DNA of 64,000 bases. It comes from Hamiltosporidium tvaerminnensis. Taxonomy: Eukaryota; Microsporidia; Dubosqiidae. The DNA lies in NCBI GenBank assembly GCA_022605425.2, contig CM061255.1:1-64000 (forward strand), given 5' to 3'. The notes beneath the pieces were generated by a model. That model made no database searches. It was not told the DNA's origin and worked only from the letters and a program-made list of their open reading frames with translations. Numbering within the stretch: position 1 is the stretch's first letter; the number at the start of each line of letters is the position of its first letter. This document shows, one piece after another, positions 1-64,000 of this stretch. The translations under genes were made by a program, and so were the position numbers.

Positions 1-390
1 AACCCTAACCCTAACCCTAACCCTAACCCTAACCCTAACCCTAACCCTAACCCTAACCCTAACCCTAACCCTAACCCTAACCCTAACCCTAACCCTAACC
101 CTAACCCTAACCCTAACCCTAACCCTAACCCTAACCCTAACCCTAACCCTAACCCTAACCCTAACCCTAACCCTAACCCTAACCCTAACCCTAACCCTAA
201 CCCTAACCCTAACCCTAACCCTAACCCTAACCCTAACCCTAACCCTAACCCTAACCCTAACCCTAACCCTAACCCTAACCCTAACCCTAACCCTAACCCT
301 AACCCTAACCCTAACCCTAACCCTAACCCTAACCCTAACCCTAACCCTAACCCTAACCCTAACCCTAACCCTAACCCTAACCCTAACCCT
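1..390. repeat. Telomere, (AACCCT)65
   Basis: This is 65 uninterrupted copies of AACCCT, which is TTAGGG on the minus strand reading outward. The array stops abruptly at base 390 with no degenerate transition zone. It marks base 1 as a true chromosome end. TTAGGG is the common fungal and animal telomere repeat. Similar TTAGGG units recur inside the GLN4 gene of this window, in the opposite orientation. Confidence 0.98.
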
Positions 391-3300
391 TTTCCTAAAC
401 TATAAGTAATTTTAAGCATTGAAAAACATGTTAAGGAATGTAAAATGAATTTTTCTAACTTGAAATTAAATCCAAATGAAGTATGGAAATTCAGGGAGAT
501 TTATTTAAACCATTAGAAAAATAGTAAATAGGTTCGTCGATATCAAATTAATTGGTTTATCGTATAATTTAATGGAGGAAACTCAACCAGGTTATAAAAT
601 AATGTGTATGTAAAGGAAATAAGAATCGGTTTACACTTTCGCTTAATATATATTTATGAAAGTTAAGGAATATTGAATTATTTACTTTATACAATTCAGA
701 AAAAATATTTAATGCTAGCCTAATCTGTGAAAAAAACGTATGAGGAAGATCGGGAAAATTGAAGTATTTTTTCCCAATTTTAATAAAAAATGTCCGAAGT
801 AACTAAGGAAAAGTGCGAAGTAGTGTCCTTGGGATTCACAAAGAAGTATGTAACCTAAAGACAAAGACAGTTGACCTAATTTCGTATATCTAGGTTAAGT
901 CGAAATAAAGGCGGAAAGCTTACTAGTCAAACTTAGTTTCGAAGTTTCTTTTTTGGCTTTCTTCAATTTAAAAGATTCCCTCTGACTTTGTAAAGTCATT
1001 TTACAGTGGCTCTAGCTTTCATAAGGATGTTTATATAGATTAGAAACTAGAAGAGTAACTACTTCACCTTGTAGATCATTTAAAAATACAAAATTAAGAA
1101 ACTACACTTCTTTTTTAAAATTATCGTAAGTAAAATATTTTTATTCTCAAAATACGGAATGTTTTAACTAATTAATAGAAAAATGACTTGTTTTAGTAAT
1201 TTTTTAATTTTAAATATCTTAATATGTTTTTCCTATATCAAAAACCCATATGTGTTTTTAGATTTTTCAGAACACAAAACAAGAATCTAAAGAAATAAAA
1301 ATAAATTCCGATTTTTTTTCTAAAAAGGGAAACAAAATAGTATTTCCCAGGACTACAACACTGTGTCAGTTCTATACAAAATATAAAAGGTGTTTTTGTT
1401 TCTAATCTGAAATGAAAATCTGTATAGTTTCCAAACTTTAGTTATGGACTAATATAGTTTGGAAACTAAACGATATTAAATTCAATATATAGATGATCAA
1501 GATAAATTAAAACTGTGATGTGAATAATAATGGCGTTTTAATAATATTTCAAATGTAATTAAATACAAAATATTTTTTGGTAGAGTTGAATTTAAAGTAC
1601 TATTTTCAGATTCATAAAATGAAAAAATTTATATTTCTTATATGTTATTTTTTTCCATCTTTGTCTTTTAAATATATTTTTTTTTTGCTTAATTCTTCTT
1701 AATATATCTTATGATTACTGTCCCACATAAGAACCTACCTAAACCTATGAAAAAACTAAAGAAAAATTACTTTGTTTTCTTTGTAAAAAAATGACATGAA
1801 CAATTTTTGTGAGATAGTTAAAAAATAGAAATCAAAGCAATAATTGAATTCAGGTGTCTTTATATTTGCTTTAATTTTAGAGTGATTTTTGTGATAGTTT
1901 TAGATGAAAACAACACGTAAAAGCACCTTGAGAAGCTCAGTGCCTTGAAAGATAGAAATGTTTTGAAAAAGAATGAGTTGAAAAAAGAGTTGAGAGAAGT
2001 GATAACACTTTCTAAAATTTATCTTAAAAGAGATTACCACATAAATATATGCCCCGAAACTATATTCTCTTGAAATATTTAAATTTGGATAGCATAATGT
2101 GATAATTCTATTGTAAGATTTTAAATTAAATTACTGGAAAGAAAAAGATTCATTTATCAATTTATTAAATGCTTTTTTTGTTTTATAATTTATTTTTATT
2201 TTTTAATCTAAATTTGTTGAATTTTTTCTGATTTTCATAAAATAATTCTGAATTATGGTGTTCAAATAAAATAATGAATTAAATTTTATATTTCAAACGA
2301 TTATTAATTTTTTTATTGTTTTTAGTTGAATTTTATGCTAAGAAAACTGAAAATTAAATATATTTATTTATCATTTTTGTATATTTTAGTAAAATAAGTA
2401 TTTGTTAAGTAATAAAAATTATAAAAAAGAATAAAGGGAAATTCATCATATTTTTCAAAAAAATAATTTTAAAATCATTCTTGTATCTTAAGCGTTCAAA
2501 AAACAGAATCCTTATATATTTAATTAAAAATTACAAATTTGTTTAATTTTTATTTTATAAAACTACAAAAATCGAGTAGAATAATTATTCTTCCGATCTT
2601 AAGATATGAAGAAGGCTGATATATCCAATGTTTGATTTCCATTGGTAGTTTTGTATGGTATATTCTTATTTTAATTAATTTTAATTTGTGATTAAGTTAT
2701 TTAATAATTTTTCATTCTAAGTATAGCAAAATCCAATAAATTTTAATAAATTATACATTTAATCGTTAGAATAACCCTCACTTTGATTTAATTATATAAA
2801 ATAAATTGATTTATCATTTTAAAAGTGGTATACATATTTTTTAAGTTCTAAATATATTTAGTTTTCTTTTGAATTTCAAAATTTGTTAAAATAATAGAAA
2901 ATAGTAGAAATTAAAAAATGTAATAAAAAAAAAATTAAACTTTATTTAAAATATATCATACATGAATATATAGAATGTCTATATTTACAACAATTGTTAT
3001 ATTTTAAAGATTCATATCGAAATATATTTTTTTATGATTTAATTCGTTGATAAAATGAGACATATGTAAGATTTTATCTAATAATTATAGAACAAAAAAA
3101 AATAAGAACATAAGTTATTTATAAACCTAAAAATTCTACATTGTAAACATCTAAATAAAAGCTTTTTTAAAAAAAAATTAGAAGGTCAATCTTTTTATTC
3201 AAATTTCTGCTTGTACGGATATCATTCGATATTATGAGGTAAAGTATATGTGTGAAAATATTTTAGTTTGTTGTTAATTAAAGTTTTGAGGTAGTAGTAT

Positions 3301-3973
3301 TTCAGTTAGTTGACCTGTACTAAATTTATATTTTTGTATGCGAAAGGCGTTTTATCTGGAAGAAATTGATATAATGTCTAAAATATTCTAATTTATATAG
3401 AAAAATATAAATATAGTTGTTGAAAAAAAATAAAAGAAATTTTAATAAAATTGAACTAGGTTAAGTTAACATAATATTTGGTATAAGATAAATTTAAATA
3501 ATTTTTTCTTCTCTGAGTATTTAAAAGTACGTCTCATAAGGCATTGTTAAAAATATGTACAAGAAAAAGTAGTAATTAAAGCTAATCTTTTATTTAAATA
3601 ACAAATAATATAACATTTAAATAAAGTAAATGTAGTTATACGAAATAATATTTTTAAGTATAATCACAATGCAGGGTAGTCTTGTAATATTTAAGTTCAC
3701 TTATATTTTTCTAAATTTACGTGAAGGGTTTAAAATAATAGTTCTATATATGCTAGTAATAATTTCGAGTAATTTATAATATATTTGATAATTATTGTGA
3801 TCTAAACTACTATTTATGCTTTACTTATGTATAATATGAAATTAAGGTTATTTATAGTTGTTAAAATATTAAATTTGTCTTTTATAGATAAAATTTTATT
3901 ATGTTTTAAATTATTTTACCTTCCATTCGTTTTTTACGTTTAATATTTTATTTTTTTTAATTGTTTATATTAA
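391..3973. other. Subtelomeric non-coding DNA
   Basis: About 3.6 kb of very AT-rich sequence directly inside the telomere. I see no open reading frame of convincing length on either strand and no tandem satellite. A slightly GC-richer patch around 780-1020 has no recognisable coding or RNA structure. It may hold decayed transposon sequence beyond recognition. Confidence 0.6.
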
Positions 3974-4389
3974 TTTTTTTCGATGACCTGGGACGGTATT
4001 GTGACAAAATACCATAAGACGTATGTTAAGAGACTGCAAATACCCATGAATGTAGAGGCATATATACAATCCATAGTTCTCAAGAAGACAGTCGAAACAA
4101 TTTCTTTTGATCGACGAAGAGGACTTGAGTCTGGTCCAAATGCCGAGGAGAGCTGGGAGAGAGCATCATTAAGTGTTATTTTAGGAGCTGAGGTGCATAA
4201 ACAACCAATACCCCCTTTAAAGCAAGTAGACAACGAGGAAGATGATGTTAAAACGGAAAATACAAAAAATATTTTACCCCTTATTTGGATGGTATAACCA
4301 CAGCAAAGGAACCATCAACTAATACAAATGAAGAGTTTGAGTTCGAGGAAGAAATAGAAGTGGTTAAAATGGTGGAAAGAATTATTTAG
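3974..4389 (+). mobile_element. R2-like non-LTR retrotransposon, C-terminal relic
   Basis: The reading frame opens right after a TAA at 3971-3973. It has an ATG at 3983 and runs 104 codons to a TAA at 4295-4297. Past that stop another frame continues the acidic tail (TTAKEPSTNTNEE...) to a TAG at 4387-4389, so the piece carries a frameshift. The protein has motifs MTWDGIVTKYH, QSIVLKKT and ISFDRRRG. From memory these are typical of the end of the restriction-like endonuclease polyprotein of microsporidian R2-type elements. Two other relics in this window (8464-9700 minus, 63081-63365 plus) align to it or to the segment just before it. Its GC content is well above its flanks. It is 5'-truncated, as is usual for LINE insertions. 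Family assignment is by motif recognition, not a search. Confidence 0.7.
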
Positions 4390-5901
4390 AAAAGAGAAAA
4401 ATTTGTTAACCCAGAATTTTATTAAATAAATTACTAATTTATAGTTAATTTTATGATAAAATTTTTCGCAATTACCATAATTCTAAGCATTTTTTGGGTT
4501 TTTAAATAGGTAATTTGTTTATTTTATTGTTTGAATACAAATATTTTAAAAAATATCTTAAACACTTTTTTAATAAATTTGAGCTCTATGTACATGACAA
4601 ATCATCTTTGTAGTTATAATATCGAATTCATATACATAGAGTAAATACGGTGAGCTTTATAAATATAATTTTGTTTAAATTTAAAGAAGTCTATAATTCT
4701 ATTTTGCAAACAAATTTTTTTAAAATTTCAGTTGATTAAAATTGTAAAAAACTAATTTGAAACCCAATTAGAATTATATACTTTAAAAAAACATTCTTGC
4801 GCTTCATAAATTCTTACAATCTTTGTTTAAATATTCTTTTTGATGAATTCTCGTGTTTTAGTTGAATTATTTCACAGTGCGCAATTAGATTAAATGGTAA
4901 ATTATCTTGATAATAACGACTCGATTAAAAATTTATTCTTAGGTTTCATAAACTGTGTTTATATTTCATTCAATTGGTTTTCTTCAGTTCACACCAAATG
5001 TATATATTTTTTTTGAAAATTTTAATTAGACTAGAGGTATATAAATTTCCGAATTATTTCTTGACTTTCAAACCTTCTTGAATTTTATTAAACCTTATAT
5101 TTGATTCAATTCTCAATTTTATCAAATTTGTAAAATATACTCATTTAATGAAAATTTATAGAATATGAGTTTTTTATAATAAGTTTTGACTATTAATGAT
5201 GCAGGTATGTCAGTTTTGGGCTTACTAAAATCTATAAAAAGTTTCATACATCTGTTTTGTTTAAAAGATTTTATTTAAAATTAGTTTATAGAGATATGGT
5301 TGAGTATTTTTTTCATTGGTAATTCTTATCAATTTGATTGAGCCATTCCCCCTTTTTTATATTTTGTTTTATTCTAAAATTTATTCTAGGTTTTTTTTTA
5401 TCGGTACTATTATATAAAATTATTCGTTCGATATTTTCTAAAATGAATCCTTAACATTTTCCCTTTGATAAATATTTGAATTATATTAGAGCATAATGTC
5501 TCATGGTTTTGCATTTGACACCTAGTAAGCTCTTTTGCTGCGGATTATATTTCGTCTTGAATAAAGTCTTTTCGAAAGCTTTAAAAAATGATCTGGTTAT
5601 TTGTTTAAGAATTTTATTGGTATTATATATTTATCTTTTCTTATTTACAGATATAAAGATTCATTCTAAAATAGTTTGCGAAAGTACATTATCAATCCAA
5701 TATAGAAGACCTTATTGAAATAAAATTAATAAAAAAGACCAAAATTAGTATTCCAAGATTGTATATTCGGAAATTAAAAGTATATAGATTTTTTAAAAAC
5801 AAAAAACGATTAGATATAAAAAATTTAGAATTTATTAGAAACCTCGAAAATACCTGTTTATTGATTTAAATCTTAAAATAAATAGATCTTGATCATTTTT
5901 A
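4390..5901. other. Intergenic, nothing recognised
   Basis: AT-rich spacer. A 71-codon open frame at 5503-5718 (+) is hydrophobic, unlike any family here, and lacks an upstream CCC motif. I do not call it a gene. Confidence 0.5.
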
Positions 5902-6336
5902 TTACCTGCAATTCTTGTAGATATTTAATCCTAATAAATAAATGTAGAAAATGCAAGAATTAATATTAGAAGATATTTCTTGATGGTCTAAACTCTCAAA
6001 ATTCAAGATCGATAAAGCAATTCTCTGTAAAAAATCTCTTATATCCCGTAAACATTCTGGATAATCAATATCAGAAATTGTAAACTCGCTATACAGATTC
6101 TTTAAACTAATCTCAAAGTTTTTCAATAAATTTTTCTTTGAAATATGATCCATGATTTTGGAAAAACTTGTATATATATCATAAGATTTATTATACTCTT
6201 TTTTTGAAAGTAACGCTAATACATTTCCTATTCTAGAATACAATTCACCACATAAAGATAAAGAATCATCATATATATAATGATAAAGGGGTAAAATAAT
6301 TATACGATAGAATTCATCATCTAATCCCAAAATCAC
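5902..6336 (-). pseudogene. C-terminal part of the same frameshifted gene
   Basis: This 144-codon frame begins with GTG, not ATG, and overlaps the stop of the upstream part by a few bases. Its first residues align without a gap to the interior of the paralogue at 25593-25829 (LPLYHYIYDDSLS against YPLYYYIYDNSLS, then MDHIS / VDHIS). It is therefore the C-terminal third of one gene rather than an independent gene. It is rich in Leu, Ile and Ser and mostly helical. No catalytic motif is seen. The final 30 residues (YIYLLGLNIYKNC) are hydrophobic and could anchor the protein, but this is weak. Confidence 0.65.
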
Positions 6337-7592
6337 TTTTTTCCTGCCATAAATAAATAAGTAAATTCTAATAAATAAACTGTAATGAATCTTTTCGACA
6401 TAGCAATACCATTCTTAAAACCAAAACATATCTGTATAAGTATTATCTTTAATGGAAGTATTTCCAAACCAATTTTATATTCATAAGAAAGATTTTTGTA
6501 CGCCTCTAATAAATTATCATTTGAAAGATCTCTGAATTTTTTTATTTTTGTTTTAAGATTATCAACTTTGATAAGAAGTACTTCAAAAAGAAATAGAACA
6601 TATAAAAAATATTCTTCCTCAATATGATCAGTTATATTATCTTCAAATAAATGAAAAAATATCATGAACTCATAAAAAATTAAGTGACTTTTATATTTTT
6701 TACTTTCTTCTTTTATATTCTTAAATTTAAACCTAAATAAATTTTCTTGTAATTGCCTTTCTGTGGAAGTTTTTTTATATTGCATTTCGTAAACTCGAAT
6801 TTTTTCCGAACATTCAATTATTTTTCTCAAATCCTTAATATTATCGCCTTCTTTTATATAATTTAATTCTCTGATTAATATTTCTTCACTACTGATTCTT
6901 AAAGAATTATAACTTTGACTTCTGAAATTTTTATCTGAAACAGCTGTAAAAACATTTTGAGCTTGGCCTCGTAAAATCTTTAAATTGTCTTCCAAATTCA
7001 ATTTCCCCTTGATATTTGTAAAAAATGATTTTCTATCATTGCGTATTCTATATATGTAGCTATCAATCGTATCGGTGATATTTTTCAAATAAATTTCATG
7101 TGTATTTATCGCATTTTCATCTATATGATTCTCACGCAAGCTTAATGATAAATCTAAGGGTTTGGATATAAATACTGGTTGGTCAAGCAAGCTTTTTAAA
7201 AAATCGTTTTTTGCGGCTTCTCTAATCTCTGGTTTCTCATCAAATGTATTATCTATTGCTGGATTGATTAGAATCGTACTATCATATTCTTTAACACTGG
7301 ATTTTTGTTTTTTTTCATCTGATTGGAATTTGAATTGCCTCTCCCATAGATCTTTGTGAGATGGATCATTGATATTGTCATTACACTGAAAAACGTATCC
7401 TTCTGACTCATATTTTGTTGTTTTGTTTCCAATGAGCATTTCTTCTTCTGTATTTTTTACTTCCATCATTTCAGCGAGTTCGTTATCATACCATCTGATT
7501 ACAGTATATTCATGCTCTTGTTGTACTCCCAGTTGTCTTGCACAAAAAATATATAAAGTGATTGCACCGAGAAATATCATCATTGTTTGCAT
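6333..7592 (-). CDS. Secreted subtelomeric-family protein, upstream part (frameshifted gene)
   Basis: Unknown function. I start it at the ATG at 7592. The open frame extends upstream only through a TTG, and a CCC motif lies about 15 bases before this ATG. The N-terminus (MQTMMIFLGAITLYIFCA) is a good signal peptide, so the protein probably enters the secretory path. The rest is hydrophilic, then strongly helical, with no domain I recognise. The frame stops at TGA 6333-6335 within the sequence for MAGKK, in a run of six A. One extra base would continue into the open frame 5902-6336, which aligns with the same part of a paralogue at 25337-27075. So the true product was about 560 aa. The paralogue shares the blocks DTIDSYIY / NTIDSYIY, NITDHIEE / NITDQIEE and IMDHIS / IVDHIS. 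The break may be a real mutation, a read error in the A-run, or slippage. Confidence 0.7.
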   Translation of the reverse strand: MQTMMIFLGAITLYIFCARQLGVQQEHEYTVIRWYDNELAEMMEVKNTEEEMLIGNKTTKYESEGYVFQCNDNINDPSHKDLWERQFKFQSDEKKQKSSVKEYDSTILINPAIDNTFDEKPEIREAAKNDFLKSLLDQPVFISKPLDLSLSLRENHIDENAINTHEIYLKNITDTIDSYIYRIRNDRKSFFTNIKGKLNLEDNLKILRGQAQNVFTAVSDKNFRSQSYNSLRISSEEILIRELNYIKEGDNIKDLRKIIECSEKIRVYEMQYKKTSTERQLQENLFRFKFKNIKEESKKYKSHLIFYEFMIFFHLFEDNITDHIEEEYFLYVLFLFEVLLIKVDNLKTKIKKFRDLSNDNLLEAYKNLSYEYKIGLEILPLKIILIQICFGFKNGIAMSKRFITVYLLEFTYLFMAGKK

Positions 7593-8463
7593 TAATAAGT
7601 TTAAGGGTTTGTGCAAAATTTATCTTCTAAAAACTTTAATAAAGATTTAATTAAATCTTGATCAAAAAAAATAGTGATGTGTGTCAAATCTTTTAATTAA
7701 AATTTTAGTGAATAAATTGTTTTCATGTGAACTTTTCTCTAGTATTTCATTTTTAGACAATCATTGTTCTTCAGACTCTGCACATTTTTTCTGGATGGTA
7801 TCATAAATATATTTATGTTTTAGATATTTAATTTTACCTCGAAATCATAATATATATTTTCTTTTCTTAGTTATTTTTATATTTTTCTTTACTTCATGAT
7901 TGATTCCGAACTTAATCTTCTTCTCTGATTAAAAAAAATAATTTAAATTTTTATACTTTAATAAAGAATGTTCTATTTGTAATTAAATTTATAAGAGAAA
8001 CGCAAATATTTATTTTTAGACCTTTTTTCTTTTTATTTCTGCCAATATTCAACAATTATTTGGAATGGTGATTTTTTGAGTTTATATTTTGTTTGTTACC
8101 AACTGATGTTTGGTGAATAAATTTTTAAATTATATTCAGAAAAATTACAGTTTTTTTATCAAAGAATCACATTATAAGCAAACTTAGACAAAATAAAAAT
8201 TCTCCTAAAATATTTTGATTTTTAAAATATATAAATAGAACTAAAGGAATTGCTTTGAAAAAATATTTTAATTAAAAACTTTGGTTAACAAATTTCCTCT
8301 GTTTTAGTCATTATTTAAACCGCTTATAAAATCATCTTCTCTTCCTAAAATCGACTCTTTGTTTATTTTTGGATTTTCGGCTTTTCCAGTGTGGCTAACC
8401 CATGCTAAAATAGACGATACGTTATTTTTCATATTTACTTACCTAACATGGCTTTCCTCGCTA
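7593..8463. other. Intergenic, nothing recognised
   Basis: AT-rich spacer upstream of the minus-strand gene ending at 5902. Only the CCC motif just before the ATG at 7592 is notable. Confidence 0.5.
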
Positions 8464-9700
8464 TTAATTTGTTTTAAATAAGTTGTAAATGTTTATGAAT
8501 CCTACGCTTATACGGACAATTGATGACGCTTTCATATTGCTCTCTTCGGCATTTAGTCTTTCATCAAGTTTTTTAATCGAACATAAAGATTCTTTCGAAA
8601 GCCTTTTTGGAAAATTTACTACGGAATCATGTCCTAAGTTAATCGATATTGGCAATTTTTTAATATGTACCTTGTAATATTAAATCATAAAGCATCTCAT
8701 ATTGCTATATAAGAACTTATTTCAACCCCGCGCTTATAAAGAGAGCATAACTCATTTTCTAATGAGTCATGTTTCCTAGTTTTTTACTGCTTCAATTTTT
8801 TATGATGAACCTTGTGAAAGAATTTCTATTTAAATGTGTGAAATGCTATTTAAACTTTTGTCTAAAATAAATACATCGGTTCGATTACGTATTTCACCTT
8901 CAATTTATTATGATTTTCCCATTGGTCTTAGCATACTCATTATTAAAAATTATTTTGAATAGTATCTCCAAATCTGTTGTTAAAACCATAAATTATATTT
9001 TTTGTACCCGATGAATATGTAATCATCGTATTAATTCATTATATTGTTTAATATAGTTGTGATCAAGTATTTTTTTTAATATCTTGTCATGAAATATCTT
9101 GTATTACTTCTTACATATGGTATTGACCTATCTTTTCTGATCACATGTTGCATTCCTCTTGTGGATATAACCGAACACTGTTTTATCATGTTTTTTTACA
9201 TTTTATCTCTTTAACTATCTTGAAGAATTATAAAAAGCTGCTAAATCATTATTTCTAGCATTATTTAACTGAGAATGATGTTTTTCGTTTTCTATCGAGA
9301 TATATAAAATAGCCGTTGAATCTTTTCGGATTTTCTGTATTTGTTTCCAAGGCTATCTCGTATTATATTTTGCGAACTATTTTATTTGTACAAGTTTGGA
9401 AGCTTATATATTATTATCTTTTAGGATTTCTGCTTTTATGGTAGAGAATTGGTTCATTGATCTTTTCACGAAAAAATAGGTTGGAAGATCATACTTCGTT
9501 TTTGACTCAACACTAGCTAAGAGCCTAAATTTTCACGGAAAGAGTATAGAACTTTTTTGCATCTTGGTATAGATGTAGTTTATTTTACTAAACTGCACAC
9601 AGAGAATTATATAACTTTAAAGAGTCAGCTTTTCGGGTCTAATAACTCTTATATAATAGTTTATTAAAGATATTCGGTGTGTTATTTACTCATAAATAAA
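8464..9700 (-). mobile_element. R2-like non-LTR retrotransposon relic, endonuclease end
   Basis: Reading the minus strand across several frames gives the R2-type C-terminus in correct order. A Cys/His segment lies near 9180-9000 (ATCDQKR, then LDHNYIKQYNELIR). A nuclease motif of PD-(D/E)XK type follows near 8905-8840 (RNRTDVFILDK, with the P of the usual RPD changed to T). Next is KTRKHDSLENELCSLYK near 8790-8730. Last is the block KESLCSIKKLDERLNAEES (8464-8655), which aligns to the 3974-4389 relic. Stops and frameshifts break every segment, so it is long dead. Similarity probably continues to about 9700 (KRSMNQF), but that part is uncertain. The reverse-transcriptase core is not recognisable further on. 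Confidence 0.65.
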
Positions 9701-12700
9701 ATTCTTGTAATCAGTTTTGTGCGAAAAATTTTTCGGTTTCTATCAATTTAAATTTTAATTCCTCCAATGACTAGGATTTGGGATTCCTCTGCTGCCTGGC
9801 ACTTTTAACGAAAAATAATTCTAATCTAAGAGATATTATTCATTCCTCTTTTCATTTTACCAATTCTATTTCATAAAAAAATAAAAAATCACTTTGTTAC
9901 TAAAATGTATGTTTTTTAACTAAGAATAAAAGTTATAATCACAACTTCTAGTTTGAAACATCTGTATTAGGATATGTTTATAATATTAAAACTATTGAAA
10001 TGAAATAGTTATATATCGCATTTTTTAATTGTCTAGTTTGCAGCGTCTAAAACATTATTGTAAGATATGTGAAATAATTAGACAATCAAATGATATTGAC
10101 CTATTTTCATACACATTTCAAATGCTAAAAAATAAATAAATCAAAACGAATAAATCATTCTATTTATGTTGAGGTGATTTGAGATTTTCCACTTTGTCTA
10201 AATGGCTTGAAATATATTTCGTTTAAAATCGAAATTTTTTTAAACCTTTATTAAATTTTGTTTCAAATTAAGTCGTCTTTGAAATTAAAATTTCAAAAAG
10301 TAAAATACAAATCTATAAAACAGGTGAATTAAATTTTTTTAGTTAAATAATGAAGAAGAGGTGTTTAAATTTGATTAATTTGAATTAAAAATTCAATTTA
10401 TCGTTCATAAATGACCAATGAAAAAAAAAATGGATTATCTAAAAAAGGAAAATTTATTTTTAACAAATAGATATTCTGGAAACATAATATGCTTTTTTAA
10501 TTTATCTCATAAAATTTAAAAAAATATCAAACTCATGTTTTTATTAAATTTAATATGTTATGCTACAGCTCTCCTGGAATTTAAATATACTGATATTTCA
10601 GAGGATACAAAACGAAAAATATTGTGCATGTTGTAATTTATTTTAAAATTAATGTTAAATTCGAATGAAAAAAATGTTTTTCTATATTAATCAAGGAGTT
10701 TATACCGCTGGAAGGGAAAAATAGCTAAAATCATAAGTTTTATATGAGAATAATTTAGACAAAATAAATATTTAGACTATCATTCTTTTTTAATATGTTT
10801 TACAACTATTATTTTTTCTATTGTATATGTTGGTAAAACAAAGAATTCAAAGCAAAAAAATATAGACAAAAACTTAATTTAATTTAATTAATTATGTAAA
10901 ATTCTCAGAAAAATACAAAGCATGCAATAATACTACCGAAATTCGAAATTATGCCTAGGATATCACATTTGAAAAAATCAATGGCATTATCATAATAACC
11001 CTGTTTTAGGAAACTGTGCAATTAATCATCTAAGGCGCCGTTCGATATCCAGGATCAACATGACCGTATCGATTGTAAGATACTAAAAAATATGAGATAT
11101 TGAGCAAAGATCCTGTTAATCTTTGTTTTAATGATTAGGTGGACTAAACTATTTATTGCAACATCTGAAACTGTTTTGTTTTTTTTTAACGCCAAAATAT
11201 CGTTTTTATGTCAAAAGATAGGTAAAGGATGGTAATAATGTAAAATTTGAAAAATATGTCATAAAATTAGTGTAAAATTTATAAAAGAATTAACGGGTAC
11301 TTGTGAATTGATAAGAGATTAAATTTATAACGATTTTATATTATCTTGTAAAAAAATGGCTGAATATAATTTAAAATACTTGTTGTAAACATGTTAAAAA
11401 TTGAATCTGGTTTGACAAAATTTATTTTTATATAACTGGCGTTCATTATAATAACAAATTAAGAAATTCAAAAATTTCAATCAAGTTTGAGGAATATTTA
11501 TTAATAAGACGAATTTTATAAGTCTAAAGAGTTTGAATGAATTCTTGAATATAATAACTAAAAATGAATTTCATGATAATTTTTCTTCGGCGCTAGCTTT
11601 AAAAGTATTGTGGTTTAAGGGTCATAAATTCAAAGAAAGAACCGATTTTTAGAATTATTATTGAAATTTATTTTAGCGATGTTTTAAAAAAAAGAATCTG
11701 AAAAAATGAATATTTCGAGAATTTAAAAAAAATGAAAATGTCTTTTATTAGACAGTAAAAACATATCTTGATCAAAGAAATCTATAAAATAATAAAAATT
11801 TAGTTTTGGACCTTTATTTTTATGCCTTTTACTTCAAACTTCGAAATTATGTGAAATCTTATCTTTTTTAAATATTTTAATCAAGAATATTTTTAAAAAC
11901 TTCTTAAACAACTAGATAAAGGAAAAATTAAAAAATAAACAGAAGAATCTTTTGAGAAATAGAAAACTCTTTTTTATATGTTTTTGAACGAGAAATCATG
12001 ATCCTTGGCCGGAGGAAAAAAATAAAAATTTTATAATTTTAGTACCCATAAGATAAAATGATCTTAAGGAGCGAAAATGCAAATATTTTAGAATTAAAGG
12101 GTTTCTACCCTATGTTTTATAATCAACCACATTAATTGCGGGGGCTATGACGGTATATATTTGTATATCTACAAGAAAAAGTGAATCAAATATTTTGATA
12201 TCTGATTCCGTTCATTATCAACGGAATGCATAATAGAAAATTAAAAACAAAAGAACCTTAAATTAATTAAAAAATCATATATGTTCGCATAAAAGCAAAT
12301 ATATTTGTCACATATATTATTTACGGAATATAAACTATTTTCCTTTGTTATTCTGATATGTTTTACCATCATTCTATCAATTTTTTTTTAAAATTTGTAT
12401 TCTATAGAATATATACAAAATAGCATTTTAATTAACAAAAAAATAATTTAAATTTGTTAATAGTAAATTGATATGAAAATCAACTGAATTTGTGAATTGT
12501 TTAGTATTGGCTGCTTTGCTTAAATTTTCATGTACATTTTAATATAATATTATTTGTAATTCGTATATTCGGTTTACAATCTGTAATTTGCTAAAAATTC
12601 ATTTTAAGTAAACATTGAAGGCAACAGCAATCACTTTTTACTTTTAGTTTGTTCAATCTTTGATAAATATCTTGCTACTACAAGTGTTTTATTTCTTATT

Positions 12701-13052
12701 CTATTTAAAAGGGGGATTAGTATACAGTAGAATAATTCAAATATGTTGTAAATTACTTCTTTTCATTTGAAACTGAATAATTAAACTTGAATGTTTTTAA
12801 AGTGTTTAAACTCTGTTTTTTAATTTAGTAATATTAAAAAAGTAATAGATTGTTCAATATGTCTTTCAATTACTGAACCATATTCTTTTTAAATTATATA
12901 AAGTATATTTTGGTTTTTTATCTGAAAATTAAATTTGAATTTATTTTGGTATATTTCTTTGTTTGTTTAAAAAATCTTGAGTTTTTGTGATTCTAATCTT
13001 TTACAAAAGATATCACAACAGTGGGATCTACAACTGAAAACTAAAGAAATTT
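9701..13052. other. Intergenic, nothing firm
   Basis: Over 3 kb of AT-rich sequence without a convincing open frame on either strand. The 5' part of the R2-like relic would lie at its left side but I cannot read it. A small GC-richer patch at about 10990-11090 contains TAACCCTGTTTTAGG, similar to the end of the interspersed repeat at 29085; this is too short to call. Confidence 0.45.
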
Positions 13053-13990
13053 TTGGGATTAATTAAATTAGCTATAATAGAAAGAAGCTGCCACAACTAT
13101 ACGAATCATGGCGAAACTTATATTCAAATACAAAATTTTAGTGGTTTATATATATTTGTGATTATAGAAGGCAGCAGATTAATTTTGACAGGTAGTTCTA
13201 TTGAAAAGGTACAAAGCAAACCTATATCAAGAGTTGAAAAACTTTGTCCCTTGAGATCAAACATTTTAAAAACATTTTCTGAGAGTAATAAACTTGCAAC
13301 GTCACTAATACAGTAGCAAATAGGAATATACAACTCGAACCTACGGAATTCACTTTTTGTCGATAAAGTTTGTCCGATATTAGTAAATAAATAAGGTACA
13401 CCACATAGCAGGTTAGGAAGTGCTTCGTACTTCTTATATATGAAATTTAAAAAAAATATCTGCACCATTTTTAATCGCAGAGTAAAAAAATCTCTATACA
13501 ACTCTTGGATTTCTGGACAAATTTTACCAAATATCAACGCATGTGTCGCAATTCCCAAAATGTAAAATTATTAAAAATTTCTTTTTGGATTAATGCAAAG
13601 ATTTTTCATATTAAAATATTAGCTTAAAATGCGTCTTTTGGAGGTACTCGATCAGCTATTAATATAACCAAACAAGAAAACAGAAAACTCGTTCAAAGTT
13701 ATTAGTCTAGAAAACTAAGCATAAGGTTGTTATTGAGTTTTCAAAATCGGTAAATAATGAGGATTAGATCACGCGATGAACGGGGTTCTATTGCATTCGC
13801 AATAAAAATGTATTCTGAGAAACATAAAGTATGTTTTAGCACTTTTATAATTCACATAAAAAATAGCTTTATTTGCCGTTCATTAAGAAACTACTTTGGA
13901 TTTACTACAACAGATGATATAATGGATGGATTTATGCCTACATTTCTCCTCTTGGATGGATATAAATTCAAATATAGAAAAAAGAATTAG
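13053..13990 (+). pseudogene. Unidentified coding relic, likely mobile-element derived
   Basis: I do not recognise the protein. One plus-strand frame is open from 13053 (TTG) to 13316, then continues to about 13560 with just two in-frame stops. Another frame is open at 13757-13990 (ATG start, 77 codons). The opposite strand is also open over 13124-13558 (144 codons from a TTG), so the coding strand is not certain. Stop-free stretches this long are not expected by chance at this base composition, and the patch is GC-richer than its flanks. Plus-strand residues include HNYTNHGETYIQI and PISRVEKLCPL. A decayed transposase or another multicopy gene is the most likely explanation. Strand and identity are inference. 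Confidence 0.35.
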
Positions 13991-14900
13991 ATATAATCAG
14001 TTCACGAACATTTTGATTTTCATTGAGCGGAAATATGTGTAGACACTAGCAAAAAAACTGATTTCAAAATTTAGGATAATGGATTGGGATAATGTTCGAA
14101 TATGAGAACAATAAATTTATACTGATTCGGATATAATTGCTTCATAATATCCGCTTTAAATTGATAAAACTGTGAATCTAAAGGTATATGTTCTATTAAA
14201 GAATGGAAATAGATTAATTTGTTAGTGTAGAGACAATTCTATTTTCAATAACCATGTAAAGTATTGTAGTTAAAATACTCTAATCTACTTTATAAATTTT
14301 AAATATCCGTAAAAATGGATAAAAATCGGGATTTTGGTGGTCAAACTACATTCGAACCTGTTTCTTTTGCAAAAAAAAAGATGCTTATATTCAGACCAAC
14401 TGCCTAGTAAGATTTAAATTGTAAACAGGTGATAAAAAATAATATGTAATACATGGGTAACTAATACATATAAAAGATAAAAAAAGGACAAGAAATCTCA
14501 TGCAAAACATGTCTTTAAATAATTTCCTGTTTGTTTTTAGTATATAGTTTATTTATATGTACCGTAAATTAAATTAACGAACATTCGACTCAAGAAATTG
14601 GATTAGATAGGTGTGGCGATATATAAAATGTACAAGACTAGAAATAATGTATTGGAACATAAAATTTAAAGTACAAACTCAAATATTATTTTATTTTATA
14701 AATTCTGAATCACTTTGCAATCAAAACCGATTTTTATTTAAATCTTTAAGAATTTTATCTTTTTATTGATATATTTATTTTTCATAAGATATTCTATTTT
14801 CTATGATAAAATATTCTTTAAACAATTTAATCAATTATTAATTAATTTAATTTGTTTTTGTTAATATAAATATATTATATTTGCAGTTACCCATAAGAAT
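13991..14900. other. Intergenic upstream of LRR gene
   Basis: AT-rich, no gene seen. The sequence GTTACCCATAAGAAT directly precedes the ATG at 14901 and supplies the CCC element seen before many microsporidian starts. Confidence 0.5.
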
Positions 14901-17900
14901 ATGTTTTTGTATATTTTTGTATACATTGTTATTGCAAGTTGTATTAAAGTACTTTTTAGAGCCAAAAATCAAAATGAAACCGATCCTTCTGTATTTAGAT
15001 TCGTGAATAGCTTATATGGAATTTTTGATGAGAATAACTCGTTCGTAGATATTTCTTCGGATTATACCTTGGATAGCAATGTTATGATATTGGATTCGCT
15101 AAATCCAAAAGCGAATCATTATGTTTTGCTTGAATACATGTTTTTCGATATGACAAAAATTGAAAGCAATTTAATGACTTTTTTGTTCTATTATAAAGAT
15201 AATTTTAAAGATTACATATATTTGGGTGAAATTATCTCCATGGATAATTTTATATTTTTATTGTATCTGTTAAATTTAAGCTTTGTGTATTCTTTCGAGT
15301 ATGATTCAAACACATTCTTTGAAATTTTAAATGCAATAGAATATTTGGATTTATTTGGTAATTCACGAAAAATTATTATAAATAATCTAATAAAATATTT
15401 TTTGTTGGCTGACAAATCTATGGAAATACTTTTTACTGAAAATTATATATCGCCGCAATTTATACCGAATATTTCTAATATTTATAATGAAATATTACTT
15501 GAAGGAATCAATTTATTTAATGGTAAATGTATTTTTAGGAATAGTAGCCTATTTATATTGCATGAAAAAGAAAATATAGATGATAAAAGTCTCTTACAGA
15601 CCGAAGGTGTTCATATTTTTCCATGTATGCTTAAACTAAATGTCCTAAATAAATTTCGAATGTATTTTTTTAGTTTAATTGGATTCTACATGAAAATGTC
15701 AGATTATGCTGTTTTGAATTTATCAGAAATCGATTTTTTAACTGAAAATGATACAAAAATAATTTCTTGTTTTTCCAATGTTACAGAAATCACGCTGAGT
15801 AGCTGTTTCATCAAAAATTCATTTATAAAAATTATTCCACATTCTATATTATGTCTATCGCTTGATATTTTGAAGTTTTCAAATATCCTGTTTGATTCAA
15901 AAACTTTCTCAGAAATATTAAATTTTAGATTGAAAAAAATCAGTCTAGATACGTGCAAAATTACGGATGGAAATTTTTTTACAGATTTAAATCTTAAGGA
16001 ATCTTCAAAAAGCCTTAATTCATTGATTTTAACTAGAATATTACTTAAACAACATGATGTGGAACAAATATCTGGTTTGGGAAATCTTTCCGAACTATCT
16101 ATTAACAATTCTTCAATATGTTCAACATTATTTGAATACTTATGTAAAAACGAGACCAGTAAACTAAAAACTTTAAGATTTTTTTCAAATATCTATTCAT
16201 TTCTTGATATAAAATTTGTGTTTAATCTAACAAAATTAGAGGAAATCGATTTTTCTCGGAATAAATTTTTTTATTCCCCTTTTAAATGTAACTTATCAAG
16301 CGAATTCAAAAACCTAGAACAATTAAAAATATTAAGATTGTGCGATGTATATGAATTTAACAGAAAAAACATATGTGGGATTATTTGTTTAAAGAATTTA
16401 AAAGAGCTTATTATATCAAAAAATAATTTTATTGACAAATATTTTCTAAATTTTCAAGGAACACTTAAATTAGAAGTTTTCAAATGCCAAAACGTTCGAC
16501 TTCTTTCGATGGATTTGGATTTCTTTTCGTGTCATTTAGATTTACATTTTTTAAATTTAAAAGATAATGATATAAATTCAAGTAACTTACACTATATTTT
16601 TAAATTTAAAAATCTTTATAAGTTAAATCTCTCGATGAATAAGTGTATATCAGAGGATAACTTAGCTGATTTTGATTTAAGAAGAATCCAAGAATTGAAA
16701 CTCAATCATTGTTTGATTAATGGATCTCTTTCGGTTTGTAAAATAAATATTGATGTTCTGGAGAATTTATCGTTCCTATCACTTTCTGGAAACACACTTA
16801 ATATTTCGGATATTTTATATATCTTCAATTTGAAAAATTTAATAAGTTTAAACATAAGTCAATGCAATATAAAAAAGGGGTATATTCCATCTACAGAAAA
16901 TTCTCAAATTCAAAATTTAGATCTAACAGGAAATATACTAAATGAAAACGATCTTCTAGCACTTTTTAAAATTAAAAAATTAAAGACTCTAAATATATCT
17001 CGATGTAGTTTAACTAAAAACACATTAAAACTCTTAAATAAAATTTCAAAAGATTCAAATATCGAGGTTCTAGATATTTTACACAATAGATTAAGCAAAC
17101 GAGATATAAATTTTATTTCAAACTTGAAAAAACTAAATAAATTAAACGTAAGTTCCTGTTTCTTGGAAAAAAGTTCTTTAAGTAATCTAAAAAATCTTTC
17201 CAAGTACAAAAATCTCGAAACATTAGATATTTCAAGTAATAATATTTCTACTGAAGATATTTCTTCAATATTAAGGATATTATCTTTAAAAGAACTATTT
17301 ATGAATAGATGTTCCGGACACATTTTAAAAATAAATACGCCTAGTTTATATAATTTAAGTAGGATTAAGAAACTTGATCTCCAAGAAAACGATTTGAGTT
17401 TTGCAGATTTAGATTTTATTGTTAAGTTGGAATATTTGGAGGTATTGAACTTACGAAACTGTAAGATTGGGCTTAATGGACTGGTAATCTTTTCAAATGC
17501 AAAATCGCACTTATCACTATTAGAATTAAATCTTGGATATAATATATTAAGCGCCAGTGATATTTTGGCTATTAATTGTTTCTCTACGATGAGATTTTTA
17601 GATTTGCGCAACACAAAATTAGAAGAAGGGAAATTTTCATTCCTTCGTTGCGAACAGTTAAAAAAATGTCTTTCTGTCTTAATTTTAGCACAAAATAATC
17701 TCGATTATGAAGATGTTTATAATCTTTCAACATTTGAAAATTTAAGAAAACTCGACTTATCTTATTCAATTAGGAAACCAGGCCTTATATATTTATTTAA
17801 GAATTCATGCATCTCAAAATCTTTAGAGTTTTTAGATTTATCTTTTTGTAAGTTGAATGCAAACGATATACTTGGAATACTCAAATGTAGAAACCTATTA

Positions 17901-18407
17901 TTTTTAATTTTGAAATGCTGTAATTTAAAATATGGTTGTTTTTCTTGTTATGATGAACTTTTTTTAGACTTAAAAATTCAATTATTGTCATTAAAAAGAA
18001 ATAATATTTCTTCAAAAGATCTAAAAAATATTTTTAAGATACCTACGATCAGATTCCTATGTCTTTCACATTGCAATCTTCCAAAAAATGCACTCGATAT
18101 TGCAGAATTTAGTACAAAATATCTAAATATTCTTCACTTAAATGGAAATACTATTTCGAAAAAAGGTTTTGATTTTATTTGTAATTCTTTAAAGCTTAAA
18201 GAACTTTCGGTTTCAATGTGTCGATTTAGGTTTAGATTTCTTAAAAGTTTATTGGATAAACCTATTATGGAAACATTAGAGGTTTTTAAGGCTAATCGTA
18301 ATTTATGCCATTCGGAAGATCTTATAAATTTTTATAGTAGCGCAAATGAAATCGAATACTATTTTATGAAATGCCGCGATGAGTCAGGACAGATAGTTGA
18401 GTTTTAG
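14901..18407 (+). CDS. Secreted leucine-rich-repeat protein, 1168 aa
   Basis: Complete, intact open frame. The ATG at 14901 has CCC about 12 bases upstream. Residues 1-17 (MFLYIFVYIVIASCIKV) form a signal peptide or signal anchor. Residues ~30-260 are a non-repetitive helical region. From ~269 to the C-terminus there are roughly 30 LRRs of about 24-27 residues. Their pattern is LxxLxLSxNxIS followed by xxDIxxIFxLxxL, as in LNISQCNI, LDISSNNIS and LNLGYNIL, often ending each repeat in a Cys-containing variant (SRCSL, SSCFL). LRRs form a curved solenoid that binds proteins. In microsporidia, secreted LRR families cluster near telomeres and are presumed to act at the parasite-host interface. No kinase, TIR or other effector domain and no C-terminal TM segment is visible. 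The N-terminal part around 115-170 has a faint BTB/SKP1-like helical look; this is speculation. Confidence 0.88.
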   Translation: MFLYIFVYIVIASCIKVLFRAKNQNETDPSVFRFVNSLYGIFDENNSFVDISSDYTLDSNVMILDSLNPKANHYVLLEYMFFDMTKIESNLMTFLFYYKDNFKDYIYLGEIISMDNFIFLLYLLNLSFVYSFEYDSNTFFEILNAIEYLDLFGNSRKIIINNLIKYFLLADKSMEILFTENYISPQFIPNISNIYNEILLEGINLFNGKCIFRNSSLFILHEKENIDDKSLLQTEGVHIFPCMLKLNVLNKFRMYFFSLIGFYMKMSDYAVLNLSEIDFLTENDTKIISCFSNVTEITLSSCFIKNSFIKIIPHSILCLSLDILKFSNILFDSKTFSEILNFRLKKISLDTCKITDGNFFTDLNLKESSKSLNSLILTRILLKQHDVEQISGLGNLSELSINNSSICSTLFEYLCKNETSKLKTLRFFSNIYSFLDIKFVFNLTKLEEIDFSRNKFFYSPFKCNLSSEFKNLEQLKILRLCDVYEFNRKNICGIICLKNLKELIISKNNFIDKYFLNFQGTLKLEVFKCQNVRLLSMDLDFFSCHLDLHFLNLKDNDINSSNLHYIFKFKNLYKLNLSMNKCISEDNLADFDLRRIQELKLNHCLINGSLSVCKINIDVLENLSFLSLSGNTLNISDILYIFNLKNLISLNISQCNIKKGYIPSTENSQIQNLDLTGNILNENDLLALFKIKKLKTLNISRCSLTKNTLKLLNKISKDSNIEVLDILHNRLSKRDINFISNLKKLNKLNVSSCFLEKSSLSNLKNLSKYKNLETLDISSNNISTEDISSILRILSLKELFMNRCSGHILKINTPSLYNLSRIKKLDLQENDLSFADLDFIVKLEYLEVLNLRNCKIGLNGLVIFSNAKSHLSLLELNLGYNILSASDILAINCFSTMRFLDLRNTKLEEGKFSFLRCEQLKKCLSVLILAQNNLDYEDVYNLSTFENLRKLDLSYSIRKPGLIYLFKNSCISKSLEFLDLSFCKLNANDILGILKCRNLLFLILKCCNLKYGCFSCYDELFLDLKIQLLSLKRNNISSKDLKNIFKIPTIRFLCLSHCNLPKNALDIAEFSTKYLNILHLNGNTISKKGFDFICNSLKLKELSVSMCRFRFRFLKSLLDKPIMETLEVFKANRNLCHSEDLINFYSSANEIEYYFMKCRDESGQIVEF

Positions 18408-20649
18408 AAACAATAATTCTAATTTATTTTGTTATTATCAATTCCTAATTAAAAACATGTTTATTTGATTTTTAGTTTGATGATAAAAATATTTTTGAAT
18501 TAAAAAAAATATGAGTTCATTTATTGTTAAATGTAATGGCAATTTGATTCGGATTCAACTATATAAACGCTTTTATGTTTTGAAATTGTAAATCGCTGAA
18601 TATATCCATTTAATTAATTTATAAATGGAAAAAAATACTTCGTCTATATTGGATTCCAAATATGGACATATTATGTTCAAAAAAATATTTTTTCTACCAT
18701 TTTAAAAGTCTGATATCATAAACCTAAAATTGTATTTTAAGATAGAATAAAATGCGATTTAAATAAATATTATGATTAAACCGAAAATATATTTTTTTTA
18801 TGATTTAAAATATTGTAATTGGTTGTTTAAAAATTTTTAAAAAAGTTTACCAAGTTTTTGATCAATGTTAATCTAACAAAGAATCTATTATAAATTACAA
18901 AAAAATATGTTGAAAGCTAAATTGACAATTTATCCTCGAAACGCAGAAAAAAATACATTAGAGAAGCCATAAAAATCAGTGTTTTCAGTTTAAAAAATAG
19001 CTATAAAAAAGAACCTATATCTCACGAAATGAGTGAATATTATAATCATTTACAAAGTTTATAGAGTCAAAATATTTGGATATTATGAATTTTCTTACGA
19101 ATTAGTGATTCGAATATTAAAAATAAAATTACAAAATGGAAATTATAGAAAATTATTAAAAACTTGAATATATTAAAATCTGATTGATAAAAAAAATCAA
19201 CTGGAGTATATTAACGATTATTATGCTACCATAATTAATATTAAGCATTTTTTCACACGTATAAAAAACAATATAAATCAGTCTTTTAAAAAGTATATTT
19301 CATAGTTTACAAATTATATAAGTTTACTGGATTTTTTCCTCAGGAAACTACTTCATATAATAATCGTTAGTTATATCTTATAAGAACTTTACTAGATTAA
19401 ATAAGAAATAATACTATCTACCAGTATATATCTTATTTTTTTTACTAGAGATTCACATCAGATGAAAAAATTGTTAATGTTATTTACATCCTTCTAAATA
19501 TGATTTATTTAAATAGATTTGGCTTTGGATAATCATATCTATTTATGTGCAATCAGCCAAGCTAAGCTATACAATTTTGCCAAAAATCGAATTGGATTGA
19601 AAACAGTTTTCAAAAACAAATTCGTTTTTTTTTGCAATAAGATTTTCTAATAACTTTTTTAATGAATTAGCCTAAAAAATATTTACGCTACGATCGAAAC
19701 TTATTAAATAAATTTTTAGAACTATAATTTTGTGAAGCGTTATATAAAAAATCCATGGAACTTTGTATTTTTATTAAATACGTTTTTTTGCTCAAAAAAC
19801 AAAGATTTAATTCTGAAAATTTCTTATAAAATTAACTGTTGACTCGGAATATTACAAAAGGAACGATTTAAAAGAATAATCCTATGCGGTTTTTCTATAA
19901 TTCCATGAATCTTTGTTCAATATATCAAAAAAATTATATACAGGAGCATTTTACGGTCTGGGGCTAATTTTTTGTGAAATATTTTTTTGGTTTCATCACT
20001 TCGCTCTGTTTTAAAAAAAATTGCTTTCCTAACTGTAAAAACGTTTTTTTTATCGGGCTATATTGAAAAAACCAATTTATAGTGTTTAAAACACATGTAT
20101 ATTTGAAAATAAAATGTTTAAAACTTAGGCTATAATTCAGGAAAAGTTTATAAAATATTTTTAAGGCATTAATTATTATACTTAACGTGTAATTTTAAGC
20201 CCAAATAAACAACAATTAAAAATAAAAATATGTATTTTCTCTTTCCTTAAGAAAAATCAACCAATTGGTTTTTAAGTAAAGAGGAGCCAATATCATGAGT
20301 AAAAATATATTCTGTCAAGCAAATATATTTATATTTATTTATCTTTCAAAAAATTTACATATTGTTTTAAAAAATTTTCCAAGTTCGATTTGATTTTTGA
20401 AGAATATAAATTGTTTTATAATAAATGAAATATTCATAAAAATATATGAGTGTATCTATCTTTTACTATAAATTTCACAAATTTTAGCACTCCGACGCAC
20501 TTGCTATTATATTAAAAGAGAGGAAATTTTAAGCTCATTATATTAAAACAACGGATTACGCTTATTATTAATTCAAATAAGAAGTATTTATTGTTTCGAT
20601 TTGTTTTATGCATTAATATTTTTGTCTTTTGTCGGTTTCGATAAGAAAA
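18408..20649. other. Intergenic, nothing recognised
   Basis: 2.2 kb of AT-rich DNA after the LRR gene. No open frame of note on either strand and no tandem repeat seen. Confidence 0.5.
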
Positions 20650-21740
20650 ATTCGAAAAAGATTTTCAAGCAATGAAATGGTCATATAGAGTTGCCCATGT
20701 GAAATTACATGGTAAAAAAATATATTCAAGACACCTGAAGTTTACTCTAATGCTTTATTTATTGCCTTTGCAAAATTGAGTCGTAAAAGAACTATACATT
20801 TTTAAATGGCATATCTTTATGAACCGTTGAAATATAAGATACAGTATAACATCTCTTTATATTTAATCCAGAATTTGGGCTTCTATAGTAGTTTTCATAC
20901 TTTATTTTACCAAAAGTGTCGTTCTGTTACAAAGTGATGACAAATTTAGGTTTCAGAGAAGAAAGATGGATATTAATTTTTAATATTAAAATACGAGCGT
21001 GAATACTCGAAACATCCGCTGAATTACATGATTTAGTCAAGTAATTAGTCCCACTATTTTGATTCAACACGATATTGTCAAATTATGTTATTGATTCGCC
21101 TCGTATTCCATTTAAAATAAAATTTTTGGCACCCATATGTTGCCTGTAGAAGCTATATAGCATTTGCTCTAAACCGATGAGGGTTTGTGATTTATAGGAA
21201 TTTTTGGGAAAATCAATTTAAAAACTAATTCGTCTGTAGTTTATGGCATCTCAGAAATATTTGCTGAGAATGTTAAGCATTGTGTAGATTCGATATTTCT
21301 ATCTTCCCATTCTCAATATGCCGCAATCGTTTTGCGAAACGTTCGGGGGATGTATCATTTTGTCCTCGAATACGCATATTCATTTCAAAAGTTACTTCTT
21401 TTGCATTTTGCGCGAAAAAAAGATGATTCGAGACCTGTTTTTTAGTTTATTGGTCAAGTTTGTAGATTGAATCGCAGATAGAACTTAGTAAAAGTCCCGG
21501 GAAGATAGATTTAAGTTCTTAAAAAAGGCTTTGCTGATTTTATCGGCGCTTCTCTTATATGATTACGCGCTTCCAGTGTTTTGATGGTCATTTATACCCA
21601 TCTTATAAAATACTTTTAGAGGGCTGGAGAACTTTACCCATTCCAATATTTTTGGTAAAATTGCATCTCGGTATCATTGTTTGGCAACTACAATTGCAAT
21701 TTTAACCATTAAATGAGCTTATGATGACCTTCCAAAATTT
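20650..21740 (-). mobile_element. Helitron Rep/helicase relic, helicase C-terminal half
   Basis: The minus strand read across frames gives the PIF1-like helicase of Helitron rolling-circle transposons in correct order. First is CNFTKNIGMGKVL (~21670-21630), the segment ahead of the Walker B region. Next is NMRIRGQNDTSPER plus FAKRLRHIENGK (~21390-21310). Then come DELVFKLIFPKIPINHKP (~21230-21180), NGIRGESIT (~21110), SLCNRTTLLVK (~20945-20910, matching the usual SLCNGTRL), and finally SHGQLY (~20700-20680). Many stops and frameshifts interrupt it, so it cannot be functional. GC reaches about 43 percent at 21301-21360 in a region otherwise near 20 percent. The Rep nuclease (HUH) domain, the Walker A motif and the Helitron ends were not found; they would lie above 21740 on this strand. 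Confidence rests on several motifs in the right order. Confidence 0.7.
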
Positions 21741-24590
21741 TCTGCAATTGTAAAAAAGGGAAAAATGAAAAAACACCGGCTTCTTTATTTTCCTTTATAT
21801 CACCCACTTTTAACATGCAACATCCTATATTATCAACCCGTCAAACTAAATATAAATTTAATACCACAATTTAAATTGCCCACACTCTTATTAACAGGTT
21901 TTTAAAAAAAAATACACTAATCACCCTTTGGTTAATCTACCTTGATAATGAAAACCATATCCTTTATTTAGTGTCATCAAACACACATACACACAAATGC
22001 AGATACATATATACAAATATTCATTTTTATTTATATAGATAATGTAAACATTTTTCTCAAATGCAAATTAAAGATGTATGTATTTTACATTTAGAACCTA
22101 GTTTTCCATCAATTACATAAAAAAAAGACATTAAATTTGAAAAAAACTCAATTTTGTTCATTTGAACGATCAGTTTCGGCTTTTAATTTTGAAGGAAAGT
22201 TCTTATTTTAATTTTTCTTGTAAACGGTATATACTAGCTTAAAATATTTTTTTTGTTAATTTTGAGGGTAAAATACGTCTTTGTACAAAAAAATATCTGA
22301 AAATTATTATAAAGTTAGAAGATACTAAATAACTACTTCTAGACTTTGGGGTTTTGCAATCGAATTTTATTTGAATTTAAGTCATTTATCGCCATAATCT
22401 GTAAATTTATAATGTTAAGATGTATAAACATTTTTTTGTTTGGATATACTATGACGTTAAAAAAATTGCTTTAAGGAAATATCTGCCAAACTATCAACGA
22501 AAAATAAAGATATCCAATACCAATTCATAGTCAAAACACTAAAAATTTCTTGATATTTTGCACTATTGCTATCTAATTCAGAAACCCTGTATAAGCTTTA
22601 CCTTTCAATAAGAACCAAAGCAAAAACCCATACTTTACTTCTGATTTTTATACTTTTTTGTTGCAAATTTATAAAATTAGACAATTTTTTGGCAGAAAAA
22701 ATTATAAAAAGTCTTGTGTATGTACTTTTAGAAATATAATTTGAACTAAATCGCTACATTTAAGATTGCTTCGAAAATAAATTTTGAAATTTTTAGAGAA
22801 TTTTTTTATACATTTTTATAGTAAAAGGTACATAATTCTCTAAAAGAAAACACCTATTCATACATATATTGCAAATAAATTCGCTACATACGTTTCGAAA
22901 AAAAGTTTCTTCTAAAACAGAAATAATTTAATAAATTATGAAATAGCAATAGTATATATGTATTTATTATAGATTTAACATAACATTATACTTATTCTAT
23001 TTTGTTTTTAAGGGGAAACTGTAATAGAATTTGTTATATACATTCTAGATTACCTGATTTATTCACTTTTGATTTAAAATTTTTGAAAATATATTTAAAT
23101 CTCTTAAACTAGATTTTTGCAACAGATATAATGTTTTAAACTTTAAAAGTAGATGTGTTTTTTACGACCTGAATAAAAATTATCAAAAAAACTATGAATT
23201 ATGCATAAATTACGCTTTGGAGTATTGAACGCAAAATTTTCATGTTTTTTAGTATCTTAAATACCAAATGATAAAATAAAAATTTAAAATACTCTATAAT
23301 AGTATGATATGGTTTTACTGCAAACCCATATAGCTTTAACCTGAATATACGTTTTTTTTGGAAAATTTCAAATCAATTTTTCTTTATTTTTTTATTTGCA
23401 TACACTTGCTACATTAAAGGAAATGTTTATTTAGATGGATTTATAATTCTATTTTAATATTCAATTTATAATTTAAAGAAGCTCATCTCATAATAGACTA
23501 ATTTATTGTAATACATACTGGTATGTGGGTACCGTTTCAAATCCTACGCAAAATATTAACATCTGGTTTTTAATTATCTGATCATAAATATTATTTTCTT
23601 CTAACTCTGTGATGATTATTTAAATAGCTTAATATTATCAAAATTTTGAATTTTATCTTTTTATTTTTGATACCTTGAATTTATTATAAATGGAATTATA
23701 TAAATTAAATTTTTACGTTTGTATTGCAAATAAGTTTCGTTACTAAAATATTCTGAATATCTAAAAGATTGTAGATTTTATATAATCGTTTAAATTATCT
23801 GAACATTTTTATAAATTCTTATAGGTTGAATGTTAAAAACAAACATGTTTTCTTTTATTATATAAAATTTTTTTTTATAAACATTGAATTAAGTAAGCTT
23901 CTTCTTAACGAACAGTAAAATTCGACATTTTAAAGCGATTATAATCTTGAAAACAGAGGTTATTTATATACAGTAAATTCAAACATTATTAAAATATATT
24001 TTATCCATATTTCTAAAAATTAATAATTTATCCCAATGTTGTATATCATCAAAATCAATGGTATTAAAATATATAGAAGTAGTTATATGTGCTTAATTTT
24101 CTTTGGCTGATTATTACTATTATTTTGAATATAATCTTGGTTTTCTACATAATATAAGGCTAAGGCAAGCCATGATCGCTATTGTGTATTTTAGTTTCAC
24201 ATTTTGTAATACAAATGTGGCATTATTTATTTTTACTTTAACTCATCATTATTTTCCCTAGACAATGAAATTACTTAAAATTTATTGTGGTGTTAATATT
24301 ATTTATTGATTCCTTATTCATAAAAACTTGTTTAATTGTATATCATGAATACTTGTTTATTGGTTTATTGGTTTATTTTTGGTGCCGTTATTCTTGCAAA
24401 AAAATTGAGAAAACGAATATTTTCTTTTACCATAAGCTTAATTGTAATTTTTGTTCGCAATTTTATTTGAATGATTGGGAAACAACTCATTATACTTTAT
24501 TATTTTTTTTAATATATCCTAATTGCTTAATTCCAGGTAAAATGTAATAGTATTTTCTAAGAGAAAGATAATCTTTAACTTGTATTTTGG
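21741..24590. other. Intergenic, nothing firm
   Basis: AT-rich. It may contain the unreadable N-terminal part of the Helitron next to 21740. A short CA-rich tract lies at 21980-22010. A GTG-started 86-codon hydrophobic frame at 24287-24547 (+) may be a worn part of the pseudogene that follows, but I cannot show it. Confidence 0.4.
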
Positions 24591-25227
24591 ATTCAATTAT
24601 AGATTATTCGTTTAGTAAAAACACGGAAAATATTTATTATTGCGGCGAACAGATTTTGAATAAAAACTCTAAAAATGAAATCAGTCGAGTTTTCGTTGAA
24701 GCAAAAAAATATTTAATATACTCGAAAAATCCATGACTTTTAATGCTCGTCTTATAGATGATAGGCAAAATAATTGTCTACTTATAGAAAATTGTTGTTT
24801 ATAGGAATTAAAAACAAAAAATATAAAAAATGTCTGAAAATAATTTGTAACAGAAACTTATCTATGCAGTTGTGTCAGTTAGAAAGAGAAATTTATCTAT
24901 GAATATGAATAACTTTCAATCCGAGATTTATCATGCAATTGAGTTTATTGGAATTATTTTTTTTATCAAAATAAACTATATTGCAAATTTTAGCTCGATA
25001 AATTATGTTTTTTATAAATGCATTTATTTTGACTGAATGAAAAGTTGAAGATTAACACTTATGATGATTTTGAATTAATTATAAGCAAAAACTTCATTGT
25101 TAGCTCTGCCTTCTTTTTAAAAATAATTCAGCGAAAAAAAATATTATCCTACGATACAAATTATAAAGACTTTATAATTACTGGTGTATTATATCCTCAA
25201 AAAAATTATTCTGCATTGATATTTTAA
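24591..25227 (+). pseudogene. Unknown pseudogene with several frameshifts
   Basis: Four coding-like segments follow one another on the plus strand in changing frames. They are 24591-24737 (DYSFSKNTENIYYCGEQ...), ~24733-24804 (MTFNARLIDDRQNNCL...), ~24840-25036 (ICNRNLSMQLCQLERE, then MNMNNFQSEIYHAIEF), and 25045-25227 (TYDDFELIISKNF, ending NYSALIF). Each has a mixed, protein-like composition unlike the Phe/Lys/Asn noise of random AT-rich frames. Joined they would span about 200 residues. I do not recognise the family. It lies tail to tail with the pseudogene at 25337-27075. Probably a dead lineage-specific subtelomeric gene. Confidence 0.4.
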
Positions 25228-25336
25228 CATAAATTGTATAAACACAGGCTTAAGGTTCAATTAAAGTACAGCAACAGATTCTTATTGATAAAGCTAAAAA
25301 AAATATTTATTTTTATTCCAAATTCTTTTAATGACT

Positions 25337-27075
25337 TTTTTTTCAAATATTGATGATCTCAGTAATAAGCTGACTTAATATATCCGTTATATCATTACAT
25401 TTATAAAAAATCTGATATTTTGTTTCAGAATCTAAAATATCAAATTCTTCGATATTTGTTTTAAGTTCTTTTAAAAACTTTTTTAATTGGCAAAGCCACT
25501 ATATTATACAGCCTATTATCCAACCTGTTATCTAGACTACTTTTCAAACTATAGCAATTTTTATACACATCAAAAAGATTTATCAAGCATTTTTAAAGAT
25601 TTTGTATGAAACTTTTTTCTGAAATGTGATCCACTATGTTGTGCAGACAAAGATTAATATCTTGAGATTCAAAATGCTTAAAACCAGAAAGTAATTTTAA
25701 TACATCTTCTACTCTAAGATACAGGTCACCAGATGAAGACAACGAATTATCATATATGTAATAGTAAAGGGGATAAAATAAACGACCAGAATCTTCATCT
25801 AACAAAATATTTAAATTATTTTCTGTCATAAATAAGTAGGTTAATTACAATAAATATAATGTAAAATATCTCTCAAATAAAGAAAGACCATTTTTAAGGC
25901 CCAGATATATATGCATAAGTATTATTTTTATTGGCTGTACATTCAAGACAATTATGCTTTGATAAGAGAAATTTTTATGTGGCTCTGATAAATCATTTTC
26001 TGAAAACTCTATAAATTTTTGTAGCTGTTTTAAAAGTTTATCGTATTTTATAAAAAAATATTCAAAAAGAAATTGAACATAAAAAATATCCCTTTCCTCG
26101 ATCTGATCAGTTATATTATCTGCGTATAAAAAGAAAAATAGAATTAAATCATAAAAAATTGGGTAGCTTTTATATTCTTGAAGCTTGTCTTTGATTTTCT
26201 TAAATACTGAACCTTTTAATACTTTTTAAATTGATCTTTTGTAAAAATGGTATTGATTTCATATTCCCAAATTCTATTCGAAGATTCAATTATATTTTCT
26301 ATTTCATTAATAGTCTCATTTGTGGTTATAAAATCAATTTCCTCTTTTAAGATTTCTATCATATCGGTTTCTGAAAAATTTATAGGTAAATTACTTGAAT
26401 CAACATTGATAGTGTCTAAGGTAATCATTTTTTGAATCTGTTTTTTTAAAACAAGCAAAATTTTTTTTAAATTAGGTTTTTTTTGGTTTTTGCACATAAT
26501 AAAATCATATTGTGTTCAGATTTATATATGTAACTGTCAATTGTATTTATCACATTATTCCAATGGCCAGGATAAGGGGGCATAGGATTTTCTCCAGAAA
26601 AATTTTCAGAACTGCGTATTGATAAATCTATAGTTGCATCTTCTAGCACTGCATCTCCTAGGGGATTTATCAAAGAAATCAGTTCTGTGATTGTTCTATT
26701 ATGTTTTGCCTCTTTTATTTTACTTTTTTTTCCAGAAATTTCTATGGCCTGTGCATAAATTTCTTTTCCACTAGCCTTTCGTTTGCCTGCAAATAATTGG
26801 TGTTGAAACCCGGATGTGCTAGGTATTGATTCAAACGACTTATTTTCATAACTACCATATGAATGATTATAGGTATTTGAACATTCATTTTTTGGATTTA
26901 TATCGTCATTATACATTGCGCCTTTAATATACTCATATTGCCACAATTCTTCGGAACCACCATCATAACAGAGATTTTGTGTACATTCAATATTATCATT
27001 CTCTTCTATTGTTGTTACCTTTGCACAAAAGATGATATAAATCATTGTTCAAAAAATTATTAGTATTCGTGGCAT
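25337..27075 (-). pseudogene. Dead paralogue of the secreted family at 5902-7592
   Basis: The original ATG is likely at 27073-27075. A TGA follows nine codons later inside the signal peptide, and the frame then runs 192 codons to 26467. A frameshift moves to the frame 26497-26216 and another to the segment read ~26200-25860 (NITDQIEERDIFYVQ...). A TAA sits where the relative has Glu (LLEFTYLF against LL*LTYLF). The same frame then reads on to 25593, and fragments reach about 25337 (LKELKTNIEEFDIL). Order and spacing match the 5902-7592 gene along its whole length. At least one stop in the signal peptide, one internal stop and three frameshifts make this a clear pseudogene. It confirms that the two halves of the 5902-7592 locus belong to one gene. 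Confidence 0.85.
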
Positions 27076-29084
27076 TGATAAATTTCTGGGAGTTATCAAA
27101 TTTAAATCTATAAAAAAAATTCATTATTCCAAAATTTGTTTATTCTTTTCTTCTAAAATCGAATATTTCGGTGCAAATTGATATTTTTTTTATATTTCGG
27201 ATTACTTTTTATTCTAATCTTCATGGATGAAATTCATATTCGATTATTTTATATTCTGTAAACATGTTTTTTTACGCTTTTTTTCTAAGAAAAATAAAAA
27301 TTATTTAAAAGCCACATTCTATAGAATAGATTCATGTTTCTTTTGTATTCAATACTATTCAAGACTCAATTTTCTTTTGTATTCGAAAAAATCGTTTATT
27401 TTTTCTTTAATGTTTACATTGCTAGGTCAAATTTACTAAATCTATAATGTCTAAATATCTATACTCGTTGGATTTTCATTCATATAACTTTCGTAATAAA
27501 AAAAACTAGATTTTTATTAACTCTTTTTGGATATTAATGATTTGTTCTCCTTTTTTGAAAATTAAATGTGTTCTAAAAATTTGAAATTCGTTAAAAAAAT
27601 CATTTTAAAAATATTTAAAAAAATACTTGGATTTTAGAAAAGAAATAAATAGCAAATGTTGATTCAGAATTTTTTTTGCATATAAGTTATTTTTTACAAT
27701 TTATTTTCGATTAAATAAGATAAATATATAATAGTTGTATTGCTGTTTATTAACATATAAATTGTGCCTATTATAAATCTTATTTAAATCGGCAGTAATT
27801 ATTTTTTTTTAAATTTAAACATAATGCTAAATATATAATGCGGAAGAAATGAATGGAATTTTTAAGTGTAAGATATTTGTTACGCATTAATCATAAATCT
27901 TATATTTTTAGAATATTCAAATTTTTCAAAAAAATCATAACTTGTGTTATTCTAAGAATCAAGAAAAATATAAAACTTGAAAATAAATTCATATTTTAAC
28001 GTATGTAATCTAATTTTGCCTTGAGTTGAAACGGAATTCCATATAAACAATCGAAATCTTAAAACAATTAATTACAGCTGAAAAATGAAAAATGCATATT
28101 TTATGATGATGTTAAATATACAAAATCCAGATTGTATGTATACATTGATTCTTTGATTAATATTCCGCTCTTTAGGCATATCAACCTTATTTTTTGGTTT
28201 TTTGATGTTTATTTATAACTTTATTTGTCAAATTGCAAACAATCAGATTTTTAATTCTCAAAAATTTAGAAAATCTGAGTTATAGTTATTTTTAGAATTT
28301 AATTTCTTTTAAATCTTATTGCGAATGATTGCCATTAAACAAAAAAGGAAAAATATTGTTATCGCGATGGTTAAAATCTTAAAACACTTATCCAGTTTGC
28401 CAATGAATTTCTAAAAAATGCTTTAAAGCTTTATAATTGCTGTTTGGAAAACGAATTTTCTAACATAATTTTAATAAAAACTCTGTAAATTACCTAAGAC
28501 AATTAACTTTTTTTTGAAAATATCCGGTTAAAGTATTATTTTGCGCAGACATTAGAACATAATTGCTAATATGATATTTATTTCAAACAGATATTTCATC
28601 GACTCGATACCTTATTTTATATTTTGATGTAAAAAAATCTGTTTGAGAAAAATTTTAATTCTATAAAAAGTAAAATTAAAATTATTAGCTAGCAAATATT
28701 ACCTTATCTAACTATTAAATGGATTTTTATAAATTAAACTAAATTTTTAGAAATTATTTCGAAATATTTATTTGATTACTAATATGTTCTGTTATAAACA
28801 CCAATATATTTTAAATGTATTTTTATGGTTTTTGGTTATCAAATTTAAATGAAAGAATGAAACGATTTTAGAATTTATTCTTTTCAATATGATTTATCCT
28901 AAATGTAATCCATGATACGAAATTTAAACCATTATTACTTTATAAAACACAAAAAACATTTAAATAAATATTTATTATCTATAGTAATATAATTGTGAGT
29001 GATAGAGGTGTTTGTTTTTGTTGAGTACGTTTCTTTTAAAAATTTTACTTCTTTTGAAGAAGTAGCAAGTTTATTATTGTTATA
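27076..29084. other. Intergenic, nothing recognised
   Basis: AT-rich. A 70-codon Phe/Lys/Tyr-rich frame at 27227-27439 (+) looks like base-composition noise. No RNA gene or repeat seen. Confidence 0.5.
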
Positions 29085-29345
29085 ATTACATTAACCCTGT
29101 TCTAGGTTATGCATAAATAGCTGCACCCCAAACACTTCATCGGTACCCTATGCGATACCTACATCTCGAAGTATTTCCTCTAAAAGAGGTGTAGGACTTA
29201 ATTAATGGCGATACTGTTGCCCATATTTCGTTAATGTCCGTTGCATGGGGTGTGATCATATGTAGAACTCCACCCTGGCATCCTCCAAGACTATGCAGCA
29301 TTCCCACTTACTCTACACATTCCGAATCGAAGTAACTTATGGAAA
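29085..29345 (-). repeat. GC-richer interspersed repeat, copy in minus orientation
   Basis: The reverse complement aligns through about 200 bases with 38862-39078. Shared blocks are GCTGCATAGTCTTG, CCATGCAACG then ACATTAACGAA, GGGCAAC, TAGGTATC, and CCTAGAAC near the end. Identity by eye is around 70 percent with small indels. It is non-coding in all frames. GC-richer sequence of the same kind continues to about 29570 without a partner in this window. It could be a solo LTR, a SINE or a MITE. The element ends in an AACCTAGAACnGnGTTAATGT segment shared with two other sites. Confidence 0.65.
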
Positions 29346-29704
29346 ATATATATATCTCGGTTAGTTACATAGGGTGTACTTAGACACTGAAATGTCATAC
29401 CATCAGGTATAATCTGCTGTGTAGCTTTCCTAGCTTTAAAAAACTTTGTTTTTATAATTACCAACCGCTAAGTCTTCGTACCTGAGTCAGCAAAGCTAGG
29501 TTTCCACGCTTTTACATGTAGTTACCTACAAGTTGCGCGATCCTCGATCTAGTTAGATAAAAACACCACAAAATAGATTTGTAGAAAAATTTTGGTTAAT
29601 CTGTAGACCTTCTCCTCCCCATGCAAATCAAATTGAACAGCCTAAAAAGTAGTGTTGTTTTATTCCTATCAAAAATTTAAAAAATGTATTTCATATAGTA
29701 ATTC

Positions 29705-29955
29705 ATATACTCATTCCCCACCATACCGGGAGCAAAATTTGCTTGGGGTATTCTCTGCTTGTAGTAAGAGGCGACTAAAAGGGACTGGTCTCCCATGTTG
29801 GGGCTGGGCGTAGAGCTAACAACCCACCGTTTAAAACCAACTTGTTAAGAAACTCGAAAAAGTAAAAAAATCTACTGGAAAAAGACTGGTGGGCGGTATT
29901 ACTGTGGGAGGCTAAGGCTCATGCAGGGCTGTAATGCCGAGAATGAATGAATGGA
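29705..29955 (+). mobile_element. Fragment resembling the 5' region of an arthropod non-LTR retrotransposon
   Basis: A sharply GC-rich block in AT-rich DNA. It contains TAGTAAGAGGCGACTAAAAG, TTGGGGCTGGGCGTAGAGCT, CAACTTGTTAAGAAACTC and GGCTCATGCAGGGCTGTAAT. From memory these are hallmark strings of the leader of an RTE-like LINE widespread in arthropods and other invertebrates, just upstream of its endonuclease/RT frame. That coding region is absent, so only a leader fragment is present. Good preservation against its surroundings suggests a later arrival than the other relics. If the match holds, the source is probably the animal host. Family and source are inference. Confidence 0.5.
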
Positions 29956-29987
29956 TTCACATACTCAAAAACAAGCAGATAGTCTTT

Positions 29988-30012
29988 TAGGTGGTTATTA
30001 TCCGACCACCTA
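29988..30012. other. 8-bp inverted repeat
   Basis: TAGGTGGT and ACCACCTA flank a 9-base spacer (TATTATCCG). It lies about 35 bases after the LINE-like fragment and 430 bases before the 7-TM gene. It could form a hairpin in DNA or RNA, or be a transposon end. No function is assignable. Confidence 0.4.
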
Positions 30013-30440
30013 TAATATACTTATACTTTTAATTAAAATTAATAAACTTTTTTAGATTCTTTTAAAAAACATAGAGTTTATTAATCTATGCTCATAAGGT
30101 TTTATAATTCTATTAATAAATTTATTTCAATAGATACAAATTGATATTATCATTATTAACATAAATTTGTTCATTATTTTTGAAAATATCTAATAATTGC
30201 GGTTTTAAAACATAATTACATTCTAAAATGAGTTTTTTAATTTCCATATGATTCATTTACTATAAATAATTAAATTAAATGTAAATTTGCAATTCGAATT
30301 GTTTATAATTTTATAAAATACTCAATTAGATGTAAATAAACGTTATTTGGTTTGTCCTCATAAAAAAAAACAAATTATATTCTCATTTATATTTGATTGG
30401 ATATAAATATTATAAATTTCCCAAAAAAGGAAAAAAATAA
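30013..30440. other. Spacer upstream of the 7-TM gene
   Basis: AT-rich, no gene. TTTCCC lies about 20 bases before the ATG at 30441 and may be the microsporidian start-site element. Confidence 0.45.
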
Positions 30441-31208
30441 ATGTTATTTTTGCTTATTTTAGAAGATACAAAATGTTCATATTTAACCGGTTTTTTAGAA
30501 AATATAACTAAAAACTATCAAGGTATAATAAAAAATCTGCAATTTATCCTACTTATTACTATGGCTTTATTTTTAATGTTGATTGGAATTCGATTTATGA
30601 CCATTTCGTTAGCAATATTACTTGTTTTGTTAGGAGTGTGTACATGTTATGATATCTTGAAAAAGGCTGAATTTGCTTATAATAATGGAAAAAATTTTCT
30701 ATTTATGCCACCAAGTACATATAAAGACTATGTCATATATGCACTAGAAAACCCTCATATTGTTCATCTAATAATTATTGTATTATCACTTGTTTTGGCT
30801 TCAATTATTCTTGCTGTTTTCAGAGGAATATTTGCTCTTTTGTATGGTATTTTACTTATATTTATATACAAAGAGGGTTTTCATATAACAGCTTTTGCAG
30901 AACTTGGAATTCAAAATGAAGTTTTAAGAGGAATAATTTTTGTAGCAATTGCTGTTTTTGGATTTTTTATAATTGCCGTAAAACTTAATGAAGTACTATT
31001 TGCACTTATATTTAGTTTTATGGGTTCTGTATTGCTTTTAATTACGTTAGAAGCGTTTTTAAAGCAAAAATGGGGATATGAGAGTGCTTTTCATGATTTA
31101 CAAAAGAAAGTTTTGCCCGAAATTCGTTCTGATTCACTTCTTATTTTGAGTATTATGATTGCCGTATCTTTTGGTATACAATTAAGTTCTATTATATTCT
31201 CTTTATAG
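30441..31208 (+). CDS. Seven-transmembrane protein, unknown function
   Basis: Complete 255-aa frame from ATG 30441. Hydrophobic segments lie at about residues 33-53, 54-72, 108-126, 128-143, 164-183, 184-204 and 231-255. They come mostly as closely spaced pairs, with a short polar loop (DILKKAEFAYNNGKNF) between the second and third. The last helix ends the protein, with almost no tail. There is no cleavable signal peptide; residues 1-8 are only a short hydrophobic start. The paired arrangement and length recall TMEM198/DUF4203-type membrane proteins, but I see no diagnostic motif. No transporter signature is visible either. Intact, with ordinary codon use for this genome, so probably a working gene despite its subtelomeric place. 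Confidence 0.8.
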   Translation: MLFLLILEDTKCSYLTGFLENITKNYQGIIKNLQFILLITMALFLMLIGIRFMTISLAILLVLLGVCTCYDILKKAEFAYNNGKNFLFMPPSTYKDYVIYALENPHIVHLIIIVLSLVLASIILAVFRGIFALLYGILLIFIYKEGFHITAFAELGIQNEVLRGIIFVAIAVFGFFIIAVKLNEVLFALIFSFMGSVLLLITLEAFLKQKWGYESAFHDLQKKVLPEIRSDSLLILSIMIAVSFGIQLSSIIFSL

Positions 31209-33740
31209 ATATTTTATATTTCTTATTAAAATAAAATCATTGCTTTATAATTTTTATTAAAAAAATCAGATATAACATTTAAATTCGTTTTTTATTAATT
31301 CATTTTACCACAAAAATTTACATTAAAGTACCAAATTATACTATGGATTAGAATTTAATAAATGGTTTTTAAAATTTAGTTTCATGGTTTAGAATCATTG
31401 AACTTTTAAATCCAATATTCTCTTAGTTAAGTATATTTTCCTTCGATTTTTTTATATTTTATTAATTCCAATACAAAAATTTTTAGCTAATTATCAAGAT
31501 AGTATTTGATTAAATTTTATAAAATAGTCTATTTTTACTTTTCCAAGGTATTACATTGTTTAGTAAAAACTGTTTTTTTGTTAATGATAGTAACGAATAT
31601 TTTTTTAACTAATATATCGAGATATATTACTCCATGTATTGATTTTTACAAAAAAAATGTACAAAGTTTAAATTTAATTTTAAATATCTATAAATAATTG
31701 TAATGTTTTTGAAATTACTTAACTATGCACTACCTTTATTAAACAATTCAAAAATTACTAGCCCAAATAGGTCTTAGAGAGGCGGTATAAAATAAACAAA
31801 CTGCTATGTTTCTAAATTTCTCTATATCTTTGTAGGAAATTAAATATTTTTACATTTTACAGAATTAAGTTTTTTTTGCTTTAATTTAGCTGAATGTGAT
31901 AAATAGAGCAAATATTGTATAATTTGCTATTTATTAATCTTTTATAAATTTAGATCTTAAAATAGTCCAAATATATTATCTATTTTTAAATTCTTGGTAA
32001 GATTGGGAAATTTACAGGTATAATTTAAATTTATGAGTATTAAGATACGATACAAAAGCTTTGAAATCTGTCGAATTATATCGAGGATTTAAACACGCAG
32101 AATTTGTCTCTTTCGTATGTAAGAAATATACCTGTATGATTTGCGATCGTTTTTTATTTTTATTCGAACATGTGAAATGTTTTAAATGGCATAAGCTTAT
32201 TATGATCATTTGCTCATTGAATATTTTGGGTTAAAGTTGCATCTTTGGTTCATTAAAGCTTTGATTTCAAATCAAAATATTTTCGATTAACAATGCTCAT
32301 CTTTAACTTTTTGTTCGTGGTTTAATAGAAAAATAAAACCGGCTTAATTTACTTAAAACGCAAACAAAAATATAAATGGTTTATCCATTCATGTTTAACT
32401 TAAAAATGTGTAAATTTTCGCTTTTTATAGTCACCAGGTCTTCTTTTTCATGTCTTTAATGAGAAAGATCATTAAATACCTATGATTTATACACAATGAA
32501 TTTACAAAAGAATAGTTTCAAAAAAAAAAACAAAATTCTCTAGATCGAGTTTAATGAACATATAAAGTATATATTTAGATACAAAAATAAATTCAAACGA
32601 AAATAGAATGTCAGAAATTTTGTCTAAAACAAATATCTACAGCTGAAATTATTCCAATATTAATAAAATTACAAACCTAGTTACTCCTTCCATTCTTTTT
32701 TAACTCTTTCAGAGTCGAAGATGACAAATAAAGGCTTCCAAATGGCTTCTTTTATTTTTTTGAAACTCTGGATTACAGGGTGTTGGCATATATATCTAGT
32801 GTCGTTCGAATCTCACCAAAAAGGTAAATATCAATAAAACAGCATTAAATGTAACCAATGATATTCTATACTATTTTTAAAATCATTGCTGTGTATATTT
32901 CACTTTTAATGTTTCAGATTTAAATTTATAATGCAATCAAACAATATATCTATGAATTCTTTCAATATCTGATAATTTTTAGCGGCATGTTTTTACTTCA
33001 AATGAAATTACTACTCTTATAAAAGAAATATTATAAAATCTAATCTTAAAATAAAAAATATCGTTATAATCTCAAATAGATAATGTCTTGTGCAAAAATA
33101 ACCTAAAAAAGGTTTTAAATCTATAAATTATACTCAATATTAAATTTAATAAATATATTTTCCACTGTAATATAACTATGAAGAGAAATATTAAAAATAA
33201 ACACCTTTCTTATTTCTATTGTCGATTTATCAAGGTTTACAAATATTAAAAATGAGGCTGAAAATAAAGAAAGTGAATGAATATATGCGGTCTTCTAAAA
33301 AATATATACAGTAATTACATTCTAAGGATAATATATAAAAAAAAGAAAATTATAGTTTTTTAACTTTTCTAAATGATTGTGGAAACAATATTGTAGTTTT
33401 TACAAACTAAATACAAAAAACTTGAGTTAAATTTTGAAAATTGAATATATTATAAATTATAATTCAACTATTCGTTAATTTTTTTTTATTAGGATTTTTA
33501 TTTCATTATTTGTTGCAGTAGCTGATTAATAAATGAATGAAATATTTATTTTGGAACAATTTAAAATCAAAAGAAGAATTGTTTCTTTTTTTCTTTAACC
33601 TTAATGTTCATCGAAATATTAGAACATTTCATTTATTGGATATCAATAGAAAATAAATTTATTTTGTTTTAATTAACTGTTTAATTATATTAATCAAATT
33701 ATTTCTCTTCTAAATTAAGAAAAACATAGAAGCATTGCAA
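31209..33740. other. Intergenic, nothing recognised
   Basis: 2.5 kb of AT-rich DNA. Frames of 60-65 codons at 31506-31697 (+, TTG start) and 32012-32209 (-) have no support. No repeat or RNA gene seen. Confidence 0.5.
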
Positions 33741-36062
33741 ATGAAAATTAAATTTTACAAAATCGAAATACGAAACAAGAATTTCATGTTTTGTATGAAA
33801 CTTCTATTTCTAATAATTAGTACAATTAGTGGAAGTAGAAAATTTATTTTATATTTTCATAATAACGAATATTTGAGTATGGAAAATAATAAATGTCAGC
33901 TTAAACTTACCAATTCTATCAATGATGGATATAAATATTATCAGCATGAAGAATGCGAGGGTCGAAATATACTTGAAATTGAAGAGATAGATATATTTCC
34001 ATGTAAATTTGAAGGATATCAAGATAAAAAAAGCAATCCATGTATTTATCTTTAGATAGATACCAAAGTAATAAATTTGAAAGATTTTTTATATTTTATA
34101 AAAAAAATTAAAGAAGATGTCTTTCAAAATGTGAATTTCAGAATTTTTTTTACTGAAATTAAAATATTTGATTGTTTAAAGTTTAAAAATGATAAAAATT
34201 TGTGCAAAATTATAAGAAAGAGTTTAATATCTTTGATAATAAATTTTAAAAATGAAAATTATGATAAAGATTTTCAATATAAATATCATTTTTCATCAAT
34301 TATAGTAAAAAATATTTTAATTGAATTTTTAAAAATTTACTTTTTTAGTAAAAAAGAGTTGGATACGATAAATGCTACAGAAGAAATCAAAAGAGTAATT
34401 GCAAATTTCAATGTACCATTTTTTGAAAAAAATAAAGAATTTATCAAATTTGATTCGAATCTTTTGGTCAAAGTTTGTAAAAAAGCAAAATCTAATTGGG
34501 AATTTGCAACAATTTTAAATTGTATTTTTAAAAAAATTAAAATTAAAAAATTAATTTTAGGAAATATAACCGAAACAAATCATTATATAGAATTACCTTC
34601 ATTTATATTCCGTTCTGTCAAAGAATTATGTTTATTTAAATGTGAAGATTTTAAATTTCTATTTAATGAAAACACCTGTTTAATTTTTGAGCGAATCGAA
34701 ATTATTTATTTAATATTTTGCAAAATCTCATATTTTACAGAAAATATTTTTAAAGATTTGAAATATCTAACTAAAATCAATATTTTATGTTCCGAAAATA
34801 TTAAAAATACAGCCAGAAGCGAAATAGATTTTATTTCAAATGATTTATTGATGGAATTTTACAATGAAATGTCTAATCTATGTGAGATGCATATTTTTAC
34901 TGACATAGTATCAAATAATAAAAAATATGATTTAGGTGTACTTAATGCAGACTCTTTTAATATCACAAAGGAAACACCAATTACTAAATTTGATTTCAAT
35001 GATTTAAAATACCAAATTGATTCATATTATTGGATAACATTTACAATCATGTTCATAACTTTTGATCTTTTTATTTTTAATTATAAAACTTTAGGTTTTC
35101 TTAACATTTATATAGAAAACGTATCTATTGACGGATTGTTCTTTACAAATACACTTATTGTTCAAAATATAAGAAAAATCTTTATAGTTAAATCCATGGT
35201 AGGTCCAAATTTTTTAAAAGATATTTTGTTACTTCCAAAATTAAAAGATATAAATTTCATAAACTGTAAATTCAATTTTACTGAAATTAGAAGTAAATTC
35301 TGTCAAAATAATAGTATAAAACTGTGTAAAATTAAAAATTCAGTATCAAATAATGACCAAGAAATATTAAATTTTATTAAGAAACTAAATAATGTCGAAA
35401 AAATTTCTTTAAAAAACAATGAAAATATAAAATGGTTTGATGAAAACTTTGTATCTAAAAAAAATCAATTTGAAAATCTTTTTAGTTTGATTCACATGAA
35501 TTCTAATTCAACTGAATTTTTACCAAATATTTGTTTATTGAAAAGTATTAGGATACTTTCAATTGGAAAAAAATATAAAGAAGGTTCCTTATCAAAAATA
35601 TTTAACGAAAACGTTTTATTAAAGATTTCTGAATTAAGATTTAAAGAATTTGAAATTGGATCAAAAGATAAATTGGCATTAAGAAATTTTATAGGACTAA
35701 AGTTGTTACACATACATTCTTGTAAGTTTAAATCGTGTTTATTTTCAGATATTTTTGATCAAAAAAAGGAATATTTTATTGAAAAATTATTTTTAAAAAA
35801 ACTTGTTTTAAGAATTCTGGATATTTTTTTTATTTCTAAATTGAAGTATTTAATGAACTTACAAATTGATGTTATGCATATTGAAGATACAAATATTCTT
35901 TTATTTACAATGTCAAGATTTTTATTTCACAACAGTTTAAATATAAATATTCTAACCGCATCAAATTCAAAATCTATATTAAATCTTCTCAAAGAAGAAT
36001 TTAGCAAGGAAAACATTTCAATATATTTCTTTTATAATCTTGATGAATGGTTTGTGTCTTAG
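33741..36062 (+). pseudogene. Secreted LRR-like protein gene interrupted by one in-frame TAG
   Basis: The ATG at 33741 opens a frame that meets a single TAG at 34053-34055 and then continues in the same frame to 36062. The downstream part has no ATG for about 250 codons, so it is not a separate gene. Without the stop the product would be ~773 aa. The N-terminus (FCMKLLFLIISTISGSR) is a signal peptide after a short basic lead; an ATG inside it could be the real start. The C-terminal two thirds carry irregular LRRs (IKKLILGNI, VKELCLFKCEDF, LKDINFINCKF, LRILSIGKKY). The layout, secreted and helical N-terminus then LRRs, matches the 14901-18407 gene, but sequence identity is low. One stop in an otherwise clean frame means a very young pseudogene, a read error, or read-through. 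Confidence 0.75.
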
Positions 36063-37776
36063 TTTAAATATTTCATAGTTAAATATTTCGAAACAAAATT
36101 GACAGTAAAATAAGTTTTAAATATATTTTCTTCAGTTGTTTTCTTTTATCATTCTGTTCGTCAATAAGTGCCAAAGTTTTTATGATTGTAAATAAATTTT
36201 ATTTTATGAAATCTCTTGAACATTTTATTGTCATAATTATATTTTTTTGATTTACATTATACTTTAATAATTTCAGAAAAGACTTTTTGGATTTAAAGTG
36301 TCTTCTAGTAATTCAAATCTTGATGCTTTATATTATTTAAAAAGAATTTGTTTGATCAATTTTTTAGATTACTTTACAAAGTGATTACTTTTTAATTATA
36401 TTATTATCTCAATTAGATAGAAAGCATCTATTCTTTAAGTATTAAAACGATGCGAATAGAGTGATAAATCAATTCAAAAGTTCTAAAAGGAATCTTATAT
36501 GCAGTCAGTATTTATACACAATATATTCTTCTCTAGTTTATCAGAATACTTAAAGGATAAGTATCTATAAAAAACGCATTTCCTAATATCTTCTAATTTA
36601 TATTGTATTAGAAAGAGATATAAAAAAATAAATCACATTTATTCTTTATATATCAATTTGAGTTGAGTAATTTGATTTTTTACTATAAAGCAGACGAAAA
36701 ATATACATTTAAAAATTGAGGAAAATACCAATAGCTTTATAGTGTTTGAATGGTTTAAATAAATAACAATTTTTAAAATATACTTTGAAATAAGCATGCC
36801 AGACATCTTAATAAAATCTATAAATAAACCTCATTTTTGCTACTTAAATATATTTTCTACATCTAGAGTTAATTTTAACTGAATGGATTCTTAGATATTA
36901 GCCATTATATTTGTTATAATTTATATAAACTCATTTTAAGGATAAAAGATAAGTAAAATTATGGTAAAAATCTAATTTAAGCCTTGGAATTAAATATTAA
37001 GTTGGTTTTTAAAACATTCTTAAGCAAAAAATATGTGAATGATTGTTTTTATATTATATAGGAATGTTAGAATCTTTAAAATAATTATTATATTTATTTT
37101 TAAAAATAATGTATATAAGAACAACGACACCTATAAAAAGGGTAAAAATGATACAATCTAGACAATTAAATAAGATCAGCCAAATAAACAAACACAACTT
37201 TTTGTAAACCGACCCGTTATATATAGCCACCATATCTGCATTCGGTCTTTTGTTCTAAAAACAACACCAATATATTCAGATAAATATATTAAAGGAGTAA
37301 ATTTACTAACCATTTGTGTTATATACATTGTTCTGAAGAGAAGTTAACCAAATTAAAATCTATCAATTTAATACGAATGTGTGAAGTTGATTTTAATTTT
37401 ATTTTAGGAATTTTTGGTGGAAAAAAATCAACACAAAATTTTCACTTGTTCCAAGGAGATTTAAGTAAGGAGGAGAAACGGTTTACACAATTTGAAAATT
37501 CTTTTAAGAACTTATTTTGTAATTTTTTATTTAATCAGATTATAAAATAGTAGTTTTCTTTGTAAGTAATAGACACGTAAAACTATATAAACCTAGCCTT
37601 TCTCTCTCGAATTACAATAGATTTCACCTGAGAAATACAAAAAAAAACATTCTCTTTCAAAAATTAAAGAAACTTAAGTAGCAGATTATACCTATTGGTA
37701 TGACATTGTAACATATATGTTAATCAATATAAGTCACTGAGATATTTCATATCCGAATGTCTATTTAATTTGAATT
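36063..37776. other. Intergenic, one doubtful small frame
   Basis: AT-rich. A 78-codon frame at 37314-37550 (+, TTG start, internal ATG) has a protein-like composition (CEVDFNFILGIFGGKK) but no homologue I know and no clear start. It could be a gene fragment. Otherwise nothing is seen. Confidence 0.4.
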
Positions 37777-38008
37777 GTGTAGTATAAGCAGAGAACTACT
37801 TCTACTCTTATACAAGACTGTTTCAGCCCCGGCATCACAGCCCATAATACCTATTCGAAGGAAAATTTCATTAGTTACTGGATTTTAATCCATTTCATAC
37901 ATTCTTTTACCTAAAAGCTTTTATTCACAAGTACTTAAAAACTACTTATGATGTATTAGAATAAGATCATCTATGTTAAACCTAGAACTGCGTTAATGTC
38001 ATAAAAAA
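37777..38008 (+). repeat. Repeat fragment sharing its end with 38862-39078
   Basis: A GC-richer block whose last ~31 bases (about 37976-38008, containing AACCTAGAACTGCGTTAATG) are identical to the end of the repeat at 38862-39078. The inner part is only vaguely similar. It starts with an imperfect inverted repeat (TATAAG ... CTTATA at ~37783-37813). The two identical ends are direct repeats about 1.07 kb apart, which could be the termini of one element or two related insertions. Confidence 0.5.
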
Positions 38009-38101
38009 TATATTTAAGAGCTACTTATTTTAAAAAACATGGGTTATTTAGTAAATAAAATTATAAATCTAATATTCAATAATTCCTTAAATCAATAACA
38101 C

Positions 38102-38212
38102 AAGCTTAATAACTAATAGAACTTCAAAGTCAATTTTAAACCTAATAACTATTAGAACATCAAAGTAATTTTGAACCTAATAACTATTAGAAGTTCAAAG
38201 TAAGTTTTAAAC
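38102..38212. repeat. Short tandem repeat, ~36 bp x 3
   Basis: Three units built on CTAATAACTATTAGAA followed by CATCAAAGTAATTTT occur at a spacing of 36 then 35 bases. Each core CTAATAACTATTAG is itself a palindrome. It lies between the direct-repeat ends at ~37990 and ~39060. Confidence 0.75.
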
Positions 38213-38559
38213 ATATGATTCTAACAGTAAAGTAAACAATAAATTACACAATATATCCAATAATATTTCTTATATGCACAATAACCCTTAATTATAAATC
38301 TCTTAATTTAAAATAATTTCTATACTTCTCTAACCCTATATATACTTAACCCTATCCTTAAATAGATTTGTTTACCTTTTTTTCATCAAATTACGTTTAA
38401 TATATTCAATCTCTTATTTAAATTATTAATTTATATTTTCAAATATTTTATCAATAAAGAAACATAATTCTATATTAAATATAAAGGATTAAATATTAAA
38501 TTATACTTCAAGGTTACTCAGTAATATTAATTCTTTATATTTTCATTTATTTTATTTCT

Positions 38560-38861
38560 CTCTAATTTCATTTTTCTATGTTTTTATTCTTATTTATAAT
38601 TTTGGTAGTACCATATAAATTTTTTTCTAATTATTTCTATTTTTCATAAAATACATTAATTTCCCAAATAATTTTCTAATTTCCATAAAACCATTTGTAA
38701 TTTATAATTTCTCAAATATTTCTTATCAAACCTTTTTTCTAATTTCCCAAATAATTTCTAATTTTCATTGAAGCCTTTCTTCAAAAACTTTTCTATTTTT
38801 CCTAAATAATTTATAATTTCTCAAATATTTTCATATAAACCTTTTTTCTAATTTTCTAATG
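38560..38861. repeat. Degenerate AT minisatellite
   Basis: Imperfect copies of a T/C-rich unit (TTTCTCAAATATTTTC, then AAACCTTTTTTCTAATTTCC) recur about every 109 bases, with shorter internal repeats of CTAATTTCCCAAATAATTT. Non-coding. Confidence 0.55.
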
Positions 38862-39078
38862 CTGCATAGTCTTGAGGGAGCCCGAGGGGCTTCGGCCTTC
38901 GATCAAACTCCATGCAACGAACATTAACGAACTCCGGGCAACTGCCTCGCCTATTAATTAGGTTCTACATACCTGGTAAATGAAAGGCTCTTGGAGTAGG
39001 TATCACAGGAAGTACTGATTGTGTGTTGGGGTAGCGGTCATTTATGTTAAACCTAGAACTGCGTTAATGTCATGAAAA
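38862..39078 (+). repeat. GC-richer interspersed repeat, copy in plus orientation
   Basis: Partner of the minus-oriented copy at 29085-29345. It begins GCTGCATAGTCTTGAGGGAG and ends in the AACCTAGAACTGCGTTAATG segment. It includes a GC-rich imperfect hairpin (CCGAGGGGCTTCGG). It has no coding frame. Both copies start and stop in matching places, so this is a defined element rather than a random patch. Confidence 0.65.
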
Positions 39079-40822
39079 CAAAAATAACTTTTGCCACTGT
39101 TTTAAAAATATGTGATAATTTAAATAAAGTATTTTGATTTTAGTAAATTTTAAAATTTTTTTTCAAAACAGTATGAATATTTTGTACATTTTAAATGTTA
39201 AAATTTAATTTTTCTACTTCTGACAAAACTCACATGGATCAAAATTTATTTTATCAGTAAGCTATACTAATTTAAAGTTTATATTTCTTAGCCATTTTTA
39301 TATTCATATGAGAATTCTCAAAAAATTATGTATATATGACAAGAAATTTTACATAAATATTAAAAAAAAACATTCTAATTTTATAAACAATTAATCAAAA
39401 AGTGATTGTTAAACATAAAAGTAAAATTTATACCGCATTAAATATAGAATAGTTCTTTTTTTTCCTTCAATTTCTCTATTTTATTTTAATTCTATTTTTT
39501 TTGTCAAAGCGAAAAAATATTGATTATAAATTGTCTTTATTATACAAATAAAAGAGGTACTGTACGCAAAATCTTTTCCGAAAGAATTTGTTTACAAAAT
39601 TTTTACTGTTAATAATTTTTAAATTTCGACTTTTTTTTCGGTTCATTGAAACGAAAGATAAATTCTTTAAGACATTCATTTCTTAAAAAAAAAATTTAAG
39701 TTACATTTCATAAGAAAATAAGTTTAATTTATGGAGATTTTATAAATTACTATTTGCTGTTAAAAATTAAAGAAATCAAAATAAATTTTCAAACCGACTG
39801 TAGGAGACAGTTTAAAGATAAAATTAATTTTTAAAGAGTTGGTTTCTATTAAAATTAATTTAGTGACTTAAATTTCAATAGCTTTCATAAATTTATTTTC
39901 TTTAATAATTATAAGAATATTAAAAAAATGTCTGAAAGTCGGATTTAGAAGAAGAAAAGATGGTGGAAAAAGATGCGAAAGAGAATCAATAAAAGTGCAA
40001 AGTGGTTTAACCAAGAAATTCACCAAATAATATCCTTTAAAAAAAGTCTCAACAGTAAATATATTGCTGATTTAAATTTTTTGTTTTAATTTTTCATTAT
40101 GAATACGATTTTGTGTTAAAAGCAAGAATAAAAAGATAAATAATGTACTGATAAATTAAAATATTTGTTAATTTAAATTTCTAAAAAAATTATTGTGCTT
40201 TTTGTTATTTTTATGACGGAACTATTTTTTTAATGATGACTTTTGAAGAAATTTAAATGATCTTTAATGACTTAAATATTCTATTTATTATGAATCTTGA
40301 ATTTATCATGTTTTAAAAACTAAATTTATTCGTTATAATAGGTTTACTTTACGTTTTAATGTGAATTTTAGCCTTCTTTTGCTTTTTGCATCTGTATTTA
40401 ATATTCAACGCTTCACTTTTTATTCTGTTTTAACTCGTGATTCTATTCATTTGATCTAAACTTAGGAACAGTTCGATGTCTTAATATCTATTAATCGTAA
40501 ATTTCTATATGTTTCTGGAAAAATGTAATAAATTTCGAGTAACTGATACAAATCAGCTTTTTCATATAACTCCTTTAGAAAAATATAAAAATAATTTTTT
40601 TTTCATTCGCGTAAATTAAATCATAAATCAAATACAGCAATAAATGATATAATTTATTGCTCAAACGTATTAAATCAATTTACTATTTTATATAACCAAT
40701 AGAAAAAATGATTAATTACAAAAAGAAATCAAATTTCTATTTTTGACAAATAAATATTTAGAAAAAAAATTGTCCCATTTTGGTAAATTATTGAATATAT
40801 AATTCGAAAAAAATTTGATCCC
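39079..40822. other. Intergenic, nothing recognised
   Basis: AT-rich spacer. The sequence TTGATCCC directly precedes the ATG at 40823 and supplies a CCC start-site element. Confidence 0.5.
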
Positions 40823-41398
40823 ATGTTTTTTTACATTCTCTTTTCTGTAGCAGCATTTCCACCGGATAATGACTTTACTAATCTTTCGGAAGATCCAATA
40901 ACTGGAGACCATATACGTTTAGAAATGCCTTATAACCTGCAAGCCAAGAATACTGAAATAGAAAATTTTATATACCTTTTTTTTTCCCTTGGCACCAAGG
41001 AAAATATGGATGGGTTGATCAGGATTGCAAGTTTTTACTCGAGCGAACTAAAAAAATATACAATCAAAGAAATTCATCCATTTTTAACACATTTTACAAC
41101 TTTTATTTGTTCAATTGTATATTTAAAAAAAAACTACGGAGGCTTCGAAAAATTTAGACCGGATTTTCTCTTCAATTTGATTTCCTTTGGTAAATTCATC
41201 GAAATGTATAAAACAAATGAAGCTACTAAAATGGCAATTACTGATTTATTCGGTAATTCTTTAGATAACTATATTGATTTGAAAAGTGTAGAAATTCGGG
41301 ATTGGGGTAGTCCACCAATTAACCATATATATAATGCGATAAAAGATATGTTTCGACACTTTTTTCCTGGTTTACATCAAAAAAAACGCACATGTTAA
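40823..41398 (+). CDS. Secreted or membrane protein, N-terminal part (frameshifted gene)
   Basis: Unknown family. The ATG at 40823 is placed immediately after a CCC motif. MFFYILFSVAAFPPDN is a short signal peptide. The remaining ~175 residues are helical and mixed-charge, without a known domain. The frame ends at TAA 41396-41398, ten codons after the tract CAAAAAAAAC (eight A, ~41379-41386). The next frame on the same strand is already open through this A-run and continues 361 codons. The pair therefore looks like one gene of ~555 aa with a one-base change in the A-run. A read error, a real mutation or slippage are all possible. Confidence 0.7.
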   Translation: MFFYILFSVAAFPPDNDFTNLSEDPITGDHIRLEMPYNLQAKNTEIENFIYLFFSLGTKENMDGLIRIASFYSSELKKYTIKEIHPFLTHFTTFICSIVYLKKNYGGFEKFRPDFLFNLISFGKFIEMYKTNEATKMAITDLFGNSLDNYIDLKSVEIRDWGSPPINHIYNAIKDMFRHFFPGLHQKKRTC

Positions 41399-41411
41399 GC
41401 ATTTTGTGTAT

Positions 41412-42491
41412 ATGTTAAATTTTCGCAAGTTACAGTATCCATTGAGCAGAGGAACCTTTGAATTTTTTTTGTGTTTCTTTTATTCATTGGTGAGATTCAA
41501 AGCATTTGAGGGCGAATATACTGAGAATTGTTCTGTAAAGTATATGTTACCCAGTCGAAAAACCGTGGAAAAAATTAAAGAAGACGTAGCCAAACTAAGC
41601 CGTCTCACACATAACAATAATAATAATCCAGAATATAAAAATATCTTGGAATATATTTTTAAACCGTTCTCTAAAAATATTTTGAAAAAGGAAACCGGAT
41701 TTTTTGAATTATTTGATCATTCCGAAAATTTTTCTTTGAATAATAAACTAGAGGATTCTAAATTCTCGCAAGACTTCGTAGAAGTATTTTGTAATGAAGA
41801 AGAGTTAAATAAAATAAAATTTTTAAATAAATTTATAAAGGAAAAAACAAAAGAAGAATATCATGACTATATTTCTGCTGTAATATGTTTAGAGGCTTTT
41901 AACCTCAAAAGAAATTTTTCGGAAGGAAATGATATTACCAGAGTTATAATGGATATTTTATTTCTTACAGATGTTTTAAAAACGAAATTCGAAGAAATTA
42001 AAACCGCAGAAAATAGAAGAGAATTTAGAAAGATTTTTTTCGAGGCTTTGATAAAAGAATTGGGTAAGCGTGGTATAAAACTTTCACCTGGTACTGAATT
42101 TGATTTTTTAAATGTTATAAAATTGCCAAGAACATCAAGTTTGTTAGAAATGTATTACTTTGCTGAACTCTTCTATGAGAGTGCTTCGAAAAGTTCTTTA
42201 GGGAAATTTTTGCAAGATAAATTAAATGAAAAGCTAAATACAAAGGAAAAAGACTCGGATTTTACAAAAACGAACTATCTTCTATATGTTTTTAACAATG
42301 AAATCTCTGGACTTACGCAGGAGGAACTTAAAAATCTTTTTAGTGCTCAGACACCTGAAACGCCCGTATCAAAGACTACAAATTCAAAAAATTTCGGATT
42401 TGACAAAATATTTTTTTACATAGTTCTGCCGATTTTATGTTTTTGTTTGATTATTATAGGAGCATATTGGTATATCTATATGATGAAGTAA
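41412..42491 (+). CDS. Membrane-anchored C-terminal part of the same gene
   Basis: The first ATG of this frame is at 41412, but the frame is open further up, through the A-run at ~41380, so it is better seen as the continuation of 40823-41398. The body is helical and charged, with an Asn run (THNNNNNPEY) and several Phe-Glu-Glu-rich stretches. It ends in one strong transmembrane helix (IFFYIVLPILCFCLIIIGAY) and a tiny cytosolic tail. Signal peptide plus C-terminal anchor implies a type I surface or vesicle membrane protein with most of its mass outside the cytosol. No homologue recognised. A separate start at 41412 would give a protein without a clear cleavable signal. Confidence 0.7.
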   Translation: MLNFRKLQYPLSRGTFEFFLCFFYSLVRFKAFEGEYTENCSVKYMLPSRKTVEKIKEDVAKLSRLTHNNNNNPEYKNILEYIFKPFSKNILKKETGFFELFDHSENFSLNNKLEDSKFSQDFVEVFCNEEELNKIKFLNKFIKEKTKEEYHDYISAVICLEAFNLKRNFSEGNDITRVIMDILFLTDVLKTKFEEIKTAENRREFRKIFFEALIKELGKRGIKLSPGTEFDFLNVIKLPRTSSLLEMYYFAELFYESASKSSLGKFLQDKLNEKLNTKEKDSDFTKTNYLLYVFNNEISGLTQEELKNLFSAQTPETPVSKTTNSKNFGFDKIFFYIVLPILCFCLIIIGAYWYIYMMK

Positions 42492-43257
42492 AATGTATTT
42501 TCATATTTTTTTATTATAATATGGTAATTAGTTTTGAAAAAATAAAAAATGTTTATTACTGTTTTAACACTTTTAACATCTTTACTTACTTACTTATTCC
42601 GTTCTTCTTTTACCTCTCAGTGTTGAGGATGAACAAATGAATGTATTTCAATTGTTTCTTTTAATTAATTGTAACGCTGGATTATAGAGAATCAACCTAT
42701 AGATCTTATTGTGACTTTGATTATTTTAATATCTAAAAGTTTTTTAAAACAAATAATCAATTAACAATATTTTGTGTTAAACTGCTGAGATGTTCTAAAA
42801 TATTTTTACAGGCAAAAAAATTATTTTTCCACTTTAGGAAAGAAATTTTTTAAGTATTAATTTATTTGCTTATAAAAGCATCTTGTCTTAAAAGCGTTTA
42901 AAAATTATTTAATATTGTTACGGGCCATCTAATTTCTTTGATTTTTATACAAACCCTTTTTGTTTTCTAATGGTTTAATAGAACTCGTTATTTTCTATAT
43001 ATTACACCTGAAGCTCATATATTTGACATAAGAACGTAATATTTTTCTAAACTCTATAGACTCGATTTAAAAAACTACTTATATGGTCTTTAGGTTGAAT
43101 TTCCCGCTAAGACAAAGCATTAAAATTTTGACAGGAAAAAAAAATTTTATGTTAACAATAAACAATAAAAAACGCCATAATATAATTGCAAAGTAGACTA
43201 AATGTAATTTATACATTTTATTACGCCACTGAAAGCTGTTATCGTGTTGGTATCATT
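42492..43257. other. Intergenic, nothing recognised
   Basis: AT-rich spacer between a plus-strand gene and the minus-strand integrase relic. The region 43200-43260 may hold the last residues of the relic. Confidence 0.45.
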
Positions 43258-44230
43258 GTTTTTAACTTAAGCATGTTATTCCTCAAAGTAGCTGTAATTT
43301 TATAAACCAATTATGTCAAAAGAAATCAGAAATGCCCTTTCGTTTTTGTATTCATGTCAAACTTTTTTTACCAAGATTTTATCTCCAAAGACAAATCTTT
43401 CGTGTGTATATTAGAATTTCTGCTCTCTTCAACTCGTTCCTTATGTTTTTTAAGTGCTTAGCAACATCGGCAGCAATTTTAGTTTCGTTTTTGAGATTAC
43501 CAGCTATTATGAAGTTGTGGTTGCTACGGGTTAATTTAATTCTGCATGCATATTCGAGGCAATATCTCGGCTTGGTTGTGTACACCCGCATTTTTATAAG
43601 TAAAACTGTACCAAATCTACTTTAATAGAAGGCTGCGTTATACAGGTTTCGTTTTTGTTTGATATGTTTTCAGAAAAGATATTGTTAAAACCTGGTTGTC
43701 TGAAGAAAAGTATAAATTGAGATTTGTTTTTTACACTATGTATTGTTCTGTTAATGAAATAAATAATATTGTTAAGACCAATGAACCAATATTTCTACAC
43801 CTGTTTCTGGCAATTTCTTTCCTAGCTATCTTTTTATGGTCTCATTTACACGTCCATTTTGACCTCGCACTTTTAGATTGTGTGGTTTTCCATTTATAAT
43901 TTTGATGCTGAGTTCGGTTAAAAATGTTTAAGGAAGCGCATTTTTAAACTCTCGGCCGCTTTTTAATTGTATTGCCAATGGAACACCAAAGTTATCAAAT
44001 AAAAATTCAATAAATCCTTTAATAATTCCGAAGTCTTAATTATCATCTTAAAGCACCAGTGTTATTCCTGCATATGTGTCAATTTTATTATGAATCCATC
44101 AATTTTAAGATTTTAAATTAGTGCATCTATAAGCCAACACAATATGCTACTTTTCGGTTTTGAATATGGTGTAAGAATTTCTTTTTCCTGTCTTTTTTTA
44201 CAATTTAAAACATTTGGCATGTGGTTACTG
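43258..44230 (-). mobile_element. Retroelement integrase relic (Ty3/gypsy or related DDE integrase)
   Basis: The minus strand across frames gives an integrase in correct order. First is a zinc-knuckle remnant with a Lys-rich linker (CHMPNVLNCKKRQEKE, ~44225-44180). The catalytic core follows (IDTYAGITLVL ~44085, IEFLFDNFGVPLAI ~44010, SGREFKN ~43965, INGKPHN ~43915, GRVNETIKR ~43875). Next is a linker, partly open at 43379-43591. Last is the C-terminal motif FDMNTKTK (~43355), then NNMLKLK. The second catalytic Asp (usual SDQGREF) and the catalytic Glu (usual GQxERVN) are both replaced, and frameshifts are frequent. Dead copy. I found no reverse transcriptase or LTR upstream. Confidence 0.65.
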
Positions 44231-47200
44231 TACATTTCCTTATATATAAAATGAATACTTAGGAAAAAGAAACAAATAATATGAAGGCTTTAAATAAATT
44301 TATACACAGTGTATGTTGTTTAAAGCCGGTATATAGAAATTTGCAATAAATTTTTGCTTTACATACAAACAAACGCAAAAAAAAACAGAAATTAGAAACA
44401 TAAATAAGGATAATTTTTATTTGCAATAAAAAATCCTAATTTTTTTATGAGAAAAAAATGTTAAGAAAGGAGAATAAAAAAATATTGGACGCAACGTAAA
44501 ATAAGAACATCTTAGGAATATTGGAATAAACAGGTTATAAGGATATAGAAATCAAAAGATTATATGAAAAAATAAAGTGTGTTATCAAGATTAAGAATGT
44601 ATAGGAAATAGAAGGGGTTCTATGGACATGGGGAGTTCTTTGGGTCGTGACAAATATTAATACGGTGTTAAATTTTCTGTTTTTATTTGTTGTTCAACTG
44701 ATTTGTATTTAGTAACGTTTTTAATGTTATAATTTTGGGTTTTAATTTACATTTGATTTAGATAAAACCAGTATTGCATTATAAATAGGAAACATACCTG
44801 CTTTTTATTTTATTTGGTTTGCTTTCAGCAATTTTCTACTCTTTGTTTCTTTAATTTGATATTTTAATTGTTGGATATCATGCCATAAATCATACAAATA
44901 AATATTTATATTGTAAAAAGTCGCTCAAATATATTTATAGTCTGATTGAACTAAAGTCGAGCGGTCCAAATATTCTTATATTTGAATTTATTGTCTGTAG
45001 ACCTTAAAACATTGTTTAAATGAACTTTTACTAAGAGTCAAAAAGATATAGGAACCATATTATACATTTTTTTAGCTTTAAAACATAATATAATAGAATG
45101 AACAATGGCTTTTAATGTACTTTTACTAGTACCTCGCCTTCTTTTAATAAATATTTCCTGCTTAAACTGACTATTCTTCTAAGAAAAATACTAATCGCTT
45201 ACAAAATTCTAAAAAATACATTAATGTACCAAGTAGATTGTTTAGAAAAATTATTTTTCGAGGATGCATTTACGATCACGCGAAACAAATTACTCAGAAA
45301 AAATTTAAATAAAACTGTAATGACACTGGTCAAACAGCATATCATAGTATGTAAAACATGCATTAAACCCAACATAATGTAAAGTTGGATTTTTCAGTTG
45401 TAATATAATAACATATAAAATTTTAAAAATTGTACATTCAATATGGTCTACATGAGCGAAAACTTAAAAAATAATGGATATATATTCGTGTAAGTTTAGA
45501 AGCCTGATGAGGAAAGAATTTAAAAGGTGCGTGTTCAGTCTAAATATTTATCTAAAACAATTTTTATTTGACTATAAAAACAACTTTTAAGGATTTGAAT
45601 TACCACGAGTATTTAGATCGTTATATATTTCTTTGTAATTAAATAGTAAAATTGATTCATTTAAAAACATTTTCAAAATCGTAGAATTTCCGCAAGAACC
45701 AAGCTTTTTTTATCATGAAAACAAAACGGAATTCACAAAGATGGCGGCATTACAAAGCTAAATTAAAAAAACTAGCTATTCTGCAAGTAAATTTTTATTC
45801 CTGTATTAGGTCGATGTATTTATAAAGCAGGGCAGCGTGGAAAGACTCCAAAGGTTTTTCAAAAAAAAAAGATAAACTAGAATGTAGTGGGTTCTTAATC
45901 ATACAGAATATTTGTAAATATCAGCAATAGTATGTGAAGAAAAAGCTGGGGAACTAATCACCCTTTAATTTCTTATTATATTGTATTTTACAAACACGCT
46001 TGTATATTTAAAACGTAACAGGCTATGTGCTCTACATGGGTACTCAGATCATACAAATATTTTATCCATAACTATGAAACCTGAAAAATCTCATAAATAT
46101 TAACCATGAGCACTGTTTTTTAATTATCATTGCATTATATCACTCGAAGAATTGATTTATATTCCTTTGTATGTTCTGTAACAATGGTTTGTGCCTAAGA
46201 TAAAAGGAATCAAAAAAATTATATTAAGTCGAAAGATAGATAAACCAGCTCCTCTCAAATAAACTGATATAAAAAAAAAATAAAATTGATTCTGAATATA
46301 AGTAAGATTAATTGTGATTACAATTGAAATACTAATTACACATAATAAATTAATTCCATTGGTTAGAAAAATCAAAATATTCCAAACCACCGGTTGGAAA
46401 TTTTGGCTAAATTAATCTATAATTGCCTGTCGAGAATAAGTTTTTGGATCTTCTGCAATGCTTTAAATCTTTTCAAAAATATTTCAATTTTTTAGTTTAT
46501 TTTTACTAGTACTAGGCATCGCTGTAGCATAGTTTTAGTTAAAACCATGTCATGTTTGTAAGATTCTTTATTTCCATCCAAAAAATAATTTCTTTAAATA
46601 ATTTTACACAAGAAAAACTATTGTCTTTTCATATTTCGAATGAATATACATTCACATCCATCTACACAAATATTTGCATTTAATTCATTTAGATTTACCC
46701 AATATCAGAATTTGATTATCCATACTTTTTACGATGTAAAGTGAACTAGTTTTTTTAAAAAATTATTATTTTAATAAATGACTTATGCTTTAAGTAGAAT
46801 TACTAGTTTTTATTATAAATGAATTATATTCATGTTTTAGCGAAAGAAAAAAGGCGATTGCGTTTAAATTAGAGATAAAACGAATTCGAATTGTAAAAGT
46901 ACCTTTACAAGTTTTTTATGTGCCATAAATCATAAACTTTCAGTTTTAATTACATATGTGAATGTAATTAAGGCGAGTATAACAGAGCACATGCTTTTTA
47001 ATGGATTACAAGGACTTTTCCAAGCAGTGATACTATTGGATTTCTTCTTTTAATTTATGTGTACGAATTTTAGCAATGTATATTAGATCACAGAAAGTTT
47101 TAGAAATGAAAAATTATACGAATCGTTTAGCAAGAATCTAATTTTAAGTTTGAATTAACAACTTATACGCTTATTTCTTTTATTTTATTTTTATATTAGA

Positions 47201-50200
47201 AATTTTTTTAAATATATTCTTTGTCTAATTTAAACTATACGTTAGAAAATCATTTGGATTCAAAAAAGTTGCACGCTCACATTTCAATTTCTGCCAATTT
47301 AAATGCGTTTTTAATGTAAAAAATACTTTAATCGAGAAAACTCAGCTCAATCCGGATTTATTGCGATTTTGAATAGAGAGAATCTTGTTATAGCAGTTTA
47401 AGCGGAAATTTTATCAATGTATAAAAAGTATTTTTTGCGGATTTGAACCGCAAATTCATGTAATAAACCAATTAAGTGATTCTGTAACCTCAGTTTTTTA
47501 TAGTTTAAAAGAAATTTATGTATTTCTTAAATTTGAATTTTTCAAGATAGACAAATTTAGATTCAGATTCTAAGAAATTATAAGCATACTTCCAGTTATA
47601 ATTAAAAACAAAAATACTAGCAGATTGATATTGATAATTACACGACTAGAAAATCTAGAACTTAACAGAGAAATTAAATAGAAAGTTAAAAGGCAAAATA
47701 TCTGTATATTGTATATGTTTGCGTTTGAGTCTGTTCTTTTAAGATTCAATCTGGATACAGTATATAAAAATCAAATAATCCAGAAATTTCACATTGATCT
47801 TTAATATATAGCCGAAGTTTAAAGTTAAAAGAATATTCCAGATTTCATTATTTTCTTACGAAAGGTATCAAATAACAGTTCTGACACCATAAATAGGAAT
47901 ATTATATCATTAAACGGCCTATATGAGTTATAATAGCGTTAGCCCTATAAATTTGTCACTTTATTTTATTTGCTCCTGATGAAAAGACAATAATGTATAT
48001 TATTGATTTCTTAATACTCAATCATTTCCATTGATATTTAGAATGGGATATCTCCATATTTATGTTTATTTGTAATATATTTTTAAATTTTACTTAAATT
48101 AGTGGTATTCTATTCTTCAAATAGAAAATTGTAAATTTTTCCTTGATACGACTTAAACACTTTTTTGGTTTTAAATGCGATAGATTCGGTTTTTTCCAAA
48201 AACATAGTTTTCAAGTCTCTCATTAAAACAATTAATTGATAAAATGTTTTTTCTTTCAAAAAACTCTTTTTTTCTAAGCAGAATTCTTCATACTCTATAT
48301 TTTTGTATATTTTAAGAAAAAAAATGTTTTCCTAACAAAGATATGTAAGTAAAAAAGTAACCTTTTTTATAATAACTGGCTTATGCATGTAAGTTTAAGT
48401 AAAATTTTGAGAATATTTAAAAATGCATATTGCTTTATTATTGCAGAATATTTTAAATAAATGAACTTTAGTCATTTACTAAGTTTTGGAATCAATAAAC
48501 TAATTGTTTAGATGTAGATTTGTAAACTAGATAGAATCTTTGTCTATACACTCTTCATTTTTAGTGAAATCTCGGGTTTTTGCGTAACAGGCAATCCAAT
48601 CAAATTATAAGAAAAAGTCTGGAAAACCCCACATCGATAAAAGAAAGCTAAACAATAAAAGGTCAAAATTTAGATCGATCTTAAGGATTAAAAAGGCAAA
48701 AAATTCATTTATTCTTCAAAGACTAAAGCTAAATAGTTTATTTTATTCTTTATCTGGCATGCTAAATATGTGAAATCTCTGGTTATTTGCATATATTTTT
48801 TTTTACTTCTTTTACTTGAAAAAATAAATCAGTGATATTTTCTACTATATTAGAGTTTTCTGTGAAATAGTAAATTAAGTTTAAATTAGAATCACCGAGA
48901 AAAATGTACTGATTTCATACTATTACTTGTTAAAATATCATATTTATTAGATTTTGAAGAGCTATGCAGTACTCATTTACTTATTTATTTCAAAACTTTC
49001 TTTAGATATGTTTTAGATTTTAAAAATCAAAAGCTTTTGATTTATTGAAAAATAATCAGAAAATTTAGAATTCCTATTGTATATCCAATGGATTAAATCT
49101 TCGAAGAATGTTTTTTCCATTCAATTAAATTAAAAAAATATAAATTCTCATAGAAATCACTATTTGAATAACAAATTTGTGTTAAATTCTATAACTAACC
49201 AACTTCTCGGTGCTAGAGTCTTTGGAGAGCTCGTGCCGCTTTTTTCAATTATATTATGACTTTTTAAATATCCCCGAACTTTATTTAAAACGATATATTA
49301 TTGAAACTATTTTTCTTTGCTTGAATTTATTTTTAAATTAGGTTTTAAAAACGTAAAAAAATGACATATAAATATAATAACACCAATTGGATTTGTTTTT
49401 GAAAACGCTGAAAATAAGATTTAAAACATTATTGCGCTATGATTACCTTAAATTTTCGTATAAAACTTGTTTAATTTATAGAAAGATTAAGGTTCACAAT
49501 GTTTTTGGTTCTTTGACGTAATTTGTACAAGAAGAAGGTCATAAAATAGTAAACTTTGTTTACAAATAAGTTTTAAGTCGTTTGGGTAACAAATGTGAAA
49601 TCACAGCCGAAGTTATATGTAACTGATATGTAAAAACATAGAAATAAAACCTTGTTTATATTCAATATGAAAACTTGGCGCAGGGTGGATAAGAAGAGGT
49701 TTTAAAGCAAAAAAACAAGTAATATGATATAAACATTAGCATGACATCTAAATATCTAGATTAATAAATGTAAGTATTCTTAGCATATCTTGGCTGGTGT
49801 TAAATCGGTTCAGAAAATCTAGAGTGAGAAGCAAGGCAGCTTAATATGCGAACTCAATGTAGGTTAAATCTTCTGCTCCACATCAGGCAATTGATATTAA
49901 CAACATGGAACTACTCAAACATTATATTAACTCTACACATCTTTTCGCAGGAAAACTAGGGAATATAGGTATCTTATGGTCCGCCGATGTAATCAAGGAT
50001 CGGGTATCTATTGAAAAACCGGCTGCATTTATGTCCTAAAACAAGAAATTATGAATTGTTATTAAGAGAGATCTGATATTTATTCAGAAAAAAGTATAAA
50101 ATATTAAAACTATTGAATTTGTTTATTTTTGGCTAAATTAAAAACCATTGATTTCGATATGTTTCCTGGTTTACTAGTTTTCTATTATATTCAAGTTACT

Positions 50201-50677
50201 GATTACTGTTCTATTGTTTTGAATTTTTAAAGTTACTTTTTCTGGGTTACCTTGAATATATATCTCAGATTGTTATATTGAATTTATAGCTGTTTCAAAA
50301 AAAATGTTTGGAATATATTAAATATTATGGTTATATATCTAGTTTTCCGTAAAAACATTTTTACGGTGAGTAAATATAAAATGTCTGTAAAAAATAGTGA
50401 GGCACGAAAATTTTTTTTGATTAATTAATGCCAAAATTAAATTAAATATTTACTATTTATTTGATTATTTCTAAATTTCTGATAAATACGGAGATATTGC
50501 TTTTAAAATATATAATTTTTACGATATAAAAAGTTTTTTATCAGTTTTTATAATATAAATTCAATTTCTAAGAACGTCTGTTTTTCTATATTAATTTAAT
50601 ATTTCATTAAGAAATTTTAATTTAATTTAACTGATTAATATTTTTATAATACAAAGATCTAAAATTTTAGAAAAAAA
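44231..50677. other. 6.4 kb without a recognised gene
   Basis: Mostly AT-rich. Slightly GC-richer patches at ~44600-44640 (near GGGTCGTGACAAATA), ~45700-45860 and ~47330-47460 suggest worn mobile-element pieces, perhaps the 5' part of the retroelement ending at 43258. A hydrophobic 77-codon frame at 46157-46390 (-) is not supported. The block 49660-50040 is clearly GC-richer and has a 37-codon open stretch on the minus strand (NAAGFSIDTRSLITSADH). Its nature is unresolved. Confidence 0.45.
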
Positions 50678-52003
50678 ATGCATTTATCCGTTATAATTTC
50701 TTTCTGTATTTGCTCAGCTAATATTAAAACAGATAAAAAATCGGAAAAATTTAATCTGACGCTAGTAGAAAAACAATACTTGGATGAAAAAGAAAATAAT
50801 TTGGATTTCATGATTGAAGATCCAAAACTACTGTGTCCTAGGAATACATCAACTCCTAAAATTTCACCTGCAACATCTGAATGTAGCAGAGAGTCAAGTT
50901 ATTTAGATTCTATCAACAGACCTGTAAAATCACCTAAAAAAAATATAAAAAACATAGAAAGAAGAAGATCTTTACGTAGCATTCCAAAGACTAACATCGA
51001 ACCAACACTTATTTCTTCCAATGATGAAAAGAGTGATTATGATGCCCGACATCCTACAAGAAATATTCGCAAACGTAGATTCCTTTCGATCAGAACACCC
51101 GAAAAATTCAATAATAGAACTACAAGATTGAAAGAAAATGCGACATATAATTTAATGGATAGTATTTTGCGAAGGAAAGAGAAAAAGACAAAAAAAGCGA
51201 AATGTTTAGGTATAAATTTTGAACCAATGACACACGGCTTAGAAAATAAAAACGCCATGAGAAATGCGACAGAAATTCCTGTGCCAATTACTGAAAATGA
51301 GATTAAGCTTCTCAAAAAGAACAAATTTGCTTCTCATTTGTTTGAATTAACACATAGCACACCTTCGGACACTACTTACTATTCATGTAAAGAAGAAGAT
51401 AAGACTACATCAAGTGAAATACCAAAATCCAAAACCCTATGCTATTTTAATGAGTCAGATGTCTTAAAAAATAAAATTAAAGAATTTTTATATGAATTTA
51501 TAAATACTCTGATTTCTTACTATAAAGAAACAAATTTAAACAACCTCGTTGTAGTCGCGCTTCAATCGATGCGAAATTCTGATTTATTTAGCGAAGCCGA
51601 ATGTAATATATATGAAATTGAATTAAAAGCCAAAGTTATAACAAATCAATGTGAAAATAACGAATCAAATTATGATTTCTCTGAAAATAGTTTAGATTAT
51701 CTAAAAAATTTAGATGAACTTGAAGAAATAAACGAACATGGAATTTTGAAAACCCTTCCTCAAAATTCATCTTCTATTTTAAATCATTCCACTGCTTATA
51801 ATAATAATTCGAGTTATAATTCAACAAAAAATTGTCAAAAATCAGCTTCAAAAATTACTAGAAGAGAAGATTTTAAGCAAACATTTAAAATGAAAATAAA
51901 AAAAATCTTCCACAACTCTAAAATAATTATCGCCACAATTATTTTATCTGTTATAGTCTTGATTTTAATTTTCGTAAAATATTATAAACTTTTAGTAGAA
52001 TAG
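50678..52003 (+). CDS. Signal-peptide protein with C-terminal membrane anchor, 441 aa
   Basis: Intact frame from ATG 50678. Residues 1-14 (MHLSVIISFCICSA) form a signal peptide. The middle is long, polar and low in hydrophobics. It has many Ser/Thr-Pro sites (NTSTPKISPATSE, IRTPEKF) and clusters of basic residues (RNIRKRRF near 130, RRKEKKTKKAK near 165). A more ordered helical part follows at ~265-320. An Asn/Ser-rich stretch (~355-395) precedes one strong TM helix near the end (IIIATIILSVIVLILIFVKY), leaving a short tail. It is most likely a type I membrane protein with a disordered lumenal or extracellular domain. No homologue recognised. The basic clusters resemble nuclear localisation signals, which would be odd with a membrane anchor unless it is processed. 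Confidence 0.75.
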   Translation: MHLSVIISFCICSANIKTDKKSEKFNLTLVEKQYLDEKENNLDFMIEDPKLLCPRNTSTPKISPATSECSRESSYLDSINRPVKSPKKNIKNIERRRSLRSIPKTNIEPTLISSNDEKSDYDARHPTRNIRKRRFLSIRTPEKFNNRTTRLKENATYNLMDSILRRKEKKTKKAKCLGINFEPMTHGLENKNAMRNATEIPVPITENEIKLLKKNKFASHLFELTHSTPSDTTYYSCKEEDKTTSSEIPKSKTLCYFNESDVLKNKIKEFLYEFINTLISYYKETNLNNLVVVALQSMRNSDLFSEAECNIYEIELKAKVITNQCENNESNYDFSENSLDYLKNLDELEEINEHGILKTLPQNSSSILNHSTAYNNNSSYNSTKNCQKSASKITRREDFKQTFKMKIKKIFHNSKIIIATIILSVIVLILIFVKYYKLLVE

Positions 52004-53399
52004 AAAATTTTTCATTTTAAGATTTCATAAAAATATTTACAAAGCAGAAACATAAAACAAAAATTGTTAATAATTAAAATTTCTTTCATTTCTGTTTCCA
52101 TACCTTTGAGAAATTTTATGTTTCCAAGAACAATATAGATGTTAATTAATTTTAGAGTTGATATAAATTTTATCTTTAGTTAAAATCAGAGGTAATTTTA
52201 AAGAATATAATTTTAAATTGATAATTCCTTTTACAAGATCATTATTTCTTTCTTATTTACAAATTATGGTACGGGAATCTTGAAAACACATTTCTTAAGT
52301 TTAATCATTAAAATTCTGTAATATACCCTAAATTTCTTCTATAAATATTGTTATTATTTAACTCGAATATATTTACTATACATTATTTTCATAAATTAGG
52401 ATATTTAATTTAATTGAGAAAGATAATTATAAATTAAATAAATTTAATTTATTAATAATTAGTTAATATAATGAAACATAGATTATTTAGTTGGTTATTT
52501 GCAATATTGGTTTTATTCTGCAAAATCTTCTCTTATATTATTCCAATATTAAATATTCTTACTTATAAAATATCACGTATAATAAATATTTGATGCCTTT
52601 TTAAGTAATTCGCTCTATACTCTCTAAGAACCCCATCTAAGTTATTAATATATCTCACATAAGGCAAAATCCCATTACTTCTTTTTTTTTAATCCATTTA
52701 TTTCTATATTTAGACTATAAATCAAAATTATTTTTTATCCGTTTTTTACAACTCGTAGAACTAAAAATATATCTAAAAATCCAAATATAAAGAAAAAACT
52801 AAATATGTAAATAGAATGAATAGAAAAACAATCTAAAAGTAGAAGTTTTAAAATAATTTATTTATAGTAAAATATTACCTAAAACGAAATTCAAATTTAT
52901 TCAATCTAAATTCAAAAAATGAATTGAATTATTCGAAAACTGTAAATTATATGATTTAATTGTTCTAATATTTAAAATTGTACTTCTTAAAAGAATAAAT
53001 ATATCGTTTTAAAATCAAAGTAAAGATGAAAGTTATAAGCATTAGAATTACAATATTATAGTTTACTAAGACTAACAAGATGAAAAATTAACTATTCAAT
53101 CCATCATATCAACCATTAAAAAAAATATTATAAATTTCTTTAATTCTCAAAATATAAAATATTCTTTAAATTTTCAAAAGTAAAATTACTATTGAATAAG
53201 ATTTTGATAAACTTTTATTTTAAACATTAGAAAACAAATAAATTTTTAAATTTTCTGATTTAATAAACTTTCATTGTATTGAATAATTAAATTTTATATT
53301 TAAAATTTCTTTTTTTTTTTAACAAATTCAACTTCTTATTGTTCATTTCATTTCTTTTATCATCTAAAGAAATATTATAAGACTACCCCTTTAAATATA
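52004..53399. other. Intergenic
   Basis: AT-rich, with no gene seen. CTACCCCTTTAAATATA directly precedes the ATG at 53400 and combines a CCC motif with an AT box, a typical microsporidian start region. Confidence 0.5.
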
Positions 53400-53975
53400 A
53401 TGATGCCTCCTCCTCCTCCTGTTAATGAGGAACTAATGAGAAAATTTCAATTTATTTTAGATAATCCATCACCACAAACAATAAAATCTTCTTTTCTTAT
53501 GAATTCATACATACGTATGAATATGATATATATGAGTCCTATCTCATTGGGAAGATTTAAATATAGAATGGAGAGTTTGGGATTACAAAGTATTCAAGTA
53601 AATTTACACGGTTTAAATTTTATTTTTAATGGATTTAATGTATTTTTCCGTGGTTCATTAAAAATAATGGGAAGTGTATTAGGAAATGAAAAAATGCAAG
53701 GAAATGAGAAAATAATAGAAAATGGTAAAATATTAGAAAACAATAAAATGTTAGGAAACAGTAAAATATTTTGTGTTGAGTTAGATTTTGAACCACATGT
53801 TACTAACAGAGAAGGTCATAAGATTTTAGTAGAGATTGAAAAGTATTTAAAAGGATGCGACACTATTTTTTTTATGACTTACTTTAGTGACATAGACAGT
53901 GAAATTTTGCATAATCCTTTATCTTCTGGTGTTAATTTTTTGTATAGAAGAATTAACAGAAGAGAGAATTCATAA
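53400..53975 (+). CDS. Conserved-looking protein of unknown function, 191 aa
   Basis: It starts ATGATG at 53400, with CCCC about 12 bases upstream. There is no signal peptide or TM segment, so it is probably cytosolic or nuclear. It begins with a Pro run (MMPPPPPVNEEL). The domain has alternating strands and helices (SIQVNLHGLNFIFNGFNVFF, then IFCVELDFEPHV, then ILVEIEKYLKGCDTIFFMTY). Between the two strand regions, residues ~93-121 are a short-repeat insertion (GNEKMQ, GNEKII, ENGKIL, ENNKML, GNSKIF), clearly a recent tandem expansion of ~21-24 bases. Such in-frame expansions also mark GLN4 here. The overall look is of a small conserved housekeeping protein, for example a transcription-complex subunit, but I cannot name it. 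Confidence 0.75.
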   Translation: MMPPPPPVNEELMRKFQFILDNPSPQTIKSSFLMNSYIRMNMIYMSPISLGRFKYRMESLGLQSIQVNLHGLNFIFNGFNVFFRGSLKIMGSVLGNEKMQGNEKIIENGKILENNKMLGNSKIFCVELDFEPHVTNREGHKILVEIEKYLKGCDTIFFMTYFSDIDSEILHNPLSSGVNFLYRRINRRENS

Positions 53976-56313
53976 TATTTGAGAATATAACAATTAAGTG
54001 TAATATCTTAAATTCTTTTTATTTTATATTTTTTGATTCTATTTATATTTTTATATTTTATTTGATTTACTAAAAAATATTTTCCAAATTATTTTTTAAT
54101 ATACCCGATTTACTAAAGTTTAGCCGTTAATTTGGTAGAAAACAAACTTTTTTATACATTCTCAAGAAAAAAAATTTCGAAAACAATCTTAAACTTTAAA
54201 ATCAAAGTTATAGATTCCTAAACTGTTCAATAAGAATTTTTTAGTCTCACCTGGTCTGTTTCTCGTAATTTTTTTTGGTTCTTCGTTTGCAAATTATTAT
54301 CCGCTTTGTGCAAGTTACTAAAAACTTGAGCTTTATTAATCAGCAAATTTCTCTTCTTTTTTTAATTTTACTTCTGATTTTAAGAGCTTCAGCTCGGTTT
54401 TAATGTTATATCGCCTCACCTAACGCCTATTTTTATTCAATTATGTCTTTTTTACCGAAGAAATTTATTGTTGTGCAGTGTTTTATTTGTCTAAAAACAC
54501 TGTTCTTTTAACTATATGCTGTATTATTTAATTTATTTATCTATAAATTCATACACATTTCAATAAAAATCAGTTGATTTAATCGAGTATAAACTTCCAC
54601 GAACCTATTCAAGCAAAATTATTTTGTGAAATTACTGTTGAGAATATGAATAATTACACATAAGAAAACCAAAATACCATCAATCTTATCCTAAAATTTT
54701 TATACAACATTAAACTTCTTCAAAAAAACTCAAGCCGGCGATCTAATTTGTTTTTAAAATAAAAACGTTAGAATAATTAAAATATATAAATGTATCATAT
54801 TCTTCTTAATAAATACCAAAATCAGGAAACAATTTTAACAATATTTATTTCAAATATTTTTTTGAACCAATAGAATCATTTTAATTGTTTGGTGTTCAAT
54901 TCTACTCACTATTATTGGTTCTGTAAGATTTATGAACAAATAGAAAGAGAACATATCCTAATTGAAGCACTCTTATTGGTGTCTTATAGTCTTTTAACCA
55001 ATTAAACATTTCGAGGTGAGTCGTCGTCGGGACATTACTGATTTGATTTATTAAATTATTTTTCTGTTTTAATAAAATTTGACAAATAACTCTCTTATAT
55101 ATATTATATCACAATTGTTTTCATTGATCTTAAACGTTTACGCATAAAAAACCGGGAACAAGTAATTTTAGTGTTGGTTTTTAAGTTAATTTGTGCATAT
55201 GAGCAAGTATGTAGTACAGTGAGAATAATTTTTAGTTGTTAATCCATATTTCTTGCATTATTTTCCTAATCTTATTCTCCTCCTGTTTATATGAAATTTA
55301 ATCCTGCCTCTAATCTTATTTGATTTAACTAAATTGTTCCAATAAATTTATTTTTTTATTATTTCGATTATACCACGCTCATTCTTTTATTTTTTATGAT
55401 ATTATTTTAAAATATTATTTTTATCGTATAATGAAATATTTAAAACCGAATTTATAAATGAGACTTAACTTGTTTTTTACAAACTTTATTTTCTTAATTA
55501 TTAGATTTCGATACCTTAAAGAAATTAATTTTAAAATAAATAATTTTAACAGTATACTTCTTATACCCATTCTTACATCTAGTTTTATATCCATTCATAT
55601 ATCTAGTCTTATTTATAGTTTATTCCAATTAAGAGAAAAAAATTTGAAATTTAATGACTTGTTTGTCCCTTAATTGTTTTTTGAACACAACCATTTATTT
55701 TTAAGGTAAATTAATGAAAAAAAATTACATTTAGGCTGGTTTAGGCACTCCTTATTATTTTTTGACACACAATCGCCAATTATTGTACCAACCTTCTCTT
55801 CTTCCCCTCAAAAATAGTTATATACCGTATATCTCGTATATAAAAAAAATATTAAGATAATTTGGGCAAATTAGTCGCAAATGGTTGATAAAGGAATATC
55901 ACACACATATTTCCTTAATATTCCATTCCTTTAATTTTCTTTATTTTCCTCATTTTGTATTTCTTTAATATTCTATTTCTTTTAATATTCTAAAACCTTT
56001 CTAACTTTATAATTTTTCTTTATTTTATAAAATTTATTTTCCGTTTCCATATTTAACTTAAAAAAGCCTTTTATTAGTGCAAGATGGGTTTTATTACTAT
56101 TCTCTACCTTTAAAATTATAATTATTCTTATTCTACAAATTTATATATTTCTTATCTCTAAAAATCAATAAAAAAATTGAAAATACCATAAATTCAAACC
56201 ATTCTCTTAAAAATTTCAAAAAAATCCATAGAAAACATTTAAAAACAAAACACAATTTAACTTATAAATCCAATTAATTCCTTAAATACTTAGATTACAA
56301 TACTTCATACATT
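53976..56313. other. Intergenic, nothing firm
   Basis: AT-rich. A 71-codon frame at 55458-55673 (+) is hydrophobic and contains a small duplication (ATATCTAGT / ACATCTAGT); I do not call it a gene. A somewhat GC-richer spot at 54990-55040 (GAGTCGTCGTCGGGACA) has no assignable function. Confidence 0.45.
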
Positions 56314-56612
56314 TCTACCCAATTCTTTCCTTATTAATTACCACCTCTTAAAACCACACACGGCTTTCCAAATAATTCTATATACACCTACCCAATTCTT
56401 TCCTTATTAATTACCACCTCTTAAAACCACACACGGCTTTCCAAATAATTCTATATACACCTACCCAATTCTTTCCTTATTAATTACCACCTCTTAAAAC
56501 CACACACGGCTTTCCAAATAATTCTATATACACCTACCACCTAATTCTTTCCTTATTAATTACCACCTCTTAAAACAACACACTTCTTTCCAAATACTTC
56601 TATATACTCCTA
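56314..56612. repeat. 73-bp tandem repeat, four copies
   Basis: Units start CTACCCAATTCTTTCC and contain ACCACACACGGCTTTCC. The AATTCTTT landmark occurs at 56321, 56394, 56467 and 56543, so the spacing is 73, 73 and 76 (a 3-bp insertion before the last copy). The first three are nearly identical; the fourth has diverged. Non-coding minisatellite at the border between subtelomere and core. Confidence 0.9.
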
Positions 56613-56759
56613 TATGATAGTTGATTAACGATATCGCATGTATTATAAACACAGTATAATCTTTCTAAAATAAACATTTCTTTTAATTTGTAAGGGTGTC
56701 TCTCTCCCAAAGAATTTATTTATGCAATAAAAAAAAAATAAGTAAATTAAGAGAAAGAA

Positions 56760-57125
56760 AGAATTAGAATAATAAACTGATAGTAATTAGGATATAACTG
56801 ATAGTAAAGTAATTAGTAATTAGTAATTAGTCAGTAATAATAAGTAATATTTATAAAGATATAGTAAAATAAGCAACAAACTTCTACAAAACTAATGCAA
56901 AACTATTACAAAAAGAATACAAAACTATTACAAAAAGAATACAAAATAATACAAAATTAATACAAACTAATACAAAATAATACAAAAAGAATACAAACTA
57001 TTACAAAATAATACAAAATAATACAAAAAGAATACAAAACTATTACAAAAAGAATACAAAATAATACAAAATTAATACAAAAAGAATACAAAACTTCTAC
57101 AAAATAATACAAAAAGAATAATAAA
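56760..57125. repeat. Low-complexity repeat just 3' of UBC7
   Basis: From ~56760 there are TAATTAGTAAT-type repeats, then from ~56880 irregular tandem copies of AATACAAAA and AATACAAAACTATTACAAAA. The array runs right up to the UBC7 stop codon at 57127, so it forms the whole 3' flank of that gene. Confidence 0.8.
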
Positions 57126-57126
57126 T

Positions 57127-57654
57127 TTATTCTTCGATAGACTCTTGTTTCGCTAAATTTCTAACAATACGTTTATATTCTTCAATATTATTATTAAACA
57201 TCTTAGAAGCATCTACATTAGCAGGTGAAGATGTATTAGGTTCATTGAGTAAAGAAACTACAGAATGAACTATTGTTCTTATACCGTGTACAGGTGTCCA
57301 TTTTTCATCTGCTTTCATATATGAAGTAGGGTCATCATCTGCCATATGAAGTATACTGATACAAACCTTTCCATCTGAATAAATATTTGGATGAAACATT
57401 TTAGAAATGAATTTCATTTTAGGAGGTTGTATGGGATATTCAGGGTGAAATTCTATTAAAGCGTGGAGAAGACAACCTTCATATAAAGTATCTTTTTGTC
57501 CTTGTATGTATATATCCCAGTGGCTGTAATCTTTTATATCTTCTTGTTTTCTAGGCATTGCTATGAATCCAAGTGTGTGGAAGTCATTTTTTAGGTTTTT
57601 TTCTTCTGCCATCAGTCTTCTTAAAGCTGTGTCGTTTAGTTTTTTGGATGCCAT
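57127..57654 (-). CDS. UBC7: Ubiquitin-conjugating enzyme E2, UBC7/UBE2G type
   Basis: 175-aa E2. It takes ubiquitin from E1 as a thioester and, with an E3, passes it to substrates. UBC7/UBE2G enzymes serve ER-associated degradation at the cytosolic face of the ER. The UBC fold spans residues ~5-170. The HPN motif is at 88-90 (FHPNIYSDGKVCIS) and the catalytic Cys is C98. After it comes an acidic loop (HMADDDPTSYMKADEKW), present in UBC7/UBE2G and CDC34 but absent from most E2s. The end (VVSLLNEPN, SPANVDASKMF) fits the G subfamily. There is no TM tail, so a membrane partner such as CUE1 would be needed. The length is near the family norm (165-175). The start ATG has CCC motifs just upstream, in a GGG-tract array at 57660-57860. 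Third of three minus-strand core genes. Confidence 0.93.
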   Translation of the reverse strand: MASKKLNDTALRRLMAEEKNLKNDFHTLGFIAMPRKQEDIKDYSHWDIYIQGQKDTLYEGCLLHALIEFHPEYPIQPPKMKFISKMFHPNIYSDGKVCISILHMADDDPTSYMKADEKWTPVHGIRTIVHSVVSLLNEPNTSSPANVDASKMFNNNIEEYKRIVRNLAKQESIEE

Positions 57655-57659
57655 GGGTT

Positions 57660-58175
57660 TTTGTTTGGGAAAGGGTGTTTATAAATAATTAAAGGGATAT
57701 AGGGTGTTAGGGATATAGGGATATAGGGATATAGGGTGTTTATAAATCATTAAAGGGTTAGAATAAGGGATATAGGGTGTTGGGGTGTTAGGGTGTTAGT
57801 AAACAGGTATACAAATAAGAGGGTGTTAGGTAAGAAAAGAAATAGATATATAGGAGAGGTTAAACAATACATTTAATAAATAAAGGGGTGTTAAACAATA
57901 CATTTGATAAATAAAGGGGTGTTACTATTGGTATTTATAAATAAAGGGGTGTTAGTAATAGTATTAATAAATAAAGGGGTGTTAGTAATAGTATAATAAA
58001 TAAAGGGGTATTAAGCAATAATATCATTAAATAAAGGGGTGTTAGTATTACTTAATAAAAAAGGGGTGTTAGTATTAGTATTTATAAATAAAGGGGTGTT
58101 AGTATTAGTATTGATAAATAAAGGGGTGTTGGTAATACACTGGTTGATTAAAGGGGTGTTAATATGAATACTAAT
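57660..58175. repeat. GGGTGTTA-based arrays upstream of UBC7
   Basis: At ~57680-57860 short units GGGATATA and GGGTGTTA alternate. From ~57870 to ~58170 about ten units of TAATAAATAAAGGGGTGTTA, with a variable AGTAATAGTAT spacer, repeat every 27-32 bases. The plus strand carries the G-rich form throughout. The first part is the promoter side of UBC7 and supplies its CCC element on the coding strand. Runs such as GGGATATAGGGATATAGGG could fold as G-quadruplexes. Confidence 0.88.
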
Positions 58176-58375
58176 ACTACTTATAAAAATATGTATTAAT
58201 ACCCTTTATTACCAATAAGTATTAAATACTAAAATAACCCTAATAATACATGTTAATTATAACCTTTAAAAATCTAATAAAATAACCCTTTATTATAACT
58301 AAGCCTATAAGTGTTATTACAACACACTCTTTATAAATAACACTCTTCTATTCCTTATTACTAGTGTTATTTATT

Positions 58376-58700
58376 AGTAGTATGATTAACACCCTGTTAT
58401 TTATTAGTACATGATTAACACCCTGTTATCTACTAGTAATAATACTAACACCCTCTTATCTACTAGTAAATATACTAACACCCTCTACCATATTACCTTT
58501 ATAATAACACCCTTTAACTACACTACCTCCCTTTACTAACACCCCTTTAACTACACTACCTCTCCTTACTAACACCCTTTAACTACACTACCTCCCTTTA
58601 CTAACACCCCTTTAACTACACTACCTCCCTTTACTAACACCCTTTAACTACATACCTCCCTTTACTAACACCCCTTAACTACACTACATTCCTTAATCCT
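58376..58700. repeat. TAACACCC arrays running into the 3' end of GLN4
   Basis: At ~58376-58500 copies of AACACCCTGTTATTTATTAG occur, the same unit that codes for TNKQQGVN repeats inside GLN4. At ~58507-58700 a 33-bp unit (TTTACTAACACCCC, then TTTAACTACACTACCTCCC) repeats about six times. The array overlaps the last codons of GLN4. Sequence inside the gene (CCTCCCTTTACTAACATCAC) matches the unit, suggesting the array grew from the gene's 3' end. Compared with 57660-58175 the G-rich strand has switched, between ~58170 and ~58376. Confidence 0.85.
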
Positions 58701-61144
58701 ACTGTTAAGTTAAACACATACCTCCCTTTACTAACATCACTCTCCTCATCCAAACAGAAATAACCAACCCTCATAAATTGAAACTTATCCTCTATTTTAA
58801 CACCCTTTAAATCCTCTATTCTTATTTTACCTTTAAATATATTTAACCCTCCATTCTCATAATCATACATTCTTATTTCTACTTCTTTATATTCTTCTTC
58901 CTTAACCCAATGGACATACTTCTTAGCCTTACACAGGCACTTCTCAACAACAAGACAGGGGGTGTTATTAGTATATGTGTTAGGGTTAGTGTTAGGGTTA
59001 GTGTTAGGGTTAGGGTTAGGGTTAGTATTACTTATATCCTTAGTATTACTTATATCCTTAGTATTACTAATACTTAGATTACTTATAGTATTACTTATAT
59101 TATCATTATTACTAACACTCCCCTCACTATCCTCACACTCTATCATACCTTTGTATTTTATTGTACAGTAACCATACAATCCCATACACCTGTCCTTAGA
59201 CAATCTATAAAAATTACTTCCTCCTTCTAAATTAAAGTCTTTATTTTCTATGAAACATATTTCTGAGTTAGAGGGTGTTATAGTATAACCAAGAAGGGAA
59301 GAGGCTTTATCATAAAGGGTATTGTTATTAGATAGATTGTTAACAGGGTGTTGTTCTATATGGTTGTTAATAACACCCTGTTGTTTATTAGTACTGTTAT
59401 TAACACCCTTTTGATTATGTATACTGTCTTTAACACCCTGTTGTTTATTAATACTATCATTAACACCCTCTAATTCATTACTCTTATCATTAACACCCTC
59501 CAACCTACTATCACTAACACTCTCCAACCTACTATCACTAACACCCTCCAACCTACTATCATTATCACCCCCCTCTAACACACCCTTATCAACTATCAGT
59601 ACCTTTAACCCTTCTACTACACACATAACCTTCTTACAAATAACACTCAATTCTTCTCTTACAATCCTTTCAAATAATTTCTTATCAATAACAGTATAAG
59701 AGTAAGTAAGACCACACTGTTTAACAAATCTATTAATACTTTCTTTAGTAACACCTCTTCTTCTTAACCCACATATAGTAAATAACCTAGGATCATCCCA
59801 TTTATTATACTTTATACTTAAATCAGTTAATTTTCTTTTACTAAGAATAACACCTTTAATATTTAACCTATTAAATTCCCATTGAAAAGGTTTAAATAAA
59901 TTTAATTCATTTAAAACCCAATAATAGACATTTCTTCTTATAAAGAATTCTCTACTACAAAAACTATGGGTTATATTTTCTATAGAGTCACATATACAAT
60001 GGGTGTAATCATAGGAAGGATATACGTTATATTTATATTTTGTTCTGTAATGACTAACACCCTTTATTATACGGTATGCTACTAAGTCATACATTAAAGG
60101 GTCTGTAGAGTTTAAATCCATTTTTAGTCTTAAACAAGCACTTCCTTCTTTCCATTTACCTTCTATCATTTCCTTAAATAACACCCTATTGGTTTCAATA
60201 GGTCTATCTCTAAAGGGTGAGGGTGTAGGTTTACTAATAGAGGGGTTAGTATTAGGGTTAAGGTTGAGGTTGGGGTTAGTATTAGGGTTAGGGTTAGTAT
60301 TAGGGTTAGGATTAGTAGGGTGTTGTTTGGTAGAATTGGTATTAACACCCTGTTGTTTACTTGATAGATTGTTAACACCCTTATAATTATCAGTACTGTT
60401 ATTAACAGGGTTATAATTACTAGCCTTATCATTAACACCCTGTTGTTTACTTGATAGATTGTTAACACCCTGTTGTTTATTACTACTGTTACTAACAGGG
60501 TTATAATTACCACTACCTATATCACCCTCTAATATATCATTATTACCCTCCACTCCCTCTAATATATCCCTATCATTATCACCCTCTAACATACTATAAC
60601 CTACTCTCCTCCCTTGTCTCATTGTTTCTAAGTCTAAGTGACACACATATGCCTTTCCCTTATCAATAAGCTTAAAAGCATAATCTATAAGAATATCAAA
60701 ATAATCACTAGCATATGTTATTTTAAAAGGTTTAAATCCTAACCATTCTACATCTTTAACAATACTTTTATAAAATTCTTCTTTTTCATTTCTAGGATTC
60801 GTATCATCAAATCTTAAATAAGTAACACCGTTATTTATAAGAGAATATTCAAAACTAAGATTTATTGCTTTTGCATGTCCTAAGTGTAAATAACCGTTGG
60901 GTTCTGGAGGGAATCTTGTTACTGTTAAGGCAGGAGAAGAAGAGAGGTGAGTTGATAGGACAGAAGGGGTGTTTATTGTGTGGTGTATGTTATTAAGCTT
61001 AGAGACTTCACCGATTGAGAGCCAGTTACTGTCAACGTGTGGGTTATGTGGGTTGGATGGATTATGTTTATGTAGGTTGGAGGGATTGTCTCCTAATGGT
61101 TTTTCTCCTATTGGTTTGTCTTTTGTTTTATTTTTGTTTGTCAT
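58679..61144 (-). CDS. GLN4: Glutaminyl-tRNA synthetase with repeat insertions
   Basis: Class I synthetase that charges tRNA-Gln in the cytosol, 821 aa. The catalytic Rossmann domain has FPPEPNGYLHLGHAKA (HIGH motif HLGH at 87-90) and RFDDTNP at 111-117. It resumes at ~310 with YPSYDYTHCICDSIENITHS (376-393) and FNRLNIKGVILSKRKL, where LSKRK (434-438) is the KMSKS equivalent. The anticodon-binding barrels end with KKYVHWV, then RVGYFCLDEESD and FNLTVGLRN, which mark GlnRS rather than GluRS. The N-terminal extension of eukaryotic GlnRS is cut to ~70 polar residues. Three low-complexity insertions interrupt it: ~185-305, ~521-608 and ~675-728. They consist of QQGVNN-, LEGVND- and NPNPNT-type repeats and lie in surface-loop positions, so activity is probably kept. 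The start ATG has ACACCC nine bases upstream. Confidence 0.95.
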   Translation of the reverse strand: MTNKNKTKDKPIGEKPLGDNPSNLHKHNPSNPHNPHVDSNWLSIGEVSKLNNIHHTINTPSVLSTHLSSSPALTVTRFPPEPNGYLHLGHAKAINLSFEYSLINNGVTYLRFDDTNPRNEKEEFYKSIVKDVEWLGFKPFKITYASDYFDILIDYAFKLIDKGKAYVCHLDLETMRQGRRVGYSMLEGDNDRDILEGVEGNNDILEGDIGSGNYNPVSNSSNKQQGVNNLSSKQQGVNDKASNYNPVNNSTDNYKGVNNLSSKQQGVNTNSTKQHPTNPNPNTNPNPNTNPNLNLNPNTNPSISKPTPSPFRDRPIETNRVLFKEMIEGKWKEGSACLRLKMDLNSTDPLMYDLVAYRIIKGVSHYRTKYKYNVYPSYDYTHCICDSIENITHSFCSREFFIRRNVYYWVLNELNLFKPFQWEFNRLNIKGVILSKRKLTDLSIKYNKWDDPRLFTICGLRRRGVTKESINRFVKQCGLTYSYTVIDKKLFERIVREELSVICKKVMCVVEGLKVLIVDKGVLEGGDNDSRLEGVSDSRLESVSDSRLEGVNDKSNELEGVNDSINKQQGVKDSIHNQKGVNNSTNKQQGVINNHIEQHPVNNLSNNNTLYDKASSLLGYTITPSNSEICFIENKDFNLEGGSNFYRLSKDRCMGLYGYCTIKYKGMIECEDSEGSVSNNDNISNTISNLSISNTKDISNTKDISNTNPNPNPNTNPNTNPNTYTNNTPCLVVEKCLCKAKKYVHWVKEEEYKEVEIRMYDYENGGLNIFKGKIRIEDLKGVKIEDKFQFMRVGYFCLDEESDVSKGRYVFNLTVGLRNVV
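58961..59122 (-). repeat. Coding repeat insertion 3 of GLN4, with telomere-like units
   Basis: In-frame insertion of ~54 codons. The plus strand at ~58977-59030 reads GTTAGGGTTAGTGTTAGGG and then three consecutive GGGTTA units, translated on the coding strand as NPNPNPNT and NPNT repeats. The neighbouring 18-bp unit TTACTTATATCCTTAGTA gives DISNTK repeats. Confidence 0.85.
59321..59584 (-). repeat. Coding repeat insertion 2 of GLN4
   Basis: In-frame insertion of ~88 codons. The first part is tandem SDSRLEGV units (27-30 bp, plus-strand CCAACCTACTATCACTAACA). The second part is NKQQGVND-like units of 30-36 bp built on AACACCCTGTTGTTTATTAG. The change from one unit type to the next is abrupt, suggesting repeated local duplications. 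Confidence 0.85.
60230..60592 (-). repeat. Coding repeat insertion 1 of GLN4, with telomere-like units
   Basis: In-frame insertion of ~120 codons between the catalytic fold halves. Its DNA consists of TAACACCCTG units (QQGVN on the coding strand) and, at ~60236-60316 on the plus strand, TTAGGG-type repeats with single-base variants (GGGTTAGTATTAGGGTTAGG). The latter are translated as Asn-Pro, Asn-Thr and Asn-Leu pairs. Confidence 0.85.
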
Positions 61145-61442
61145 TTCTTAGGGTGTCTTGTATCTAAGAAATAAGAAGGAAATGATAAGAAGGAAATGAT
61201 AAGAAGGAAGAGATAAGATAGAAGAGAGAGGAAGGGAGAGATAGGTATATTAGTTAACACCCTTTAATTATCTGTATTGTTATTTTCACCCTTTAATTAT
61301 ATGTATTGTTATTAACACCCTTTAATCATACTACTTATATTTAACACCTTTTAATCATACTACTTATATTTAACACCCTTTTAATTAATATATCTATATA
61401 CTTCCACCCTTTACAGCAGTACTCCAGTATACTAACACCCCC
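61145..61442. repeat. Spacer between DMC1 and GLN4 with short arrays
   Basis: Next to the GLN4 start, AAGAAGGAAATGATA is repeated three times (~61170-61220). From ~61255 to ~61400, four or five units of AACACCCTTTAATTAT or AACACCCTTTAATCATACTA recur every ~30 bases. The GLN4 promoter must lie in this 300-base stretch; the CCC element is the ACACCC just before the ATG. Confidence 0.75.
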
Positions 61443-61620
61443 TTCTATTACATCTATACCCTTATAACCATAACCACTATATCTAACACCCCTTTATCTC
61501 ACTCTACTGCATTATCAATTCCCCCTATTGTTACATCCATACCCCTATAACCCTAACCACTATATCTAACACCCCTTTATCTCACTCTACTGCATTATCT
61601 ATTCCCCCTACTGTTATAGC
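61443..61620. repeat. 83-bp tandem duplication including the 3' end of DMC1
   Basis: The landmark CTCACTCTACTGCATTAT occurs at 61498 and 61581, 83 bases apart. The inner copy carries the last codons and the stop of DMC1 (GGIDNAVE). The outer copy, entirely in the spacer, still encodes the same GGIDNAVE plus stop. Flanking TAACACCCCTTTAT is shared by both. So the end of the gene was copied downstream. Confidence 0.9.
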
Positions 61621-62610
61621 ATAAACAGCCTCTGCCTCAGGAACATCAGGTGAGTCATAAATCTTTGCTACTCTTGTCTCTCCTCTTCCTTTTCTTAAAT
61701 AAATCCTTGTTGTACTAGCATGTGCTAAGACATGACCACCTATTGGTTTCTTAGGATCTGCAACAAAAGAAAGGGTGGCTGAAGGATCTGCCATCATCTG
61801 GTTGGTAATAAAAACCGCCAAATTATATTCTTCACTGATACGTAGAAGTCTACTTAAAAAAGTATTTAATTTCTGTTGTCTTTCTCCCAACTCTCCTCTT
61901 CCAACAAAATCTGTTCTAAACAAAGAAATTACAGAATCTACGATCAATAGTTTGAATTTGTTTGGTTCTTCAATAAATTTATTTGTCAAATGTATCAATA
62001 AATCATTTTGATGTTCTGAGTTGTGTGCTCGTGCATAAATTACATTTTCCAAGGCTTGTTCTGGGTTTAAATCGTATCTAATTGCTATTTCTTTAAGTCT
62101 TTCTGGTCTGAAAGTTCCTTCTGTGTCTATGAATGCAGCTTTGTATGTGGAATTGAGTAGTTGTACGGTTACACAGAGTGTGTGAGAAAGTTGTGTTTTT
62201 CCTGTTCTAAATTCTCCAAATACTTCTGTTATAGCCATAGTTTGTATACCGCCGTTTAAAAGGGTGTCAAAATCTGACGATCCGGTGGATATTTTAAGGA
62301 CTTGTTCTCTTCGACAGTTAAATTGAGAGGCTGTCATAAATGAGGTGGTAGGTGTTAAAGAAGAGTCAAAGAATTTATGGACCGCTTCTTTCATTTTATC
62401 TACTTTTGTTTCACTCATACCTTTGATTTTTATAAGATTACGACGAGTGTGCATTGTTAGTCCTTTCAGTGTACAGATGCCTGCTTGTTTTAGTTTAAGG
62501 ATGTCTTGACTTGCAATACCAAAGTTTGACAGGTCATCGATTGGGTGTAAGGTTTCTTCTTCTGAGTCTTTCATCTGCTCTGAAAGAATTGTTTGTTCTG
62601 TTTCAATCAT
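61582..62610 (-). CDS. DMC1: DMC1-type meiotic strand-exchange recombinase
   Basis: 342-aa RecA/RAD51-family ATPase. It forms filaments on single-stranded DNA and pairs it with the homologous chromosome. Residues ~24-80 hold the helix-hairpin-helix N-domain (GICTLKG, KIKGMSETKV). The ATPase core has Walker A GEFRTGKT (132-139), catalytic Glu in DTEGTF (E164) and Walker B LLIVD (221-225). Loop L2 follows QMMADPSATLSFVADPK. SHTLCVTVQL after Walker A and PIGGHVLAHASTTRIYLRK favour DMC1 over RAD51, which has CHTLAVTCQL and GGNIIAHAS. Length is that of the family (335-345) and all catalytic residues are present. DMC1 works only in meiosis, so the organism probably has or recently had a sexual cycle. 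No CCC lies close to the ATG, unlike its neighbours. RAD51 is the alternative. Confidence 0.93.
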   Translation of the reverse strand: MIETEQTILSEQMKDSEEETLHPIDDLSNFGIASQDILKLKQAGICTLKGLTMHTRRNLIKIKGMSETKVDKMKEAVHKFFDSSLTPTTSFMTASQFNCRREQVLKISTGSSDFDTLLNGGIQTMAITEVFGEFRTGKTQLSHTLCVTVQLLNSTYKAAFIDTEGTFRPERLKEIAIRYDLNPEQALENVIYARAHNSEHQNDLLIHLTNKFIEEPNKFKLLIVDSVISLFRTDFVGRGELGERQQKLNTFLSRLLRISEEYNLAVFITNQMMADPSATLSFVADPKKPIGGHVLAHASTTRIYLRKGRGETRVAKIYDSPDVPEAEAVYAITVGGIDNAVE

Positions 62611-63080
62611 GCGAATTTAAATTTTACATTTATTTATACTTTTATGCATAAACGCATAAATAAATATTTTGCTAAAAAAAAAGTGTTATTAGGTAGTGAA
62701 GAGTTGATGTGGGTAATTCTAGGGATTTAAGGGTTGTATTGGGTAATTCTAGGGAGTGAAGGGTGTATTGGTATTAGGATTGTTAAGTTATAGTCTTTAT
62801 ATATTGTATTAGAAACATAAGCATTTATTAGAAATATAAGTATTTAGATTTATGTTTTTAATAAATATTAGAATCTAGATATTTAATTTTAAGTTAATTA
62901 TAAGGTTTGGATTATAAGTAATTTATAGGTATTTAATTATAAGGTTTCGACTATAAATATTTAAATATAAAACGTTATTATATGTTAGGTTAGGTTAGAG
63001 TATATAATATGATTTATAATTAATTTAATAAAAAACCTTAAATCTTAAACCTTAAAATTTAAAATTTAAAAATAAATTAT
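62611..63080. other. Intergenic upstream of DMC1
   Basis: AT-rich. At ~62695-62770 three G-rich short repeats occur (GGGTAATTCTAGGGA, GAAGGGTGTA), again with G on the plus strand. At ~62790-63060 a run of TTAGATATTTAATTTAA-like low complexity follows. No gene. Confidence 0.5.
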
Positions 63081-63365
63081 TTTAGCCCTTGTATTTGCAT
63101 AAAGGAAATTATTGAGAATGAGTATGCAGAGATAAGAGTGGACACCAGAATAAAAACTCATGTTAAAATTTGGAATAATAGACCCGATATATTTATTTTA
63201 GATAGGAAGATTAGTAAGATTATACTTATTGACTTTCTAATTTGTAAGGTTGTATTTGAATTTTAAAAATACACGAATTAAGAAATATTTAGCTAATGAG
63301 TTAGCTCTTATTTATAAAAGTAGTATTAATTTAATTCTTGTATGCGATAGGTTCGTAACTTATTG
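63081..63365 (+). mobile_element. R2-like retrotransposon relic, endonuclease domain
   Basis: A ~60-codon stop-free stretch without ATG (63081-63264) reads ENEYAEIRVDTRIKTHVKI, then WNNRPDIFILDRK and IILIDFLI. This is the PD-(D/E)XK-like core of the restriction-like endonuclease of R2-type elements. After a stop and frameshift, LANELALIYKSS follows (~63290-63325), the segment that comes just before the part kept at 3974-4389. The same motifs appear, more worn, at 8464-9360 on the minus strand. It is truncated at both ends and non-functional. Confidence 0.7.
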
Positions 63366-63732
63366 ATTTATTATGTACCCTGATATACTCTTTATACGGT
63401 AAAAAAATATAGAAATGAGTATTCATTTCAGATAATATTTTTTAATCTAAAAAGAGGATTTGGTTAAGATTAATGATTAGATTAGATAAATGCATAAAAT
63501 TATTGATGCTTAATGTGGAAAATACATCGTATTTTCCATTTATTAAGTCTTTATTTAATTAGGAAGAAGGTGCAACCAAAAAAATATTTTTAGACTTTAA
63601 TTGTTAAGGAAATAACCAAAATCAAAGCAAGGACTCAAAATATAAAAAATTCAAAAAAAAGAGAAAATATAAAATAAACTTAAGAGGTATAAAGCTTTAA
63701 TTTATTTTTAATTGAGGGCTTATTACTAATAT
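63366..63732. other. Intergenic, nothing recognised
   Basis: AT-rich, no frame or repeat of note. Confidence 0.45.
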
Positions 63733-63942
63733 ATGCTAGACATAAGTTTATTCCTTGTAGGTATATTTACATTTAAAATATATTCATTACTACCTTGTAT
63801 TTTATTTAAAATATATTTATTTTTAGTTTGTATTTTATTTGAAAGATATTCATTATTAGTTTGTATTTTATTTGAACGATTTTCATTATTACTTTGTATT
63901 TTATTAATTTCTGACTTGTCAATACTAGTTTTTCTGGTCTAA
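63733..63942 (+). repeat. 33-bp minisatellite with an in-frame hydrophobic 69-codon ORF
   Basis: The landmark TGTATTTTATTT occurs at 63796, 63829, 63862 and 63895, an exact 33-bp period. Since 33 is a multiple of three, the ATG frame at 63733 encodes an 11-residue repeat (ILFERYSLLVC and variants) and stays open for 69 codons. The product would be almost wholly hydrophobic. I think the open frame is a by-product of the repeat; a short membrane peptide cannot be excluded. Confidence 0.6.
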
Positions 63943-64000
63943 TCTCTTTGTTTTAAAGTTTTACTTTTAAAATAAACCAATTATAATTACATGTAATTAC

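What the first reader, a model, noticed from the sequence alone, without database searches (positions are those of the whole stretch)
57660..61620. One G-rich repeat family occupies promoters, spacers and coding sequence
Units built on GGGTGTTA/TAACACCC fill the spacers around UBC7, GLN4 and DMC1. The same 20-base unit AACACCCTGTTATTTATTAG seen in the spacer at ~58390 recurs, with one base changed, inside GLN4, where it encodes KQQGVN. The CCC element before several starts (GLN4 ACACCC, UBC7 AAACACCC) is the same core. This suggests a self-spreading short repeat that either carries a promoter-like motif or originated from one, and that is tolerated inside an essential enzyme.
Basis: partly seen in the sequence, partly recalled or inferred. 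Interest (0 to 1): 0.8.

Follow-up and report, generated by a model that had tools for sequence, protein, structure and literature searches.

The report
Head-to-head minisatellite invading genes and spacers
In a water-flea parasite with a large microsporidian genome, one short G-rich repeat occupies both the spacers and the protein-coding parts of some essential genes, mostly as a G-rich half followed by a C-rich half, and inside genes it is kept readable as what look like floppy extra loops.

Summary
The genome (inferred: the near-chromosome assembly of Hamiltosporidium tvaerminnensis) has 6178 GGGTGTTA sites against 275 for the backward control. All 43 window copies start at 57,702-61,567. 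The 20-base unit recurs 220 times (at most 1 mismatch; control 0). The base that separates the spacer copy from the GLN4 copy removes an in-frame stop (TAA to CAA).

Two things go beyond the finding. Arrays have a preferred polarity, GGGTGTTA units first and TAACACCC units after, in spacers and genes (genome-wide close pairs 142 G-then-C, 48 C-then-G). Copies in ORFs are held to one frame (155 of 168 read Gly-Val-x), with unit spacing in multiples of three. They build three predicted disordered loops of GLN4 and insertions in PRP8, a Ski2-like helicase, histone deacetylase and CPSF. Repeat hits were Hamiltosporidium only. In one well-aligned H. magnivora orthologue the sites are shared and unit number differs.

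The promoter link fails: CCC precedes 14 of 15 starts, AACACCC only 1. Best reading: a genus-specific head-to-head minisatellite family, probably seeded during break repair (inferred) and trimmed by selection on frame. A new variant of a known kind; current spreading is not shown.

The parts
57673..58161 (+). G-half of the UBC7-GLN4 spacer array: GGGTGTT units, many about 30 bp apart, with in-frame stops (non-coding)
   Evidence: All 25 GGG runs of the spacer lie at 57655-58153, before the 17 CCC runs; sequence read
58387..58678 (-). C-half of the same spacer array: TAACACCC units 29-33 bp apart; includes the 20-base unit at 58388-58407
   Evidence: spacer single strand folds as a long hairpin, z -7.8 against 20 shuffles
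58679..61144 (-). GLN4, glutaminyl-tRNA synthetase, 821 aa, carrying three repeat-built insertions
   Evidence: PF00749 303.9 bits; best PDB match 4ye8, glutamine--tRNA ligase, E 6.6e-103
60230..60595 (-). GLN4 insertion 1 (about residues 184-305), between the two halves of the catalytic domain; GVN, NPVN and HPTN units plus NPNPN tract
   Evidence: units absent from the 9 aligned relatives; P0004, P0007, P0009 have unrelated inserts at this place; pLDDT below 50 over 191-300
59279..59587 (-). GLN4 insertion 2 (about residues 520-622); LEGVSDSR and NSTNKQQGVN units; holds the one-base variant of the 20-mer at 59372-59391
   Evidence: P0004, P0007, P0009 have unrelated inserts here too; pLDDT below 50 over 527-603
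58955..59155 (-). GLN4 insertion 3 (about residues 664-730); DISNTK and NPNPNT tracts, telomere-like TTAGGG on the + strand, one GGGTGTTA core
   Evidence: P0011 (Edhazardia) has an unrelated insert at this place; pLDDT below 50 over 675-724
61145..61581 (.). GLN4-DMC1 spacer: purine-rich left part, then TAACACCC units at 61255-61574
   Evidence: G minus C per eighth: 11, 19, -5, -11, -13, -15, -18, -21, -1
57127..57654 (-). UBC7-like ubiquitin-conjugating enzyme, no insertion; AACACCC upstream, its CCC 21 bp before the ATG
61582..62610 (-). DMC1-like recombinase, no insertion, no CCC within 40 bp of its ATG

Best explanation
GGGTGTTA marks a genus-specific, dispersed minisatellite family with a unit of about 27-33 bp, a nearly fixed 8-bp core and a looser RTA-rich filler. 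Arrays are typically two tandem blocks joined head to head: core-as-GGG units first, core-as-CCC units after, read 5' to 3' on either strand. They cluster in short islands around genes (seen in the window and the sampled loci; not mapped genome-wide) and gain or lose units. Shown: abundance, shared unit in spacers and genes, preferred polarity, single reading frame and stop avoidance in genes, predicted disorder of the GLN4 loops. Inferred: new sites are seeded when breaks are repaired by copying repeat DNA into the junction, the two sides of the break receiving copies in mirrored orientation, and tandem growth follows by slippage or unequal exchange. Inside genes mainly arrays that stay in frame and sit in permissive loops survive, so the repeat is tolerated rather than useful.
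For: Abundance: 6178 vs 275 control; same-strand pairs with a 10-40 bp gap 3115 vs 0 control. Same unit in both settings: in exactly 30-bp units the coding (32 units) and spacer (20 units) consensus agree at 24 of 30 positions; spacer filler matches the coding consensus at 14.2 of 22 against 8.1 when shuffled, coding filler the spacer consensus at 12.3 against 7.9 (18 of the 20 spacer units come from the window and L019). Polarity: G..C pairs 57 vs C..G 19 at gaps 10-40 and 85 vs 29 at gaps 41-71; in 34 non-redundant proteins 90 of 102 clusters begin with a G-type unit, transitions GC 86 vs CG 36. Frame: 155 of 168 copies in ORFs, arrays and isolated cores together, read GVx (an earlier subset 82 of 88); spacing is a multiple of 3 in 67 of 69 coding pairs vs 31 of 68 non-coding. 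Stop avoidance: where TAACACCC would put TAA in frame, the T is C in 35 of 37 and A in 2; T is kept in 22 of 26 copies in the other coding frames and 100 of 106 non-coding. DNA-level identity: 98 of 100 listed QQGVN codings keep GGGTGTTA (264 in all); Gly-Val is GGTGTT in 98 of 124 against 18.5% expected. Unit turnover with fixed sites: P0126 vs P0125. Loops: pLDDT below 50 at 191-300, 527-603, 675-724 of GLN4 (also 1-37), mostly 75-98 in the core.
Against: No insertion site was found that one species has and the other lacks, so seeding was not observed (one good pair and two short overlaps). The break-repair step has no direct footprint (no target duplication or donor identified). The polarity is explained only if repair adds the same strand on both sides, which is assumed; it also has exceptions: 48 of 190 close pairs are C-then-G, 12 of 102 protein clusters begin with a C-type unit and 40 of 102 end in a G-type unit, and GLN4 insertion 1 has two GGG runs (60408, 60498) among its CCC runs. 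Some genes with arrays are split over frames in this assembly, each switch, by eye, within an array or low-complexity tract (PRP8 in L026, L040, L041), which could mean real breakage. ThrRS, which PMC2784321 lists as carrying an insertion, has no such repeat. Single cores also sit in host coding sequence outside arrays (L036, L038), which an array-insertion model alone does not explain.
Confidence: 0.6

Rival explanations
1. The core is a functional DNA-protein binding site (for example for a Myb/TRF-like or recombination factor), and selection on binding keeps the octamer while the filler drifts.
For: The core is far more conserved than the filler in coding and non-coding arrays; period near 30 bp; isolated cores occur in host coding sequence without any array (three in L036, five in L038; others); the genus encodes at least one Myb-domain protein, itself with arrays (P0158).
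Against: The core-over-filler contrast was measured on sites picked by the core, so it is partly built in. None of 9 CCT gene copies nor ThrRS has an array in its ORF, and 6 of these 10 loci have no core at all in the stretch fetched, so there is no general need. No binding protein identified.
Confidence: 0.2
2. The arrays are remains of a foldback or MITE-like transposon whose terminal inverted repeats are themselves tandem units.
For: Head-to-head layout; inverted arms of 139 nt at up to 78% complementarity in L019 and 101 nt at 73% in the spacer; the spacer strand folds far better than shuffles, z -7.8 (20 shuffles); two of the listed G..C pairs, on C7 and C14, share their centre.
Against: Apart from those two, the sequence between the innermost cores differs by eye among the listed G..C pairs; no defined ends or target duplication seen; GLN4 insert 2 does not fold better than shuffles, z -0.31.
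Confidence: 0.15
3. One reading: the repeat originated from, or carries, the CCC-type promoter element and spread from starts.
For: The C-strand unit ACACCCTTTAA resembles promoters such as tttACCCTTAAA-ATG; UBC7 has AACACCC with its CCC 21 bp before its start.
Against: CCC occurs before 12 of 12 gene copies outside the window, but AACACCC before none. The CCC signal is described in five microsporidian species (PMC2803860), whereas repeat-containing protein hits were Hamiltosporidium only.
Confidence: 0.08
4. Arrays in genes are removed from the message or skipped by the ribosome, so they need not be translated.
For: Conserved segments of PRP8 (L026), and of the genes in L040 and L041, lie in different frames, each switch by eye inside an array or low-complexity tract.
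Against: Frame and stop-avoidance constraints in the arrays themselves; a 1637-aa helicase frame stays open through its arrays; RT-PCR of insertions in this species showed no removal (PMC2784321, passage read; data not shown there, and which of those insertions hold this repeat is unknown). Assembly indels in repeats are the simpler cause.
Confidence: 0.05

Closest known systems
Core-sharing minisatellites (Jeffreys type, recalled)
   Same: Short conserved core within longer, more variable tandem units at many loci; length change by units
   Different: Here the arrays are mostly head-to-head with a preferred polarity and sit in both spacers and conserved coding sequence
Large in-frame amino-acid insertions of Octosporea bayeri (= H. 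tvaerminnensis), PMC2784321
   Same: Species-specific in-frame insertions in conserved enzymes, present in mRNA
   Different: The passages read do not connect them to a repeat family; ThrRS, one of its examples, has no GGGTGTT or AACACCC, so at most part of those insertions belong here
Rickettsia palindromic elements (recalled)
   Same: A short DNA repeat found both between genes and in frame inside unrelated essential genes
   Different: RPEs are single palindromic elements of about 100-150 bp; here tandem 30-bp units in two mirrored blocks
Candida glabrata megasatellites (recalled)
   Same: Tandem motifs that recur in frame in several genes of one fungus
   Different: Those units are longer and gene-bound, mostly in cell-wall genes; here essential intracellular enzymes and spacers share the unit
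Interstitial telomeric sequences inserted at double-strand breaks (PMC8537989, start of abstract seen in a listing)
   Same: G-rich repeats inside chromosomes; the head-to-head polarity equals that of two fused telomeres (recalled)
   Different: Core is GGGTGTTA, not the TTAGGG of this genome's telomeres; telomere-bearing contig starts hold no GGGTGTTA excess; TTAGGG near cores is not special among same-letter hexamers
Microsporidian CCC-like transcription signal (PMC2803860, passages)
   Same: CCC shortly before the start codon
   Different: Present without the TAACA part of the repeat core

Membership tests
Minisatellite family | Head-to-tail units of about 10-60 bp | tested here: met
   3115 same-strand core pairs with a 10-40 bp gap, control 0; local spacing mostly 27-33 bp
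Minisatellite family | Unit number varies between relatives | tested here: met
   P0126 (H. tvaerminnensis) vs P0125 (H. magnivora): same sites in the overlap, gaps of 17 + 11 and 12 residues inside arrays, about one to three units (one pair)
Dispersed repeat shared by spacers and genes | Same unit in non-coding and coding arrays | tested here: met
   24 of 30 consensus positions identical; filler above shuffled; 20-mer in spacer and GLN4
Foldback/MITE element | Inverted terminal repeats | tested here: met
   inverted arms in the three non-coding arrays examined; in L038 the longest is 37 nt
Foldback/MITE element | Common centre or ends and target-site duplication | tested here: inconclusive
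   centres listed differ by eye except one pair (C7, C14) that matches; ends and duplications not tested systematically
Telomeric or interstitial telomeric repeat | Unit is the telomere repeat of the species | tested here: not met
   telomeres are (TTAGGG)n; of 11 contig starts that begin with telomere repeat, 10 hold 0 or 1 core in 10 kb; L019 holds 22, all beyond 4.4 kb
CCC-like promoter element | Core found at starts of genes in general | tested here: not met
   AACACCC before 1 of 15 starts, ACACCC before 3, CCC before 14 of 15
Self-spreading element | Insertion present in one relative and absent at the same site in another | tested here: inconclusive
   units absent from 9 other GlnRS, but no presence/absence difference within the genus in the one good pair
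Spliced intron or bypassed element | Array absent from mRNA or protein | not testable with these tools
   no transcript or peptide data held; frame constraint argues against

The most novel reading that the evidence does not exclude
Arrays are scars of a repair reaction that extends both 3' ends of a double-strand break with the same G-rich strand before joining them. This would explain why arrays read G-rich then C-rich on both strands, in spacers and in genes, and why the two halves are diverged rather than exact mirror copies. The genome would then carry a record of a telomerase-like end-addition activity with its own, non-telomeric repeat, working inside genes.
Probability: 0.13. Interest if true: 0.85.

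Novelty: new variant of a known kind. Interest (0 to 1): 0.6.

Why it matters
It gives one concrete DNA source for many of the extra loops in proteins of a large-genome microsporidium, a group otherwise known for stripped-down genomes. It offers a natural test of how much foreign sequence core enzymes (GlnRS, PRP8, histone deacetylase) tolerate and how selection on frame edits a repeat. The preferred polarity makes the origin question testable: it predicts a specific strand-biased insertion event that can be looked for in population long reads.

Tried and rejected
Telomere origin: rejected as a simple account. The unit is not the telomere repeat, telomere-bearing contig starts hold no excess, and although 26 TTAGGG near cores share the core's polarity against 4 opposite, several other hexamers of the same letters do so as strongly, so this looks like plain strand skew.

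Promoter origin: see rival 3; judged from 15 starts.

RNA hairpin in the message: GLN4 insert 2 does not fold better than shuffles (z -0.31, 100 shuffles); the spacer does (z -7.8, only 20 shuffles), which restates its mirrored layout, because the shuffles do not keep G and C apart.

Regional GC effect: G+C of the host codons of array-bearing genes is not raised (GLN4 0.301 and helicase 0.247 outside arrays; seven array-free CCT copies 0.301-0.348).

All Octosporea insertions are this repeat: refuted by ThrRS.

CCT genes as an example of an array-bearing gene: withdrawn on recheck. The CCT copy in L038 has low-complexity insertions and five isolated cores, not unit arrays, in its ORF; L036 has three isolated cores; the other seven copies have none in the ORF.

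Literature: searches listed no paper whose title or abstract start describes this repeat; the library holds open-licence papers only, and 37 papers hold the words Hamiltosporidium and genome, of which 20 were listed. PMC10542269: parts 1 and 2 of 5 of the text read. PMC2784321, PMC2803860, PMC12449221: passages found by term. PMC8537989: abstract start in a listing only.

Limits: the sample of genome letters is not random (contig starts, dense places, CCT and ThrRS loci, two chosen islands). Position lists from genome searches show only the first 100 rows; counts are given as whole, but the tool warns that counts of repeats are lower bounds. Coding segments were chosen by hand, with the frame of fewest stops, and two of the 12 hold stops (1 and 6), the latter because it spans a frame switch. 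The ORF criterion itself excludes in-frame stops, so the stop-avoidance figure shows adaptation only together with the retained T in other frames. Array boundaries were chosen by me. In the protein set many entries are partial; 7 of the 12 clusters that begin with a C-type unit start within 9 residues of the beginning of the listed sequence. Frame-switch positions, missing GVN units in relatives and differing array centres were judged by eye.

Full report
Where this is. The window is the first 64 kb of contig C10 of a 17-contig, 21,638,905-bp genome. A 17-contig, 21.64-Mb assembly is published for Hamiltosporidium tvaerminnensis (PMC10542269), and proteins named as that species lie on contigs of exactly 1,839,609 and 1,973,229 bp, the lengths of C2 and C1. 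The identity is an inference from these matches. It is a microsporidian parasite of Daphnia magna (PMC10542269).

The observation. All 43 copies of GGGTGTTA in the window fall in 57,702-61,574; shuffles of that stretch give 0.37 on average. The genome holds 6178 copies, the backward pattern 275. Same-strand pairs with a 10-40 bp gap number 3115, control 0. The 20-base unit with at most one mismatch occurs 220 times, control 0; the 49 exact copies lie on 15 of 17 contigs.

The one-base change. In the GLN4 frame the spacer version reads AAA TAA CAG (Lys-stop-Gln), and the coding version AAA CAA CAG (Lys-Gln-Gln). Of the 49 exact copies 48 carry the coding version; the only A version is the one in this spacer. 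The same logic holds for the mirrored unit. Where TAACACCC would place TAA in frame, the T is replaced in 37 of 37 copies (35 C, 2 A). It is kept in 22 of 26 copies in the other coding frames and in 100 of 106 non-coding copies. Because the segments were chosen as open frames, the replacement is partly by construction; the contrast with the other frames is the informative part. Genome-wide CAACACCC is found 914 times, control 98.

Copies in ORFs obey a frame. In the ORFs sampled, 155 of 168 sense copies read Gly-Val-x (a first subset gave 82 of 88); this includes a few isolated cores. Distances between neighbouring cores are multiples of three in 67 of 69 coding pairs and 31 of 68 non-coding pairs. 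In 34 non-redundant proteins out of 44, neighbouring units within clusters are 9 or 10 residues apart in 506 of 707 cases. The DNA itself is conserved beyond the protein: among 100 listed codings of Gln-Gln-Gly-Val-Asn 98 keep GGGTGTTA (264 in all, control 0). Gly-Val is GGTGTT in 98 of 124 pairs, against 18.5% expected from codon use in the same 17 coding stretches.

Spacer and gene units are one family. Consensus of exactly 30-bp units agrees at 24 of 30 positions between 32 coding and 20 spacer units, and filler similarity exceeds shuffled filler in both directions. Of the 20 spacer units 18 come from two places, this window and L019.

Polarity. In the UBC7-GLN4 spacer 25 GGG runs (57,655-58,153) all precede 17 CCC runs (58,202-58,671). 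The GLN4-DMC1 spacer and the three GLN4 insertions also go from G-rich to C-rich on the + strand, hence on both strands, though insertion 1 has two GGG runs within its C-rich half. Genome-wide, G-then-C close pairs outnumber C-then-G 57 to 19 (gap 10-40) and 85 to 29 (gap 41-71). Taken as independent, which they are not, that is p about 5.5e-12. In local DNA the transitions within clusters are 12 to 4. In proteins 90 of 102 clusters begin with the G-type unit and transitions are 86 to 36, while 62 of 102 end in a C-type unit and 40 in a G-type unit. Seven of the 12 exceptions begin within 9 residues of the start of the listed sequence, and many of these entries are partial. Some listed C-then-G pairs enclose host coding sequence between two arrays (for example C3:248160, seen in L040).

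What is hit. Pfam or PDB matches identify array-bearing Hamiltosporidium proteins as GlnRS, PRP8 (PROCN, RRM_4 and snRNA-binding domains), an SLH1/BRR2-like Ski2 helicase, histone deacetylase, a ubiquitin-activating enzyme, queuine tRNA-ribosyltransferase (degenerate units), a dynein-type motor, a SNF2 protein, a VPS13-type and an ATR-like protein; a CPSF subunit is so named by the source. Other genes are free of arrays: none of 9 CCT gene copies (8 subunits) nor ThrRS has one in its ORF. Two CCT copies hold isolated cores: three in L036, five in L038. L038 also has unrelated low-complexity insertions and lies beside a 20-unit G-then-C array.

Relatives. The two repeat-based protein searches listed Hamiltosporidium proteins only, 16 of 16 at E up to 1 and 32 of 32 at E up to 10. 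The nine aligned GlnRS relatives lack the units; three (P0004, P0007, P0009) have unrelated insertions at two of the same sites and P0011 at the third, which marks the sites as permissive. Between H. tvaerminnensis P0126 and H. magnivora P0125 the host sequence is nearly identical, insertion sites are shared over the overlap and unit number differs.

Structure. In the AlphaFold2 model of GLN4 (48 sequences, mean pLDDT 70.4, pTM 0.69) residues 191-300, 527-603 and 675-724 have pLDDT below 50 and almost no regular structure (one short helix, 192-199). Residues 1-37 are also below 50. The catalytic and anticodon-binding core is mostly 75-98. The insertions are thus predicted loops on an intact enzyme fold.

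Promoters. Within 40 bp of the ATG, CCC occurs in 14 of 15 gene copies, AACACCC in one (UBC7) and ACACCC in three (UBC7, GLN4, the L038 CCT). The CCC signal is a known microsporidian feature (PMC2803860, passages). The repeat's C-strand unit resembles it only in CCC(T)TT.

Mechanism. Shown: abundance, common unit, preferred polarity, frame and stop constraints, unit turnover in one pair, predicted disorder. Inferred: seeding by break repair, growth by slippage or unequal exchange. The rivals are a selected binding site (helped by the isolated cores), a foldback-like transposon, promoter origin, and removal or bypass. None is excluded outright except the strong form of the promoter origin. The bold reading, G-strand extension of both ends of a break, fits the polarity best but has no direct evidence.

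A caution. PRP8 in L026, and the genes in L040 and L041, have conserved segments in different frames, the switches lying, by eye, in arrays or low-complexity stretches. Assembly indels are likely, but real breakage or recoding cannot be excluded here.

Noticed in passing
L026 2176-10000; L040 2338-2754; L041 1901-2096: Conserved segments of single genes (PRP8 in L026) lie in different reading frames; by eye each of about seven switches falls inside a repeat array or low-complexity stretch.
   Followed up: partly
L036 1270-1363 and L038 2080-3491: Isolated GGGTGTT/AACACCC cores inside CCT coding sequence without arrays (three and five), mostly in frames GVx, HP or TP.
   Followed up: partly
L027 3642-8555, L040 about 700-900, P0125: A second coding repeat family, NPTLTLDTCINN / NPNPNKCIN, recurs in the same array-bearing genes.
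   Followed up: no
L033 and L034 (C14:1303049+ and C14:1279162-): Two nearly identical copies of one CCT subunit gene (3 differences in 562 positions) about 24 kb apart in opposite orientation.
   Followed up: partly
C7:90685-90727 and C14:369273-369315: Two G..C core pairs on different contigs share the sequence between the cores, unlike the other pairs listed.
   Followed up: no
window 56880-57110: A run of ATTACAAAAAGAATACAAA-type repeats just downstream of UBC7, unrelated to the G-rich unit.
   Followed up: no
window 3983-4297 and L034 596-1198: ORFs sharing MTWDGIVTKYHK and IPMNVEAYIQSIVLKKTVETI, perhaps the end of a dispersed retroelement protein (not tested).
   Followed up: no
L039 (ThrRS): A stretch around SVNGGDSVSKEVDDANNCGELNGQSDFSNCHNN without repeat units, possibly the insertion reported for this gene in PMC2784321 (position there not seen).
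   Followed up: partly
C2:1476953, C3:248160, C1:856705: Single cores inside host coding sequence in other frames (KGCY, NRVL, LTPF) near array edges.
   Followed up: no
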